Of a DNA stretch of 64,000 bases, positions 1-64,000 are shown one piece after another; position 1 is the stretch's first letter; every line of letters starts with the position of its first letter. This DNA is from Haloarcula mannanilytica. Its GTDB lineage: Archaea; Halobacteriota; Halobacteria; Halobacteriales; Haloarculaceae. Below the pieces are notes generated by a model. The model saw only the letters and a program-made list of their open reading frames with translations. It did no database searches and was not told the origin of the DNA. Location of the stretch: NCBI RefSeq assembly GCF_005406125.1, contig NZ_BIXZ01000001.1, positions 496,001 through 560,000 of the forward strand, read 5' to 3'. Both the position numbers and the translations under genes were made by a program.

Positions 1-2666
1 ACGGCGAGGTGCTGTTCAGCGGAAACGACGCCTGGTATCACTACCGGTCGACGCAGTACGTCGTCGAGAACTGGCCTGCGACGATGCCGTTTGACCCCTG
101 GACGTATTTCCCGTACGGGACCACTAACGGACAGTTCGGAACGCTGTTCGACCAGATCGTTGCGACAGTCGCCCTGATCATCGGTCTCGGTTCCCCCAGC
201 GACCAGACGGTCGCAATGACGCTGCTGTTTGCACCGGCTGTGTTCGGGACGCTCGTTGCGATTCCGACGTACCTCATCGGACGGCGACTCGGCGGCCGCG
301 TCGGCGGTGTGACCGCGGTCACCGTGCTCGCGTTCTCAACGGGGTCGCTCTTGCAGTGGAGCCGAGTCGGCTCGTCCGACCACCACGTCGCTGAAGCGCT
401 CTTTCAGGTGCTGGGAGTCCTCGGGGTCATGGTCGCCGTCAGCGTCGCCGCGCGGGACAAGCCGATCTACGAGCAGTTCTTGGAGCGGGACATCGACGCG
501 TTGCGGGATACTATCAGCTGGTCCGTGCTTGCGGGCGTGGCGATTGCGCTGTATCTCTGGACATGGGCTCCCGGTGTGCTCCTGCTCGGGATACTCGGTG
601 CCTTCTTCCTGGTTCGATTGTGTCTGGAGTACGTCCACGACTCCAGCCCGGAACACACGGCCATCGCGGGCGCAATCACGATGACGACCGCCGCCGTGCT
701 GAGTGCATCTAGGATTACCGTACTAGAGATCACAGCAACCGAGCAATCGCTGCTACAGCCGGGCCTGGCACTGGCTGTTGGTCTCGGCTGCGTGTTCATG
801 GCGTGGTTGGCCCGAGTTATGGAGCAACGCGAGTACAGTCCGTACGCGTATCCTGCGACCGTGTTCGGAATCCTCGCTCTCGGGGCCGTTCTGATGGCAG
901 TGTTGACCCCGGACTTGTGGGGATACTTCACGAACAACGTGACGCGGGTCCTCGGGTTCTCGGTAAGCCAAACGGCTGATACCGTCGGCGAAGCCTCACC
1001 GCTACAGGACACCGGTGTCCTGTTCAACCGACACGGATTCGCCACCATCGTCGCTGGGATCGGCGGCCTCATCCTGCTCGGAAAGCAGTTCCTCTCCGAC
1101 GACGCTCCCGCGGAAGAACTACTCGTGGTCGTCTGGGCGCTGTTCATTCTGTCCGCGACGTTCACCCAGCGGCGATTCGCGTACTACCTCGTCGCGCCGA
1201 TCGCAGTACTGTCGGGGATGCTCGTCAGTCGGTTCATCGTCTGGTTCGATTTCAGCGCTGACGACGGCATCGAGTACTATCAGGTCCTGACGATTCTTGC
1301 GGTGATTATCGTCATCGTCGTCCCGCTGTTTGCCCTCGGCACGGCACCGGTCGAAGCAGGCGCTACCGGTCCCGGACCGGGTATTCAGAACTGGGACGAG
1401 AGTCTCCAGTGGATGGAAGCGAACACGCCCGCAGAAGGAGCGTACGGCTCCGGCGGTTCGTCGACACTCGACTACTACGGCACCTATCAGCAACAGGAGG
1501 ACTTCGACTATCAGCAGGGCCAGTACGGCGTCCTGTCATGGTGGGACTACGGGCACTGGATCACAACGCGGGCCGAACGGGTTCCGAACGCGAACCCGTT
1601 CCAGCAGGGAACGGACACGGCAGCACCGTTCCTGGTCGCACAGAACGAAACGCAGGCAAACGATATCCTCGAGAGCACGGACGAGGATGACGCGAAGACG
1701 CGGTACGTCGCTGTCGACTGGTTGATGGCCGAAACGAACGGGAACATCGGCGGGAAGTTCTTCGCGCCACCGGCCTTCGTCGACGGGGTGCAGCGGAGTG
1801 ATTACTACACTCGGATGTACGTACCCCAGGGCAGTGGTCTCCGGTCGATAACGTTCCAAAAGCAGGCCTACTACGAAACGATGGTCACCCGGCTGTACCG
1901 GTTCCATGGGAGCGCAGCCGAACCCCAGCCAATCGTCGTCGACTGGGAGGTAAAGGAGACGAATCAAGGCGCACAGTACCGCGGCGCGCCGACAGACGAA
2001 CAGGAACCGGAAGGCCAACAGCAGGGCCGGGTCTACCGTCAGTTCGAGAGCATGGAACAGGCTCGCCAGTACGTCGAGAGCGATTCGACATCGCAGCTCG
2101 GCGGGTACGGCGACAATCCCAGCGAACGGGTGCCCGCGATGGAGCACTACCGCTTAGTCGGCTCCAGTGACACCGAAGCGTTCCCGGACAGTCCGCGATA
2201 CCAGCACTCCGCCTGGACGAAGATCTTCGAGCGCGTCCCCGGTGCGACGGTCGAAGGCTCCGGGCCGGCGAACGCGACAGTGCGGGCCGCCGTGCAGATG
2301 CGCAACCCGGCCACGAACAAAACGTTCGTCTACCGCCAGCGCACCCAGACCGACCAGAACGGGAACTTCGAGATGACGGTCCCCTACTCGACTACTGGGT
2401 ACGACGAATGGGGCACGGACGAGGGGTACACGAACGTGAGCGTGCGGTCCGAAACCCAGTACCAGTTCTCGGCGGTCGGGACCAACAACGGAACACAGAC
2501 GAGTTTCATCGGGACGACCAACATCACCGAAGGACAGGTCATCGGCGAGGACGACTCCGCCGCAACCGTCGAGCTGGAGCCGATAACGATTCAGCAGGGC
2601 AACGTGAACAGCGATGAATCGCGCGCCCCGTCGACGGCAGAAGCGACTGAAAAGACGGGTACGTAG
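1..2666 (+). CDS. aglB: Dolichyl-phosphooligosaccharide-protein glycosyltransferase AglB (STT3 family), 5'-truncated by window edge
   Basis: Oligosaccharyltransferase that moves a lipid-linked glycan onto Asn of N-X-S/T sequons on the outer face of the membrane, for example on S-layer glycoprotein and pilins. The frame is open from base 3, so the true start lies upstream; the first in-frame GTG is at 9. Numbered from that GTG, the metal-binding GNDAW motif of the first external loop is at residues 5-9, SSDHH of a later loop near 122, then many hydrophobic segments to about residue 450. The sequon-binding WWDYG is at 511-515, followed by a soluble acidic domain rich in NxT/NxS sequons. The family is near 950-1000 aa in haloarchaea, so only an N-terminal membrane segment is missing. 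Identification is firm. Confidence 0.96.
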   Translation, partial: GEVLFSGNDAWYHYRSTQYVVENWPATMPFDPWTYFPYGTTNGQFGTLFDQIVATVALIIGLGSPSDQTVAMTLLFAPAVFGTLVAIPTYLIGRRLGGRVGGVTAVTVLAFSTGSLLQWSRVGSSDHHVAEALFQVLGVLGVMVAVSVAARDKPIYEQFLERDIDALRDTISWSVLAGVAIALYLWTWAPGVLLLGILGAFFLVRLCLEYVHDSSPEHTAIAGAITMTTAAVLSASRITVLEITATEQSLLQPGLALAVGLGCVFMAWLARVMEQREYSPYAYPATVFGILALGAVLMAVLTPDLWGYFTNNVTRVLGFSVSQTADTVGEASPLQDTGVLFNRHGFATIVAGIGGLILLGKQFLSDDAPAEELLVVVWALFILSATFTQRRFAYYLVAPIAVLSGMLVSRFIVWFDFSADDGIEYYQVLTILAVIIVIVVPLFALGTAPVEAGATGPGPGIQNWDESLQWMEANTPAEGAYGSGGSSTLDYYGTYQQQEDFDYQQGQYGVLSWWDYGHWITTRAERVPNANPFQQGTDTAAPFLVAQNETQANDILESTDEDDAKTRYVAVDWLMAETNGNIGGKFFAPPAFVDGVQRSDYYTRMYVPQGSGLRSITFQKQAYYETMVTRLYRFHGSAAEPQPIVVDWEVKETNQGAQYRGAPTDEQEPEGQQQGRVYRQFESMEQARQYVESDSTSQLGGYGDNPSERVPAMEHYRLVGSSDTEAFPDSPRYQHSAWTKIFERVPGATVEGSGPANATVRAAVQMRNPATNKTFVYRQRTQTDQNGNFEMTVPYSTTGYDEWGTDEGYTNVSVRSETQYQFSAVGTNNGTQTSFIGTTNITEGQVIGEDDSAATVELEPITIQQGNVNSDESRAPSTAEATEKTGT

Positions 2667-2795
2667 CGCGGTAGCGACGACCAATCGCGGTCTGGCCGGC
2701 TGTCCGACACAATTGATTTTCCGCGTTTCCTGTACGGAACCCGCTCTACCGGAGACGTATCTGCACAGAAGCGACAACAGCAAAAGACCGGGCGG

Positions 2796-2975
2796 TCACT
2801 CAGGTAGCGGATTGAACGTGCCGTTGATGTCCCACTCGTGAAGACAGTGGGGATCACCGGACTGCTTGGTGTCGTCCTCGGTGACGATCCGCCAACTGCG
2901 TCGCTCCGGGTCCCACTCGTCGACCCGTCCACACCGTTCACACTCCCGCGTACGTGGGGTGACGATTTCAGCCAT
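2796..2975 (-). CDS. Small haloarchaeal HEWD-type protein, possible zinc-binding
   Basis: A 59-residue protein starting at ATG 2975; the frame stays open upstream but the extension is Arg-rich and unlike a haloarchaeal protein. Cys12-x2-Cys15 and His43-Cys44-x-His46 could form one small zinc site. The C-terminus reads HEWDINGTFNPLPE, a motif I recall in short haloarchaeal proteins of unknown role. It is divergent from the methyltransferase at 3054 across 78 bp. No specific function can be assigned. Confidence 0.7.
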   Translation of the reverse strand: MAEIVTPRTRECERCGRVDEWDPERRSWRIVTEDDTKQSGDPHCLHEWDINGTFNPLPE

Positions 2976-3053
2976 ACCTGGTGCAAGCGCGTGGGTCGTT
3001 ATCAGGCTGCCGGTCCCTGACCGTTTTGCCCGTCGACCCCGAACCGATGGCTG

Positions 3054-3611
3054 ATGGGCTTTCACACGTTCGATATCGACCGGGCGGCGCAACTGGAGGA
3101 CGCGAGCCGGTACGAGTACCTCTCGGTCGACGAATTGCTGGCGCTGTTCGACCCGGATTCCTCAACAGTCGTGGCGGACCTCGGAAGCGGCACGGGATTT
3201 TACACTGACCACGTCGCAGGCGCGGCCGGGCGCGTGTACGCCCTCGACGTACAGCGAGGGATGCACGAGCGCTATCGGGAGAAAGGGCTTCCGAGCAACG
3301 TATCGCCGGTCACAGCTGACATCGGGAGTCTGCCGTTTTCGGACTCGCTCGATGCCGTCGTGTCGACGATGACGTTTCACGAGTTTGCATCGCCGGCCGC
3401 GATGGAAGCCGTGGCGGACGCGCTCGTCCCGGGTGGGCGGGTGGCCATCGCCGACTGGACGCGTGCGGGCGCTGGCAACGAGGGGCCGCCCCGTTCGGAG
3501 CGATACGCGGCCGACGATGCGGTCGAGTTCTGTACCGACGCCGGCATCGAGGTACTGCGAGCCGAAGACCGACGGGAGACGTTTGTGCTAGCGGGCGTGC
3601 TGCCGGCGTAG
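3054..3611 (+). CDS. Class I SAM-dependent methyltransferase (UbiE/Methyltransf_11-like)
   Basis: A 185-aa cytosolic Rossmann-fold methyltransferase. The SAM-binding motif I is VADLGSGTGFYTDHV (residues about 40-54). An acidic ribose-binding residue follows in YALDV, then ADIGSLPF (motif II/III region), and VPGGRVAIADW forms strand 5. It has the minimal class I core with no added substrate domain, so the substrate (small molecule, quinone, arsenite) cannot be told; there are no Cys residues suggesting ArsM beyond one near the C-terminus. It is convergent with, and directly abuts, the next gene (stop codons adjacent at 3611/3612). The ATG at 3054 leaves a natural N-terminus. Confidence 0.88.
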   Translation: MGFHTFDIDRAAQLEDASRYEYLSVDELLALFDPDSSTVVADLGSGTGFYTDHVAGAAGRVYALDVQRGMHERYREKGLPSNVSPVTADIGSLPFSDSLDAVVSTMTFHEFASPAAMEAVADALVPGGRVAIADWTRAGAGNEGPPRSERYAADDAVEFCTDAGIEVLRAEDRRETFVLAGVLPA

Positions 3612-4067
3612 CTAAAAGTCCGGGAGGTCGTCCGCGCCGACCTCCTCGGCCTCCCAGTCGATGTACTCGTCAGCCAGCACCTCACAGACGACCTGGCCGA
3701 ACTCGGTCAGGCCGGCGTTGATGCCCGAGACGGTACCCCAGGAGTCGATGTCCGGGTGGATCTCCCGCTCGCGCCAGTCCTCGGGCAGGCCCGGGGCGTG
3801 GTAGCCGACGCGGCCCGCGAAGGAGTCCCAGAAGAAGTCGAACTCCTCGATGAGGTCCAGATCGGTGACGATTGCCCACTGGTCAGCATCGAGGGACGCG
3901 TCCGCGGCCCATTTCTCGAACGCGTTCTCCCACGCGCCCGCATCGAGTGCCTCGGCGAGTTCCTCGCGCCGGTATTCGTCACCCTGGACTTCTGCGTCGT
4001 CGTACTCGTCGGCAGCGACGCCAGTAGACAGCGCCGGTCGCTCCGGCGTCTCGACATCGAGTGTCAT
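3612..4067 (-). CDS. Conserved acidic haloarchaeal protein of unknown function
   Basis: A 151-aa very acidic soluble protein without signal peptide or membrane segment. It has several aromatic clusters (WENAFEKWA, FDFFWDSFAGRVGYHAPG, WREREIHPDIDSWG) that suggest a compact globular fold. I do not recognise a catalytic motif or a named family. It has its own ATG at 4067 and shares an adjacent-stop convergent junction with the methyltransferase. Codon usage and amino-acid bias are those of a real halophilic gene, which is the main support for calling it. Confidence 0.8.
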   Translation of the reverse strand: MTLDVETPERPALSTGVAADEYDDAEVQGDEYRREELAEALDAGAWENAFEKWAADASLDADQWAIVTDLDLIEEFDFFWDSFAGRVGYHAPGLPEDWREREIHPDIDSWGTVSGINAGLTEFGQVVCEVLADEYIDWEAEEVGADDLPDF

Positions 4068-4133
4068 GGTCGTGGTAGGCGGGGGAGCGGAATAAAGGTC
4101 ACAATGTTCGCCCCGTGAGTAGAGCCGACAGCA

Positions 4134-4577
4134 TCACCGCTTCGCTTCCCCGTCCAGGGCACGCTGTCGCAGTCGTTCGCCGCGGTCGGTTTCTGCAGTC
4201 ACGTCGGGAACTGGGACCGGATTCCTATCCTCGTCGACAGCGACGTACACCGAATACGACTCCGTTGTCGATTCGGACTCGCCGGTTTTGGGGTTCTCTC
4301 TGGCGGCCCGGAGCCGGACCTTGACGCTTGTGTCGCCGGTATCGTAGACGAACGCCTCGATGAGGGCCGTGTCGCCGACGGGTATCGGCCGCTTGAAGTT
4401 CACCTGGTCCATCCGTGCGGTGACGCAGGTCTCGCCGGCAAAGCGCATCGCCGACATCGCCCCGAGTTCGTCCATCCACTTCAGGACGTTCCCCCCGTGT
4501 GTTGCCCCCAGGTGGTTCGAGTGGTTGGGCTGGACCATCCAGCGATTCTCGATGTACGTTTCCAATACCGTTGGCAT
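4134..4577 (-). CDS. Acyl-CoA thioesterase, hotdog fold (YciA/BACH type)
   Basis: A 147-aa single hotdog domain that hydrolyses acyl-CoA thioesters. The segment NHLGATHGGNVLKWMDELGA (about residues 20-39) is the family signature. It contains the Asn/His-Gly turn and the central helix with WMDE, whose Asp is the usual catalytic acid. FKRPIPVGD and the alternating strands that follow complete the fold. One domain implies dimer or hexamer assembly. In haloarchaea, whose lipids lack fatty acyl chains, the likely job is CoA recycling in acyl-CoA catabolism; this is inference. It is monocistronic, 66 bp from the next minus-strand gene. Confidence 0.9.
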   Translation of the reverse strand: MPTVLETYIENRWMVQPNHSNHLGATHGGNVLKWMDELGAMSAMRFAGETCVTARMDQVNFKRPIPVGDTALIEAFVYDTGDTSVKVRLRAARENPKTGESESTTESYSVYVAVDEDRNPVPVPDVTAETDRGERLRQRALDGEAKR

Positions 4578-4633
4578 GGCCCGAGGTTAGCCAGGGCCTG
4601 GGTTGAGTCTGTCGAACAGGCCGCGAAAACCGG

Positions 4634-4909
4634 TTATGCGGAAACGTACTGCGCTTCCCACTCCTTCCGGGCGTCGAGTTCGCGCTGGCCGCGCTTGGTC
4701 AGCGTGTAGAAGTTCGTCCGGCGGTCGCGTTCGCCCTTCTCGATGAGCGCCTTCTCGACGAGCGTGTCAAGGTTCGGATACAGTCGACCGTGGTTGACCT
4801 CGCTCTCGTAGTAGTCTTCGAGTTCTTCCTTGATCGCTAACCCGTGGGGCTCGTCGAGTCCTGCGATGACATACAGCAGGTCCCGTTGGAATCCAGTCAG
4901 GTCATACAT
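4634..4909 (-). CDS. PadR-family winged-helix transcriptional regulator
   Basis: A 91-aa single-domain PadR protein. MYDLTGFQRDLLYVIAGL opens the winged helix, HGLAIKEELEDYY is helix 2, VNHGRLYPNLDTLVEKALIEKGE is the recognition helix and wing entry, and RRTNFYTLTKRGQREL is the wing. The frame extends 9 codons further upstream, but the ATG at 4909 gives the usual N-terminus. It lacks the C-terminal dimerisation domain of full PadR, as is common for the short haloarchaeal type. A weak ATCG-N6-CGAT palindrome (4908-4921) overlaps the start codon and could be an autoregulatory site. The divergent TraB gene starts 247 bp away. Confidence 0.9.
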   Translation of the reverse strand: MYDLTGFQRDLLYVIAGLDEPHGLAIKEELEDYYESEVNHGRLYPNLDTLVEKALIEKGERDRRTNFYTLTKRGQRELDARKEWEAQYVSA

Positions 4910-5156
4910 CGTATATCCGATACAGTTCGACCCCATACATATCAGTCTTTTGAATCGGTCGGAGAGTCGGGTTTCAGTCGACCCCGTTACCGTCCCGTAG
5001 TTACCACGAGATTTGTGCCTATATTAACAAAACAGTCGGTAATATCGTCGTCGTTTGACGAAGACATACAATACCACGAACATGATTTCGGGGTCCGTTT
5101 CTCGACAGCCATCCGGACCCGACAAGGGTAAAGGAAACGAATGTGTAACGCGGGTG

Positions 5157-6689
5157 ATGACCGAACACGCGGAGTCGGCGGCAGACGAGTTCCCGGAGCC
5201 GTCAGGGTCCGGGCGCGTCGATGTCGTCGGAACCGCTCACGTCTCCGAGCACAGCGTGCAGGAAGTGGAATCAGCGATCGAAGAGACAGAGCCCGACATC
5301 GTCGCCGTCGAACTCGACGAGGGCCGGTATCGCCAGATCAAGGGCGAGACGCCCGACGACCTCGACGCGAGCGACCTCCTCCGCGGAAACACCGTCTTCC
5401 AGTTCCTCGCCTACTGGATGCTGTCGTACATCCAGACGCGGCTGGGTGAGCGATTCGACATCGAGCCGGGTGCGGACATGAAGGCGGGGATCGACACCGC
5501 CGAGCGCTTGGGCCTTGGCGTTGCACTCGTCGACCGAGACATCCAGACGACCGTCCAGCGGTTCTGGGCGCGATTGACAGCCGTCGAGAAACTGAAGCTC
5601 ATCGGCAGTCTCGCGGCCGAAATGGGGCCGCCGCTGACAGTCGGACTGACCGTCGGCGCTGTCCTGGGCGGGATGGTCGCCGTCGTCGCCGGGGCTTTCG
5701 GTGGCCCGTTCATCGTCCCCGGCGGGACACTTTCGGGTGTCCTGCCGGGCGGTCTCGCCGGCACGGTCGAGGGACTGCTCGACACGCTACTGTTCATCTG
5801 TGTCGTCGCGGCCGGCATCGGAATTCCAATCGCCGCACTGTTGACCCGGTTCCGGGGCGAAGCCGATGTCGAGGAGTTCGATATGGAGCAACTGACCGAC
5901 ACCGACGTGGTCAGTGCGATGATGGAGGAGTTCCGGCAGTTCTCACCCGGCGGCGCAGAGGCACTGATCGACGAACGCGACGCGTTCATCGCCCACCGAC
6001 TCGTCGCACTTCGGGAGGCCGGCTATCACGTGCTGGCCGTCGTCGGGGCCGGCCACCGCGAAGGTATCGAGGGCTACCTCGACAACCCGGAGACGCTCCC
6101 GCCGATGGAGTCACTCACCGGCACCGAAAGCGGCCGTCGCGTGTCGCTGTACAAACTCGTCGGCTACGGCTTCGGCGTCGTCTTCCTCGTCTTCTTCGGC
6201 CTGCTCATTCTCGGCGGTGCGAGCCAGGCCGTCCTGCTGCGGCTGTTCGTCGCGCTGGTCGTCGTCAACGCCGTCCTGGCCGGCGGGCTGGCGAAGGTGG
6301 CCGGCGCACACTGGTCGAGTGCCATCGCCGCTGGGGCCTTTGGCTGGCTGACGAGCCTGTTCCCGCTGCTCGCGGCCGGCTGGTTCGCCGGCTACGTCGA
6401 ACTGCGCTATATCTCCGTCAACATCAGCGACATCGCGACGCTCAACGAGATCCTCAACGACCAGGAGTCGCCGATACTGGACCTCGTCAATCGCATGCGT
6501 CAGGTCCCGCTGTTCCGGCTGATCCTCGTCGTCGCCCTGACGAACGTCGGGAGCGCAATCGCGTCTTACGTCGTCTTCCCGCTGTTGCTGCCGTACATCT
6601 CGTCGGACATCGGCGGGATGGAAGGCGTTTCGCGGCTCCTCTGGCAGGGTATCCGCGAAGGGACGCAGATCCTCGTGGGGGTACTCTGA
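5157..6689 (+). CDS. TraB/PrgY family membrane protein
   Basis: A 510-aa protein of the TraB/PrgY/Tiki superfamily. The N-terminal soluble domain begins VDVVGTAHVSEHSVQEV and continues to VAVELDEGRY. Two GX2H motifs are present: GTAH with His28, and GAGH with His300. These are the residues proposed to bind metal in the TIKI proteases. A hydrophobic hairpin occurs around residues 165-235 and about five further membrane segments lie in the C-terminal 160 residues. Bacterial TraB/PrgY limits peptide-pheromone signalling; the archaeal role is unknown. The frame is open back to 5055, but ATG 5157 gives the usual short acidic N-terminus. Its stop overlaps the start of the membrane protease gene by one base, so the two are translationally coupled. 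Confidence 0.9.
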   Translation: MTEHAESAADEFPEPSGSGRVDVVGTAHVSEHSVQEVESAIEETEPDIVAVELDEGRYRQIKGETPDDLDASDLLRGNTVFQFLAYWMLSYIQTRLGERFDIEPGADMKAGIDTAERLGLGVALVDRDIQTTVQRFWARLTAVEKLKLIGSLAAEMGPPLTVGLTVGAVLGGMVAVVAGAFGGPFIVPGGTLSGVLPGGLAGTVEGLLDTLLFICVVAAGIGIPIAALLTRFRGEADVEEFDMEQLTDTDVVSAMMEEFRQFSPGGAEALIDERDAFIAHRLVALREAGYHVLAVVGAGHREGIEGYLDNPETLPPMESLTGTESGRRVSLYKLVGYGFGVVFLVFFGLLILGGASQAVLLRLFVALVVVNAVLAGGLAKVAGAHWSSAIAAGAFGWLTSLFPLLAAGWFAGYVELRYISVNISDIATLNEILNDQESPILDLVNRMRQVPLFRLILVVALTNVGSAIASYVVFPLLLPYISSDIGGMEGVSRLLWQGIREGTQILVGVL

Positions 6690-7375
6690 TGGCGGGCCGA
6701 CGACAGCGGACCACCGCAGGCCGGACCGTCGGCGGCCTCACTTTCAGCCAGCGTGAAGTCAGAGATCTCCTCGTCGCCTGGCTCGCGCTCGGGCTGGCCT
6801 TTACGCTCTTCCTCGAACGTGAGTTCCGTCGTATTGTCTTCCTGCAGTTCGGTGGGCTGTCGACGAGCGAGATCCTCAGCACGTTCGCCGTCAGCCTGCT
6901 GACCGTCGGCGTCGGCTTCCTGCTGCACGAACTGGCCCACAAGATCGTCGCCGTCCGCTTCGGACAGATCGCCGCGTTCCAGGCCGACTACCAGATGCTC
7001 GGGTTCGCCGTCCTGGGCGGCCTCGTCGGCTTCCTGTTCGCCGCACCGGGCGCGGTCGTCCACCGCGGCCGCCTCACGGCGAAACAACACGGACTCATCG
7101 CCGTCGCGGGGCCGGTGACGAACCTCGCACTCGCAGTCATCTTTCTCGTCCCGTTCGTCGCGGCGCTCCTGTCGAGTACGAGCGGCTTCCTCTGGGAGGT
7201 TGCCCGCATGGGGCTGCAGATCAATCTCCTGCTCGCCGGCTTCAATATGCTGCCGTTCGGCCCGCTGGACGGCCGAACAGTCCGCGAGTGGAGCACGCCG
7301 GTGTTTCTGGTCGTGGCGGTTCCGTCGATTCTGCTCGGAATAGTCGGATTGCTGTTCCTTCCTCAGATGCCCTGA
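6689..7375 (+). CDS. Site-2-protease-type membrane metalloprotease (M50 family)
   Basis: A 228-aa polytopic membrane protein. The zinc-binding HELAH is at residues 80-84 inside a hydrophobic helix, and the distal ligand motif GPLDG has Asp194. AVAGPVTNLALAV is the conserved substrate-channel segment of the minimal M50 core. There is no PDZ or CBS domain, so it is the compact archaeal form that cleaves transmembrane helices. Its ATG overlaps the TGA of the TraB-like gene by one base, which indicates a functional pair. The substrate is unknown. It is followed after 78 bp by purM, which probably has its own promoter. Confidence 0.92.
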   Translation: MAGRRQRTTAGRTVGGLTFSQREVRDLLVAWLALGLAFTLFLEREFRRIVFLQFGGLSTSEILSTFAVSLLTVGVGFLLHELAHKIVAVRFGQIAAFQADYQMLGFAVLGGLVGFLFAAPGAVVHRGRLTAKQHGLIAVAGPVTNLALAVIFLVPFVAALLSSTSGFLWEVARMGLQINLLLAGFNMLPFGPLDGRTVREWSTPVFLVVAVPSILLGIVGLLFLPQMP

Positions 7376-7453
7376 CCTAAGACGGTAATTGAATAGGTCG
7401 CCGACCTACGCCGGAACGACGCTCTTTTGCCCGCGCCACGCACGCTCTCGGGT

Positions 7454-8470
7454 ATGACCGATAGCGAATCCGAAACCGACGATACAGACGGCGAAGATGC
7501 GGAGGGGCTGACCTACGCGGAAACGGGCGTGGACATCGACGCCAGCGAAGCGGCGACAAAGGCGCTCATCGGCGCAGCCGGTGAGTTCGAGGGCGACTAC
7601 GCCGGGCTTGTCGACATCGGCGACCAGTACCTCGCGCTCGCAACTGACGGTGTCGGCACGAAGCTCCTCGTCGCAGAGGCCATCGACGACTACTCCACTA
7701 TCGGCATCGACTGCATCGCGATGAACGCAAACGACCTCATTGCAGCCGGCGTCGAGCCGGTGGCCTTTGTCGACTACCTCGCGGTCGAGACACCGGACGA
7801 GGAGACGAGTGAAGACATCGGCGCAGGCCTCCAGACGGGAGCCGAACGGGCCGGTGTGGCGCTCGTCGGCGGCGAAACCGCCGTGATGCCGGATGTCATC
7901 AAGGGACTAGACATCGCTGGCACCTGCGCCGGGCTGGCACCGAAAGACGCCGTCTTCCCCGGCGAAGCGGAGCCAGGTGACGCCATCGTCGGCTGGCCCT
8001 CATCTGGCATCCACTCGAACGGCCTCACGCTCGCACGTGAAGCGGTCACGCGCGACCACGAGTACACGGACCCATTCCCGCCAAATCCCGACAGGACCAT
8101 TGCCGAGGAACTGCTGACGCCGACGCGGATCTACAGCGAAGTGCTGGAGCCGCTCCGGGCCAGCGAGACGCACGCCGCAGCCCACGTCACCGGCGGCGGC
8201 TGGACCAACCTCACGCGGATGGGAAGCTACCGGTACGAAATCACGGACCCCTTCGAGGCCCAGTCTGTTTTCGAGTTCGTTCAAGAAGAAGGGGACGTAA
8301 CCGACGAGGAGATGCACCGGACGTTCAACATGGGCACCGGGTTCGTCGCCGCGGTCCCCGAGGCCGACGCCGAGGAGATCGTCGCCGACAGCGAGGACGC
8401 TCGCGTAATCGGCACGGTCACCGAGGGCGAGGAAGCGGTCGCGATTCGCAGTCTCGAACTGAGTGAATAA
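7454..8470 (+). CDS. purM: Phosphoribosylformylglycinamidine cyclo-ligase (AIR synthetase)
   Basis: The fifth step of de novo purine synthesis: ATP-dependent cyclisation of FGAM to AIR in the cytosol. After an acidic leader of about 15 residues come LTYAETGVDIDASEAA, the ATP-binding DGVGTKLLVA, IDCIAMNANDLIAAGVEP and VGGETAVMPDV, then the C-terminal half with HSNGLTLAR and HVTGGGWTNL. All are hallmarks of PurM. The length of 338 aa matches the family. ATG 7454 is preferred over an upstream in-frame codon because it follows a TTTTGCC promoter-like stretch and gives the usual acidic N-terminus. Not linked here to other pur genes. Confidence 0.96.
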   Translation: MTDSESETDDTDGEDAEGLTYAETGVDIDASEAATKALIGAAGEFEGDYAGLVDIGDQYLALATDGVGTKLLVAEAIDDYSTIGIDCIAMNANDLIAAGVEPVAFVDYLAVETPDEETSEDIGAGLQTGAERAGVALVGGETAVMPDVIKGLDIAGTCAGLAPKDAVFPGEAEPGDAIVGWPSSGIHSNGLTLAREAVTRDHEYTDPFPPNPDRTIAEELLTPTRIYSEVLEPLRASETHAAAHVTGGGWTNLTRMGSYRYEITDPFEAQSVFEFVQEEGDVTDEEMHRTFNMGTGFVAAVPEADAEEIVADSEDARVIGTVTEGEEAVAIRSLELSE

Positions 8471-8486
8471 GAGAAGCGGAATACAG

Positions 8487-8666
8487 TCAGGCGGAAAGGA
8501 TGTCTTTGCCCGCGGTCTCCTCCGCGATTCGCATCTGGAGCGCCTGTCGGATGTGGTATCTGGCGGCTTCGGTTTCAGCGTTCTCGAGAGCCTTTTCGAG
8601 TTCGGCATACAGTGGGTCGCTGGAATTGGGCATGTCGATACGTATCTCGTTAGTGAGAATGGACAT
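8487..8666 (-). CDS. Small conserved haloarchaeal protein (59 aa)
   Basis: A 59-aa ORF read from ATG 8666: MSILTNEIRIDMPNSSDPLY, then ALENAETEAARYHIRQALQM, ending at TGA 8487-8489. An internal ATG at 8633 could be an alternative start. The sequence is largely one amphipathic helix rich in Glu/Ala with halophilic bias. I recall very similar short proteins in haloarchaea, function unknown. It is convergent with purM, leaving 16 bp between the two stop codons. The call rests on codon and amino-acid pattern and on filling an otherwise empty gap. Confidence 0.72.
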   Translation of the reverse strand: MSILTNEIRIDMPNSSDPLYAELEKALENAETEAARYHIRQALQMRIAEETAGKDILSA

Positions 8667-8752
8667 ATACCCCTGACACTGTTTTGGGCGTTAAGCCCCT
8701 CTTACACGCATTATGGACCCACTATCGCGGTTCCCGGTTCTGAGAATTGGAG

Positions 8753-9295
8753 TTAGCTGACCGTACGCGCGATGTCCGCTTCGGTTATGACACCGATAGT
8801 TTCCCCGCCCTCAACAACCATCACGGCGGCATTGTGGTTCAGGTAGGCGTCGACTTCGTCGATGGGAGCGTCGGGTTCGACGGTCGCGATAGATTCGTTC
8901 ATCACCTCGGCGACGGGGAGTTCACCGACGTTTTCCTCGGGGCGCTGTCGGATGTCGGAGTTGCCGATGAGTCCCTGCGGTGCCCCGTCCCGGATGACGG
9001 GGACCTGCGAGTAGCCTTTCTCGTCCATCAACTCCTTGGCCTGATGGACGGAGTCATCCGGTGCGACGCCGACGACAGGGGCGTTCATCAGGTCACGTGC
9101 CTTGATGATACCGCCCTCGGCTTCTTCGAGGGCCGTCACGATCCGTCGGAGTGTCGACAGCCGCGGGTCCACGTCGCCCCCCTCGATGCGGGCGATGAGC
9201 GGTTGCGAGACATCAGCCCGCTCTGCGAGTTCGCTCTGGGTCAGCCCGAGTTCGTTCCGGCGCTCCCGCAGGTCCTGCGGCGTCGGTAAATCCAT
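8753..9295 (-). CDS. HTH (XRE-type) transcriptional regulator with tandem CBS domains
   Basis: A 180-aa protein. The N-terminal Cro/C1 helix-turn-helix spans LRERRNELGLTQSELAERAD through PLIARIEGGDVDPRLSTL (about residues 8-55). It is followed by a CBS pair: first MNAPVVGVAPDDSV...GYSQVPVI, second VMNESIATVEPDAPIDEV...AAVMVVEGGETIGVITEADI. CBS pairs bind adenosyl nucleotides, so this is probably an energy- or SAM-responsive DNA-binding regulator. The frame runs three codons further to a TTG, but ATG 9295 is the better start. The family is common in archaea; the target genes are not shown by the context. Confidence 0.92.
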   Translation of the reverse strand: MDLPTPQDLRERRNELGLTQSELAERADVSQPLIARIEGGDVDPRLSTLRRIVTALEEAEGGIIKARDLMNAPVVGVAPDDSVHQAKELMDEKGYSQVPVIRDGAPQGLIGNSDIRQRPEENVGELPVAEVMNESIATVEPDAPIDEVDAYLNHNAAVMVVEGGETIGVITEADIARTVS

Positions 9296-9366
9296 ATCCA
9301 GCAATTACCACAGGTAATATAAAAAGCCAACGGCTATCGAGGTGGGCGAATCACACGGAGAACGGA

Positions 9367-9738
9367 CTATGCCTCGGCTTCGGCCTCGTCTTCGTCAGCT
9401 TCGGTCTCGAACACCTCGATGACTTTCAGGGGCACGTCCCGGAGCGCGCCGCCGATCTCGCTTTTAGCGATCCGCTGGGCGTGTTCGGGGGATTCAGCGT
9501 TGAACACGTCCATTTCAAGCACCAGTCCGACAAGCGCCGTGTCGGCCGCGATGAACGCCGAGTCGAAGGGTTCGCCACAGGCCGGACAGCCGGTCGCGCC
9601 GACCTCGACCTCCACGTAGTCCATCTCGGCCTCGTTGAGCCGCTTCCCCGCTTCGCTCACTGCCACACCGATAGCGTCGTCGATGTCGTCTACGTCACGA
9701 ACCAGCCAGGCTGCTTCCATCGCCACGAGGTAGTTCAT
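9367..9738 (-). CDS. DUF555 / UPF0212 family protein
   Basis: A 123-aa protein beginning [20 protein letters not shown], which is characteristic of the archaeal UPF0212 (DUF555) family. [13 protein letters not shown] (about residues 49-61) carries a CxxC zinc-type motif. An [19 protein letters not shown] strand and an acidic tail adapted to high salt follow. Function is unknown, although the family is widespread in Euryarchaeota. It sits 71 bp upstream of the HTH-CBS regulator on the same strand; the start at 9738 is the first ATG and fits the family N-terminus exactly. Confidence 0.93.
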
Positions 9739-9975
9739 ACTCTAACTCTCGTGGCCCGACTATTCGATAGTTTTGATTCGCCCCCGGTGCGCACGTCACC
9801 CTAACTATCTCCATAACTTATGCGAACCAGCCGCCTGCCTCACGCCCCCATTATGTCAGTTCGGGGGCTCGTTCCGATGGCAGCCGACTATCTCATGGGT
9901 CTGAGCAAACCGCAAGACTGCGGCCCGATTTTTCCTCATTATCTATAATAAATAACTGAAAGTCGGCGACAAGAC

Positions 9976-9982
9976 TTATATA
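9976..9982 (+). promoter_or_regulatory. TATA box of the 56-aa membrane protein gene
   Basis: TTATATA lies about 30 nt ahead of the ATG at 10012, the spacing expected for a near-leaderless haloarchaeal transcript. Confidence 0.6.
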
Positions 9983-10011
9983 CCAGACTCACTCTGGATG
10001 GACCGAGGAAG

Positions 10012-10182
10012 ATGGTAGCTCGACTGTACTCCGCAACGCTGTTCGCACTGTACCAACTCACCCTGCTGCTGGGCATCATGCTGCTGCCGGTGGCGATGGT
10101 CACGGAGCAGTTCGGCCTCCGACTGCCGATGGACCGGGCCGTCTCGGGACTCAACGAGGCCTACGACCAGGCGAGCGCGTAA
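10012..10182 (+). CDS. Small haloarchaeal membrane protein (56 aa)
   Basis: ORF MVARLYSATLFALYQLTLLL..., ending NEAYDQASA at TAA 10180-10182. One hydrophobic helix spans about residues 8-30, with a short amphipathic C-terminal tail. A TATA box at 9976 places transcription start just before the ATG. I recall similar one-helix proteins in haloarchaeal genomes, without known role. It is 93 bp upstream of psmB on the same strand, but psmB has its own TATA-like element, so linkage is uncertain. Confidence 0.75.
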   Translation: MVARLYSATLFALYQLTLLLGIMLLPVAMVTEQFGLRLPMDRAVSGLNEAYDQASA

Positions 10183-10243
10183 GACGGGACAGCCGATAGA
10201 CACCTGCCCGGACGGTGGCGGTCAGGCTCATCAGGAAAAGAGG

Positions 10244-10249
10244 TTTTAT
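10244..10249 (+). promoter_or_regulatory. TATA-like element of psmB
   Basis: TTTTAT sits about 30 nt upstream of the psmB ATG at 10276, consistent with a leaderless transcript. Confidence 0.5.
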
Positions 10250-10275
10250 CAGCGCCGGACTGGTATCGGAGTGTA

Positions 10276-10998
10276 ATGCGAGATATGACTCCGGGGCCGG
10301 AGCTTTCTGGACCCCAGGCTGCTGCGGAGTTCCAGAGCGACCCGTACGCGCCCGAGGTCGGCGAGCTCCCCGAACAGTCCACACAGGATTCGGAGAAGGT
10401 GAACAAGACCGGAACGACCACCATCGGCATCAGCACGTCCGAGGGCGTCGTCATCGCGACGGACATGCGCGCCTCGCTGGGCGGTCGCTTCGTCTCGAAC
10501 AAGAACGTCCAGAAGGTCGAGCAGATCCACCCGACGGCGGCGCTGACCCTCGTCGGCAGCGTCGGCGGCGCACAGTCGTTCATCCGGACGCTTCGCGCCG
10601 AGGTCAACCTCTACGAAGCCCGACGCGGTGAGGACATCAGCATGAAGGCCCTCTCGACGCTGGCCGGTAACTTCGCTCGCGGTGGCCCCTTCTTCGCTAT
10701 CAACCCCATCCTCGGCGGCGTCGACGACGACGGTCATCACGTCTACTCCATCGACCCGGCCGGCGGCGTCATGAAAGACGACTACACCGTCACCGGCTCC
10801 GGGCTCACCGTCGCGTACGGGACGCTCGAAGACCGCTACGAAGCGGACATGACCAACGAAGAAGCCAAGGAAGTCGCCGCCGCCTCGATCAAGGCCGCCG
10901 CCGAGCGCGACACCGGCTCCGGCAACGGCATCTACCTCGCCGACGTGACGGCTGAGGGCGTCGACATCAACGGCTACGACTTCGACGAACTGCTGTAA
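10276..10998 (+). CDS. psmB: 20S proteasome beta subunit
   Basis: Catalytic subunit of the archaeal 20S proteasome, an N-terminal-nucleophile hydrolase. An acidic propeptide of about 46 residues ends ...NKTG, and autocatalytic cleavage would expose Thr47 of TTTIGI. Lys in the DMRASLGG...VSNKNVQKVEQI region and Asp in STSEGVVIATDMR provide the remaining active-site residues, and SVGGAQSFIRTLRAE is the core helix. The length of 240 aa fits the haloarchaeal form with its long propeptide. Alpha subunits and the PAN ATPase are not in the window. Confidence 0.96.
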   Translation: MRDMTPGPELSGPQAAAEFQSDPYAPEVGELPEQSTQDSEKVNKTGTTTIGISTSEGVVIATDMRASLGGRFVSNKNVQKVEQIHPTAALTLVGSVGGAQSFIRTLRAEVNLYEARRGEDISMKALSTLAGNFARGGPFFAINPILGGVDDDGHHVYSIDPAGGVMKDDYTVTGSGLTVAYGTLEDRYEADMTNEEAKEVAAASIKAAAERDTGSGNGIYLADVTAEGVDINGYDFDELL

Positions 10999-11128
10999 TC
11001 GGACTCTTTTCCCGTCTCTTTTGTGCCGTTTGGGTCGGACACCGCAGTTCTCGACCGGCCGCCCACACGGCGACCCTGAACTGACGTGCGAACGAGAGAA
11101 TTATACGGTCGGCTTCCGCATCGCCGGT

Positions 11129-12496
11129 ATGGAACTGTTCGGGACCGCGGGAATCCGCGGTGATGTCGTATCGAAGGTGACGCCGGACCTCGCGTTGCGA
11201 GTCGGGCAGGCCACCGGCCGGGACGGCGAGACGTTCGTGCTGGGGTACGACGGCCGCGTGACCTCGCCGGCGCTCGCCAATGCGATGGCTGCCGGGCTGC
11301 AAAGCGCCGGTGCACGGGTCATCAGAATCGGCCGCGTTCCGACGCCGACACTGGCGTACGCCTCGCAAGGCCGGCACGGCGTGATGATCACCGCAAGCCA
11401 CAACCCGCCGACGGACAACGGCATCAAGGTGTTCGCTGACGGCACTGAGTACGGCGACGACGATGAGACACGTATCGAGGGGCGAATCGAGGACGGCTCA
11501 ACGCCGACAGCCTGGCGCGATTGGGGCGATACGGAGTCGGTGGACTACCTCGACGAGTACCGAGACGCTGTCGCATCCTACGCCGAGTCACTCGGGGGCG
11601 ACCCGTCAGGGCTGACGGTCGCCGTCGACTGCGGGAACGGGATGGCCAGCGTGGCTACGCCACAGGTCCTCCGGGAACTCGGGGCCGACGTGCTGGCGAC
11701 GGAGGCCAACGTCGACGGGACCTTCCCCGGCCGCGAGAGCAAGCCGACGCCGGAGACACTTTCTGACTTCCGGCGGTTCGTGGCAGACACGGATGCTGAC
11801 TTCGGCTTCGGGCACGACGGCGACGCCGACCGCATCGTCGTGGTCGACGCTGATGGCGACGTGATTCACGAGGACACGATACTGGCGATGCTCGCCGAAC
11901 ACTACACGCGTGCCGCGGACGCCTCGGATCCGGTGGTCGTGACGACGCCCAACGCCTCCGGCCGCATCGACGAGCGTGTCGAGGCCGCCGGCGGCCGCGT
12001 CGAGCGCATCCACCTCGGTTCGCTCCACGTTGGTATCGCGGACGTTCGCGCGGACGCGACCGACGAAACCGAGGTCGTCTTCGCCGCCGAACCCTGGAAG
12101 CACATCCACACCGCCTTCGGCGGCTGGATCGACGGCGTCGCCAGCGCAGCCGTCCTGACGCGCCTGTTTGCCGAGGAGAGCGTCGCCGACAGGCGGGCTG
12201 TCATCTCCGAGCGGCCCTACGAAAAGGTGAGCGTCGAGTGCCCCGACGACGCCAAGGCCGAGACGATGGCGCGACTCGAATCCAGTCTCCCCGAGACGTT
12301 CCCCGAGGCCGACGTGTCCACCGAGTACGGCGTCCGGCTCTCCTTCGACGACGGGTCGTGGACGCTCGTGCGCCCGAGCGGCACCGAGCCGTACGTCCGG
12401 GTGTACGCCGAGAGCGACGACATCGACGCGCTGGTCGCAGACACCACACAGGCAGTTCGGGATGCCGTCGCCGCGGTCAGTGCCGCCGACGCCTGA
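11129..12496 (+). CDS. Phosphohexomutase-family enzyme (GlmM/ManB-like; possible phosphopentomutase)
   Basis: A 455-aa alpha-D-phosphohexomutase. The four landmarks are present in order: MELFGTAGIRGD at the N-terminus; MITASHNPPTDNGIKVF with the phosphoserine; GFGHDGDADRIVVVD, the metal-binding loop; and LVRPSGTEPYVRVYAES, the phosphate-binding loop. ATG 11129 gives the family N-terminus; an open stretch upstream is not conserved-looking. Usual annotation is phosphoglucosamine or phosphomannomutase. However, it lies 64 bp upstream of cytidine deaminase and uridine phosphorylase, so moving phosphate between C1 and C5 of ribose released by Udp (phosphopentomutase activity) is an equally good reading by context. 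Confidence 0.9.
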   Translation: MELFGTAGIRGDVVSKVTPDLALRVGQATGRDGETFVLGYDGRVTSPALANAMAAGLQSAGARVIRIGRVPTPTLAYASQGRHGVMITASHNPPTDNGIKVFADGTEYGDDDETRIEGRIEDGSTPTAWRDWGDTESVDYLDEYRDAVASYAESLGGDPSGLTVAVDCGNGMASVATPQVLRELGADVLATEANVDGTFPGRESKPTPETLSDFRRFVADTDADFGFGHDGDADRIVVVDADGDVIHEDTILAMLAEHYTRAADASDPVVVTTPNASGRIDERVEAAGGRVERIHLGSLHVGIADVRADATDETEVVFAAEPWKHIHTAFGGWIDGVASAAVLTRLFAEESVADRRAVISERPYEKVSVECPDDAKAETMARLESSLPETFPEADVSTEYGVRLSFDDGSWTLVRPSGTEPYVRVYAESDDIDALVADTTQAVRDAVAAVSAADA

Positions 12497-12560
12497 TCCC
12501 GAGCGCCCGACCGCCGGCGAGACCGACAGAATTTCTACGCGGCCCGCCGACGCCCAGAGC

Positions 12561-12947
12561 ATGGACGACCTCCTCGACGCAGCGAGAGACGCAATGGATG
12601 CGGCCTACACGCCGTACTCTGAGTACACCGTCGGCGCAGCACTGGAAACGAGCGACGGCAGCGTCTATACCGGCTGTAACATCGAGAACGCGAACTACAG
12701 CAACAGCTTACATGCCGAAGAAGTCGCTATCGGCGCGGCTGTCAGTGACGGCCACCGGTCCTTCGAGCGTGTCGCCGTCACCTCGGGCAAGCGCGACGGC
12801 GTTACCCCCTGTGGAATGTGTCGCCAGACGTTCGCCGAGTTCTGCGACGAATCGTTCGAAATCATCACCGACGGCGACGAGCCAACGGTGTACGAACTCG
12901 GCGACCTCCTGCCGAACACGATTACCAGCGAGCACCTCGACAAATGA
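12561..12947 (+). CDS. cdd: Cytidine deaminase
   Basis: A 128-aa zinc enzyme of pyrimidine salvage converting cytidine/deoxycytidine to uridine/deoxyuridine. YTPYSEYTVGAAL and GCNIENANYSNSLHAEEVAI carry the first zinc ligand position and the catalytic Glu. PCGMCRQTFAEF supplies the two further Cys ligands. It is the compact homotetrameric form. The last bases (ATGA) overlap the start of the uridine phosphorylase gene, so the two are translationally coupled and its product feeds directly to the next enzyme. Start ATG 12561 gives the expected N-terminus MDDLLDAARDAM. Confidence 0.96.
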   Translation: MDDLLDAARDAMDAAYTPYSEYTVGAALETSDGSVYTGCNIENANYSNSLHAEEVAIGAAVSDGHRSFERVAVTSGKRDGVTPCGMCRQTFAEFCDESFEIITDGDEPTVYELGDLLPNTITSEHLDK

Positions 12948-13768
12948 CAGGCGACAGCGAAGACCCGAACGACGACGTACAGTACCATCTGGAAGTGAGC
13001 GAAGACGACGTGGCCGACAGCGTCCTGCTGCCGGGAAATCCGGAGCGCGTCGAAAAGGTCGTCGACTACTGGGACGACCACGAGGTCGTCGCCGAACACC
13101 GCGAGTACCGCACGGCGACGGGCACCCACGACGGGACGCCAATCTCCGTGACCTCGACGGGCATCGGCGGGCCGTCAGCCGCCATCGCGCTGGAGGAACT
13201 GGCCCGCGTCGGCGCTGATTCGTTCATCCGGGTCGGCTCCTGCGGGGCCATCCAAGAAGAAGCCAGCATCGGCGACCTCGTCATCACGACCGGCGCGGTG
13301 CGACAGGAGGGAACCAGCAAGGAGTACGTCCGCGAGGACTATCCGGCCAGCGCCGACCACCGGGTCGTCTCGGCGCTCGTCGCCGCCGCCGAGGAACTCG
13401 GTTACGACTATCACCTCGGCGTCACCTGTTCGACGGACAGTTTCTACGCCGGCCAGTCACGCGCCGGGTTCGAGGGGTTCGAGGCAAGCGGCAGCGACGA
13501 ACGCATCGCGGCGCTCAAAGAGGCCGGCGTCCTCAACTTCGAGATGGAGGCCGCGACGATTCTCACGCTTGCGAACCTGTACGGCCTGCGGGCCGGCGCT
13601 GTCTGTACGGTGTACGCCAACCGCGTCACCGGTGAGTTCCGCACCGAAGGGGAGCGCAAAGCGGCCAAATGTGCCAGCCTCGCCGTCTCCTATCTCGCCG
13701 AGATGGACGCCGCTGTCGAGGAAGCCGACTCCGACGGGTGGCACGCCGGTCTCTCTATCGAGCGCTAG
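12944..13768 (+). CDS. udp: Uridine phosphorylase
   Basis: A 274-aa nucleoside phosphorylase of the PNP/UDP superfamily releasing uracil and ribose-1-phosphate. Seen in order: LLPGNPERVEKV (phosphate-binding Gly-Asn-Pro), SVTSTGIGGPSAAIALEEL, FIRVGSCGAIQEEASIGDLVI, FYAGQSR, and the nucleoside-binding FEMEAATILTLA. The ATG at 12944 overlaps the cdd stop by four bases. With cdd, it forms a cytidine-to-uracil pathway; the ribose-1-phosphate produced may be processed by the neighbouring phosphomutase. Its 3' end is followed by a cluster of hairpins before the convergent NADH dehydrogenase gene. Confidence 0.94.
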   Translation: MTGDSEDPNDDVQYHLEVSEDDVADSVLLPGNPERVEKVVDYWDDHEVVAEHREYRTATGTHDGTPISVTSTGIGGPSAAIALEELARVGADSFIRVGSCGAIQEEASIGDLVITTGAVRQEGTSKEYVREDYPASADHRVVSALVAAAEELGYDYHLGVTCSTDSFYAGQSRAGFEGFEASGSDERIAALKEAGVLNFEMEAATILTLANLYGLRAGAVCTVYANRVTGEFRTEGERKAAKCASLAVSYLAEMDAAVEEADSDGWHAGLSIER

Positions 13769-13832
13769 GGTTCGCTACTGGCGCTAAGTGTGAGCGGGTG
13801 TGGTTGTAGTGCGGCGACGAAGGGAGCAGCAT

Positions 13833-13951
13833 ACCGCGCCTTCGGCGCGGTTTCACTCCGAGCGCGCTCGCAGAGCGCGACTCGGAGGTCGTTTTTAGCG
13901 TAGATTTTTGCAAAGGGGGGTTCCCGTAGCGCCGGAGGCGCGAGGAACCCC
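13833..13951. repeat. Cluster of three GC-rich hairpins between convergent genes (likely bidirectional terminator)
   Basis: Three consecutive inverted repeats. 13833-13851 has 8-bp arms around TTC. 13856-13887 has 14-15 bp arms with one bulge. 13917-13951 has GGGGTTCC paired with GGAACCCC and an inner GCGCC/GGCGC stem. T-runs (TTTTT near 13892) and A/T stretches separate them. The 204-bp gap between udp and the convergent dehydrogenase gene holds nothing else that I can see. Confidence 0.55.
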
Positions 13952-13972
13952 TCTGCAGTAAAAAGGTACTCG

Positions 13973-15142
13973 CTACATGTCGGGCCAGGCCTTGGCAGCC
14001 CGGCCGACACCGGTCACGTCGTTGATCCAGCGGGCGGCAATCGCCTTTTTCAGCAGTTTCGCCGGTAGCCCGCCAAACGTCTCGATGGGCATGTTCATCA
14101 CGTCGTGGGCGACGGCTTTCTCGCCGACAGAGACGACCGTCCCTTTGTCTTTGTGCGTCCAGGTTTTGAGCGGCTGGCCTCGCACGGCGCGAGCGAGGTT
14201 CTCGCCGGCGACCTCGGCGGCCTGCCAGGCGGCCTGAGCGGTTGGCGGCGCGGGCTGGTCGCCAGGCTGGTCGATCAGCGCCGAGTCACCAATCGCAAAC
14301 ACGCGCTCGTCATCGGTCTGGAAGTTCCCCTCAGCGTGGACGCGGTGGTTGCGCTCGTCCTTGTCCAGGTCGACATCCTGCATGCAGTCCCGGCCGGTAA
14401 TGCCGCCGGTCCAGACCAGCACCTCGTAGTCCAGTTCGTCCTCGTCGCCGATGTAGACCGTCTCCTCGTCGACCTCGCCGATGAACTCCCCGCATTTGAT
14501 GTTCACGCCGGCCGCTTCCAGACGCTTGCGCAGGGCACCCTGGAGTTCCGGATCGCTGTTGGGCAGCACCTGATCGAGACCCTCAACGAGGTGAATATCG
14601 ATGGGCGCGTTGTGTTCGTCGCGGAACTCGGCGACCTCGCCGGCGGTCTGGATGCCGGACAGGCCAGCGCCGCCGATGACGACCTGTGCGGGGTCGTTGG
14701 TGGAGGCCTCACGAGCAGCCTGCTGAATGTTGTCGTGGATTTCGAGCGCGTCGTCGAGGCTCTTGAGCGTCAGCGCGTGCTCTTTGAGCCCGTCAATGCC
14801 GAAGAAGGCCGTCTGCGAACCCAGGCCTACAAGCAAATAATCGTACTCCACAGTATCGGACTCGGCGAGGGCAATCTCTTGAGCGTCGGTGTCGATATCC
14901 ACAACCTCGTCCTGAATGAACGCGGTCGAGGGCTGCTTGATCTCGTGAACCGGAATGGCGATCTTCTCCTGAACGCTGGGATCCCGAATACAGCGGTGGG
15001 ACTCGTGCAGCACCAGGTGATAGTCCGTCTCAGAAATCCAGGTGACATCAACATCAACCTCCCCATTCAGTTCGTCTTCGAGACTCTTGATCGTCCCAGC
15101 CCCCGCATACCCTGCACCGAGTACGACCACGTTCTCTGTCAT
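13973..15142 (-). CDS. NDH-2-type FAD-dependent NADH dehydrogenase / pyridine nucleotide-disulfide oxidoreductase
   Basis: A 389-aa flavoprotein of the type II NADH:quinone oxidoreductase family. NVVVLGAGYAGAGTIKSL is the N-terminal FAD dinucleotide-binding fold, QVVIGGAGLSGIQTAGEVAEF is the NAD(P)H Rossmann fold, and VFAIGDSALIDQP with PTAQAAWQAAEVAGENL is the flavin-binding C-terminal motif. It would pass electrons from NADH to menaquinone without pumping protons, bound peripherally to the membrane. It lacks the redox-active CxxC of disulfide reductases. Sulfide:quinone reductase is a less likely alternative because the paired catalytic cysteines are absent. Convergent with udp. Confidence 0.88.
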   Translation of the reverse strand: MTENVVVLGAGYAGAGTIKSLEDELNGEVDVDVTWISETDYHLVLHESHRCIRDPSVQEKIAIPVHEIKQPSTAFIQDEVVDIDTDAQEIALAESDTVEYDYLLVGLGSQTAFFGIDGLKEHALTLKSLDDALEIHDNIQQAAREASTNDPAQVVIGGAGLSGIQTAGEVAEFRDEHNAPIDIHLVEGLDQVLPNSDPELQGALRKRLEAAGVNIKCGEFIGEVDEETVYIGDEDELDYEVLVWTGGITGRDCMQDVDLDKDERNHRVHAEGNFQTDDERVFAIGDSALIDQPGDQPAPPTAQAAWQAAEVAGENLARAVRGQPLKTWTHKDKGTVVSVGEKAVAHDVMNMPIETFGGLPAKLLKKAIAARWINDVTGVGRAAKAWPDM

Positions 15143-15278
15143 AGTGGTGACTCCGCAACCGACTGATACAAACCCTTTGAAATCGCTCTCAGCGTGGAAA
15201 ATTCTACAGAGATAATGGTGGAGGTTACGAGACGGCTCCGTTGCCGTGGCCGCAGGAAAGCAGTTAGAAACCTCCGGA

Positions 15279-15812
15279 TTAGTGTTCCGGCTCGCCCGCC
15301 GGAGCCCGCATATCGTCGATAGCGAGGATGAGTTTGTTGTTGGTGTCGTCCTTGCCTTCGAGCGTGCCGATGATCTGGAGCTTCGACAGCGGTGTCGGGC
15401 CGACCGTCACCGAGTCGCCCTCGTGGAACTCGGACATGGTTCCCTGGAGCTGGATCTCCGCACGACACTCCTCGGGGTGGTGGACGCTGGTCAGGTCGAT
15501 CTCCTCGACGTTCGAGTGTTCGACGAGTTCGCCGTTGTGGCGCAGGGGGACCTCCGCGGCCTGGTCCATGTCCTGAATCTGGAGCGCATCGTAGGCGTTT
15601 GCGGTGGGCTTGTACCCACCTTTGGGGCCGGGGACGCCTTCGACCAGTTGCAGGGCTTTGAGGCTCTGCATCTGGTTGCGAATCGTGCCGGGGTTGCGGT
15701 CGACCTTCTCGGCGATGTCCTCGCCCTTGACCGCGCTTTCGCTTTCCCGATAGAGATTTACCAGTTCCTGTAGAATGTTCTTTTGACTGGGTGTCAGTTC
15801 GATAGATGACAT
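15279..15812 (-). CDS. Rrf2-like winged-helix transcriptional regulator
   Basis: A 177-aa protein with an N-terminal winged helix: SSIELTPSQKNILQELVNLYRE, then VKGEDIAEKVDRNPGTIRNQMQSLKALQLV as helix-turn-helix, and PGPKGGYKPT as wing. The C-terminal 100 residues are beta-rich and contain VHHPEECRAEIQLQG and EFHEGDSVTVGPTPLSKLQIIG, which resemble a small ligand-binding barrel. Only one Cys (in ECRAE) is present, so the Fe-S cluster of IscR/NsrR-type Rrf2 proteins is unlikely. I recall this type annotated as Rrf2 family in haloarchaea. It is divergent from the epimerase across 110 bp. Confidence 0.82.
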   Translation of the reverse strand: MSSIELTPSQKNILQELVNLYRESESAVKGEDIAEKVDRNPGTIRNQMQSLKALQLVEGVPGPKGGYKPTANAYDALQIQDMDQAAEVPLRHNGELVEHSNVEEIDLTSVHHPEECRAEIQLQGTMSEFHEGDSVTVGPTPLSKLQIIGTLEGKDDTNNKLILAIDDMRAPAGEPEH

Positions 15813-15835
15813 AATTTGTTGTTCGGTATAGCCGT

Positions 15836-15845
15836 CCTTAAATGC
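15836..15845 (-). promoter_or_regulatory. TATA box of the Rrf2-like regulator
   Basis: On the minus strand the sequence reads CATTTAAGGA, about 28 nt before the ATG at 15812, the usual archaeal distance. Confidence 0.5.
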
Positions 15846-15893
15846 GACGGTAAAACGTCTGGAACTGCCATAGAATCGCCGAAAACGATACTA

Positions 15894-15900
15894 CTTTATT
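15894..15900 (+). promoter_or_regulatory. TATA box of the epimerase gene
   Basis: CTTTATT lies about 26 nt before ATG 15923, implying a leaderless transcript. Confidence 0.5.
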
Positions 15901-15922
15901 CCGTCGAGAACATGACACAGAT

Positions 15923-16840
15923 ATGGAAAGTCAACGCGTTCTGGTGACCGGCGGTGGTGGGTTCATCGGTGCGAATCTTGCGAACACTCTGGCCGAGAAC
16001 AACGATGTCATTGCGCTCGACGACGGCTACCTCGGGACGCCGGAGAACGTATCAGAAGACGTAGAGTACGTCGAACGGAGCGTTCTCGACGACGACCTGC
16101 CGACCGACGTTGACGTGGTGTTTCACCTCGCGGCACTCTCTTCGTATGCGATGCACGAGGACAATCCGACCCACGGCGCTCGCGTGAACGTCGAAGGGTT
16201 CGTCAACACGGTCGAGCAGGCCCGTGACGACGGCTGTGATACCATCGTCTACGCCTCGACCTCCTCGATATACGGGAGCCGGACGGAGCCGTCGCCGGAA
16301 GACATGGACGTGACGGTCAACACCGGCTACGAGGCCTCGAAGATGGCCCGAGAGACGTACGCGGAGTACTTCCAGAACCACTACGACCTCACGCTGGCCG
16401 GGATGCGCTTTTTCTCGGTGTACCAGGGCTACGGCGGTGCAGAGGAACATAAAGGCGAGTACGCCAACGTCATCGCCCAGTTCGCCGATGACCTGGCGAA
16501 CGGCAACGCACCGAAGCTGTACGGCGACGGCGAGCAGACCCGGGATTTCACCCACGTCGACGACATCGTCCGCGGGCTCGTCATGGCCGCCGAGCACGAA
16601 CTGAACGGCGTGTACAACCTCGGCACCGGCGAGGCCTACGACTTCAACACCGTCGTCGAGTTGCTGAACGACGAACTCGGGACGGACATCGAACCGGAGT
16701 ACGTCGAAAACCCGATTCCCGACGACGTGTACGTCCACGACACCTGTGCCGACTTCTCGAAGATGCACGAGGCGACGGGCTGGGAACCGGAGATCAGTTT
16801 CGAAGAGGGTATCGAACTTGTCTGTGCGCCGTACACGTAA
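15923..16840 (+). CDS. NAD-dependent nucleotide-sugar epimerase/dehydratase (extended SDR, GalE-like)
   Basis: A 305-aa extended short-chain dehydrogenase. VLVTGGGGFIGANLANTL is the NAD-binding loop, VVFHLAALSS is the strand-4 motif, YASTSSIYG carries the catalytic Ser/Thr, and GYEASKMARETYAEYF has the Tyr-x3-Lys pair. RDFTHVDDIVRG is the signature of UDP-sugar epimerases. The likely reaction is interconversion of UDP-glucose/galactose or a related nucleotide sugar for glycan synthesis. The exact sugar cannot be told from sequence. No glycan cluster is adjacent; it is followed after 56 bp by arginase with its own TATA-like element. Confidence 0.9.
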   Translation: MESQRVLVTGGGGFIGANLANTLAENNDVIALDDGYLGTPENVSEDVEYVERSVLDDDLPTDVDVVFHLAALSSYAMHEDNPTHGARVNVEGFVNTVEQARDDGCDTIVYASTSSIYGSRTEPSPEDMDVTVNTGYEASKMARETYAEYFQNHYDLTLAGMRFFSVYQGYGGAEEHKGEYANVIAQFADDLANGNAPKLYGDGEQTRDFTHVDDIVRGLVMAAEHELNGVYNLGTGEAYDFNTVVELLNDELGTDIEPEYVENPIPDDVYVHDTCADFSKMHEATGWEPEISFEEGIELVCAPYT

Positions 16841-16896
16841 GCCGCGAACGAACGGGCAAACACTGATATTTAGGGCCGGCCCGTGGAAGCGACGGT

Positions 16897-17811
16897 ATGG
16901 AACAACAGGTTCGGATCCTCGGCGTTCCGATGGACCTCGGAGCAGACCGCCGTGGCGTCGACATGGGGCCGTCGGCGATCCGGTACGGCGGACTGGCCGA
17001 CCAACTGGCGAGTGCCGGCATCGACTGCATTGACGGCGGCGACATCGCCGTGCCGCGACCGGAGGAGTCGGACCCGGATGCGGGCGGGCTCTCGTCCGGT
17101 CGGGCCAAGTTCTTCAGAGAGACGAAAGAAGTGTGCGAGGACGTGGCGACAGCCGTCAATGCCACGCTTCTGGAGGGCCAGTTCCCGCTCGTGCTGGGCG
17201 GCGACCACTCCATCGGCATCGGAACGATGGCCGGTGCGGCCCGCGACGACGAGGAGCTGGGCGTCATCTGGTTCGATGCCCACGGCGACTTCAACACGCC
17301 GGAGACGACGCCAAGCGGCAACATCCACGGGATGTCGCTGGCGGCCGTCCTCGGGGACGGGGCGTTTGCGGACCACGACTGGGCGCACACCCCCGAAATC
17401 CGTGAGGAGAACGTCGTCATCGTCGGCTTGCGGGACGTGGACGACGGGGAGCGCCGCCGGCTGTACGAAAGCGACGTGACCGCGTTTACCATGTCGGACA
17501 TCGACACCCGCGGCGCGCCGGAGGTCGTGGCAGAGGCACTGGAGATCGCCACCGACGGCACAGACGGGATGCACGTCTCACTCGACCTCGACTGGCTCGA
17601 CCCGACGGAAGCGCCGGGGGTCGGCACACCGGTCCGAGGCGGGGTCTCCTACCGCGAGGCCCACATCGCAATGGAGTACGTCGCCGAACACCACGACCAG
17701 TTGCGCTCGATGGAGATGGTCGAGGTAAACCCGATTCTCGACGAGCACAACCGTACCGCCGAACTGGGCTGTGAACTCGTCGCCAGCGCCTTCGGCAAGC
17801 GCGTGCTGTAG
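16897..17811 (+). CDS. rocF: Arginase (ureohydrolase family)
   Basis: A 304-aa binuclear-manganese enzyme hydrolysing arginine to ornithine and urea. Metal ligands are in GGDHSIG, WFDAHGDFNTPETTPSGNIHG and SLDLDWLDP, and EVNPILDE carries the conserved Glu. The NTPETTPSGNIHG loop favours arginase over agmatinase, in which the DAH-x-D loop differs. ATG 16897 lies about 28 nt after a TATTTAG element. It fits arginine catabolism as seen in haloarchaea. No urease or ornithine aminotransferase is in the window. Its stop directly abuts that of the convergent flavoprotein. Confidence 0.93.
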   Translation: MEQQVRILGVPMDLGADRRGVDMGPSAIRYGGLADQLASAGIDCIDGGDIAVPRPEESDPDAGGLSSGRAKFFRETKEVCEDVATAVNATLLEGQFPLVLGGDHSIGIGTMAGAARDDEELGVIWFDAHGDFNTPETTPSGNIHGMSLAAVLGDGAFADHDWAHTPEIREENVVIVGLRDVDDGERRRLYESDVTAFTMSDIDTRGAPEVVAEALEIATDGTDGMHVSLDLDWLDPTEAPGVGTPVRGGVSYREAHIAMEYVAEHHDQLRSMEMVEVNPILDEHNRTAELGCELVASAFGKRVL

Positions 17812-18858
17812 TTATCCGAACCCCTCGTACTGCATCTCGGACTCGGGAATCCCAACGCTTCGGGCAGCCCGGACCAGCGTCGACACCATCGCGCTGATGC
17901 CACAGGCGTACAGTTCGACGTTCGACGGGTCGATGCGGGCGTCGACGCCGGACTGGGGGCGCTGGCTTCGAACAGACTCGAACCGCTCCGGCAGATCCGC
18001 GCTCTCCAGGGCGTCGCGTTTTACGTGGTTGACGAACACCGACTGGACGTAATCGGTCGCGCCGTCCCAGTCGGTCAACAGTGGTTCGCGCGTAAGCGTG
18101 GGGACGAAGTGGAAGTGGTTGTACTGGGCGTCGAGCCGCCGAAAGTGCTCACGGTGGGGGAGGTCGTCCTCCCAGCCACAGCCCAGAAACAGCCAGATGT
18201 CACGGGGCTTGCCGTCAACCACGTCCCGCCCTTGCTCGAACGTGTAGTCGATCATGCTCTTGAACGGCGCGACGCCGGTCCCGGTCGCCAGAAAGACCAT
18301 GTCCCGGCTCGATGGCGGGTCCAGTACCATGTCGCCGTTCGGTCCGCGGACGACGACCTCCTCGCCGACGCGGACGCGTTCGAACAGCCCGCTGGTGAGC
18401 TTTCCGCCGGGGACCAGCCGGATGCAAAACTCCAGTTCGTCCTCGCTCGGGGAGTTCGCCAGCGAGTACGCTCGCGGCGTGTTCCGGAGCCGGAGCGTGA
18501 CGTACTGTCCAGGCGCGAAATCGAGGTCCACGTCGGGCTTGACACGGAGGCGCAACAGCGAGGGGTAGGGACGGTCGAAGCGCTCGGCCAGCGTCTCGAT
18601 CCGCGCGAGCCGCCGTTTCGACGCCCCGGCATCGCGCAGGCGGTCGAGCAACGCCGGCCACTGGATTGTCGATCCGCTCCGGGCAGCTGCCAACCACGAC
18701 CGCTCTCCGACAGGGGCGATCTGCTCCCGGACCGCAGACAGCACCTCGTTGTTGCGGTTGCGGTCCATCGGCTCGACGAGCGTCACCCGCGCGCCCTCGG
18801 TGACCAGCGGCAACTGCGCCGCCCGGTCGTGCTGTGAGAGATGCTTGGGCAGATCCAT
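17812..18858 (-). CDS. Ferredoxin/flavodoxin-NADP+ reductase-like FAD oxidoreductase
   Basis: A 348-aa protein. The N-terminal 90 residues are poorly characterised. The FAD-binding barrel then has FAPGQYVTLRL and RAYSLANSPSED (the RxYS motif) and GGKLTSGLF. The NAD(P) domain has FLATGTGVAPFKSMIDY and FLGCGWEDDLPHREHF, and ends ELYACGISAMVSTLV. The terminal CG-x-M element and missing 2Fe-2S Cys cluster place it with single-domain FNR or hydroxylase reductases that hand electrons to a separate protein. The frame extends 17 codons upstream of ATG 18858, but that ATG gives MDLPKHLSQHD with halophilic composition. The partner is unknown. Confidence 0.85.
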   Translation of the reverse strand: MDLPKHLSQHDRAAQLPLVTEGARVTLVEPMDRNRNNEVLSAVREQIAPVGERSWLAAARSGSTIQWPALLDRLRDAGASKRRLARIETLAERFDRPYPSLLRLRVKPDVDLDFAPGQYVTLRLRNTPRAYSLANSPSEDELEFCIRLVPGGKLTSGLFERVRVGEEVVVRGPNGDMVLDPPSSRDMVFLATGTGVAPFKSMIDYTFEQGRDVVDGKPRDIWLFLGCGWEDDLPHREHFRRLDAQYNHFHFVPTLTREPLLTDWDGATDYVQSVFVNHVKRDALESADLPERFESVRSQRPQSGVDARIDPSNVELYACGISAMVSTLVRAARSVGIPESEMQYEGFG

Positions 18859-18913
18859 AACCGGGGTACGACGCCGACACCTGTATGTCTGCCCCACCAC
18901 CTTTTTCATCGTC

Positions 18914-19022
18914 GCCGTTCCTCGCTCGCTTTGCTCGCTGCGGGGACGGCTCCTCGAAAAACGTGGGGAAAAAGGCGCGAATCGCTCCGCGATTCGCGTG
19001 AAACTCGGCGCAAGCGCCGAGT
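18914..19022. repeat. Hairpin cluster downstream of gyrA
   Basis: Three inverted repeats in the 201-bp gap between gyrA and the flavoprotein gene. A GCCGT.../...ACGGC pair closes over 18914-18950. A 9-bp stem lies at 18976-18984/18990-18998, and a perfect 9-bp stem at 19003-19011/19014-19022 with a 2-nt loop. The style matches the cluster after udp. It probably ends gyrA transcription. Confidence 0.5.
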
Positions 19023-19059
19023 ATGCTAGCTACTATTGGTCTGACGCCGCGTGGTCCGT

Positions 19060-23441
<4,382 letters not shown>

Positions 23442-23465
23442 TTACCCGTGCTAATACAGGGGAAC

Positions 23466-23494
23466 GTATAAAGCTCCCGCACGCGCGCGGGAGC
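23466..23494 (-). promoter_or_regulatory. gyrB promoter with adjoining palindrome
   Basis: Minus-strand CTTTATAC (23473-23466) is the TATA box, about 31 nt ahead of gyrB. Directly abutting it on the BRE side is an 8-bp inverted repeat, GCTCCCGC (23473-23480) and GCGGGAGC (23487-23494). It is well placed to influence TFB binding or act as an operator; that role is inferred. Confidence 0.5.
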
Positions 23495-23540
23495 GTGATT
23501 TCGGGCGACGGCGTTCACTTTCACCGCGGTGGCGATTACC

Positions 23541-23546
23541 TTATAA
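23541..23546 (+). promoter_or_regulatory. TATA box of top6B
   Basis: TTATAA lies about 31 nt before the top6B ATG at 23575, giving a leaderless or near-leaderless transcript. Confidence 0.6.
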
Positions 23547-23574
23547 CCCCGACGCGGGTACGTACCGCACGACA

Positions 23575-25965
23575 ATGACCTCGTATCAGTCGCGGCTCGG
23601 CGAGGGCGAGGGGATCGCCGAGGAGTTGGCCGAGTCCCAGCGGGCCATCTCCATCGCCGAGTTCTTCGAGAAGAACAAGCACATGCTGGGCTTCGACTCG
23701 GAGGCCCGGGCGCTCGTCACGGCCGTCAAGGAAGCCGTCGACAACGCGCTCGACGCCTGCGAAGAGGCCGGTATTCTCCCCGATATCTACGTCGAAATCC
23801 AGGAGTCCGGCGACTACTACAAGTTGGTCGTCGAGGACAACGGCCCCGGCATCACGAAGGAACAGGCACCGAAAATCTTCGGGAAGCTCCTCTATGGCTC
23901 CCGTTTTCACGCCAGAGAGCAGAACCGCGGGCAGCAGGGAATCGGGATTTCTGCAGCCGTGCTCTACTCGCAGCTCACCTCCGGCAAACCGGCGAAAATC
24001 ACCTCCCGGCCGAAGGGCCAGGACGAGGCCCAGTACTTCGAACTCATCGTCGATACGGACACGAACGAACCCGAAATCAGCGTCGACGAGACGACGACGT
24101 GGGAACGGCCCCACGGAACGCGCATCGAACTGGAGATGGAGGCCAACATGCGGGCCCGCTCGACGCTGCGGGACTACATCCAGGACACCGCCGTCGTCAA
24201 CCCCCACGCGCGCATCGAGTTCGACGAACCGGGGCTTGACGAGTCCCTGAAGTTCGAGCGGGCCGAGCGCGCTGAACTCCCCGACGAGACCGAGGAGATT
24301 CGCCCCCATCCACACGGCGTCGAACTCGGGACGCTCCTGAAGATGCTCGAAGCGACGGATTCGTACTCGGTTTCGGGATTCATGCAGGAGGAGTTCACCC
24401 GCGTCGGCGGGAAGACCGCTGACAGCGTCATCGCGAACTTCAACGACCGCCACTACGGCCGCGGCATGGCCTGGCAGCCGCCGAAGGTCAACGAGGACGC
24501 CGACATCGAGGCCGCCGTCGAGGACGCCGTGGCGAACAAAGGCGCTGAAACCACTGCGACGTTCGCCGCCGCCGTCTCCGATGCCATCCACGACCGCGAC
24601 CGGGTCGCGTACCACGAGGTCGAATCTATCGTCGACGAAGCCGCCGACGAGGCCGAGGCCGACGGCGACACCACCTTCGGTGCGACAGTTCGAGAAAACG
24701 CCGTCGACGCCGCCTGGGTTGCCGTCACCGACGAACTGACCGCCGACCTCTATGCCCTCGTCGACGATGTGACGACGAAACGCAAAGACGACGCCGCAAT
24801 CGAAGGGCTAGCGAGCCGACTGGCCGACAAGTTCGCCGACGAGGGCCGCCACCAGTTGACTCGCGACGAACTCCGTGGCTACATCGACCGCGCGGCCGAC
24901 ATGACCGAGGAGCAGGACGACGCCACCTACGGGGATACAGCCCGCGAGAACGTCTTCGAGGCGCTCTGGACGGCCGCCGAGGGCGTTCCGGAAGAGCCAC
25001 CGAAAGTCGCCGATATCGCCGACGACCGCGACACGGCCAGTGAACTCCTGTCGGCGATGCGTGAGACGGACATCATCGCGCCGCCGACGGACTGTCTCTC
25101 CCCGATCAGTTCGGAACTGGTCGAGGAGGGGCTTCGCAAGGAGTTCGACGCGGACTTCTATGCCGCATCGACCCGGGACGCGTCGGTCCACGGCGGCGAC
25201 CCGTTCATCGTCGAGGCCGGCATCGCCTACGGCGGCGAACTCGAAGCCGAAGGACCCGTCGACGTGATGCGATTCGCCAACCGCGTCCCGCTGGTGTACC
25301 AGCGCGGGGCCTGTGCGACGACGGACGTAGTAAAATCCATCCGCTGGCGAAACTACAACCTCGACCAGCCCGGCGGCTCCGGCATCCCGAAGGGACCGGC
25401 CGTCATCATGGTCCACGTCGCCTCGACGAATGTTCCCTTCACCAGCGAATCGAAGGACGCCATCGCCAACGTCCCCGAGATGGAAGACGAGATCGAACTC
25501 GCCATCCGGGAGGCCGCCCGCGAACTCAAGAGCTACCTGAACAAGCGCCAGTCGATGCAACAGCGCCGCGAGAAACAGGACAAACTGGCGACCATTCTGC
25601 CGGAGATGGCCGAGAAACTCACTGAAGTGACCGGCAACGACGACCTCCACATCGACGACTCGCTGGCCCGCATCATGAACAACGTCCTCGTCGAGCGCGA
25701 GGTCGAAGACGGCACCGTCCGGGTCCACATCGAGAACAACGACGACACGAACGCGGACGTGGAACTGACCGACATCGTCACTGCCGAACCGCAGGACACC
25801 AACGGCGCGACGGTCGTCGAGATGGACGGCGAGTGGTTCGTCAAGTGGTCCCCAACTGTGGGGGCCGGCGAGACCGCCGTGCTGGAATACAGCGTCGCCG
25901 GCGAGGCCGAGTTCACCGTCTCGGTCGACGGCATCGAAGACGAGAAACTCACGGTGAACGCCTGA
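23575..25965 (+). CDS. top6B: DNA topoisomerase VI subunit B, enlarged form
   Basis: GHKL-type ATPase and transducer subunit of the type IIB topoisomerase, 796 aa. ATPase motifs are [14 protein letters not shown] (51-64), VVEDNGPGI (85-93) and [15 protein letters not shown] (119-133). The helix-two-turns-helix region includes [18 protein letters not shown] (269-286). The transducer starts at [13 protein letters not shown] (500-512) and includes the switch-Lys segment [11 protein letters not shown]. Crenarchaeal Top6B is near 530 aa. The extra mass here is an acidic helical insert at about 300-495, made of two similar modules, plus a C-terminal Ig-like extension. The stop is one base from top6A. 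Confidence 0.97.
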
Positions 25966-25966
25966 T

Positions 25967-27073
25967 ATGAGCACCGATTCAGACACCACACCAGACACCG
26001 AGGAAGCGCGCGAGCAACTCATCGACCTCGCGGCGGACTTCTACGACCAGTTCGCCGACGGCGAGGTCCCGACGATGACCATCCCGACCCGGACCAAATC
26101 AAACATCGTCTTCGACGAGGACGAGCAGGTCTGGGTGTACGGCGACCGGAACTCCACCCGGTCAGCGAAGACGATATCCGGAGCCGAGAAGATTCTGAAG
26201 GCGGTCTACACCATCGACTTCCTCTCTCAGCAACTGGAGGAGGACCGCTCCTCGACCCTGCGTGAACTGTACTACCTCTCGGAGTCCTGGGACCTCGACG
26301 AGGCCCAGTTCAACACGCAGGACGAGTCGAACAACCTCATCGAGGACCTCGAAATCGTCTCCGACGTGAAACGCGAGGACTTCCACATGCGCCCGGAGGA
26401 GTCCGGCGCGAAGGTGATGGGACCGCTGCTCCTCCGAGAGCAGACCAATCGCGGCGACCGCGAGATCCACTGTCAGGACGACGTGGGACAGGGCGGCTAC
26501 CAGATTCCGAACAACCCCGACACCATCGAGTTTCTCGACAACGACGCGAAGTTCGTCCTCTGCGTGGAGACCGGTGGGATGCGCGACCGCCTCGTCGAGA
26601 ACGGCTTCGACGACGAGTACGACGCCCTGGTCGTCCACCTCGGCGGCCAGCCCGCGCGGGCGACCCGGCGGCTCATCAAGCGCCTCCACGACGAACTCGG
26701 CCTCCCGGTCACGGTGTTCACTGACGGTGACCCGTGGTCGTACCGCATCTTCGGGTCGGTCTCCTACGGCTCCATCAAATCGGCCCACCTCTCGGAGTAC
26801 CTGGCGACCCCCGAGGCCCAGTTCATTGGCATCCGCCCGGAGGACATCGTGGAGTACGAACTGCCGACGGACCCGCTGTCGGACTCCGACGTGAACGCCC
26901 TGGAGAGCGAACTGGAGGACCCACGCTTTCAGACGGAGTTCTGGGAGGAACAGATCGAGCTCCAACTGGACATCAACAAGAAGGCCGAGCAGCAGGCGCT
27001 CGCGTCTCGAGGGCTGGACTTCGTGACGGACACGTATCTGCCCGAGCGGCTGGACGAGATGGGGCTACTGTAG
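25967..27073 (+). CDS. top6A: DNA topoisomerase VI subunit A (Spo11-like)
   Basis: DNA-cleaving subunit, 368 aa, homologous to eukaryotic Spo11. The winged-helix (5Y-CAP) domain contains [20 protein letters not shown], in which Tyr103 of the Tyr102-Tyr103 pair is the expected nucleophile. TOPRIM residues are in VLCVETGGM (Glu) and [19 protein letters not shown] (Asp-x-Asp). It ends [15 protein letters not shown], typical for the subunit. With Top6B it forms an A2B2 enzyme relaxing positive and negative supercoils and decatenating chromosomes. The ATG follows the top6B stop after a single base, so expression is coupled. Confidence 0.97.
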
Positions 27074-27161
27074 GCACGCGACTGGAGGACTGTCCAGCGG
27101 GCCGCAGTATTCAACAGCTGTGTGCGCTCACCGTCTTGGCTAGGCTGTACTAACGGACAGG

Positions 27162-27716
27162 TCAGCCGAGGACGTATCGCGCCCACGGGTAGCGGTCGAC
27201 AAGTGGGACGCCGTTGATTTCGTACTGTTCGATGTAGGCATCGAGGCCGAAGATCCGTCCGGCACCGAATGCAGCGACTGAGAGGAAGACGAGCATGTAC
27301 GCGAAGTCGCCGTTGATGTAGCCGTGGGCGATGTCCCAGTTGCCGAAGTAGAACATCACCATCATAAACGCGCCCCAGAACGCCGCGAGCCGGGTCAGAC
27401 AGCCGGCGATCAGTCCGAGTCCGATAAACAGCTGCCCCCAGGGAACTGCGACGTTCACGAAATCCATGAACCAGGGCGTCTGTGCCATCGAGAGAAAGAG
27501 ACCTGTCAGCGGACTGCCGTTCGCTGCCGGCGCGTTCTGGAGATACCCTGCGGCACTGAATCCGCCGCCAAGCAGTTTGTCCGAACCGGCCTGCAGGAAC
27601 GCGAGGCCCATCATCAAGCGGAGCGCCAGGATAAACCAGACGCTCAGGGTGTGTAGCTTCCCTTCCGCGGTCAATCCGCCGACTGTGCTTCGCAGGTCTA
27701 CTTCTGTTGAAGACAT
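27162..27716 (-). CDS. DoxX family membrane protein
   Basis: A 184-aa protein with about four membrane segments. LALRLMMGLAFLQAGSDKLLGG (about residues 30-50) is the DoxX opening motif, followed by a loop with WFMDFVNVAVPWGQLFIGLGLIAGCLTRLAAFWGAFMM and FAYMLVFLSVAAFGAGR. DoxX/DoxD relatives include the thiosulfate:quinone oxidoreductase subunit and stress-linked membrane proteins. No partner gene is nearby, so the role is open. The frame starts two codons earlier at a GTG; ATG 27716 is preferred. A minus-strand A/T box at 27734-27747 (TTATTTATAA) serves as promoter. Confidence 0.87.
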   Translation of the reverse strand: MSSTEVDLRSTVGGLTAEGKLHTLSVWFILALRLMMGLAFLQAGSDKLLGGGFSAAGYLQNAPAANGSPLTGLFLSMAQTPWFMDFVNVAVPWGQLFIGLGLIAGCLTRLAAFWGAFMMVMFYFGNWDIAHGYINGDFAYMLVFLSVAAFGAGRIFGLDAYIEQYEINGVPLVDRYPWARYVLG

Positions 27717-27733
27717 AGTCACAATTCCAATGA

Positions 27734-27747
27734 CAATTTATAAATAA
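27734..27747 (-). promoter_or_regulatory. TATA box of the DoxX gene
   Basis: The minus strand reads TTATTTATAAATTG, about 25 nt ahead of ATG 27716. It is one of the strongest A/T boxes in the window. Confidence 0.55.
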
Positions 27748-27793
27748 GTACCCCCCACCCACACGGACCAGGAATTCGCGACACTACTCCGTC

Positions 27794-28540
27794 TCAGTTC
27801 TCGTCCAGTACGACCGGCACGCCGCGTTTCGCTACGTCCTCGGCGAACGCCCCGGAATCCCCTTCCAGCGACTCGAACGTGTTGTAGTGCATCGGCAACA
27901 CGAGATCCGGGTCCATCTCCTCGGCGAGGTCGGCGGCGCTGTGGCGGTCCATCGTGTAGTTCTTGGCGATAGAGGGGACGAACAGCGACACGTCGAGTTC
28001 GGCGTGGCCGTCCAGCACGTCGCTGTCGCCGGGCCAGAACACGCGGGTGTCGCCGATGGCGACGAGGAAGCCACAGCCGATGCCCTTCGGGTGAATCGGG
28101 CTGCCATCGTCGTTGACGTTCGGGCCGTCCTCGTGGTTGTAGGCTGGCATCGTCCAGATGGGCACGTCGTCGACCAGGATGTCTGCCTCCATCCCCACTT
28201 TGCGGACCTCGTAGTCGAGGTCGGCCAGGCGGTCGAGGTCGCGGTCGGTCGCGTGGACGTTGATGCCCTCGAACGCGACGACGGTGGCGTCGTCGCTGGC
28301 GACGCGGCGGATGCCGTCGGGGTCGTAGTGGTGGATGTGGGTGACACAGACGATATCGCCGTCTTTCGGGGCGTAGTCCTGCGTCGGTGGGTGACCGATA
28401 CCGTCTTTATGCGGTTCCCACTCGCCGGTGAGAACGCCGTAGCGGCCGGGGTCGAAGTAGACGACCGTGTCGTCGCCTTCCAGCCGCAGCGTCGCGTAGC
28501 CGAGCCACTCCGCAGTGATGCCGTCGTGTCGGACTGTCAT
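27794..28540 (-). CDS. Metallo-beta-lactamase-fold hydrolase (UlaG-like)
   Basis: A 248-aa MBL-fold protein. WLGYATLRLEGDDTVVYFDPG opens the fold as in UlaG/RomA-type proteins. The first metal motif reads VTHIHHYDPDG, a variant of HxHxDH. A later His lies in MPAYNHEDG, the bridging Asp in FWPGDSDV, and the last His in LPMHYNTF. The combination points to a lactonase or phosphodiesterase-like activity rather than beta-lactam hydrolysis; the substrate is unknown. Start ATG 28540 is clear, with the divergent side free. The gene stands alone, 63 bp downstream of the DNA ligase gene on the same strand. Confidence 0.9.
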   Translation of the reverse strand: MTVRHDGITAEWLGYATLRLEGDDTVVYFDPGRYGVLTGEWEPHKDGIGHPPTQDYAPKDGDIVCVTHIHHYDPDGIRRVASDDATVVAFEGINVHATDRDLDRLADLDYEVRKVGMEADILVDDVPIWTMPAYNHEDGPNVNDDGSPIHPKGIGCGFLVAIGDTRVFWPGDSDVLDGHAELDVSLFVPSIAKNYTMDRHSAADLAEEMDPDLVLPMHYNTFESLEGDSGAFAEDVAKRGVPVVLDEN

Positions 28541-28603
28541 GTGTCCCGCTTCTCAGAGGGGACCATTACGCGTGTCGGTCCGACCTGCCGCAACTGGCCC
28601 TGA

Positions 28604-30268
28604 TTAGCCGTCGCCCGCCAGTCGGTCGACCCGTTCCAGCGAGTCGGCGTCGTCCGGGGTCTTGTCCTCGCGGACCGAAAGAAACCGTGGGAACCGGAGC
28701 GCATAGCCCGAGTCGTAGGACTGGGAGGCCTGTATCTCCTCGTAGCCGACCTCGAAGACAACCGCCGGGTCAAGGGTCACGTCGCGGCCGTCCTCACTGC
28801 GGATGTGCGGTTCGAAGCGTTCCGTCAGGTCCTCCAGTTCCGCGTCTGTGATACCCGTGGCGACGTTGCCAACGGTGGCGTAGCCGTCGTCGGTCCGCAA
28901 CGAAAGTTCGAACGACCCGAGGACGTTCGCCCGGCGGCCCTCGCCCCACTCCGCACCGGTGACCACACAGTCGAGCGTCTCCACGTCGGGCTTTCGCTTG
29001 CGCCAGTGCTTGCCCCGCTTGCCCGGCGAATAGCTCGCAGATGGGTCCTTCAGCATGATACCCTCCTGCCCGGCGGCGAGGGCGTTCGCCTCCAGGTCCG
29101 CGATTTCATCGGAGTCGTCGGACAGCCACATCTGCGAGACAATGTCGCTGTCGGCCGGGAACAGCGATTCCAGGCGGTCGTGGCGCGTCTCCAGCGGGGC
29201 ATCGAGCAGGTCCTCGCCGTCGGCGTGGAGGCAGTCGAATGCGTGCAGGCGGACGGCCACGTCCTCGCGGGCCGCGGCCACGTCGTGTTTCCGGCGGAAG
29301 CGACGCAGCACCTCCTGGAACGGAAGTGGGTCACCGTCCGCGTCGACCGCGACCACCTCGCCGTCGAGAATCGCCGGTGCGTCCAGCGTCGATTCGACGG
29401 CCTCGACCACCTCCGGAAGCGGGTTCGTGACTTCTTCCATGTTCCGGGAGAACAGCCGGGCGTCCTCGCCGTCGAAGTGGACCTGCACGCGAGCGCCGTC
29501 GTACTTCCACTCGACTGCGGCGCGGTCCCAGTCTTCGAGCGCGCCGGCCACCGTCCCGGCCTGGGCCAGCATCGCCTGGACCGGGCGGCCGACTTCGAGC
29601 GTGATGGTCGCCAGTCCCGCCTCGCCCTCCTCGCGGGCCACCTCGGCGACCATGCCGTAGTCGTTTGACACCTGCACGGCCCGTTCGACGGCGTCGACCG
29701 GCACGTCGAAGGCGGCCGCGACGGCGTCCCGGACGGTCCCTTCGCCGACGCCGATGCGCATTTCCGAGAGGACGAGGCGTGCGAGGTAGCTGGCTTCCGT
29801 CGGGGAGCACCGCGAGAACAGGCCAAAGAGGATGTCGACTTTCGTCCCCTGGCTCCCGCTGCCGTCAACTGCCGCCAGGTCCCGGAGCGTTGCATCGACT
29901 TCGGCGACGGTCAGCGCGTCGCTCCCGCCCCCGCCTGCGCCGAAGGCGGCGAGGCCCCGCTGGCCGCCGAGGTCGTAGCTGGCCGCGACGGCCCCGATCT
30001 CGCCCATGTCGGCGAGTCGCCCTTCCACGTCGTCGGCGCTGACGTTCTGCCCCGCAGCGCGGGCGATAGCTTCGTAGCAGAGCCGCGGGCCGATATCGAG
30101 CGTGCGGGACTCGTAGGCCGGGAAGACCCGGCCCTGGACAAAGCGGGCGAGCGTCGGGAGGTCCGGACCGGCCGCTTGGAACAGATCGGTCACCGCCTCG
30201 GTGATTGCGGTGTCGGCGCTCTCGGCTTCGATTTCCTCGGCGCGGTCTGCGAAGGCGGCGAACTCCAT
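28604..30268 (-). CDS. lig: ATP-dependent DNA ligase
   Basis: A 554-aa replicative ligase I homologue. The N-terminal helical DNA-binding domain (about residues 1-210) precedes the adenylation domain. The nucleotidyl-acceptor Lys255 is in EWKYDGARVQVHF. Further motifs are FSRNMEEVTNPLP (III), ILDGEVVAVDADG (IIIa/IV region), EGIMLKDPSASYSPGKRGKHW (IV/V) and the C-terminal OB fold with VVTGAEWGEGRRANVLGSF (VI). It seals Okazaki fragments and repair nicks. ATG 30268 starts MEFAAFADRAEEIE, typical of the family; an upstream open stretch of 14 codons overlaps the pilC stop and is unlikely to be used. Confidence 0.96.
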   Translation of the reverse strand: MEFAAFADRAEEIEAESADTAITEAVTDLFQAAGPDLPTLARFVQGRVFPAYESRTLDIGPRLCYEAIARAAGQNVSADDVEGRLADMGEIGAVAASYDLGGQRGLAAFGAGGGGSDALTVAEVDATLRDLAAVDGSGSQGTKVDILFGLFSRCSPTEASYLARLVLSEMRIGVGEGTVRDAVAAAFDVPVDAVERAVQVSNDYGMVAEVAREEGEAGLATITLEVGRPVQAMLAQAGTVAGALEDWDRAAVEWKYDGARVQVHFDGEDARLFSRNMEEVTNPLPEVVEAVESTLDAPAILDGEVVAVDADGDPLPFQEVLRRFRRKHDVAAAREDVAVRLHAFDCLHADGEDLLDAPLETRHDRLESLFPADSDIVSQMWLSDDSDEIADLEANALAAGQEGIMLKDPSASYSPGKRGKHWRKRKPDVETLDCVVTGAEWGEGRRANVLGSFELSLRTDDGYATVGNVATGITDAELEDLTERFEPHIRSEDGRDVTLDPAVVFEVGYEEIQASQSYDSGYALRFPRFLSVREDKTPDDADSLERVDRLAGDG

Positions 30269-30306
30269 CAGCCCACCGTACCCGATTGGGCACCGTAAAT
30301 CCAGCG

Positions 30307-32754
30307 TCACTCGACCGTGTGTTCGACGGTGACGTTCTCGCCGGCTGTCGATGACGCGTACGGCCGGTCCGGCGACCCCGAACCGCCGTCGAAGGGGTAG
30401 TCGAGTTGCTGGTTCCCGTTGGTGTCCTGGTGGGCGACCAGCACGAGCGACTGGCCGGACGACGGCGGTCTGTCGAGGGTAATCCGTACGTCGCTGTGGC
30501 TTCCGGAGGGGAGGTACTCGGAGGTCCCGAGCATGCGTCCGTCTTCCTCGTACTGGCGGACGACGATGAACCCGCCCTCCGAGAGCGACGCCGATTCGAC
30601 CGTGATCTGGTCGCCCGAGACGGCGGGGCTGGTGACCGTCATCGACGCAACCGGCGAGGACAGCAAGATGAAGGCGACGTAGGCCACGCCCAGCAAAATT
30701 GCGGCGTGTTTCGCGCCGTCCTTGAGCGTCCCTTCGCCGAGTTGGCCGCCGATGAAGCCGGTCAGGACGGCCTGAATGAGGGCGGTGTGGAAGAACACGA
30801 GCGTGTACGCGGCCTTGTCGACGCGGCCAAAGCGGGCGAACTGGTCGACGCCGACGCCGAGGCGGTTCGACTCCCCGGCCGGCATCGGGACGCTGGACGG
30901 GAGACTCGGGACGAGTACCTCCTGAACGGCGACGATGATGACCAGAAACACCATGAACGCGACGTAGATGACGACGAGATACGTGATCATCTGCTGGCGT
31001 CTACGGCGCTTCAGCCGGAGATCCGCCCGCGACTGGGTGGCCGCGATGCGGAACACCGGGCCGAGCTGGCCCGAGGCGTGCATCGCGTGGGTCAGCAGCG
31101 TCACGATGCGCGTGATGGCCGTCGTCTGGACCCGGCGGCCGAACCGAACGAGCGCGTCGTCGACGTTCGCACCCATCCTGATGTCGGCCCAGATGCGGTG
31201 CATCTCCTGGGTGAGCACGCCGATATCGCTACCCCGGACCCGGCGGAGGCTCTCCACGACGGTCATCCCGGCCTCGTTCAGACTCGCCAGCCGTTCGAGC
31301 AGGTCCGGCGTCGCGTCCTCGATACGGGACAGTCGCCGGGTGTAGACGTATCGGACGAGCGCAAAGGGTCCCAGAACCAGCAGGACCGACTGGATAACGA
31401 GGTCGTCAAGGAGACGGATATTGACCGTCGACGACTGGAACGCCGCCGGAGCGCGAACGAGTAGCAACACAAGCGCCAGGGGAACGGCGAGATAGAGGAC
31501 GTACACCGGGTTCCAGACCAGCGACTGGATGGGGGAGCGGAGCAGGTCCCGGATCGATTCGACGCGGTCGTAGAACCGGAGCCGGAGCCAGTTCGCCTCG
31601 TCGGCCGGGGCGACGCCGCCGTCGGTCAGGCCGAGCCGGCCGGTCCCGAGACCTGGTTTCCCCAGGGTCGCCGTCTCGTACCGCTCCAAAACGTCAGTGG
31701 TCCCGGTACTGCCGATGCCGAGCGACTGGAGCTTACTGTCCAGATACACCATGAAGCCGACGTTGGCCAGCGGAATGACGAGATACGCCATCATCTGCAA
31801 CAGCCAGAGCGTGTCCGTCGTCGTCAGGCCGAACACGAGCAGAATCGTCATCAGGAACAGGACGGCGGCGACGAAGACGGTGACGTACGCCTCGGCGACC
31901 GTCGCCAGCCGTTCGAGCAGGTCCTCCTGTCGCTCGGCGGCCTGTTCCTGATGGCGCTCGTACTGCTCGCGGAGGAACGGGGCCAGCGACTGGCCGCTCT
32001 GGAGGACGCTGGAGAGGTTTTCCGTGAAGGTCTTGAACTGTTCGCTGGGGGTCCGCCGGGAGACGTGTTCGAGCGCCGAGATCATGTCCTGCCCGAACAG
32101 GTCCATCTCCCTGACGGCGACACCGACTTCCTTCGCCGTATCGCCGTAGATCTCCTGATTCCGGGCCAGTACGCGCAGCACGTCCGGGAACGACATCCCC
32201 CCGCGGGAGAGCGCGTACATGAAGGCGATGGTGCGGGCCATCCCCTCGTCGATGTTCCGGCTCCGCACGTCCGCCTGATTTTTCAGCCGTTCCCACCGAT
32301 AGAGGTACGTCAGACCCGCCGTCGACCCGCCAGAGAACACGCCACCGCCGATGAGGATGTAGAGCGTCTCTGTCGGCGTCAACACGAGTTCGAACGTGCG
32401 CAGGCCGAAGGCGGTCACCATCGTCGAGGGGAGTCCCTGTGCAAGGTCCACCAGCGCCGGCAGAATCAACAGCAGGCCGCCGATGGCGTACGCGCCGGTG
32501 ATCGCCCCGGCGACAGCTCCCACACAGGCGTACACCAGCGTTCTGGCGGCGTAGCCGCGGTAGGTCTCGTCGACGTAGGCGGCTTCGAGCTGTCGTTCGC
32601 GCTTTGGCGACGCACCCACGTAGCGGCCAAAGAGCCGGCGAGACAGCCGCGTGACGGTGCGGTCGAAGCGCTCGTTGACCGTACTGTAGCCGATAAGTCC
32701 GAGAATCCCGACGACAACGGCAAGCGGTGCCAGACCGAGCGGGTTCAGCGCCAT
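30307..32754 (-). CDS. Type IV pilus/secretion membrane platform protein (PilC/TadC-like, double T2SSF domain)
   Basis: An 815-aa polytopic membrane protein. Two T2SSF domains occur in tandem. The first is around residues 175-300 (MARTIAFMYALSRGGMSFPDVLRVLARNQ...). The second is around 505-620 (LASLNEAGMTVVESLRRVRGSDIG...). Each is followed by paired membrane helices. The C-terminal 100 residues form an extracytoplasmic beta domain (SPAVSGDQITVESASL...). It anchors the assembly ATPase and pilin fibre. Start ATG 32754 lies one base after the ATPase stop, forming the pilBC operon. The 3' end (30307) lies 38 bp from the ligase start codon. No pilin or prepilin peptidase is in the window. Confidence 0.9.
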   Translation of the reverse strand: MALNPLGLAPLAVVVGILGLIGYSTVNERFDRTVTRLSRRLFGRYVGASPKRERQLEAAYVDETYRGYAARTLVYACVGAVAGAITGAYAIGGLLLILPALVDLAQGLPSTMVTAFGLRTFELVLTPTETLYILIGGGVFSGGSTAGLTYLYRWERLKNQADVRSRNIDEGMARTIAFMYALSRGGMSFPDVLRVLARNQEIYGDTAKEVGVAVREMDLFGQDMISALEHVSRRTPSEQFKTFTENLSSVLQSGQSLAPFLREQYERHQEQAAERQEDLLERLATVAEAYVTVFVAAVLFLMTILLVFGLTTTDTLWLLQMMAYLVIPLANVGFMVYLDSKLQSLGIGSTGTTDVLERYETATLGKPGLGTGRLGLTDGGVAPADEANWLRLRFYDRVESIRDLLRSPIQSLVWNPVYVLYLAVPLALVLLLVRAPAAFQSSTVNIRLLDDLVIQSVLLVLGPFALVRYVYTRRLSRIEDATPDLLERLASLNEAGMTVVESLRRVRGSDIGVLTQEMHRIWADIRMGANVDDALVRFGRRVQTTAITRIVTLLTHAMHASGQLGPVFRIAATQSRADLRLKRRRRQQMITYLVVIYVAFMVFLVIIVAVQEVLVPSLPSSVPMPAGESNRLGVGVDQFARFGRVDKAAYTLVFFHTALIQAVLTGFIGGQLGEGTLKDGAKHAAILLGVAYVAFILLSSPVASMTVTSPAVSGDQITVESASLSEGGFIVVRQYEEDGRMLGTSEYLPSGSHSDVRITLDRPPSSGQSLVLVAHQDTNGNQQLDYPFDGGSGSPDRPYASSTAGENVTVEHTVE

Positions 32755-32755
32755 G

Positions 32756-34378
32756 TCAGGCTCTCGTGTCGTCGTCGATGTTCGCCATGACCTGCTCTTT
32801 GTCCGCGTAATACTTGTTGACCATCGCCGTGAACTTCCGGTAGTCGGTGATGCCTTCGGACTGGAGATACTGGAGGAACCGCTGGCGGTTCCGGAGTTCC
32901 GTGAGCAGTTCCGAGTGGGTCCAGCCACGCTCATTCCGGATTTCGTCCAGTAGCTCGCTGTTGTTCTCGGTGAAGCGGTCCTCGGTGGCCCGCCAGTTGT
33001 ACGTCGTCGAGTAGTCCAGTTCGCCGGTCCGCTGGTCTATCCCTTCGATTTCGGCGAGCGTCTTCGCACGGCGGACGCGCTCGTCGCCCGAGCGGGCCAG
33101 CACCTGCACACAGAGGATGTCGAGGCTCTGGACCATCGGTCGCGGGACGTTGATGGGCTCGTTCTCCAGCCGATTGATGACCGTCTGGACCGAGTCCGCG
33201 TGCATCGTCGAAAACGTCGTGTGGCCGGTGTTCATCGCCTGGAACAGCGTAATCGCCTCCTCGCCGCGCACCTCGCCGACGATGATGTACTCGGGGCGGT
33301 GTCGCAGCGCGGAGCGCAGCAGGTCGTACATTGTGATATCCGAATCGTCCAACCGCTCGCGGGTGACCGAGGACAGCCAGTTATCGTGATACAGCGACAG
33401 CTCGCGGGTGTCCTCGATTGAGAGCACTTTCGAGCGGGGCGGGAGGAACATCGCCAGCGCGTTCATCGACGTGGTCTTGCCGGCGGCGGTCCCGCCAGCG
33501 AAGATGAGCGACTTGTTGGACTCGATGGCAAGCCAGAGGTAGGCGAGCATTTCGACGGAGAACGTACCGTACTCAAGCAGCTCGATGGGCGTGAACGGCT
33601 CGTCGGCGTACTTCCGGATGGTGAACGCCGACCCGCGCGGCGTGACTTCCTCGCCGAGTGCCAGTTCGATACGCGACCCGTCTGGCAGCGTCGTCGAGGC
33701 GACGGGGTCCGAAACGGAGACGTGCCGGCCTGAGCGCTGGGCCAACTGGATGACGAAATCGTTCAGTTCGTCGGCATCGTAGACGATGTTCGTCTCGATG
33801 TCGGTGTAGTCGTCGTGGTAGACGAAGATGGGGAGGTTCGCCCCGTCACAGGAGATGTCCTCGATGTCGGGGTCGTGCATCAGCGGGTCGATGTGGCCGT
33901 AACCCTGGAACGAGCGATACAGGTAGTAAAACAGGCGGTAGAACGTCTCCGGTTCGATGACGACGCCGTACTCCTCTAGCCTGGCTTCGAGTTCCTCCGC
34001 GAGGACGCGCTCGGGGTCGGTGTCAACATCCTCGCGGTAGATGAGCGGGATGCGGATGTCCTCGAACAGGCGGTCGAGCAGTTCCCGCTCGATGTCGGAA
34101 AGCGAGGGTTCGACGACCTGATACAGGTGTTCGTCGCGCTCCGGGTCGTGGTTGATAGAGGCGAAGGCGAACGGGACGTTCAGCCAGTAGCGTTCGACCT
34201 CGTCGTAGCCGTCGAGACCGTCGAACTCGACCAGCGTCCCGTGGCGGTTGGGGTCGTAGTTCGCCGTGGGAACTGCCGACCCGGAAAGCACCGTCGCCGT
34301 CCGCGAGAGCCACGACTGGATGTGGCCGAGCGGGTCCGAAACGAAGTCACCGGGTTCGGGGGGTTCTGGGTTCGACAT
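32756..34378 (-). CDS. Type IV pilus/secretion assembly ATPase (PilB/VirB11 family)
   Basis: A 540-aa cytoplasmic motor ATPase. The N-terminal domain (1-270) is typical of archaeal GspE2/CpaF-like proteins. The ATPase core follows with Walker [19 protein letters not shown], the Asp box [11 protein letters not shown], Walker [14 protein letters not shown], and the His box [21 protein letters not shown]. The C-terminal helical part is long and acidic. It drives pilin assembly with the PilC-like protein downstream. It differs from the archaellum ATPase FlaI by context, since no fla genes are adjacent. Transcription likely starts from the minus-strand A/T box at 34441-34450. Confidence 0.92.
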
Positions 34379-34440
34379 CGGTGATTAGGTGGGGAGGACA
34401 CGGCGCTCCCCGGAATATACCTCTCCTATCGTATCCACCT

Positions 34441-34450
34441 ACTTAAATTC
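34441..34450 (-). promoter_or_regulatory. Promoter A/T box of the pilBC-like operon
   Basis: The minus strand reads GAATTTAAGT, placing transcription start near 34420 and a short leader before ATG 34378. Confidence 0.45.
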
Positions 34451-34522
34451 GCTCGCCGAATTATCAGCAGTATAATCGCCAGCAGCCGTGGGAACGGGAG
34501 ACGCGACAGCGGCCCGTGTCAC

Positions 34523-35023
34523 TCACGCCCGGTCGACAGTCAACAACAGATAGGCGAACACGAGCGCGACGAGGGCTCCGACGGGGACCGTGATGCCGGG
34601 GAAGGACGCGATGAACAGCCCGCTGGCCGCGAGTGTGAGGACGCCGACGAGTCCGAGCAGCCCGCCGAACAGCCGAACCGGGTCGACCGGGAGGGTCGCT
34701 TCGACGTGGTCCTCAGCGACGTAGTAGTAGAGGCTGAGGCCCAGTGGGAGGAGAAAGGCCGCGAACGCGGCGAACCCGAGTGTGCCGGCGAGCGTAAGCG
34801 GCTCTGACCCCTGAAACCCGGCGACCTGCCAGGCCCAGAGGAACGGCCGCTCGCCGGGCAGCGTCGCGCCGAAGATGAACTGGAACCGGAAGGGGAGAAA
34901 CCGGAACCCGATGACGGTCACACCCTCGATTTCGAACAGCGAAACCGACCACGGGGCCAGTCCCACGAGCCACGTCGCAAGCACCGCGAACTCGCCGGCG
35001 TACTCTGATTTCACCCAGGCCAT
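34523..35023 (-). CDS. Haloarchaeal four-helix membrane protein of unknown function
   Basis: A 166-aa protein with about four hydrophobic segments: residues 11-30, 77-98, 115-137 and 142-160. The segment before helix 2 is rich in Phe (GFRFLPFRFQFIFG). No catalytic motif, lipobox or known domain is recognisable. The ATG at 35023 gives MAWVKSEYAGEFAVLATW. It is divergent from the 35126 gene across 102 bp. Its last bases lie 144 bp from the start of the pilB-like gene, which points the same way. I cannot name a family with certainty. Confidence 0.8.
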   Translation of the reverse strand: MAWVKSEYAGEFAVLATWLVGLAPWSVSLFEIEGVTVIGFRFLPFRFQFIFGATLPGERPFLWAWQVAGFQGSEPLTLAGTLGFAAFAAFLLPLGLSLYYYVAEDHVEATLPVDPVRLFGGLLGLVGVLTLAASGLFIASFPGITVPVGALVALVFAYLLLTVDRA

Positions 35024-35125
35024 GCTACTGTCAGAGGGAAGGCCGGTCCGGTAAAAGCTACCGATACCGACAGTCGGTGCGCCGTTACGTTCATTTGGTC
35101 GGGCGACTAACTGTTAGACACCGGA

Positions 35126-35551
35126 ATGAGGCGTGATTACTTCACCGTCGATATCCAGGCTTCGGCCGCCGACAACGACGACCCGACGATCGCAATCGAG
35201 TACGATGGGCCGACAGGAGCGCTCCGCGAACGCCTCGACAAAGTAGACGGCGGGACACTCGACGGCGAAGAGATCGACGTGACCTTCCGTCGCCAGCCCG
35301 ATAGCGACGGCGTGCTCTCGCTGACGAACCGCCTCACCGGCGAGTACGTCTTCGAGGCGACAGCGCCGACTGAAGATATCGATGCGCTCGTCTCTACGGC
35401 GGACGCGCAAGACGACCCGCAGTTCACTATCCGACTTACCGACGATGAGGGCGAGTCACGGACATACGAGATGCGGACGCTGCTCGTCTACGATCCCGAC
35501 GGAAGCCTCTTGCGCGGGCAGAGCCTGATCCCCGGCGGCGTCGAGTTGTAA
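35126..35551 (+). CDS. Haloarchaeal acidic protein of unknown function
   Basis: A 141-aa soluble, strongly acidic, beta-rich protein beginning MRRDYFTVDIQ and ending RGQSLIPGGVEL. Regular alternation of short hydrophobic strands (TIAIEY, VTFRR, FTIRLT, LLVYD) suggests a small beta sandwich. No signal peptide, Cys or catalytic motif. I recall close look-alikes in other haloarchaea but no function. Convergent with the sirtuin gene; the two stop codons are 7 bp apart. Confidence 0.8.
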   Translation: MRRDYFTVDIQASAADNDDPTIAIEYDGPTGALRERLDKVDGGTLDGEEIDVTFRRQPDSDGVLSLTNRLTGEYVFEATAPTEDIDALVSTADAQDDPQFTIRLTDDEGESRTYEMRTLLVYDPDGSLLRGQSLIPGGVEL

Positions 35552-35558
35552 CGAGGCG

Positions 35559-36341
35559 CTACACCCGCTCGACAATCGCCGGAAGCACCCCCGTGACATC
35601 CGCCCGCAAGACGTGCGTGGCCTCGGTATCACGCGGCGTCTCCTCGTAGTTTATCACGACCAGCGTGCTACCCGCCTCCGCCGCGATTTTCGGCAACAGC
35701 GACGCCGGACGAACCGACAGTGACGACCCAATCGCCAGGAACACGTCGCTGTCCCGGGCAAGCCGCTGGGCCTCGTTCATCGCGATGTCCGGGAGCGATT
35801 CGCCGAACAGCACCACGTCGGGGCGGTAGATGCCGCCGCAGTCGCAGCGCGGCGGCAGGTCGCCGTCAGTGGCGGCCCGCTCGAACACCGCCTCGGCGTC
35901 CCGGCGGTCGCCACAGTCGTCACAGACCACACGCTGGTGGTTCCCGTGTAGTTCGATGACTCGGTCCGTCCCCGCAGCGTCGTGTAGGCCGTCGGTGTTC
36001 TGCGTGAGGACGCCATCGAGGTGCCCCGCGGATTCCAGCGTCGCCAGCGCTTCGTGGGCGGCGTTGGGTTCGGGGTCTAAATCGCCATAGATGGCCTCCC
36101 GAAGGGAGAGGCGATCCGCCCAGAAGCCCGCCGGGTCGGCGTCGAGTCGGCGGCGGTGGAAGTCCGCCGGGTCGTGGCGCTCCCAGATGCCGTCGTCGCC
36201 GCGAAAGGAAGGGATACCAGACGCCGTCGAGACGCCCGCGCCGGTGAGTGCGACGCCCGTTTCGGCGGTCCGGAGCGCATCGGCCACGGCATCGAGTGTC
36301 TCGTCGGCGACGCCATCGGTTCCGTGCCTGTCGTCGACCAT
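35559..36341 (-). CDS. NAD-dependent protein deacetylase/deacylase, Sir2 family
   Basis: A 260-aa sirtuin. NAD-binding [16 protein letters not shown] (33-48), [12 protein letters not shown] and catalytic His132 in [11 protein letters not shown] are present. The structural zinc site is formed by Cys140-x2-Cys143 and Cys166-x-Cys168, the second pair compressed to C-x-C. FGESLPD and [12 protein letters not shown] complete the Rossmann fold. Class III-like proteins need Tyr/Arg in the acyl pocket; here the region after the GIPSFRG loop reads [10 protein letters not shown], so a plain deacetylase is favoured. Targets in archaea include Alba-like and metabolic enzymes (family knowledge). Confidence 0.94.
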
Positions 36342-36539
36342 ACCTCCGCTTCGCAGTGCGATGCCGTGGGTCTGTCGGACGCGAGTGTGTCGTGAACGGC
36401 AACAGCAGGAATAATCTCAATATCCGAATATTCTGTTGGGCTGATCTGTATATTCCTACATAATTGTGTCCCGAATCGTGACACCTTCCCACGATTTGCC
36501 GGAGCGAATCCCGCGCTGTCACGAGGCGAGAAAGACGGA

Positions 36540-36546
36540 TTTAAAT
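36540..36546 (+). promoter_or_regulatory. TATA box of the sucCD operon
   Basis: TTTAAAT is centred about 30 nt before ATG 36573, as for a leaderless mRNA. The 231-bp gap ahead of it back to the sirtuin gene is otherwise empty to my reading. Confidence 0.6.
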
Positions 36547-36572
36547 TACCACCGCTCGCGTGTCTGTATGAC

Positions 36573-37717
<1,145 letters not shown>

Positions 37718-37721
<4 letters not shown>

Positions 37722-38590
37722 GTGTTCTAGTCGACGAAGACACGCGCGTCGTCGTACAGGGAATCACCGGCGGTGAAGGGAAGTTCCACACCGAACAGAT
37801 GCTGGAGTACGGGACGAACGTCGTCGCCGGTGCAGTGCCCGGCAAGGGCGGCCAGGAGGTCGCCGGCGTGCCGGTGTACGACACCGTGCAGGGCGCGGCC
37901 CGCGAGGAAGACGCTAACGCCGCCGTCGTGTTCGTGCCGCCGGCCTTCGCTGGCGACGCCTGCTTCGAGGCGCTTGACGCGAAGGGCATCGACCTCGTCG
38001 TCGCCATCACCGAGGGCATCCCGACCCAGGACATGGCGCGGGTCTACCGCAAACTCCAGGAGACCGACACGCACCTCGTCGGTCCGAACTGCCCCGGCGT
38101 CATCACGCCCGGCGTCGCCAAGCTCGGCATCCTCCCGGGGAACATCTTCTCCGAGGGGAACGTCGGGCTGGTTTCGCGCTCGGGGACGCTGACCTACCAG
38201 GTCGTCGACAACCTCACCAACCGCGGCATCGGCCAGTCGACGGCCATCGGTATCGGCGGCGACCCGATCATCGGGACGGACTTCATCGGCGCGCTCGAAC
38301 AGTTCGAGGCCGACCCCGACACCCACGCCGTTGTGATGTGTGGCGAAATCGGCGGCGAGGACGAGGAGGAGGCCGCCCGCTACATCGGCGAGCACATGGA
38401 CACGCCGGTCGCCGGCTTCATCGCTGGCCGCACGGCCCCGCCCGGAAAGCGGATGGGCCACGCCGGCGCTATCGTCTCCGGCTCCGGCACCGGAACCGCT
38501 CAGTCGAAGATCACTGCTCTAGAAGACAACGGCGTTCCGGTCGGTGACACGCCCGAGGAAGTCGCCGACCACGTCGAAGACCTGCTGTAG
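37718..38590 (+). CDS. sucD: Succinate-CoA ligase alpha subunit
   Basis: A 290-aa CoA-binding subunit. [19 protein letters not shown] is the nucleotide-like CoA fold, [12 protein letters not shown] is conserved, and the phosphohistidine loop lies in [15 protein letters not shown]. Translation is coupled to sucC by a 4-bp overlap. The last 61 bp (38530-38590), including the stop codon, are repeated perfectly at 38838-38898. The coding sequence itself is complete and of normal length, ending [11 protein letters not shown], so the enzyme should be unaffected. Confidence 0.97.
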
Positions 38591-38898
38591 CGACGGGTCA
38601 GACGGTTTCTGACGAATATTTTCTAATCGATCTCGACAGTTTGCACTGAAGGACAACGGCGTCCTCGCGAGTGACACGAGGTCGACCGACGGGAGACCTC
38701 GATGCGATACGGCGAACGAAGTGAGCCGTGGAGCCGAGCGAGCGAGGGCTCGATAGACGAACGGAACGAGGTCGACCAGTGGGAGACCCCGCCGTGGCAC
38801 GGCGAGCGATGCGAGCCGTGGAACGAAGTGAGTCTATCGGCGTTCCGGTCGGTGACACGCCCGAGGAAGTCGCCGACCACGTCGAAGACCTGCTGTAG
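38530..38898. repeat. 61-bp perfect direct repeat of the sucD 3' end flanking a 247-bp non-coding insert
   Basis: Copy 1 is 38530-38590 (the sucD terminus), copy 2 is 38838-38898, identical in all 61 positions with a 308-bp period. Between them lie a degenerate third fragment of the same sequence (38652-38677) and two imperfect copies of a unit starting GAGGTCGACC, at 38678 and 38768. The 351 bp between sucD and the next kinase gene contain no convincing ORF. The arrangement resembles attachment-site duplication or slipped recombination. Confidence 0.9.
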
Positions 38899-38941
38899 GC
38901 CACCGTCGGTTTCTTGGTACCCGTTTTCGTAGGGCCAAAAG

Positions 38942-39934
38942 ATGACGCCTGCTCGCGGGACCGTCCATCTCGTTGCCGGTACCGAAGCGACTGCTATGGC
39001 TGCAGCGCTCTCCGACGAACTGACAGCGGATGGTGTCAGAGCCGAGGCCGTTCAAGAGCCGAGCGTCGTACAGGACCGACTGGCCGAAGGAAATATCAGA
39101 AGTGTCGTCATCAGTGATAGCGACGACTGCGACGGGCTTGCGGTGTTCGAACAACTGCGAGCGGCAGGGGCCGTGGTTCCGATAGTACTGGTCGCGGCCG
39201 ACCCCGATCCGGACCGAGTCACTGAGGCGCTCCGGGCCGGCGTCACTGATTACGTCGACACAGCAATGCCGTCGTCGCTGTTGGCCGCGCGGCTCGAAGC
39301 ATACGCGACCCGGTGGCCGACGGACTGGCGCGTCGGTGCTGCACAGTGGGACGATATTTCAAGCGGCGTCTCACACGACGCGAAGAACCCGCTGAACGTC
39401 GTCATGGGTCGGCTGGAACTGCTCGATATCGGCGAACCCCACGAAGAAGCGTTGCTTCGCTCAGTGAATCGAGTCGAGTCGCTGCTCACCGACCTCTCTC
39501 GCATCGGGAGCATCGCGTGCCCGGTCTCGAAGACGGAGCCGCTCTCGCTTTCGGACGTAGCGAGAGAAGTCTGGGCTGCTGCGAGCTACGAAGACGCGAC
39601 GCTGGAAGTAGCGACAGACGCCACTATCGACGCCGAAACCGACCGGCTCCAACTCCTGCTTCGTGAACTGTTCGACAACGCGGTCACACATAGCGAGGAG
39701 TCGGTGACCGTCACCATCGGCGACACCGATTCGGGGTTCTACATAGCCGATGACGGTCCCGGAATCCCCGAGTCGGACCGCGAGGACGTGTTCGACCAGG
39801 GCTTCGGGACGACGCGAGACGGAGAAGGGTACGGGCTGTTCCTCGTCGACACCGCGGCACGAGCCCACGGCTGGACGGTGACGGTCGGGGAGAGCGAGTC
39901 CGGTGGCACGCGCATCGACGTGACCACGTCCTAG
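38942..39934 (+). CDS. Soluble sensor histidine kinase with degenerate receiver domain
   Basis: A 330-aa cytosolic protein. Residues about 8-125 have a receiver-like fold: Asp59 in VVISDSDDCDG occupies the phospho-acceptor place, but the N-terminal acidic pair is replaced (VAGTEAT) and the conserved Lys after DYV is missing. HisKA motif SHDAKNPLNVV has His145. The HATPase domain has ELFDNAVTHSEE (N box), IADDGPGIPES (G1) and GTTRDGEGYGLFLVD (G2). No membrane helix is present, so it senses a cytosolic signal or works with another kinase. No response regulator is adjacent. Confidence 0.88.
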   Translation: MTPARGTVHLVAGTEATAMAAALSDELTADGVRAEAVQEPSVVQDRLAEGNIRSVVISDSDDCDGLAVFEQLRAAGAVVPIVLVAADPDPDRVTEALRAGVTDYVDTAMPSSLLAARLEAYATRWPTDWRVGAAQWDDISSGVSHDAKNPLNVVMGRLELLDIGEPHEEALLRSVNRVESLLTDLSRIGSIACPVSKTEPLSLSDVAREVWAAASYEDATLEVATDATIDAETDRLQLLLRELFDNAVTHSEESVTVTIGDTDSGFYIADDGPGIPESDREDVFDQGFGTTRDGEGYGLFLVDTAARAHGWTVTVGESESGGTRIDVTTS

Positions 39935-40063
39935 CGGTTTGTTTACTGAGCTAAATGTGACAAGCAAGAACGTCCACTGCCAGTGTCGGGTTCCGAACCG
40001 CCTGATGCTGAGATGTGTAGATGACTGACCAGTTCTGCCGGCCATTACTATACAGGAGCTGAA

Positions 40064-40156
40064 ATGTACGAACCACCGAAAACCGACGGACGGCGGGCGA
40101 CCCTAACCTTCCGACAACGGAAAGAAGCGGCCGTGAACGTTCCGGTATCGCTATAA
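40064..40156 (+). CDS. Candidate 30-aa microprotein with strong Shine-Dalgarno
   Basis: ATG 40064 to TAA 40154-40156 encodes MYEPPKTDGRRATLTFRQRK and ten more residues. GGAGCTGA at 40055-40062 matches the haloarchaeal anti-SD target at seven of eight positions, just upstream of the ATG. The peptide is basic, which is unusual for a halophile, so it may be a leader peptide or chance. The rest of the 245-bp gap (39935-40179) shows no other feature. Confidence 0.3.
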   Translation: MYEPPKTDGRRATLTFRQRKEAAVNVPVSL

Positions 40157-40179
40157 GGGATGAATCTGTAGTTTCGAAT

Positions 40180-40416
40180 ATGCCTCATATTTGTCGGAAC
40201 TGCAAGCGGACATTTAGCACAGAACTCGAACTCGAACTCCACCGGGATATTTGCTCGGACGGGCAGCTCTACTGCGACGAATGCGGTGATCGATTCACGG
40301 AGCGAGCGGCCACGGAGGACGGCTGGCACTATCGGTGTCCAAACGAAGACTGTGACGGGTCCGGGATCGACGACGATATCCACAAAGTATCGGACGCACG
40401 CGTAACCAACCAGTAA
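40180..40416 (+). CDS. Small zinc-finger protein (C2H2-like plus zinc ribbon)
   Basis: A 78-aa protein starting MPHICRNCKRTFSTELELEL. A CxxC...HxxxC finger at residues 5-25 (CRNC, H21, C25) is followed by a CxxC (YCDECGDRF) and a second CxxxxxC-type pair (YRCPNEDCDG) forming a four-Cys ribbon. Such small Zn proteins are abundant in haloarchaea and act in DNA, RNA or protein binding. It is probably transcribed alone; GATGAATCTG upstream gives no clear TATA. Unknown target. Confidence 0.82.
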   Translation: MPHICRNCKRTFSTELELELHRDICSDGQLYCDECGDRFTERAATEDGWHYRCPNEDCDGSGIDDDIHKVSDARVTNQ

Positions 40417-40516
40417 GCCACAAGCGGTGCGACGAGGTCCGGATGCTCAGAACAGTGCTGTTGAATATCAAGATAGCCAGCAGACGTAAATGTCCACGTA
40501 ACAAATCGGTGCCGAC

Positions 40517-41689
40517 GTGATAGCTCCAGATCGTCGCTCGACCCGCTTACCGTCCGTTATTCAGGGAATCGGGTGGCTGCTTCTTCTCGGGAGCGTCGGT
40601 AATTACTTCTATTTCACTGGTGGTGGGCTTCCATCTGTTCTCACGGCCGATTTCGTGGTCAGCATGCTGGCCGTCGTGCCGTTCGCAGCGGCGATCATCG
40701 TCGGCGGGTTCTGGCTCACCACTTCGGATATCAGTTCGGACCGGTACCAGCGGATCGGGACCTGGTTCACCGGAGGCCTCGTCTCCTTTCTGTTGTTGAA
40801 CATAGCGATGATTCTGACGTGGCCGCCAGGGTCACTGGGAGACACCATCGGATGGGGTCTGTTTGCAGCTACGATCGGCGGCTTTGGTTGTCTCATGATG
40901 GGTATCCTCGAAGCGCGTGCGATTTCGCGTGCCGTAGAGAGCGAGCGACACCGGCTCCAGCGGGAGGCCGCCGAACAGCGCAACGAACGGCTCGACGAGT
41001 TCGCGGCCGTGGTCGCACACGACCTCCGGAACCCGCTCAACGTCGCGTCGGGGAACCTCGAACTCGCACGTGACGAACACGACTCGGAACACCTGGATAC
41101 GGCCGCTGCTGCGATGGACCGGATGGAGACGCTCATCGGCCGGACGCTGACGCTGGCCCGGAGCGGCCACGTCATCAGCGACACAGAGGCCGTCGATCTC
41201 ACAGACCTGGTCGATAGCTGTTGGGACGCCGTGCCGACGGCGGACGCGACGCTCGAAAACGAGGCGACAATCGTCATCGATGCCGACCCGGATCGGCTTC
41301 GTCACCTGTTCGAGAACCTGTTTCGGAACGCCGTGGAGCATGGTTCCACGGAAAACCGGTTGGAATCCGATACCGCTATCGAACACGGCGGCACTGACCT
41401 GACGGTTCGCGTCGGCGAGATGGAGGGCGGGTTTTACGTCGCGGACAACGGCTCCGGAATCCCGCCCGCAAAGCGTGACGCGGTGCTCGATGATGGCTAC
41501 TCGACCACGGACGGCGAAGGCGGCCTGGGGTTGGCAATCGTTCAGCGCATCGTCGGGGCTCACGGCTGGGAGATCGACGTGGCCGAGAGCGACGGCGGCG
41601 GGACGCGATTCGAGATTACGGGCGTCACGACGGTGGCGAACGCCGAGGAAAACGGTGCGACGCGGTCCCAGACACCGATACAGTCTTGA
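40517..41689 (+). CDS. Membrane-bound sensor histidine kinase
   Basis: A 390-aa kinase starting at GTG 40517. Four hydrophobic segments lie in residues 15-130 (GIGWLLLLGSVGNYFYF, VSMLAVVPFAAAIIVGGFWL, GGLVSFLLLNIAMIL, IGWGLFAATIGGFGCLMMGI). A short coiled coil follows (SERHRLQREAAEQRNERLDEF). Next come HisKA AHDLRNPLNVA with His168 and the HATPase with NLFRNAVEHGS, VADNGSGIPPA and YSTTDGEGGLGLAIV. There is no extracellular sensor loop of note, so it probably senses within the membrane, as the related haloarchaeal kinases are thought to. No partner regulator nearby. Confidence 0.9.
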   Translation: MIAPDRRSTRLPSVIQGIGWLLLLGSVGNYFYFTGGGLPSVLTADFVVSMLAVVPFAAAIIVGGFWLTTSDISSDRYQRIGTWFTGGLVSFLLLNIAMILTWPPGSLGDTIGWGLFAATIGGFGCLMMGILEARAISRAVESERHRLQREAAEQRNERLDEFAAVVAHDLRNPLNVASGNLELARDEHDSEHLDTAAAAMDRMETLIGRTLTLARSGHVISDTEAVDLTDLVDSCWDAVPTADATLENEATIVIDADPDRLRHLFENLFRNAVEHGSTENRLESDTAIEHGGTDLTVRVGEMEGGFYVADNGSGIPPAKRDAVLDDGYSTTDGEGGLGLAIVQRIVGAHGWEIDVAESDGGGTRFEITGVTTVANAEENGATRSQTPIQS

Positions 41690-41710
41690 CAGCGGTGCTG
41701 CAGCAGCTGC

Positions 41711-42142
41711 CTACTCGTTTCGCCGCGTTGCGATAGTCGCGATCCGCTGGCACGCCCGGGCACACACTGGCACGTAGCCGGTCGCAAGCGGTGGGATCTC
41801 GAATCCGACGACGGAGCCGTCGGTGCGTTCCTCGGCGAAGTGACCCGTCGCGGGGAGCCGCACAACGTCCCACGTCCAGCGATACGGCGCACACGCTGTC
41901 ACGTCGAAAGGGAGCCACACCGCACCGGCAACGCGAATGCGGCCGGTCGACCCCGCGGAGATGTATCGGTTGTCCGTCTCGACGGCTGTGACCGACGGTC
42001 CCCAGTCGGACCAGCAGTCCGTGTCGGTCAGCACGTCCCACACGGTATCGACAGACGCGGCCACGTCGCGGCGGACGACCAGTCGCCGACCGTCCGGTGT
42101 TTGATCCAGCGAGACGCTGCTCGCACCGATATCGAGTGCCAT
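41711..42142 (-). CDS. SRPBCC (START/polyketide-cyclase fold) family protein
   Basis: A 143-aa protein with the helix-grip pattern. RRDVAASVDTVWDVLTDTDCWSDWGPSVTAVE (about 24-55) is the typical N-terminal helix and WxxW segment, followed by alternating strands (GRIRVAGAVWLPFDVTACAPYRWTWDV). Such proteins bind hydrophobic ligands or modify polyketide-like compounds; no specific role is evident. The frame begins four codons upstream, but ATG 42142 is the natural start. It is divergent from the ABC transporter operon at 42203, across 60 bp. Confidence 0.83.
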   Translation of the reverse strand: MALDIGASSVSLDQTPDGRRLVVRRDVAASVDTVWDVLTDTDCWSDWGPSVTAVETDNRYISAGSTGRIRVAGAVWLPFDVTACAPYRWTWDVVRLPATGHFAEERTDGSVVGFEIPPLATGYVPVCARACQRIATIATRRNE

Positions 42143-42202
42143 TATCAGAAGCAATAGGGCGGAGCCAAGGTATAGGTTAGTTCACTCACAACCACTCGCA
42201 AG

Positions 42203-43105
42203 ATGATTGACGCCCGGGATATTCGAAAGGAGTATGGCGGTTTCGTCGCTGTACAGGGCAGTTCGTTTTCGGTCGACCGCGGCGAGGTGTTCGGTATCAT
42301 CGGGCCGAACGGGGCCGGCAAGACGACGACGCTGAAGATGCTTGCCGGACTGTTGGAGCCCACGAGTGGTACCGCCGAAATCGCAGGCCTCGACACCGAA
42401 ACGGCCGAGATGCGCCAGAAATTGGGCTTTCTCCCCGAGGAGTCGCCGCTGTACGAGGAGATGACGCCGCTCTCCTATCTGAAGTTCTTCGCTGATCTCT
42501 ACGACGTACCGCCGGACGTGGCCGAAGAGCGGATGCACGACACGCTGGACGAACTGGAGCTCGAACACCGCGACCGGAAGCTCGGCGACATGTCCAAGGG
42601 GATGAAACGGAAGGTCGCCATCGCGCGCTCGCTCATCAACGACCCCGACGTGCTCATCTACGACGAGCCGGCGTCGGGGCTGGACCCGCTGACGACGAAC
42701 TACGTCATCGAGTTCACCGAGCAGTTGGCGGAGGAAGGCAAGACCATCGTCTTCTCGGCACACAACCTCTTTCACGTCGAATCCATCTGTGACCGTGTCG
42801 TCATCATGAACGAGGGCGAGATCGTCGCCCGCGGCGATCTCGAACAGTTGCAGGCCGAGTACGGCCACACGCGGTATCACGTCTACACGACCGTCGACGT
42901 GCCCGACGCGGTGCAGGAAAACGGGTCGTACAAGCGCGTCGTCGAGAGCATGGACGCCGTCGAGGAGACGCGCGAACAGGCGGAGTCGAACGGCGGTGAC
43001 GTGGTCGATATACGGACAGAGGAATCCAGCCTGGAGGAGGTGTTCCTCAACGTCGCCGAGGCCGGGACCCGCGGCACGCGATACGTCGAGGAGGACGCGG
43101 AGTAG
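42203..43105 (+). CDS. ABC transporter ATP-binding protein (ABC-2 type exporter)
   Basis: A 300-aa nucleotide-binding subunit. Walker A GPNGAGKTTTLK (34-45), Q-loop GFLPEESPLYEEMTPL, signature variant MSKGMKRKVAIARSL, Walker B VLIYDEPASGLDP and the switch His in FSAHNLFHVE are all present. The 80-residue C-terminal extension is typical of the NatA/CcmA-like branch, which exports small molecules or ions through ABC-2 permeases. It is followed without a gap by two permease genes, forming a three-gene operon; the substrate is not evident. Confidence 0.93.
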   Translation: MIDARDIRKEYGGFVAVQGSSFSVDRGEVFGIIGPNGAGKTTTLKMLAGLLEPTSGTAEIAGLDTETAEMRQKLGFLPEESPLYEEMTPLSYLKFFADLYDVPPDVAEERMHDTLDELELEHRDRKLGDMSKGMKRKVAIARSLINDPDVLIYDEPASGLDPLTTNYVIEFTEQLAEEGKTIVFSAHNLFHVESICDRVVIMNEGEIVARGDLEQLQAEYGHTRYHVYTTVDVPDAVQENGSYKRVVESMDAVEETREQAESNGGDVVDIRTEESSLEEVFLNVAEAGTRGTRYVEEDAE

Positions 43106-44983
43106 ATGCAGCTCGACAAGCTCCTGCGCGTCGCAAAGTGGGAAGTCACAAAAAACGCCGGCGGCGTCGACAAGCGAACCATCGTCGTGATGGCGCTGTC
43201 CCTCGTTGCGATGGGTGCAGTCGCGGCAATAGCTGTCAGTGGCGGCAGCGCGGGCATGGACGACGGGATTTACCGCATCGGCGTCGACGACGACAGCCCG
43301 TACTACGGCGTCGCGGCCGATGATCGGACCTTCGACATCCGCGAGCCTGACCCCGCTGCAATCGAGCGACACGAGCAGGAACTCCTGTATCGCGGAACCA
43401 CGCTCCGGAGTGTTCCACGGACGGCCAAAGAGCGTGCTGCCCTCACTGAACTCCGCGATAGCACGGCGCGGTACAACGACCGGACGCTCGCCCGGGACGA
43501 CAACGGGACCGCCGCGTTCCCGGTGTCAGTGACGCTCGTCTACGAGCAGCAGTCGGGGAGCAGCCAGCTTGATCCCCGAAGCGACGACGGCAGTGGCGGG
43601 TCGGGCTCGGACGGGAGCGGATCGAGCACCGGCAACGGGGACGGTTCAGGCACGAGCGGCAGTGGCGGAAGTAACGGCGACGGCTCGGCAGCGAGCGGCG
43701 GCGGTGACGGAGCCACCGGCGGCAGCGGCGCGAACCTCGGTGCTATCGGCGCGCGGCTGACCGGCGACGTGCAAGGCGGCACCCCCTCGGACATCTCGCC
43801 GCCGTTCCCCTTCGAGTCGCTCGTGCTCGCCTTTCTCTACATCGTCCCGATGAACTTCGTCATCCAGGCCTACGGGTCGTCGATGCTCTCAGAACGGCTG
43901 AACCGTCGCGGGGAACTCCTGCTCGTGACGCCCGCTTCCCGAGGGGACATCATCGGCGGGAAGACCCTGCCGTACTTCCTGGGAGCCGTCGGCGTGACGG
44001 CGCTCATCACCGCAGCGCTGCGGTTCGGGAACATCGCGCCGGCGGGGAGCTACGTCGCGGTGCTGGCGGTGGTCCCGCTCGTCGTCCTGTTCCTCTCGGC
44101 GACGTTCTGCGGGGCGATGTTCGCCCGCTCGTTCAAGGAACTCACCTTCGTGACGGTGACGATAACGGTGACGCTGACCTCCTATGCGTTCGTCCCGGCC
44201 ATCTTCACCGACGTGACGCCGATCGCGCTCATCTCGCCGCTGACACTGGTCGTGCTCGACCTGACCGGGCAGTCGGTCGGCCTCTCGTCGTTCGTCTTCT
44301 CGACGCTGCCGCCGCTACTGACCGGGCTGGTGCTGTTCGGGCTGGGGGCAGGACTGTACCGCGAGGAGGACATGTTCACCCAGCGGCCGATCCCGCTGAA
44401 GGTGCTCGACGCGCTGGCCGGTGGTATCAGATCCCGACGGAGCGCGCTGAAGATGAGCGTTCTCCTGTTGCCGCTGGTCATCGTCGCCGAACTGGCGGCT
44501 ATCGCGTTCCTGTTCGTCCTCGATTCCGTGTCGCTGAACATCTTTGGGACGAACCAGTCGCTCGGCATCGTCCTCGTTCTCGGTGTCATCGTCATCATCG
44601 AAGAACTCGCAAAGAGCCTGCACGTCTATGCCGGCTACGAGCACGCCCGCTATGAGCGGACGCTTCGGTCGGCGCTTGGCGTCGGCGCGCTCTCCGGCCT
44701 CGGCTTCTTCATCGGGGAGAAAGGGCTGCTTATCGCCAGGCTGTCCGACCTAGAGAGTCTGCCTATCGGCGAGGCTGCGCTTCAAGGCGCAACGCTGCCG
44801 GCCGGCCTGCCGCTGTGGGTTGCAGGGCTGTTGTTCCTGCTCCCGCTTGCGCTGCATACGGTGACCGCGGCCATCTCGTCGGTCGGTGCGAGCCGTGGCC
44901 GCCGGGCCTACCTCGGCGGGTTGGGACTGGCTATCGTCATCCACTTCGCCTACAACTTCGCGGTGGTGAGCACCCTTGTCTGA
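43106..44983 (+). CDS. ABC-2 permease fused to a PrsW-like intramembrane protease domain
   Basis: A 625-aa polytopic protein. Residues 1-50 form the first membrane helix. An extracytoplasmic region (50-235) ends in a Gly/Ser/Asp-rich linker (161-209). Residues 236-420 hold about six helices of the ABC-2 type (FVIQAYGSSMLSERLNRRGELLLVTPASRGDIIGGK in the coupling region). Residues 450-625 add further helices with PrsW-type motifs: Glu499-Glu500-x2-Lys503, GFFIGE (533-538), His584 and His613 with Asn617. It begins directly after the ATPase stop codon. NatB-like Na+ export or peptide export is possible; which is not decidable here. Confidence 0.88.
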   Translation: MQLDKLLRVAKWEVTKNAGGVDKRTIVVMALSLVAMGAVAAIAVSGGSAGMDDGIYRIGVDDDSPYYGVAADDRTFDIREPDPAAIERHEQELLYRGTTLRSVPRTAKERAALTELRDSTARYNDRTLARDDNGTAAFPVSVTLVYEQQSGSSQLDPRSDDGSGGSGSDGSGSSTGNGDGSGTSGSGGSNGDGSAASGGGDGATGGSGANLGAIGARLTGDVQGGTPSDISPPFPFESLVLAFLYIVPMNFVIQAYGSSMLSERLNRRGELLLVTPASRGDIIGGKTLPYFLGAVGVTALITAALRFGNIAPAGSYVAVLAVVPLVVLFLSATFCGAMFARSFKELTFVTVTITVTLTSYAFVPAIFTDVTPIALISPLTLVVLDLTGQSVGLSSFVFSTLPPLLTGLVLFGLGAGLYREEDMFTQRPIPLKVLDALAGGIRSRRSALKMSVLLLPLVIVAELAAIAFLFVLDSVSLNIFGTNQSLGIVLVLGVIVIIEELAKSLHVYAGYEHARYERTLRSALGVGALSGLGFFIGEKGLLIARLSDLESLPIGEAALQGATLPAGLPLWVAGLLFLLPLALHTVTAAISSVGASRGRRAYLGGLGLAIVIHFAYNFAVVSTLV

Positions 44984-46064
44984 GGACCGCCCCCTCTGGC
45001 GCGACCCCCGAGTGGTCGTCGCCCGGCGGGACATCCGGTCGCTGTCCCGCGAGAAGACTATCGTGCTGGCGCTGCTCATCCAGCTCTTTGTCGCCGGCTT
45101 CTCCTCGTTCCTCGTCGTCGGCCTCACATCGCTGTATGACCCCAGTTCCGTGGCGGCCGGCGAGGTCGAGATGGCCGTCACCGGCGACGCCCGCGAGGAA
45201 CTAGAGGCTGCGGCCGCCGAACAGGACGGGACCAGCGTCACCGCGTTCGAAAACGAAGCCGCCGCCCAGCAGGCGTTCAATCAGCGCCGAGTGGACGCGA
45301 TACTTCGTGGCGAGTACGTGCCGTCGACGCGCGGGCCGGGGGAACAGATACAGGTCACCGCCGTCGTACCGGAAGGGAGCATTCGGTCGACGCTCATCGT
45401 CGTCGAAGTTCGCCGGGTGCTCAGCGGGCTGGAGCGCCAGGAGCGCCTGGAGCGAACGCCGTACCTCGACCAGCCGCCCGTCCCGCTCCCGGACACTGTC
45501 AGCGCGAGTCAGTACTTCGGGTTCACCTACACCATCCTGATTCCGCTGTTGCTGTTCCTCCCGCCCTTTATCAGCGGTTCAGTGGCCGTCGACACCGTCA
45601 CCGAGGAGATCGAACGCGGGACGCTGGAACTGCTCCGCGTGGCCCCGGTGTCGCTGCTCGACATCATCGACGGGAAGGCCCTGGGCATGGTGTTGCTGGC
45701 CCCCGCACAAGCGCTGCTGTGGCTCGGGCTGCTGTCCACGAACGGTATCGCCGTCTCGAACCCGGCGGCAATTCTACTGTTCATCACGGCCGTTACCGTC
45801 GTCGTCGTGACGCTCGGGGTCCTGTTGGGCATCACGCTCCAGAACCGTCGCCCGGCGCAGTTGCTGTTCTCCGTGCTCACTCTCGTGGTGTTCGGCGGGG
45901 CCGTCCTCCTCCCGGAGCATCCGGCGACGACGGTGGCGAAGTTGGCCGTCGACAGTCCGACGCTACTGACCTACGCCCACGTCGGCGGGGCAGTCGTGCT
46001 GGCGATTGCGGGCTACGCCGCTGCTCGGCTCTACATCGGACGGGTCGCGGCAGAGGCGCTGTAA
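44976..46064 (+). CDS. ABC-2 family permease
   Basis: A 362-aa permease completing the operon. RRDIRSLSREKTIVLALLIQLFVAGFSSFLVVGL is the coupling helix and first membrane segment. A 130-residue extracytoplasmic domain follows (GEVEMAVTGDAREELEAAA...). Then come five helices with TVTEEIERGTLELLRVAPVSLLDIIDGKALG, the conserved ABC-2 intracellular loop. The start is assigned to TTG 44976, overlapping the previous stop by 8 bp; no ATG/GTG closer to the N-terminus exists. It probably dimerises with the PrsW-fused permease to make a heteromeric exporter. Confidence 0.88.
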   Translation: MSEDRPLWRDPRVVVARRDIRSLSREKTIVLALLIQLFVAGFSSFLVVGLTSLYDPSSVAAGEVEMAVTGDAREELEAAAAEQDGTSVTAFENEAAAQQAFNQRRVDAILRGEYVPSTRGPGEQIQVTAVVPEGSIRSTLIVVEVRRVLSGLERQERLERTPYLDQPPVPLPDTVSASQYFGFTYTILIPLLLFLPPFISGSVAVDTVTEEIERGTLELLRVAPVSLLDIIDGKALGMVLLAPAQALLWLGLLSTNGIAVSNPAAILLFITAVTVVVVTLGVLLGITLQNRRPAQLLFSVLTLVVFGGAVLLPEHPATTVAKLAVDSPTLLTYAHVGGAVVLAIAGYAAARLYIGRVAAEAL

Positions 46065-46107
46065 CCCACGCCGAACCTTTTTCGCCGATGCGCCCGCGAA
46101 TCCGACC

Positions 46108-47085
46108 ATGGAGTACACGACACTCGGGTCGACCGGCATGGAGGTCAGCCGGCTCTGTCTGGGCTGTATGAGCTTCGGAACCTCGGAGTGGCGCGACTGG
46201 GTGCTCGACGAAGAGGAGAGCCGCGAGGTCATCGAGCGGGCCATCGACCTCGGTATCAACTTCTTCGATACGGCCAACATGTACTCGATGGGCGAGTCCG
46301 AGCGCGTCCTCGGGACGGTCCTCGATGACTACGACCGCGACAGTCAGGTCGTCGCGACGAAGGGGTACTTCCAGATGGACGAGGACGACCCCAACTCCGG
46401 CGGGCTCTCGCGGAAGGCCATCGAGCAGGAGCTATCGAACTCACTGGAGCGGCTGGGGATGGACACCGTCGACCTCTACCAGATTCACCGCTGGGACTAC
46501 GACACCCCCATCGAGCAGACGCTCCGAGCGCTGGACGACGCCGTCCGGCGCGGGCAGGCGCGCTACGTCGGCGCGTCGTCGATGTGGGCGCACCAGTTCG
46601 CGGACTCGCTCAGGACGAGCGAACGCGAGGGCCTGGAGCGGTTCGAGACGATGCAGAACCACTACAACCTCCTGTACCGGGAGGAGGAACGCGAGATGCT
46701 CCCGCTCTGTGACAAGGAGAACGTCGGCGTCATGCCGTGGAGTCCGCTGGCCCGGGGGTATCTCACCCGACCGCACGAGCAGGTCGAGGAGACGGTACGG
46801 GGCGAAACTGACGACCATGCCCGCGAACACCCCTATTACGAAGGGAACGGTTACGAGGTCAACGAGCGCGTGCAGGAACTGGCCGACGAGTACGACGCGT
46901 CGATGGCACAGATTGCGCTGGCGTGGGTACTTGACAAGGAGTGGGTCGATGCACCGATTATCGGCACGAGTAGCCTCGACCACCTCGAAGAAGCTGTGGC
47001 AGCGCTGGAGATAGACCTCTCGGAAAGCGACGTGGAGTGGCTGGAAGAGCCGTACGAGCCGGTGCGGGTGTCGGGTCACGAGTGA
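46108..47085 (+). CDS. Aldo/keto reductase
   Basis: A 325-aa NADPH-dependent oxidoreductase of the AKR superfamily. MEYTTLGSTGMEVSRLCLGCMSFG starts the barrel. FFDTANMYSMGESERVLG contains the catalytic Asp and Tyr, VVATKGYFQ the Lys, and DLYQIHRWD the His. Cofactor contacts are in MPWSPLARGYLTRP and PIIGTSSLDHLEEA. It resembles the YajO/IolS group acting on sugars and small carbonyls. ATG 46108 is chosen from the fit to the barrel; an open stretch of 34 codons upstream overlaps the permease gene. Monocistronic, substrate unknown. Confidence 0.92.
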   Translation: MEYTTLGSTGMEVSRLCLGCMSFGTSEWRDWVLDEEESREVIERAIDLGINFFDTANMYSMGESERVLGTVLDDYDRDSQVVATKGYFQMDEDDPNSGGLSRKAIEQELSNSLERLGMDTVDLYQIHRWDYDTPIEQTLRALDDAVRRGQARYVGASSMWAHQFADSLRTSEREGLERFETMQNHYNLLYREEEREMLPLCDKENVGVMPWSPLARGYLTRPHEQVEETVRGETDDHAREHPYYEGNGYEVNERVQELADEYDASMAQIALAWVLDKEWVDAPIIGTSSLDHLEEAVAALEIDLSESDVEWLEEPYEPVRVSGHE

Positions 47086-47142
47086 ACCGACGAAACGGTT
47101 AAATCGCTGTGTGATGAAGTCCTAGGTTGAGGAGAGGTAACA

Positions 47143-47436
47143 ATGACCAATGCTCGGGGACCGAGCAGCGAGACAATCGAGGAGACAGCAGGCAGTGACG
47201 CCTGTGTCTGTTCGATAGGTAACACAGTCGAACACTACATAAGCGGGATACTGGGGCTGGTCGCGACGCTCGTCGTCGGTGTGCAGGTCTATCCCTGGCT
47301 CCAAGCCGTCGCCGGGCCGTCGTCGTATCTCGGCTCGACGTGGCTGGTGTTCAGTTTCGCCGCGGTCTGGCTCGTCTGCTGGATCGTACTGGAGGTGGCC
47401 TGGGAATGGCGTGCCGGACGAGTACACTTGCTGTAG
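47143..47436 (+). CDS. Small haloarchaeal membrane protein (97 aa)
   Basis: A 97-residue protein with two hydrophobic helices, about residues 32-55 (ISGILGLVATLVVGVQVYPWL) and 66-88 (WLVFSFAAVWLVCWIVLEVAW). A CVC pair near residue 21 lies in a polar N-terminus. The gene has normal halophilic composition but no recognised domain. It lies convergent to the macrodomain gene with 5 bp between stops. Start ATG 47143 follows AGGAGAGG (47131-47138), a fair Shine-Dalgarno. Confidence 0.72.
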   Translation: MTNARGPSSETIEETAGSDACVCSIGNTVEHYISGILGLVATLVVGVQVYPWLQAVAGPSSYLGSTWLVFSFAAVWLVCWIVLEVAWEWRAGRVHLL

Positions 47437-47441
47437 CTGGG

Positions 47442-47942
47442 TCAGCCGCGAACGTCGGCCGCGACCCGCCGTATCTCTACAAAGTCGTCCTCGGAGTAGG
47501 CGATGAGCCGTACGTCCGTTAGCGAGTCGGGCTGGAAGGCGCTGATCTCCTCACAGATGATTCGGACGCCGTCCTCGAAATCGAAGCCAGCGATGCCACA
47601 GCCCAGCGCCGGAAGGACCAGCGACTCGCAGTTCAGTGCATCAGCTTCCGCCAGCGCGTTTCGGGTGGCGTTCCGGATGCTCTCGGCGGTGGACTGCCCG
47701 CCCGGCGGCATCGCGGCGGCGTGGATGACATACTCGGCGTCGAGGTCGTAGGCGTCGGTCGTGGCGACGCCGCCGAGGTCGACCGGCCCCTTCGCAACGG
47801 CCTCGTCGTTGAGCCCCGACCCGGCCGCGCGTTTGAGCGCCCCGGCGACGCCAGAGCCCATCCGCAGGCTCGTATTGGCCGCGTTGACCAGTGCGTCCGC
47901 CGACTGTGCAGCGATGTCGCCCTGGATTACCTCGAACTCCAT
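47442..47942 (-). CDS. Macrodomain protein (ADP-ribose-binding, O-acetyl-ADP-ribose deacetylase-like)
   Basis: A 166-aa single macrodomain. EVIQGDIAAQSADALVNAANTS (adenine and distal ribose contacts, with Asp-Ile and Asn-Ala-Ala-Asn), SGVAGALKRAAG (diphosphate loop) and LVLPALGCGIAGFDFEDGVRI (the second loop) are present. These match MacroD/TARG-like enzymes removing ADP-ribose or hydrolysing O-acetyl-ADP-ribose, the sirtuin by-product. A sirtuin is encoded 11 kb away, though not linked. The frame opens nine codons upstream; ATG 47942 gives the standard N-terminus. Confidence 0.94.
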   Translation of the reverse strand: MEFEVIQGDIAAQSADALVNAANTSLRMGSGVAGALKRAAGSGLNDEAVAKGPVDLGGVATTDAYDLDAEYVIHAAAMPPGGQSTAESIRNATRNALAEADALNCESLVLPALGCGIAGFDFEDGVRIICEEISAFQPDSLTDVRLIAYSEDDFVEIRRVAADVRG

Positions 47943-48058
47943 GCGCGATGCTGGGAGCGGAGCGGTCAAAGTTTTAGTGCCGAGGGACTGTGGCCTCTTG
48001 CTGGCTTGCTACCGAACCCCACGCCAGGCAGAAACCCATCTGGTCCCTACAAACCGAC

Positions 48059-48760
48059 ATGGACCTGCTGACGATGACGTGGCAGGACGTGGGGTTCATG
48101 CATTGGCCCGTCGAGCCCGAAATCGTCGGGGCGACGCTGCCCGACGGACTCGCCGTTGACACGTACGACGGGCGGGCGTGGCTCAGTGTCGTCCCGTTCC
48201 AAATGGCCGACATCAGGCCGCGAGGTAGTCCAATCGGTCGGTCCTTCGGCGAGCTAAATCTCCGGACCTACGTGGTGGCTGACGGGACGCCGGGCGTGTA
48301 CTTCTACAACCTCGACGCCGACGACCGGCTCAGCGTCACGCTGGCCCGGCAGCTGTTCCAGTTGTCGTACTATCGCGCGTCGATGCAGATACGTGCCGAT
48401 GGCGACAGCGTCGAGTTCCAGAGTCGTCGGACCAGTTCGCGTGCGCCGCCGGCGGATTTCCACGCCACCTACGGGCCGACGGGGCCACCGGAGACGCCCG
48501 AACCGGACTCCCTGGAGTCGTTCCTGGTGGAACGGTATCGCTTCTACGCCGCGAGCGACGACGGAACGGTGTACTACGCCGACATCGATCACGAACCCTG
48601 GCCACTGCAAGAAGGGCAGGCTGACATCGAGACGAACGGGCTGTTCGCCGCGTCGGGCTTCGACAGGCCCGACGGCGACCCGCTCGTCCACTACTGCGAC
48701 GAGATTCCGGTGACGGCGGGACGACTCCGCCGGCTGAGGGATGCCGCGCCGGGACACTGA
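48059..48760 (+). CDS. DUF2071 (YqjF-like) family protein, copy 1
   Basis: A 233-aa protein of the DUF2071/YqjF family. MTWQDVGFMHWPVEPEIVGATLPDGLAVDTYDGRAWLSVVPF at the N-terminus is diagnostic. Then come FGELNLRTYVV and GVYFYNLDADDRLSVTLARQLFQLSYYRA, the two best conserved blocks, and VERYRFYAA near the end. The fold is related to acetoacetate-decarboxylase-like barrels; function is unknown. ATG 48059 is used, with a second ATG five codons later equally possible. It is followed by a paralogue 78 bp downstream, with triple palindromes in between. Confidence 0.9.
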   Translation: MDLLTMTWQDVGFMHWPVEPEIVGATLPDGLAVDTYDGRAWLSVVPFQMADIRPRGSPIGRSFGELNLRTYVVADGTPGVYFYNLDADDRLSVTLARQLFQLSYYRASMQIRADGDSVEFQSRRTSSRAPPADFHATYGPTGPPETPEPDSLESFLVERYRFYAASDDGTVYYADIDHEPWPLQEGQADIETNGLFAASGFDRPDGDPLVHYCDEIPVTAGRLRRLRDAAPGH

Positions 48761-48821
48761 TTCACGTGTTGGCCCCGGGACACCGACTGAGGTGTCACCC
48801 CCAGTACACTGATTAGCGTGT
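48754..48821. repeat. Three 26-bp-spaced ACAC-N8-GTGT palindromes
   Basis: ACAC-N8-GTGT occurs at 48754-48769, 48780-48795 and 48806-48821, exactly 26 bp apart, within imperfect tandem repeats containing GCCCC or CCCCC. The first overlaps the stop codon of the upstream DUF2071 gene; the last lies 16 bp before the start of the downstream one. Confidence 0.85.
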
Positions 48822-48837
48822 CGCCCCCAGTGACGGT

Positions 48838-49512
48838 GTGGTCGCCCTTCGCCCGCTGCAGGTCACCCTCGACGACGTGTGTTTCTGTCACTGGCCGGTT
48901 GCCGAGGAAGCGGTGCAGGCGGCCGTTCCCGACTGGCTCACCGTCGAAACGAGCGACGGCGACGCCTGGGTGTCGGCCGTCGCGGCGACCGTCGACCGCG
49001 TCGAGACGTTCGGCGTCGAGATCGCCGGGCCGTCAGAGTTGCTCACGGTGCGGACCTACGTCCGCGGGCCGAGCGGCCAGCGCGGGGTCTGCGTGCTGGC
49101 GCTGTTCGGCGACGACAGTCGGACAGCGACGGCGGTCTCGGAGTTGTTTCGGATCACCGTCGGGGACGCCATCCCGCGGACGCTCCCGACGACCGACCGA
49201 CGACGGGTCCTCGATGCCGGCGAGCGGCGGCTGTTCGAGTGCCGGTACACGGTCACGGGTGACCCAGTTGCGATCCCGCCGGATTCGCTGGCCTCGTTTC
49301 TCGTCGACCGGCAGCGGTACTTCACGACCGGTCGGTTCGGAACGCGCCTCGTCGGCAGCGTCGGTCACGACCCGTGGCGGCTCGACCGCGTCGACGCCAC
49401 CGTGACTGGGTCGGTATTTCCGTCGGTTGATATATCTGCGAGCGAATCGGACCCACTGGTCCACCACAGTCCCGGCGTCCAGGTATCGATAGCGCCACCG
49501 ATACCGCGCTAA
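48838..49512 (+). CDS. DUF2071 (YqjF-like) family protein, diverged copy 2
   Basis: A 224-aa paralogue of the preceding gene, starting at GTG 48838: VALRPLQVTLDDVCFCHWPVAEEAVQAAVPDWLTVETSDGDAWVS aligns with the copy-1 N-terminus (HWPV, TVET/AVDT, DGDAWVS/DGRAWLS). It keeps ELLTVRTYVRG and RYTVTGD-like strands but has lost the LFQLSYYRA block in recognisable form, so it is diverging. The RBS is weak; the palindrome array covers its 5' region. Whether its function equals copy 1 is unknown. Confidence 0.85.
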   Translation: MVALRPLQVTLDDVCFCHWPVAEEAVQAAVPDWLTVETSDGDAWVSAVAATVDRVETFGVEIAGPSELLTVRTYVRGPSGQRGVCVLALFGDDSRTATAVSELFRITVGDAIPRTLPTTDRRRVLDAGERRLFECRYTVTGDPVAIPPDSLASFLVDRQRYFTTGRFGTRLVGSVGHDPWRLDRVDATVTGSVFPSVDISASESDPLVHHSPGVQVSIAPPIPR

Positions 49513-49593
49513 CGGGTGTCTCACGGGCGACCTCGCTCCCTTGAAATATAAGTAGGGACAGCCCATTGGGGTGACAAGGACCCCGCCGCCCAC

Positions 49594-50979
49594 ATGACAT
49601 CTGAAAACAATATACGGACGTTAGTCGTCGACGACAGCGATTTTTTCGCGGAGATGACCGCTGACACGCTCACCCAACAGCACGACATCGACTCGGTCGC
49701 CGCAAATAGCGCCGACGAAGCACTGGACCGGCTCGACGCGGAAGGGTTCGACTGCGTCGTCAGCGACTACGAGATGCCCGAGATGGACGGCCTGGAACTG
49801 CTTGAGTCGATCAGGGAGACGAACTCGTCCATCCCGTTTATTCTGCTGACCGGGCGGGGAGACGAGGAGACGGCGAGCGCGGCTATCAAGGCGGGTGTCG
49901 CCGACTACCTCCTGAAGCTCGAAGTCGTCGAAGACAAGCAGTACGGCCGGCTGGCAAACCGAATCGAGAATGTCGTCTCCCAGGAGCGCACTCGCCGGAA
50001 GTTCGAGTCGTTGGTCGCAGACTCCCCCGACGGTATCGTTCATCTGACGACTGACGGGACCATCCTCTCGGTGAACCCCTCGATGGCCGACTGGCTGGAC
50101 GACGACCCCGACACACTCATCGGGCAGACACTTGACGATGTGATGGACAGCGAGGCGGCGACACAGCGCGTCGAGGCCGGCCGGAACGCGGTCGAGAGCG
50201 GCACTGCGACGCGGACGGAAGACGCCGTCGGCGGGCGCCATTACCAAAACCAGTTCATCCCCGTGGACAGCCACCGCGAGATCGATACGTTCCAGTTGGT
50301 CTCGCGTGACATCACTGAACGCGTCGAACGCCAGCACGAACTGGAGCGCCAGAACGAGCGACTGGAGGAGTTCGCCAGCGTCGTCAGCCACGACCTCCGG
50401 AACCCGCTGAACGTCGCTCAGGGCGCGGTCGACCTGCTCACTGAGCCAGCAGACAGCGAAGAGGCCGAACTGGTCGCCAAAATCGACCGGTCGCTGGACC
50501 GAATGGGCTGTATCATCGAGGACGTGCTCGCACTGGCTCGGCAGGGCCGAACTGTCAACGACCCACAGGAGACTGAGCTGTCGACGCTGGCGTCGACCGC
50601 GTGGACCTGGATCGAAGCCGAACAGTCCTCGATGTCGGTCGAGTCGAGCGCGGAACTCGCGGCCGACAGCGGGCGCGTTCAGGACCTGCTGGCGAACCTG
50701 TTCCGGAACGCTATCGAACACAACGACGGCGAGGTCGAGATCGAAGTCGGGCTGCTGGAGTCGGGAGAGGGCTTCTACATTGCGGACGACGGAACGGGCG
50801 TCGACGGCGACGCCGACGACGTGTTCGAGATGGGGTACTCCTCGACCCAGGACGGAACCGGGTTCGGCCTGGCCATCGTCGAGCAGGTCGCCGAGGCCCA
50901 CGGCTGGGAGGTGTCGCTGACCGACAGCGACAGCGGCGGGGCGTGCTTCGAGGTGACCAGCGTCGAACTGCACGACTGA
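49594..50979 (+). CDS. Hybrid sensor histidine kinase: receiver-PAS-HisKA-HATPase
   Basis: A 461-aa soluble protein. The receiver domain is canonical (acidic pair VVDDSD, phospho-acceptor Asp58 in VVSDYEMPEMDG, Thr in LLTGRGD, Lys in YLLKLE). A PAS domain spans about 135-245 (ESLVADSPDGIVHLTTDGTI...). The coiled HELERQNERLEEF leads into SVVSHDLRNPLNVA with His266. HATPase motifs are NLFRNAIEHND, IADDGTGVDG and YSSTQDGTGFGLAIV. An intact input receiver and a kinase core suggest a phosphorelay node. It ends one base from the foldback element at 50979. Confidence 0.92.
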   Translation: MTSENNIRTLVVDDSDFFAEMTADTLTQQHDIDSVAANSADEALDRLDAEGFDCVVSDYEMPEMDGLELLESIRETNSSIPFILLTGRGDEETASAAIKAGVADYLLKLEVVEDKQYGRLANRIENVVSQERTRRKFESLVADSPDGIVHLTTDGTILSVNPSMADWLDDDPDTLIGQTLDDVMDSEAATQRVEAGRNAVESGTATRTEDAVGGRHYQNQFIPVDSHREIDTFQLVSRDITERVERQHELERQNERLEEFASVVSHDLRNPLNVAQGAVDLLTEPADSEEAELVAKIDRSLDRMGCIIEDVLALARQGRTVNDPQETELSTLASTAWTWIEAEQSSMSVESSAELAADSGRVQDLLANLFRNAIEHNDGEVEIEVGLLESGEGFYIADDGTGVDGDADDVFEMGYSSTQDGTGFGLAIVEQVAEAHGWEVSLTDSDSGGACFEVTSVELHD

Positions 50980-51060
50980 TAGTGAGTATTGGAGCGATTT
51001 ACCGGGACGCGCCGACCCCAGGGGCGGCGCTATCCGGAAATAATCTACAATACTCACTAT
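50979..51060. repeat. 82-bp near-complete foldback element (MITE-like or structured RNA)
   Basis: Perfect 12-bp terminal inverted repeats ATAGTGAGTATT (50979-50990) and AATACTCACTAT (51049-51060), extended by one more G-C pair. Nested inside are GATTT/AAAT-ATC, CCGG/CCGG and a core GCGCCGACCCC paired with GGGGCGGCGC around a single A. Nearly the whole 82 bp can fold into one hairpin. The left end coincides with the last base of the kinase stop codon. No coding capacity. Confidence 0.85.
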
Positions 51061-51098
51061 GAGACGGACTTTTCACTGCCGGGCTCCGAGTAGCGGTA

Positions 51099-51893
51099 AT
51101 GACAGTCGAGGGGGTCATCGTCGACCTAGATGGGACGGTATACCACGGCGACACCCTGTTGCCGGGCGCGGCGTCGGCAATTGATGTACTCAGAGAGCGA
51201 GGCCTGCGGCTCTGCTTTTTCTCGAACAACCCCATCCACGACGGCAGCGAGTACGTCGAGCGCTTGCGAGGGATGGGCGTCGACGCCCGCAAAGGTGAGG
51301 CCTGTTCCTCAGGCGTCGTCACCCGCGAGTACCTCAACGAGGCCCACGCGGGGGACAACGTCTTTGTCATCGGGAGCGATCAGCTGTGCAACTTAGTCGA
51401 CGGAACAGACGCACGCTTGGTCGGGGACGCCGTCGAAACGGAGGTCCTACTGGCCTCCTGGACCGACGGCTTCCACTACAGCGACATGGTCGACGCGCTC
51501 CGGGCCATCGACGACGACACCGCCTTCCTTGGGACGGACCCGGACCGGACCTTCCCCGGGGAGGACGGCGCGCCGGTCCCTGGTTCTGGGGCCATAATCA
51601 ACGCGATTTCCGGCGTCATCGAGCGGGACCCGGACCGGATACTCGGCAAACCGTCCGAGATCGCCGTCCAGGCGGCGCTGGAGCGGCTGGGCTGTGCGCC
51701 GGCGGACTGTCTGGTCGTCGGTGACCGACTGGAGACGGACATTGCGATGGGCGAACGGAACGGGATGACGACAGTCCTCGTCCGGACCGGCGTGACCGAC
51801 GAGCGGGCGCTGGAACGGAGTGCCGTCACCCCCGACTACGTCATCGACTCGCTGGCGGACATCGAGCAGGTACTCTCGTCGCTCGACGTGTGA
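51099..51893 (+). CDS. HAD superfamily phosphatase (class IIA, NagD/PGPase-like)
   Basis: A 264-aa HAD hydrolase. Motif I IVDLDGTVYHGDTLLPGA has the nucleophilic Asp. FFSNNPIHDGSEYVERLRGMG is motif II and the start of the class IIA cap (NxPxxxGxEYxxxLRxxG type). GKPSEIAVQAALERLG carries the motif III Lys, and VVGDRLETDIAMGERNGMTTVLV motif IV with the metal-binding Asp residues. It dephosphorylates sugars or nucleotides; glycolate- or glycerol-phosphate is possible. It follows the foldback element by 38 bp. Confidence 0.92.
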   Translation: MTVEGVIVDLDGTVYHGDTLLPGAASAIDVLRERGLRLCFFSNNPIHDGSEYVERLRGMGVDARKGEACSSGVVTREYLNEAHAGDNVFVIGSDQLCNLVDGTDARLVGDAVETEVLLASWTDGFHYSDMVDALRAIDDDTAFLGTDPDRTFPGEDGAPVPGSGAIINAISGVIERDPDRILGKPSEIAVQAALERLGCAPADCLVVGDRLETDIAMGERNGMTTVLVRTGVTDERALERSAVTPDYVIDSLADIEQVLSSLDV

Positions 51894-51959
51894 CAGAGAA
51901 GTGGTAATTCACCTTCGGCTTTATTTCGACAGCGTGCGTACTACTGCCCGGTGATACCG

Positions 51960-52550
51960 ATGGGCAAAGACATCCTCATGATCGTCGGCGATTTCGGCGA
52001 AGACTACGAAATAATGGTGCCGTTCCAGGCGCTGCAGATGGTCGGCCACGAGGTCGATGCGGTGTGTCCCGACAAGGAGGCCGAAGAAACAATCAAGACA
52101 GCGATACACGACTTCCGCGGCGACCAGACCTATATGGAGTCCCGCGGCCACGATTTCGTCCTGAACGCGACGATGGCCGACGTGAATCCCAGCGACTACG
52201 ACGCACTGTGTGTCCCCGGTGGCCGCGCCCCCGAGTATCTGCGGACCTACGACGAGGTGCTTGATGCGGTACGGCACTTCTTCGAGGAGGACAAGCCCGT
52301 CGCGGCACTGTGTCATGGCCCGCAGATTCTCGCCGCCGCCGACGTACTCGACGGCTATGAGATGACATCCTACCCGGCCTGTCGCGCCGAGTGCGAGGCC
52401 GCCGGTTGCTCGTGGGTCGACGAAGTGGTCACCGACGGCAACCTCGTCACCGGCCAGGCCTGGCCCGACCACCCCGAGTGGCTTGCGCAGTTCATGGACC
52501 TGCTCGGCGACGAGGTGTCCCACGGCGACCCGATTCCGGCCGACGACTAG
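51960..52550 (+). CDS. DJ-1/PfpI family protein
   Basis: A 196-aa glutamine amidotransferase-like protein. MIVGDFGEDYEIMVPFQALQMVGHEVDAVCPDKE contains the conserved acidic Glu/Asp of the family. LCVPGGRAPEYLR holds the substrate loop, and AALCHGPQILAAADVL supplies the reactive Cys with the adjacent His. Haloarchaeal members are annotated as PfpI-type peptidase or deglycase; the exact activity is unresolved. The start is put at ATG 51960; a GTG three codons earlier is possible. No operon partner. Confidence 0.92.
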   Translation: MGKDILMIVGDFGEDYEIMVPFQALQMVGHEVDAVCPDKEAEETIKTAIHDFRGDQTYMESRGHDFVLNATMADVNPSDYDALCVPGGRAPEYLRTYDEVLDAVRHFFEEDKPVAALCHGPQILAAADVLDGYEMTSYPACRAECEAAGCSWVDEVVTDGNLVTGQAWPDHPEWLAQFMDLLGDEVSHGDPIPADD

Positions 52551-52749
52551 AGGACCCGTCAGCCGACCGATGCAGGATTGAGCGATTCATAACAAACAAA
52601 TAACGTGCGCGTTTCCCTCCGTTGAGGCGGGTGGGTTCTGGCATAGTGCACCACTGAATTCTCCCGCCTCGTTTTGCGGTTCAGTGCCTCAGAACTGTCG
52701 ACAGGGTAGCACCAGATTTGTTAGACCGGGGTACGAAAGGCCGACTGCA

Positions 52750-52977
52750 ATGCCCTCCAATACACGAACGGAAGACGACGACCGCGGCTGTCCGAAGTGC
52801 GGCCACACCGGCACTGACGTGGGTAGCATCTCGACCACCGGCGGCGGCCTCTCGAAGATGTTCGACATCCAGACGAACCAGTTCCAGGTCGTCACGTGTA
52901 CGAACTGCGGCTACTCGGAGCTGTACCGGGACACCGGGTCCGCGGGCAGTGATCTGGCCGATATCTTCCTCGGCTGA
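52750..52977 (+). CDS. Zinc-ribbon nucleic-acid-binding protein (DUF2082)
   Basis: A 75-aa protein. CPKCGHTGTDVGSISTTGGGLSKMFDIQTNQFQVVTCTNCGYSELY contains two CxxC zinc ligand pairs flanking the STTGGGLSKMFDIQTNQF segment, the family signature of DUF2082 (COG3478). ATG 52750 is preceded by a 200-bp stretch with no gene. Its TGA is followed two bases later by the start of a small membrane protein, suggesting an operon. Role: nucleic-acid binding predicted; targets unknown. Confidence 0.9.
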   Translation: MPSNTRTEDDDRGCPKCGHTGTDVGSISTTGGGLSKMFDIQTNQFQVVTCTNCGYSELYRDTGSAGSDLADIFLG

Positions 52978-52979
52978 CG

Positions 52980-53150
52980 ATGCCCGCTGGTACTGGGCTG
53001 TTCCTCGTGGTCCTGCTGTTCGCACTGGCCGCGCCGCTGGTCCTGTACGCGCTGGTCCGTAGCGAGCGCGACCAGCGCGTCGAGACGGACCGCGAGACGG
53101 CCGAGCGGCTGGCCCGGCGCGATACGGACGATGACAGCCGAGTCCGGTAG
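52980..53150 (+). CDS. Small single-helix membrane protein (56 aa)
   Basis: ATG 52980 to TAG 53148-53150. Residues 5-26 (TGLFLVVLLFALAAPLVLYAL) form one membrane helix and the rest is a charged tail (RSERDQRVETDRETAERLARR) with coiled-coil character. It follows the zinc-ribbon stop after two bases, so coupled translation is likely. Halophilic composition supports a real gene; no family known to me. Confidence 0.72.
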   Translation: MPAGTGLFLVVLLFALAAPLVLYALVRSERDQRVETDRETAERLARRDTDDDSRVR

Positions 53151-53185
53151 CGAAGCGGGACCGCTTGCCGGTCCGAACCGCCGAG

Positions 53186-54544
53186 CTACGCCTCTCGGAC
53201 CCGGTGTACGGCACCGCTGTCGCCGCTGACGCCGCCGGCGTCGGTCGTACAGACGAGTAGCTCTCCCGCCGGGGTTCGGCCGAAGGACAGGACGTTCGAG
53301 CCGAAGCTATCGTCGGCGACTGGCACGGCCGTGACCGGCCACAGACCGTCGTCGCGCTCTCGTGCGACGAACAGTCGCCCGTCGGCCCGCCAGTCGGCGA
53401 ACACGTAGTGGCCGTCCAGTGCGGGCACGTCCGCCCCGTCGTACAGGTACCCGCCGATGACGGAGATGCCGGACACTTCTCCACCCTCGTGTGGGTACTC
53501 GATAATCGGGTCGACGAGCGGATCGCCGTCGGGCGTTTTGCCGGGACACTCATCGGCCCCGAAACAGTGGGTCGCCTCGCGGACGTTCCAGCCGTAGTTG
53601 CCGCCGCGCTCGACGACGTTCACCTCTTCGTACTCGTTCTGTCCCACGTCGGCGACAAACAGGCGGCCGTCAGGGCCGAAGGAGAAGCGCCAGGGGTTGC
53701 GAAAGCCCCAGGCGTACTGTTCGTCGAGGCCGTCGCCGTCGACGAGTGGATTGTCTACCGGAACCGCGTACGGCGAGTCGCCGTCGCTGTCGACATCGAT
53801 CCGGAGGATGCTCCCGAGCAGATTCTCGGTCACGTCCTGCCCGTTGCCGCCCGGCACGGCGTCGTACCAGTCGTCAGCGTGGCCGGTGCCCTGATCGTTC
53901 GCGCCGCCGCCATCGCCGACACCGACGTAGAGGTACCCGTCCGGGCCGAACGCGATGGACCCCGCATTGTGGTTGGCTTGTGGCTGTGGAATCTCAAGTA
54001 CTGTCCGCTCGGAGTCGGGGTCAAACGAACCGTCATCTACCCGGAACGACGACAGGACGAACGTGTGGGAGTACGAGTCGGGTGTTCCCTCACGCTGTGG
54101 GGCGCTGTACCGCAAAAACACCCGGCCGTTCCCGTCGAAGTCAGGGTGGAACGCGACCCCGAGCAGTCCGCGCTCGTCGTAGCCGCTCACGTCGACGACG
54201 CGGTCCCGGATATCGAGCGCCACTTCGAGGTCGCCGCCGTTGGTGACCCGATACAACTGTCCGGGTTGGTCGACGACGTACGTGGTCCCCTCTGTCGGGA
54301 CCGACACGCCGACCGGCGAGGTGAGTCCGCTGGCGAGTGTTTCGACGCCGAGTTCGAGCGAATCGAGGGCATCCGCTGCCGGTGTTCCGTCGCTCCCGGC
54401 CGTCGCTCCATCGGTTCCCACCCCGCCGTTTCCAGTGGCTGTTTCGCCGTCGCTCTCGTCGCCGCCGGGAGTAGCACACCCAGCAAGGCCGACACTGATC
54501 AGGAGTCCGGTCTGAATGAATCGCCGGCGGGAGGGGCGCTCCAT
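53186..54544 (-). CDS. Tat-secreted lipoprotein, PQQ-dependent sugar dehydrogenase (Gdh/sorbosone-like)
   Basis: A 452-aa protein. The N-terminus MERPSRRRFIQTGLLISVGL ends in a lipobox LAGC, with the Arg-Arg pair of a Tat signal, so it is an extracellular lipoprotein (after a long SDGETATGNGG linker). The six-bladed beta-propeller holds QPGQLYRVTNGGDLEV, GLLGVAFHPDFDGNGRVFLRYS, HNAGSIAFGPDGYLYVGVGDGGGANDQG, YAWGFRNPWRFSFGPDGRLFVADVGQNEYEEVN and GGNYGWNVREATHCFG. It would oxidise aldoses using PQQ and feed electrons to the chain. A longer in-frame N-terminal extension lacks the Tat start and is rejected. Confidence 0.93.
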   Translation of the reverse strand: MERPSRRRFIQTGLLISVGLAGCATPGGDESDGETATGNGGVGTDGATAGSDGTPAADALDSLELGVETLASGLTSPVGVSVPTEGTTYVVDQPGQLYRVTNGGDLEVALDIRDRVVDVSGYDERGLLGVAFHPDFDGNGRVFLRYSAPQREGTPDSYSHTFVLSSFRVDDGSFDPDSERTVLEIPQPQANHNAGSIAFGPDGYLYVGVGDGGGANDQGTGHADDWYDAVPGGNGQDVTENLLGSILRIDVDSDGDSPYAVPVDNPLVDGDGLDEQYAWGFRNPWRFSFGPDGRLFVADVGQNEYEEVNVVERGGNYGWNVREATHCFGADECPGKTPDGDPLVDPIIEYPHEGGEVSGISVIGGYLYDGADVPALDGHYVFADWRADGRLFVARERDDGLWPVTAVPVADDSFGSNVLSFGRTPAGELLVCTTDAGGVSGDSGAVHRVREA

Positions 54545-54628
54545 ACAGACCCAACGGCGCGCGAGTCCATCAACGTTGCACTCCCCGAATAAACTCAAAA
54601 CAATGGTAGAGTGTACCGATGTCGAACC

Positions 54629-54637
54629 TTTTATACT
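54629..54637 (+). promoter_or_regulatory. TATA box of the MTH865-like gene
   Basis: TTTTATACT is centred about 27 nt before ATG 54660, giving a leaderless transcript. Confidence 0.6.
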
Positions 54638-54659
54638 AATTCTTGCACAACGTCCGCCC

Positions 54660-54908
54660 ATGGTAGACAAAGAAGAGCTCCGCTCGCAGTTCGTCGAAGC
54701 ATTCGAGGAAGCAGACTACCCGATTTCCAGTCCGATGGACCTCGTTCCGGCGCTGCCCAGCGGCCCGTCGACGAAATTCGAGTCCGGCGACTTCTCGATG
54801 ACGGCGATGGAACTGAACACGAAACTGGACGGGGAGTTCCCCTACGAGAGCGTCGACGACTTCGTCGACGATGTCATGTCGTCGCTCGAAGACCAGGACC
54901 TGATCTGA
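54660..54908 (+). CDS. MTH865-like family protein
   Basis: An 82-aa protein beginning MVDKEELRSQFVEAFEEADY and containing MDLVPALPSGPSTKFESGDFSMTAMEL; this matches the EF-hand-like MTH865 family from archaea. Function unknown. ATG 54660 is favoured over the longer frame because of the TATA box 27 nt ahead. It diverges from the sugar dehydrogenase gene across 115 bp. The downstream 130 bp carry nothing I recognise. Confidence 0.88.
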   Translation: MVDKEELRSQFVEAFEEADYPISSPMDLVPALPSGPSTKFESGDFSMTAMELNTKLDGEFPYESVDDFVDDVMSSLEDQDLI

Positions 54909-55038
54909 TCGGGGCCAACCGGGCTCGGACACTCTGTTCCGATTTTGCGCCACAGTCCGTGTAGCACCAGCCGAATCGGTCCGAGAGCCCCGCTCGCCAG
55001 ACCTTGCGGTTTATCAGGCTACCGTCCATAGCCGAGAT

Positions 55039-55188
55039 ATGGTCGGTTTGTCGGGAATCGAGACGCTCGTTCGGACGTTCGGACCCTTTCTTATTCCCGC
55101 GACGCTGTTCGTACTGGGTGCGATCGGCTATCTGTTCCTGTGGCTGTTGACCCGCCACCGGCGTGAAACGTACGCTGCAGACGAGTAA
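55039..55188 (+). CDS. Small membrane protein (49 aa)
   Basis: ATG 55039 to TAA 55186-55188 encodes MVGLSGIETLVRTFGPFLIP, then a hydrophobic helix and a basic end (TRHRRETYAADE). One membrane helix at about 14-37. It is 82 bp upstream of the sirR-type gene but ahead of its operator, so is likely separate. No family recognised. Confidence 0.62.
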   Translation: MVGLSGIETLVRTFGPFLIPATLFVLGAIGYLFLWLLTRHRRETYAADE

Positions 55189-55247
55189 TAACAGGCGACG
55201 TGATGTGACCGGCGGAAACAAAGTTGTTGGAACCGCCAATCTTTTGC

Positions 55248-55263
55248 ATTAGATGTGTCTAAT
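55248..55263. promoter_or_regulatory. DtxR/SirR-type operator ahead of the regulator gene
   Basis: ATTAGA-TGTG-TCTAAT, a perfect 6-4-6 palindrome centred 15 bp before ATG 55271, just downstream of a TTTTGC TATA-like box at 55242. Binding here would block initiation, implying autorepression. The same half-sites occur ahead of the ABC importer at 59682-59697. Confidence 0.8.
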
Positions 55264-55270
55264 TTGGTGT

Positions 55271-55966
55271 ATGTTGAGTGCCAAGATGGAGGATTATCTG
55301 AAGGCGATCTATCGCTTGGAGCGGGACGGCGACCCGCCGATTTCTCCCTCTACTATCGCCGAGACGCTGGATGTCACGGCCCCGACGGTCACCAGTATGG
55401 TCGAGAAACTGGCCGACCGCGGACTCATCGAACGCGAGAAGTACAAGGGCGTCCAGACGACGCCGGAAGGCGAGACAGTGGCGTTAGAGATCATCCGCCA
55501 TCACCGCCTGCTGGAGACGTTCCTGACAGAGCAATTGGGCTACGACTGGGCAGAGGTCCACGAGGAGGCCGAGGTGCTCGAACACCACATCAGCGAAGAG
55601 TTCGAGCGCCGGGTCGCGGCCGTCCTCGACGAGCCGGAGTTCGACCCCCACGGGGACCCGATCCCCAGCGACTCGCTGGACCCTATCGACGACGACTCCG
55701 CGACGGCGCTGTCAGAACACGGGGAGGGGGGCCGACTCGAAGTCACGCGGGTCCGGGACCGGGACCCCGACGAACTCACGTACCTCTCCGACGCCGGCAT
55801 CACACCGGGGACAGTGCTGACTGTCGAGGAAGTCGCCCCCATCGGGATGGTGACGGTCCAGCTAGAGAGTGGCTCGTCAGTGTCGTTACCGGATCGGATC
55901 GCCGACGCGATTCAGGTCCGCGCACCGGAGGCAGAACAGGCCGGTGATGGAGTGACCAAGGCATGA
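55271..55966 (+). CDS. sirR: DtxR/SirR-family metal-dependent transcriptional repressor
   Basis: A 231-aa regulator. The winged helix is MLSAKMEDYLKAIYRLERDG, then SPSTIAETLDVTAPTVTSMVEKLADRGLIEREKYKGV. The dimerisation and metal domain has EIIRHHRLLETFL, YDWAEVHEEAEVLEHHISEEFERRV (His/Glu metal ligands), and DPHGDPIP. A C-terminal FeoA/SH3-like domain (LTYLSDAGITPGTVLTVEEVAPIGMVTVQL) completes the long form. The frame begins six codons upstream, but ATG 55271 is preferred. A palindrome at its promoter suggests autoregulation. In Halobacterium, SirR next to the same importer responds to Mn. Its stop overlaps the exporter start. Confidence 0.93.
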   Translation: MLSAKMEDYLKAIYRLERDGDPPISPSTIAETLDVTAPTVTSMVEKLADRGLIEREKYKGVQTTPEGETVALEIIRHHRLLETFLTEQLGYDWAEVHEEAEVLEHHISEEFERRVAAVLDEPEFDPHGDPIPSDSLDPIDDDSATALSEHGEGGRLEVTRVRDRDPDELTYLSDAGITPGTVLTVEEVAPIGMVTVQLESGSSVSLPDRIADAIQVRAPEAEQAGDGVTKA

Positions 55967-56670
55967 GCGACGTGACGTGGCTGACAGTCGTCGCGATAGC
56001 GGCCGGTGCGCAGTTGGCGGTTCTCCCGGGCGAGAAAGTCCAGTTCATCATCGCCGGCCTGTCGACACGGTTCAATCCCTTCCTCGTGGTCAGCGCGGCA
56101 GGGACGGCCTTCGCCGGCTGGACGGCACTGGAGATCTGGTTCGGGTCCACGATCACGTCGTTGCTGCCCGGTATCGTCCTCGAAAGTCTCACTGCCGGGA
56201 TGTTCCTGCTATTCGCAATATTACTGCTCCGCAGTGCGCCGGCGGCCGACGCGGAGCAACAGGAACCCGCATCGGGCTTCACCACCGACGGTGGCCAGTT
56301 AGACGTTCGCGTGCCGGTAACTGACTGGCAGGTCCCGAACAAACTCGGCGGCTTCCTGCCTATCTTCGCGATGATGGCTTTCGGTGAGTTCGGCGACAAG
56401 ACCCAGCTCATAACGATCACGCTCGCCGCCCAGTACAGCGCCCAGGCAAGCGCTATCTGGGCAGGCGAGATGCTCGCTATCATTCCGGTGAGCCTGGCGA
56501 ACGCGCTGTTCTTCCACCGGTTCGCGCACCGCTTCGACCTGCGAACAGCCCACTTTGTCGGCGCTGGGCTGTTCCTGTTTTTCGCCGCGGACTTCGCTCT
56601 GAGCGTGACGATGGGCTTCTCGCTGTGGGAAACGATGGTGTCGTCGATAGCGCAACTGGCGAGCGCGTAA
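55963..56670 (+). CDS. TMEM165/GDT1 (UPF0016)-family putative Mn/Ca exporter
   Basis: A 235-aa membrane protein with two similar halves of three helices each. The family motif ExGDKT is intact in the second half (GEFGDKTQLITITLA); in the first half the corresponding segment reads LPGEKVQFIIAGLS, a degenerate version lacking Asp. A central cytosolic loop (about 93-130) separates the halves. Relatives (MneA, Gdt1) export Mn2+ or exchange Ca2+/Mn2+ with protons. Start ATG 55963 overlaps the repressor stop by four bases, so it is co-expressed with SirR, as expected if it protects against metal excess. Convergent with the importer operon. Confidence 0.88.
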   Translation: MSDVTWLTVVAIAAGAQLAVLPGEKVQFIIAGLSTRFNPFLVVSAAGTAFAGWTALEIWFGSTITSLLPGIVLESLTAGMFLLFAILLLRSAPAADAEQQEPASGFTTDGGQLDVRVPVTDWQVPNKLGGFLPIFAMMAFGEFGDKTQLITITLAAQYSAQASAIWAGEMLAIIPVSLANALFFHRFAHRFDLRTAHFVGAGLFLFFAADFALSVTMGFSLWETMVSSIAQLASA

Positions 56671-56679
56671 GTCGGTCGC

Positions 56680-57750
56680 CTAATCGCTCGTTATCGTGTC
56701 TACGTCCGGCGTCCGCTCTGTTTCCATAGCTGTCTGGACTTTCCCGACGACGACGGTACAGACGTAGATGCCGACAGCGACGAGGACGATGACGCCGCCA
56801 GCGGTCGCGCCGCCGTAGTAGGCCAGGCCGATGCCCAGCAGGACGGCGAGTTCCGCGAGGACGATAGCGACGAGCAGCGACTCCGAAAAGCTCCGCGACA
56901 CTTGCGTCGCGCCGGCGACCGGCACGACCAGCATCGCCGCGACGAGGATGACGCCCATAATCTGCATCGCACCGACGACGACCAGCGCGGTCAGCATGAC
57001 CATGAGCCGGTTGTACCAGTCCACTGGGAGGCCGGCCACCTCGGCGGCCGTCTCGTCGAACGTGACGTACAGCAGTTGGTTCCGGGTGAGGCCGACGACG
57101 CCCACGATAATGCCGAACAGAACGAGCATGATGATGGCGTTCTCGGCCGACACCGTCGAGAGGTTCCCGAACAGGTACTGATTGATACCCACCGCGAGCC
57201 CGCCGGCGTTGAGGCTGATGAGGACCGTGCCGAGGGCGAATCCCGTCGACAAGACGATAGCCATCGACACGTCGTTGTAGGCGTCAGTCACCTCGGAGAT
57301 GAGTTCGATGAGTAGCGCCGCGATGATCGCCACCACGACGGCGGTGAGGTACGGCGAGATACCGAACTCGAAGACGCCGTTCAGGAAGAGTCCCACGGCG
57401 ACGCCGGCGAAGGCCGTATGCGCCAGCGCGTCGCCGATGAGCGCCAACTGTCGGTGGACCAGAAAGGTCCCGATGAGTGGCGCGATAACGCCGATACAGA
57501 GTCCGACGAGCAACGCCCGGTACATGAATGTGTAGTCGGGGTTGATGACATCAAACCCAGTCACGCCGTACAGTTGCCGCAACAGCCAGTACCAGGCTTC
57601 GAGGACGACCAGCAAGGCGTCGGACACTGCGCCGCCAACTGCAAGCGGTGCGGCAGCCGGGCTCGCTTCCGCCAGGACCACGGACGAAGCCACGTCGGCC
57701 GGCAGCATCCCGGCAAGGACCGTCAGAACTGCGAGAATATCGACAGTCAT
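56680..57750 (-). CDS. Mn/Zn ABC transporter permease
   Basis: A 356-aa ABC-3 permease. The core starts at FMYRALLVGLCIGVIAPLIGTFLVHRQLALIGDALAHTAFAGVAVGLFL (about 75-125), the family signature, and includes GINQYLFGNLSTVS, MQIMGVILVAAMLVVPVAGATQ and LGIGLAYYGGATAGGVIVL. The 70 residues ahead of the core are an unusual, partly hydrophobic N-terminal extension. Its ATG overlaps the ATPase stop by one base. Third gene of the importer operon (zurM homologue by synteny with Halobacterium). Confidence 0.94.
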   Translation of the reverse strand: MTVDILAVLTVLAGMLPADVASSVVLAEASPAAAPLAVGGAVSDALLVVLEAWYWLLRQLYGVTGFDVINPDYTFMYRALLVGLCIGVIAPLIGTFLVHRQLALIGDALAHTAFAGVAVGLFLNGVFEFGISPYLTAVVVAIIAALLIELISEVTDAYNDVSMAIVLSTGFALGTVLISLNAGGLAVGINQYLFGNLSTVSAENAIIMLVLFGIIVGVVGLTRNQLLYVTFDETAAEVAGLPVDWYNRLMVMLTALVVVGAMQIMGVILVAAMLVVPVAGATQVSRSFSESLLVAIVLAELAVLLGIGLAYYGGATAGGVIVLVAVGIYVCTVVVGKVQTAMETERTPDVDTITSD

Positions 57751-58547
57751 CAGTCCGCTCCCGTCGTCATTCCGGCTCCGAACGCTCGGGCTAGCGCCTC
57801 GCTGTCGGTGAACTCGTCGGTCGGTCCGTCGAAGTACACCTCGCGGTTGAGACAGATGACGCGCTGGGCGTGTTCGGTCACCGCTCCGAGGTCGTGTTCG
57901 ATGAGCAAGACCGTAATGCCGCCTGCATTCAGCGACGCCAGCAGGTCGTAGAAGGCGTCGACGGATTCGGTGTCAACGCCGACCGTCGGTTCATCCAGCA
58001 CGAGCAGTTCGGCCTCGCCGGCCAGCGCTCTCGCGATGAACGCCCGCTGTCGCTGCCCGCCGGAGAGCTGTGTTATCCGGCGGTCGGCGAAGGCAGTCAT
58101 GCCGACCGTCTCCAGCGCCTGGTCGACGGCGCGCCAGTCTCCCTCGGACAGGCGACCGAAGCCGACGTGGGGGAACCGACCCATCTTGACGACTTCCCGA
58201 ACAGTGATTGGCATGTCCTTGCTCGCGCTGGCCTGCTGGGCGACGTAGCCGATTCGCGTCCCGTCGTCGAAGGCTGTCGCGGGTTCGCCGAACAGTCGAG
58301 CGGTGCCGCTGTCCGGTTCAAGCAGGCCGAGCAGCAACTGCATGAGCGTCGACTTGCCCGACCCGTTCGGTCCCACAACGGCCACGTACTCGCCGGCGTC
58401 GATACTGAATGAGATGTCCTCGACCACGGGCGTCGCGGTGTAGCCGAAACGCACGTCGTTGAGGTGGACGACCGCCCCGCCGGTGTCGGCTGTACCGGCG
58501 GCGTCGTCGGCCTGTGCTCCGTCCGCTGTAGAGTCCTGTGATTGCAT
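57750..58547 (-). CDS. Mn/Zn ABC transporter ATP-binding protein
   Basis: A 265-aa nucleotide-binding subunit. An acidic leader of 25 residues precedes VHLNDVRFGYTATPVVEDISF. Walker A GPNGSGKSTLMQ, Q-loop IGYVAQQASASKDMPITVREVV, signature QLSGGQRQRAFIARAL, Walker B LLVLDEPTVGVD and switch His in VLLIEHDLGAV are canonical. The gene lies one base after the binding-protein stop and overlaps the permease start, so all three are translated from one mRNA. Second gene of the importer operon (zurA homologue). Confidence 0.95.
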   Translation of the reverse strand: MQSQDSTADGAQADDAAGTADTGGAVVHLNDVRFGYTATPVVEDISFSIDAGEYVAVVGPNGSGKSTLMQLLLGLLEPDSGTARLFGEPATAFDDGTRIGYVAQQASASKDMPITVREVVKMGRFPHVGFGRLSEGDWRAVDQALETVGMTAFADRRITQLSGGQRQRAFIARALAGEAELLVLDEPTVGVDTESVDAFYDLLASLNAGGITVLLIEHDLGAVTEHAQRVICLNREVYFDGPTDEFTDSEALARAFGAGMTTGAD

Positions 58548-58548
58548 T

Positions 58549-59628
58549 CTATTCGAAGTTCCGCCATTGCTCGTTCCAGCCCTCGGGACCGGCTTCCTCG
58601 GGTGACTTGGTCCCCAGGACGACCTGGAACGTGGGCATGTTGATGTTGTACGCGATTTCCTCGTAGCCCCAGTCGTTCTCGACCCACTCCTCGCGGACGC
58701 CGGCGTAGGGCGTCACCGGGTAGTAGGCCTCGACCGGCGTTTCGGCGAGCAACTGTTTTGCTGGCTTCCGGGTCTCGAACACGCCAGCCCCGATGTACCG
58801 GATGTCGTTGTCCTCGATGACTGTCTTCGCCTCGGTGATATCCGAGGGCTTCACATCGCCGCTGGCCGCGAGGTTGACCACGAGCGGGCGCATCTGGACA
58901 CCGTACCGTGATCCGATGTACTGGAAGGCGTTGTGCGCCGCAAGTTGGACGACGTTCCGGTCGGCCCGGTCGAAAATCGCTGCGTAGTCCGCGTCGATTC
59001 GGTCGAGGACATCGGATTTGTACGTCTCGGCGTTGTCCCGGAGAGTTTCTTCGGCGTCCGGTGCCAGCGCGACCAGGCCGTCGGCGATGTTGTCGACCGA
59101 CTGTTTCGCGCGCTGTGGGTCGAGCCAGAAGTGCGGGTCTCTGCCGCGTTTCTCGCCGACTCCTTCCTCGTCGCGGTCCAGGCTCGCCGCGAGCGTTTCG
59201 AGTTCGATGCCCTCCCGGACGTTGATAAGGTCTGTATCCACATCGTCGTCTTCGAGCGTCTGAATCGCCCGGTCAGCCCACGGCTGGAAGTCCGGGCCGA
59301 CGTGGATGAACGCATCCGCGTCGATGATCTCCCGCGTGATGCTCGCGTCCGGCTCCCAGCCGTGGCCGTGCAGGCCGGTCGGGATGAGATTCTTGACTGT
59401 TATCGGCGTCCCGCGTGTGACCTCACGAGCGAAGTCGTAGAAACTGAAGAAGGACGCGACCGCGACCGGCCCGTCCGCGCCGCTTGCGCTGTCGTCGCTT
59501 GTAGACGCTTCGGCCCCACCGCCGGTCAGGCAGCCGGCGAACCCGGACGCAAGCGCTCCCGCACCGCCAGCGAGTGCCTGCCTGCGGGTGAGTCCTCGCG
59601 ACGGCTCGCCGTAGGATTCGATATTCAT
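58549..59628 (-). CDS. Mn/Zn ABC transporter substrate-binding lipoprotein
   Basis: A 359-aa cluster A-I (ZnuA/PsaA-type) binding protein. The N-terminus has a Tat motif (TRRQALAGGAG) and lipobox (FAGC) before a Gly/Ser linker. Metal ligands are expected in PTGLHGHGWEPD (His), FIHVGPDFQPW (His), QLAAHNAFQYI (His) and a later Asp/Glu; DPHFWLDPQRAKQSV is the family signature. There is no long His-rich loop, which favours Mn over Zn (inference). ATG 59628 starts the operon behind a minus-strand TATA near 59660 and the ATTAGA-type operator at 59670-59697. Confidence 0.94.
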   Translation of the reverse strand: MNIESYGEPSRGLTRRQALAGGAGALASGFAGCLTGGGAEASTSDDSASGADGPVAVASFFSFYDFAREVTRGTPITVKNLIPTGLHGHGWEPDASITREIIDADAFIHVGPDFQPWADRAIQTLEDDDVDTDLINVREGIELETLAASLDRDEEGVGEKRGRDPHFWLDPQRAKQSVDNIADGLVALAPDAEETLRDNAETYKSDVLDRIDADYAAIFDRADRNVVQLAAHNAFQYIGSRYGVQMRPLVVNLAASGDVKPSDITEAKTVIEDNDIRYIGAGVFETRKPAKQLLAETPVEAYYPVTPYAGVREEWVENDWGYEEIAYNINMPTFQVVLGTKSPEEAGPEGWNEQWRNFE

Positions 59629-59669
59629 TATGTGTGAATTGCTATCGCAGAAGTATATAGTTGTTAGCA

Positions 59670-59697
59670 TCTAATACTATAATTAGACTAATCTAAT
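59670..59697. promoter_or_regulatory. DtxR/SirR-type operator with three half-sites ahead of the importer operon
   Basis: TCTAAT (59670-59675), ATTAGA (59682-59687) and TCTAAT (59692-59697). The last two form the same ATTAGA-N4-TCTAAT palindrome found before sirR. A minus-strand TATATA (about 59655-59660) lies between it and the start codon, so binding is upstream or over the BRE. Confidence 0.8.
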
Positions 59698-59785
59698 CTA
59701 GTTCGCTGTTCGGACCCGATACTTCGGACGAACCACAGACACGGGCGGACATAACGCATAAGCCGGCGCTCGAAGTTGGTCCGAT

Positions 59786-60376
59786 ATGCCCGGACTCGAC
59801 GACACCGACCACGAGATTCTCCAACTCCTCCTCGAAGACGCCAGACGGCCCTACAGCGACATCGCTGAGCGGGTGGACCTCTCGCCACCGGCGGTCTCCG
59901 ACCGCGTCGACCGGCTCTCGGAAATGGGATTGATACAGGGATTTACCGTCGATATCGACCGCTCGCTGCTGCAGGCCGGCGTGCCGGTCCTGATAGAGGT
60001 CGATGCGAAACCGGGGCGGGCCGCAGACATCGCGTCGTCGGTCAATGACGCCGACACTGTCGAGCGGGTCTATCGGACCGCCAGCGGCCGAGTGGTTCTG
60101 GTGGCGACTGTCCCCCAGTCCGATGCAAGCGAACTCCTGGCCGAACACGTCGACCTCGACGGCGTGGACCGCTACGAGGTCCGGCTAATCGCGGACAGCG
60201 AGTGGACCGCCGGGCTGGGCGGGGCGGAGTTCGCGCCCGATTGTGCGGAGTGTGGCAACACAGTCGACGAGGAGGGCGAGCAGCGCACGCTCGACGGTGA
60301 GCGGTACTACTTCTGCTGTGGCTCCTGTGCAGAGCGGTTCGTCGATCAGTACGAGTCACTGAAAGACGGGGCCTGA
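59786..60376 (+). CDS. Lrp/AsnC-family regulator with TRASH metal-sensing domain
   Basis: A 196-aa regulator. Lrp helix-turn-helix LDDTDHEILQLLLEDARRPYSDIAERVDLSPPAVSDRVDRL (3-44) and effector domain to about residue 140 are followed by a C-terminal TRASH module: Cys153, Cys156, Cys177, Cys178, Cys181 (C156-x20-C177-x3-C181 spacing), which binds Cu or Zn. In Halobacterium the equivalent (VNG1179C) is required for induction of the neighbouring copper ATPase. The same synteny here, 129 bp before copA on the same strand, supports copper sensing. Confidence 0.93.
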   Translation: MPGLDDTDHEILQLLLEDARRPYSDIAERVDLSPPAVSDRVDRLSEMGLIQGFTVDIDRSLLQAGVPVLIEVDAKPGRAADIASSVNDADTVERVYRTASGRVVLVATVPQSDASELLAEHVDLDGVDRYEVRLIADSEWTAGLGGAEFAPDCAECGNTVDEEGEQRTLDGERYYFCCGSCAERFVDQYESLKDGA

Positions 60377-60505
60377 GCTGTGACTATCGCTTTGGATTGA
60401 TTAGTTCTTAGAAGTCTGCCCTCGGATTCAAACGGAATGTCTGATTTCGCCTTTCGAATTAAAGGGACAAACCGCATGAACGGGGGAGCCGTATAACAAG
60501 ACAAG

Positions 60506-63145
60506 ATGAGTAACCGGACCACTCGGCTCGAACTGACGGGGATGAGCTGTGCCAACTGCGCGAGCACGATTGAGGAGTCGGTGGGCCAACTCGACGGCGT
60601 CGCGTCCGTCGACGCGAACTACGCCACCGACGAGGGGAGCGTCGAGTACGACCCCGACGTGGTGACGCTTTCCGACATCGTCGCCGCCGTTCGAGACGCC
60701 GGCTACGACGTGGCGACGGAGACAGTGACCATCGGCATCACAGACATGTCGTGTGCGAACTGCGCAGACACCAACGAGGAGGCGCTCGAAGGGACCGCGG
60801 GCGTCATCGAAGCCGACGTGAACTACGCCACCGATGAGGGCCAGGTCACCTACAACCCGGCCGACGTGTCGCGCTCGGACCTCTACGACGCTATCGAGTC
60901 CGCCGGCTACACGCCAGTGAGGGAGGACGGTAGTGGCGGAAGCGGCGACGGCGGAAGTGACGGCGACACTGGCAGCGAACAGTCCGGCGCTGACCGCCGC
61001 GCCGCCGCGCGAAACGAGGAAACGCGCAGACAACTCCGTCTCACGCTTTTCGGTGCAGTGTTCTCGGCCCCGCTCCTGCTGTTCATGGCCGACCACCTGT
61101 TCTCGCTCGGTCTCATCCGTGATACGATTCTGGGAGTGCCACAGGGCTGGGTCGCGTTCGCGCTGGCGACGCCGGTCCAGATGCTGCTTGGCAAGCCCTT
61201 CTACGAGAACTCCTACAAGGCGCTGGTCAACAACGGCCGGGCCAACATGGACGTGCTCATCGCGCTTGGTTCCTCGACGGCGTACGTCTATTCCGTGGCC
61301 GCGCTGGCCGGGCTCATCGCGAGCACGGGGCTGTACTTCGATACGGCCGCGCTGATTCTCGTGTTCATCACGCTCGGGAACTACCTCGAAGCCCGCTCGA
61401 AGAGCCAGGCCGGGGCCGCCATCCAGCAGCTGCTTGAGATGGAGGCCGATACGGCGACGGTCGTCCGCGACGACGGCAGCGAGGAAGAAATCCCGGTCGA
61501 TGAGGTCGAGGTCGGCGACCGACTGAAAGTCCGACCGGGCGAGAAGATTCCGACGGACGGCGTCGTCGTGGACGGCGACTCGGCGGTCGACGAGTCGATG
61601 GTGACTGGCGAGTCCGTCCCGGTCGAGAAAGGCGAGGGCGACGAGGTCATCGGCTCGACGGTGAACCAGAACGGCGTCCTCGAAATCGAGGCGACGAAGG
61701 TCGGTTCGGAGACGGCCATCCAGCAGATCGCCGAACGGGTCCGGCAGGCCCAGTCCCGCCAGCCCGACATCCAGAACGTCGCCGACCGCATCTCGGCGTA
61801 CTTCGTCCCGGCGGTCATCGGCAACGCCGTCCTCTGGGCGGTGCTGTGGGCGTTCGCGCCGGAGACGCTGGCCGCCGTCGTCGACACGCTCCCGCTGTGG
61901 GGGCTGGCCGCGGGCGGCCCGGCCGGCGTTGGCGTGAGCGAGTTCGCCGTCGTCGTCTTCGCCTCGGCCGTCCTGATTGCCTGTCCCTGTGCGCTGGGGC
62001 TGGCGACGCCCGCCGCGACGATGGTCGGGACGGCTATCGGCGCGCGCAACGGCGTCCTGTTCAAGGGCGGTGACATACTCGAACGCGTCCACGAGGTCGA
62101 CACCGTCGTCTTCGACAAGACGGGGACGCTGACGAAAGGCGAGATGGAACTCACAGATGTAGAAGTCGTCGGCCCGGCCGCCGACGGCGGAACGCTCAAG
62201 CCCGAGCGCGAACTGACCGCGGAGTTCGTCCTCGAAGTCGCCGCCAGCGCCGAACACGCCAGCGAGCATCCGCTGGCCGAGGCCATCGTCGAGGGCGCAC
62301 GCGACCGCGGCATCGAAGTCGAGGACCCCGAGGCGTTCGAGAACGTCCCCGGCCAGGGCGTGAAAGCGACGACGCGCCACGGCCGCGTTCTCGTCGGCAA
62401 CCGGAAACTGCTGTCCGAGGCCGGCGTCGACATCGAACCGGCGGAGGACCGGATGGACACGCTCGAACGCGAGGGCAAGACGGCGATGCTGGTCGCACTG
62501 GCTGACGAGGCCGAAGAAGACAGCGACGGCGAACCGAACTACCGCCTCATCGGCGTCGTCGCCGACGCCGACACGGTCAAGGAGTCCGCGAAGGCAGCCG
62601 TCAGCGGCCTGCGCGAGCGCGGCCTCGGCGTCTGGCTCATCACCGGCGACAACGAGCGTACAGCCCGCGCCGTCGCCGAAGAAGTCGGTATCGACCCCGA
62701 CAACGTGATGGCCGACGTACTCCCCGAGGACAAGGCCGACGCCGTCGACGAACTCCAGAGCGACGGCGACCAGGCGATGATGGTCGGCGACGGCGTCAAC
62801 GACGCGCCCGCGCTGGCTGCCGCAAGCGTCGGCTGTGCCATCGGTTCGGGGACCGACGTGGCAATTGAGGCCGGCGACGTGACGCTGCTTCGGGACGACC
62901 CCGCGGACGTGGTGAAGGCCATCCGAATCTCCGAGGCGACGCTCCGGAAGATCAAGCAGAACCTCTTCTGGGCGCTCGGGTACAACACCGTGATGATTCC
63001 GCTGGCCTCGCTGGGCCTGCTTCAGCCGGCGCTGGCCGCCGCCGCGATGGCTGCCTCGTCCGTGTCTGTGCTCGCAAACAGCCTCGCGTTCCGCCAGTAC
63101 ACCCCGGATTCGGCGTATCGCCTGCTCGGCTTCCTCCGTCGCTGA
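60506..63145 (+). CDS. copA: Copper-exporting P1B-type ATPase
   Basis: An 879-aa P-type ATPase. Two N-terminal HMA domains carry MSCANC (Cys15/Cys18 and Cys83/Cys86), joined to the core by a Gly/Ser/Asp-rich linker (about 135-165). Eight membrane helices are expected; the transport site is Cys493-Pro-Cys495 in [15 protein letters not shown] (A domain), DKTGT with phosphorylated Asp537, HP in SEHPLAEAI, and [10 protein letters not shown] complete the cycle. The CPC motif assigns Cu+. It is expected to be induced by the TRASH-Lrp regulator upstream. A 650-aa open frame on the opposite strand is a codon-bias artefact. Confidence 0.96.
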
Positions 63146-63188
63146 GCGGGCACCGTCTCCAGCAGACTCATTTGTCGCCGGGCCTCAC

Positions 63189-64000
63189 GTGCCGACAGTG
63201 ACTGCCGAGGAGCGTGTCGCCGACGAGCCGACGGGACAGCCAGTGTCACAGCCGGCGGGGATCGGCGTCCGACTTCGTGCCCTCTGGCGCGCGCTGGTCA
63301 TCGTCTGGCAGTTCGTCCCCCTGCTCTGGCAGTGGGGCCGGGACCGGAAGCGGTTCCTCCTGTTCGGTCGGTCTCGCACAGTTGCGCCGGAGACCCGAAC
63401 CAGGCGCGCACGCTATCTGAAGGACACCTTCGTCGACCTCGGCCCGGCGTTCATCAAATTCGGGCAGATGCTGTCCACGCGGCCCGACGCGCTGCCGCGT
63501 GCCTACGTCGAGGTGCTATCAGAGCTACAGGACAACGTCCCGCCGGATGCGTGGGCGACTATCGAACCAGTCATCGAGCAGGAACTCGGCGACGACATCG
63601 ACGCGCTGTTCGAGGAGTTCGACACGACGGCGATTTCTGGGGCTTCGCTGGGGCAGGTGTACGAAGCGCGGATCGACGGCCAGCGGGTCGCCGTGAAAGT
63701 GCTGCGGCCCAACATCAGAACACGCGTCGAGTCCGACCTTCGGGTGCTGTCGACGCTGCTGCCGATACTCACCTACGGCGCGGACCCGGGCCAGGCGTTC
63801 ACGCTGGAGAACCTCACCGAAGAGTTCGCGGCGACGGTCCGCCGGGAGATGGACTACGGCCACGAAGCGCGGATGCTCCGGGAGATTGGCGACAACTTCG
63901 CAAACGACGACGATGTCGCCATCCCGGATGTCGTCCAGAGCCACTCGACGGACCGCGTGCTGACGATGACGTATCTCGACGGGGTGAAAATCGACGACGT
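63189..64000 (+). CDS. UbiB/ABC1/AarF-family atypical kinase, 3'-truncated by window edge
   Basis: The frame is open from GTG 63189 (an alternative GTG lies at 63198) to the window end, 270 codons seen. Diagnostic motifs: KDTFVDLGPAFIKFGQMLSTRPDALP (KxGQ motif in the N-terminal extension), ISGASLGQVYEARIDGQRVAVKVLRPNI (Ala-rich nucleotide loop and Lys), and FAATVRREMDYGHEARM (ExD motif). Such kinases act in isoprenoid-quinone synthesis and membrane lipid homeostasis. The C-terminal lobe and probable membrane helices are outside the window. Confidence 0.92.
   Translation, partial: MPTVTAEERVADEPTGQPVSQPAGIGVRLRALWRALVIVWQFVPLLWQWGRDRKRFLLFGRSRTVAPETRTRRARYLKDTFVDLGPAFIKFGQMLSTRPDALPRAYVEVLSELQDNVPPDAWATIEPVIEQELGDDIDALFEEFDTTAISGASLGQVYEARIDGQRVAVKVLRPNIRTRVESDLRVLSTLLPILTYGADPGQAFTLENLTEEFAATVRREMDYGHEARMLREIGDNFANDDDVAIPDVVQSHSTDRVLTMTYLDGVKIDD

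Follow-up and report, generated by a model that had tools for sequence, protein, structure and literature searches.

In Haloarcula mannanilytica, a single gene joins an ABC-2 permease to a PrsW-like intramembrane protease domain, and this fusion is supported by tests of sequence, profile, fold, topology, and conservation. The window, meaning the whole stretch of DNA analysed here, comprises 64,000 nt (positions 496,001–560,000 of the forward strand of NZ_BIXZ01000001.1, assembly GCF_005406125.1), and all positions below are those of the window.

Gene cassette and permease half

The fusion gene (43106–44983, + strand) encodes 625 aa with 11 predicted membrane helices (ORF, Pfam, and AlphaFold2) and is the middle member of a gapless, head-to-tail cassette of three genes (ABC ATPase, fusion, second ABC-2 permease). 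The ATPase (42203–43105, + strand; 300 aa) is of the DrrA type (PF00005, E 2e-31; TIGR01188 drrA, 243 bits) with intact Walker A (GPNGAGKT) and Walker B (VLIYDEP) motifs, and its stop abuts the start of the fusion gene. The second permease gene (44976–46064, + strand; 362 aa counted from the first start codon, TTG; PF12698, 76 bits) overlaps the fusion gene by 8 bases. The preliminary description of this DNA had placed the fusion ORF at 43106–44983 with an ATPase and a partner permease in the same operon, and both the coordinates and the neighbouring genes were borne out. The genome carries one copy of the fusion and, elsewhere, a free-standing PrsW of ~350 aa. A Haloarcula japonica protein is 94% identical to the window fusion across the alignment columns from which the tree was built.

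Residues 1–425 (43106–44380, + strand) form the ABC-2 permease part, which consists of one helix, a large outside domain, and five helices (PF12698, AlphaFold2, and Foldseek). In the whole-protein scan, the window fusion matched PF12698 (ABC2_membrane_3) weakly and under the cut-off (21 bits, E 2e-4); its homologues matched the family clearly, with up to 52 bits. In the full AlphaFold2 model, the N-terminal part showed a permease fold with Foldseek matches to NosY, ABCA1/A7, and ABCH, and profile comparison of this part with the partner permease gave 84%. An ABC-2 permease fold and an adjacent ATPase, as in ABC-2 exporters, were both found. Judging from the families of its components, the exporter is predicted to be of the heterodimeric ABC-2 type, with one ATPase and two permeases.

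The outside domain contains a disordered insert rich in Gly, Ser, and Asp (residues 150–226; 43553–43783, + strand; pLDDT mostly <50), in which G+S+D content was 57% in haloarchaea versus 23% in the other members. The length of the insert is very variable in haloarchaea, and the equivalent stretch elsewhere has no Gly/Ser/Asp enrichment. The permease and protease parts meet at a K/R-rich cytoplasmic junction (residues 418–454; 44357–44467, + strand) with a YREEDMFTQ... motif. The junction length was nearly constant in haloarchaea and the rest of the phylum alike, and a REEDxF/REERLF-like motif was kept in many members.

Several other genes were observed near the operon. Three histidine-kinase-like genes are located at 38942–39934, 40517–41689, and 49594–50979; the first has a weak receiver-domain match, and the third was judged from sequence only. 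Two consecutive genes for DUF2071 proteins with unequal divergence (47990–48760 and 48838–49512) adjoin a macro-domain protein gene on the opposite strand (47442–47969).

Identity and active site of the C-terminal domain

The PrsW-type protease core occupies residues 455–624 (44468–44977, + strand) and has five membrane helices (PF13367, hhalign, AlphaFold2, and Foldseek). When residues 451–625 were scanned alone against PF13367 (PrsW-protease), the match passed marginally (E 2.4e-5; 24.4 bits, with the cut-off at 23.5). In the whole-protein Pfam scan of the fusion, the PF13367 domain was absent from the output, and this loss is probably why annotation misses the PrsW domain. Among haloarchaeal members, 40 of 66 matched PF13367 at E <0.01 (best 6e-10). 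Comparison of the fused domain with 22 free-standing archaeal PrsW proteins by hhalign gave a probability of 95% (E 3.2e-8), the alignment being collinear with all four motifs in register. As controls, the C-terminal profile was compared with the partner permease (0.1%) and with the CPBP-like proteins encoded in this genome (2%; 5 sequences only). With one Bacillus-type PrsW sequence, the C-terminal profile gave no match (0.4%), and therefore the tie to the PrsW family runs through archaeal PrsW. PF13367 scores were about 20–35 bits for the fused domain versus 90–160 bits for most free-standing PrsW proteins, indicating that the fused domain is a divergent PrsW branch.

AlphaFold2 modelled the isolated domain with a pLDDT of 87.7 and a pTM of 0.84, the pLDDT being 94–99 around the motifs. 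Sequence searches against solved structures returned no credible match. The best solved fold match by Foldseek was APH-1 of human gamma-secretase (5a63_C; probability 0.97, E 0.4), a scaffold subunit of another protease, unlike the fused PrsW domain. APH-1 is a distant relative of both PrsW and CPBP (PMC4602095).

To examine conservation, we used the window protein together with 80 haloarchaeal homologues and 20 others from elsewhere in the phylum, counting for each residue the sequences that cover it. Motif 1, E499 E500 x x K503 (44600–44614, + strand), was found in 100/100 sequences. In motif 2, F534 xxx E538 K539 (44705–44722, + strand), Glu and Lys were conserved in 100/100 and Phe in 99/100. 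His584 of motif 3 (44855–44857, + strand) and His613 of motif 4, H613 xxY N617 (44942–44956, + strand), were each present in 99/99, and residue 617 was Asn or Asp in 99/99 (Asn in 95, Asp in 4). No homologue that covers the C-terminus was without the protease residues. Since the domain shares on average only 54% identity with that of the window protein within haloarchaea and 29% in the rest of the phylum, these invariant residues are held by selection, far beyond what chance would leave. In Halomicroarcula sp. SYNS111, the fusion ORF (locus L010) diverges from the alignment beyond residue 565 and stops at 583 aa, so that both His motifs are lost; this may reflect a frameshift, a sequencing error, or a decaying copy.

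The motifs of PrsW proteins include EExxK, a His, and HxxxN/D, and the extra His is absent in CPBP proteins (PMC4602095). In the fusion, EExxK, FxxxE, the extra His in the next-to-last core helix, and HxxxN/D were all found, whereas the EExxxR and FxxxH motifs of CPBP/Rce1 were not. Compared with the PrsW family (PF13367, MEROPS M82; Bacillus PrsW and Haloferax HVO_0408), the fused domain shares these four motifs, the helix order, and the orientation, and differs in its covalent link to an ABC permease and in having FxxxEK instead of FxxxEN. FxxxE itself is common to the fused domain and free-standing archaeal PrsW. The residue that follows the motif-2 Glu distinguishes the two, being Lys539 in the fused branch and Asn in the free-standing archaeal proteins.

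K/R residues are abundant in the linker before TM7 and in loops TM8-9 and TM10-11 and almost lacking from the intervening loops. These loop charges indicate a single topology in both groups, with the linker after TM6, TM8-9, and TM10-11 cytoplasmic and the C-terminus outside. Counted from the cytoplasmic ends of the helices, the motif residues are at a depth of 9–19 residues (about 14–29 Angstrom), inside the bilayer, and their similar membrane depth is consistent with one shared site.

In the preliminary description, PrsW-type motifs had been read in the C-terminal 175 residues, with a structure and profile check of residues 450–625 proposed and ordinary permease helices named as the outcome that would overturn the reading. 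The marginal PF13367 pass, the hhalign match, the invariant motifs, and the confident AlphaFold2 model uphold the PrsW reading, and the profiles contradict the alternative: ordinary permease helices are ruled out by 0.1% to the partner permease against 95% to PrsW. Assignment to CPBP rather than PrsW is likewise ruled out by the motifs and the profile. From its conserved residues, the fused PrsW domain is predicted to be catalytically complete, with its active site kept.

Distribution and neighbourhood of the fusion

A survey of the fusion across genomes had been proposed in the preliminary description. We carried it out by family profile on 295 genomes spread over the phylum Halobacteriota. 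The fusion was present in 147 of the 295 genomes, in 141 of 235 good-quality genomes, and in 61 of 107 genera, mostly at full length. In the window's own family, 73 of 96 genomes were positive, representing 20 of 22 genera, and the fusion was found both inside and outside haloarchaea. In the tree, haloarchaea and the rest were separated with full support, and loci grouped by family. The phylum-wide spread together with this grouping is what old vertical inheritance with losses would give; the fusion is old and has been passed on as a unit. Because many genomes of the phylum are without it, the fusion does not serve a universal housekeeping step.

The partner permease was directly downstream of the fusion in 98 of 101 loci. 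A same-strand ATPase was directly upstream in 79 of 81 haloarchaeal loci. Among the other 20 loci, the ATPase was adjacent but divergent in 16 and one gene away in 1, and it was not found within the flank in 3. Across the 101 loci, there was no fourth conserved gene, that is, one naming a substrate.

Two local arrangements were also observed. Halorussus salinisoli has a fusion copy (locus L026, 3971–5932) with neither ATPase nor partner permease within the flank and a second copy (locus L033) with the partner permease downstream; the solo paralogue may work without a transporter of its own. Two of the three loci of family f10 (L097, 6919–8748, and L099) encode an exported protein of ~610 aa downstream of the permease; in L097, it has TRAP-beta/DUF11/BatD-like domains. 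This exported protein is a possible family-specific partner or substrate.

Proposed function and alternative explanations

That one permease carries a complete protease whose predicted site lies inside the membrane suggests that cleavage and transport are combined. The preliminary description had suggested export coupled to cleavage of a membrane or signal peptide, or self-regulation, both of which are plausible. We put at about even the chance that the heterodimeric ABC-2 exporter, through its covalently attached PrsW protease, cuts a membrane segment and clears the product. The PrsW site would cut a hydrophobic membrane segment, for example a signal-peptide remnant, the anchor of a small membrane protein, or a peptide precursor, after which the permease pair next to this site, powered by ATP, would remove the cleaved product, most likely to the outside. 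Such a complex would be a single-polypeptide counterpart of EcsAB with RasP/Eep. Against this proposal stand the lack of a linked candidate substrate gene, the divergence of the PrsW branch, Lys539 in place of Asn, and the absence of the fusion from many genomes.

EcsAB/PptAB with RasP/Eep of Bacillota likewise tie an ABC exporter functionally to an intramembrane protease and handle hydrophobic peptides derived from leaders. In Bacillota, ecs mutants block cleavage by RasP, and Ecs has been proposed to clear peptides from the membrane (PMC2996298); Eep and EcsAB are needed for the processing and release of lipoprotein-leader peptides (PMC7157817); and PptAB is a further functional precedent (PMC5167397). 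In contrast to the fusion, EcsAB and RasP/Eep are encoded by separate genes, with a site-2 metalloprotease and a permease of an unrelated family. The EcsB family (PF05975) did not match the fusion, for which PF12698 was the sole Pfam match at E up to 1. Since EcsB and RasP/Eep belong to other families, the parallel is functional only.

Four other explanations were weighed; we rank them as regulation, a non-catalytic role, peptide-antibiotic maturation, and surface-protein sorting, in that order. The foremost, though unlikely, is that the PrsW domain regulates the transporter, cleaving a membrane-bound regulator, orphan subunits, or the transporter itself under stress sensed through transport. 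Bacillus PrsW is cited as a signalling site-1 protease that cuts the anti-sigma factor RsiW (as cited in PMC4602095 and PMC9263693). Free-standing PrsW is also present in this and other genomes, so a separate target for the fused copy is possible. However, a regulator gene conserved beside the cassette was not found, and a lasting covalent fusion to a permease exceeds the needs of a signalling protease. To our knowledge, archaea also have no sigma/anti-sigma pairs.

Somewhat less probable again is that the domain is no longer a protease and serves as a substrate-binding or structural module, as APH-1 does in gamma-secretase. The best solved match to APH-1, the low Pfam score, and Lys539 at the usual motif-2 Asn are consistent with this, but the catalytic residues are invariant in 99–100 sequences phylum-wide, of which a scaffold would be expected to lose some.

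SagE with SagGHI is a membrane protease with an ABC exporter of one ATPase and two permeases. The fusion cassette has the same layout, and the partner permease is weakly SagH-like (E 9e-6); SagE differs in being a separate CPBP protein within a peptide-toxin cluster. Maturation, export, and self-protection for a halocin-like peptide antibiotic is nevertheless improbable, as no precursor or modification gene was found conserved nearby, and vertical, phylum-wide inheritance with usually one copy per genome is unlike bacteriocin clusters. The N-terminal PrsW domains of polymorphic toxins, which are proposed to cut cargo during export, resemble the fusion in that respect and differ in having no ABC transporter and in carrying the cargo fused to the protease (PMC3482391).

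Most doubtful of the four is a sorting enzyme that strips a C-terminal hydrophobic tag from surface proteins, which has a precedent in the related CPBP protease myxosortase (PMC11980579) and would fit the exported protein encoded immediately after the cassette in two of the three loci of family f10, one with DUF11/TRAP-beta-like domains, but gives no reason for an ABC exporter, lacks such a neighbour at most loci, and meets haloarchaea that already use archaeosortase A on the C-terminus of the S-layer glycoprotein (PMC9263693).

We know of no lipoprotein signal peptidase in haloarchaea. The fusion is unlikely to be this missing enzyme, given the many complete genomes without it.

Fusions of a permease and a protease as such are already known. 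NCBIfam NF041647 (ABC permease/CPBP intramembrane protease) also places a permease half before a glutamic protease of the same superfamily, and its model of 636 positions is similar in length to the fusion; its protease is of the CPBP type, whereas that of the fusion is of the PrsW type. NF041647 did not match the fusion at E up to 5 or ten of its relatives at E up to 0.1, ruling out membership; the partner permease alone matched it, scoring 41 bits where the cut-off is 435. The PrsW-type branch, which is unnamed, had no match among NCBIfam protease or fusion models, and the one annotated homologue in a public plasmid collection is named only "ABC transporter permease subunit". A literature search for an ABC permease/PrsW fusion found no describing paper; ABC-2 fusion clusters are mentioned in 'Fusion/fission protein family identification in Archaea' (PMC11237513), which has no mention of a protease among them. 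The preliminary description had named no characterised example; NF041647, a related fusion, qualifies this.

Even in Bacillota, where EcsAB affects RasP cleavage and peptide release (PMC2996298, PMC7157817), the mechanism by which ABC exporters and intramembrane proteases work together is not settled. With one polypeptide and an invariant active site, the coupling is open to point mutations in a single gene. The phylum-wide conservation and the invariant active site make the fusion more than a curiosity, and it points to an unstudied archaeal pathway. Tentatively, and at somewhat less than even probability, a phylum-wide archaeal complex would both cut a peptide within the membrane and use ATP to export the product, as a natural, covalent version of EcsAB-RasP/Eep, possibly secreting archaeal peptides or clearing signal-peptide remnants.
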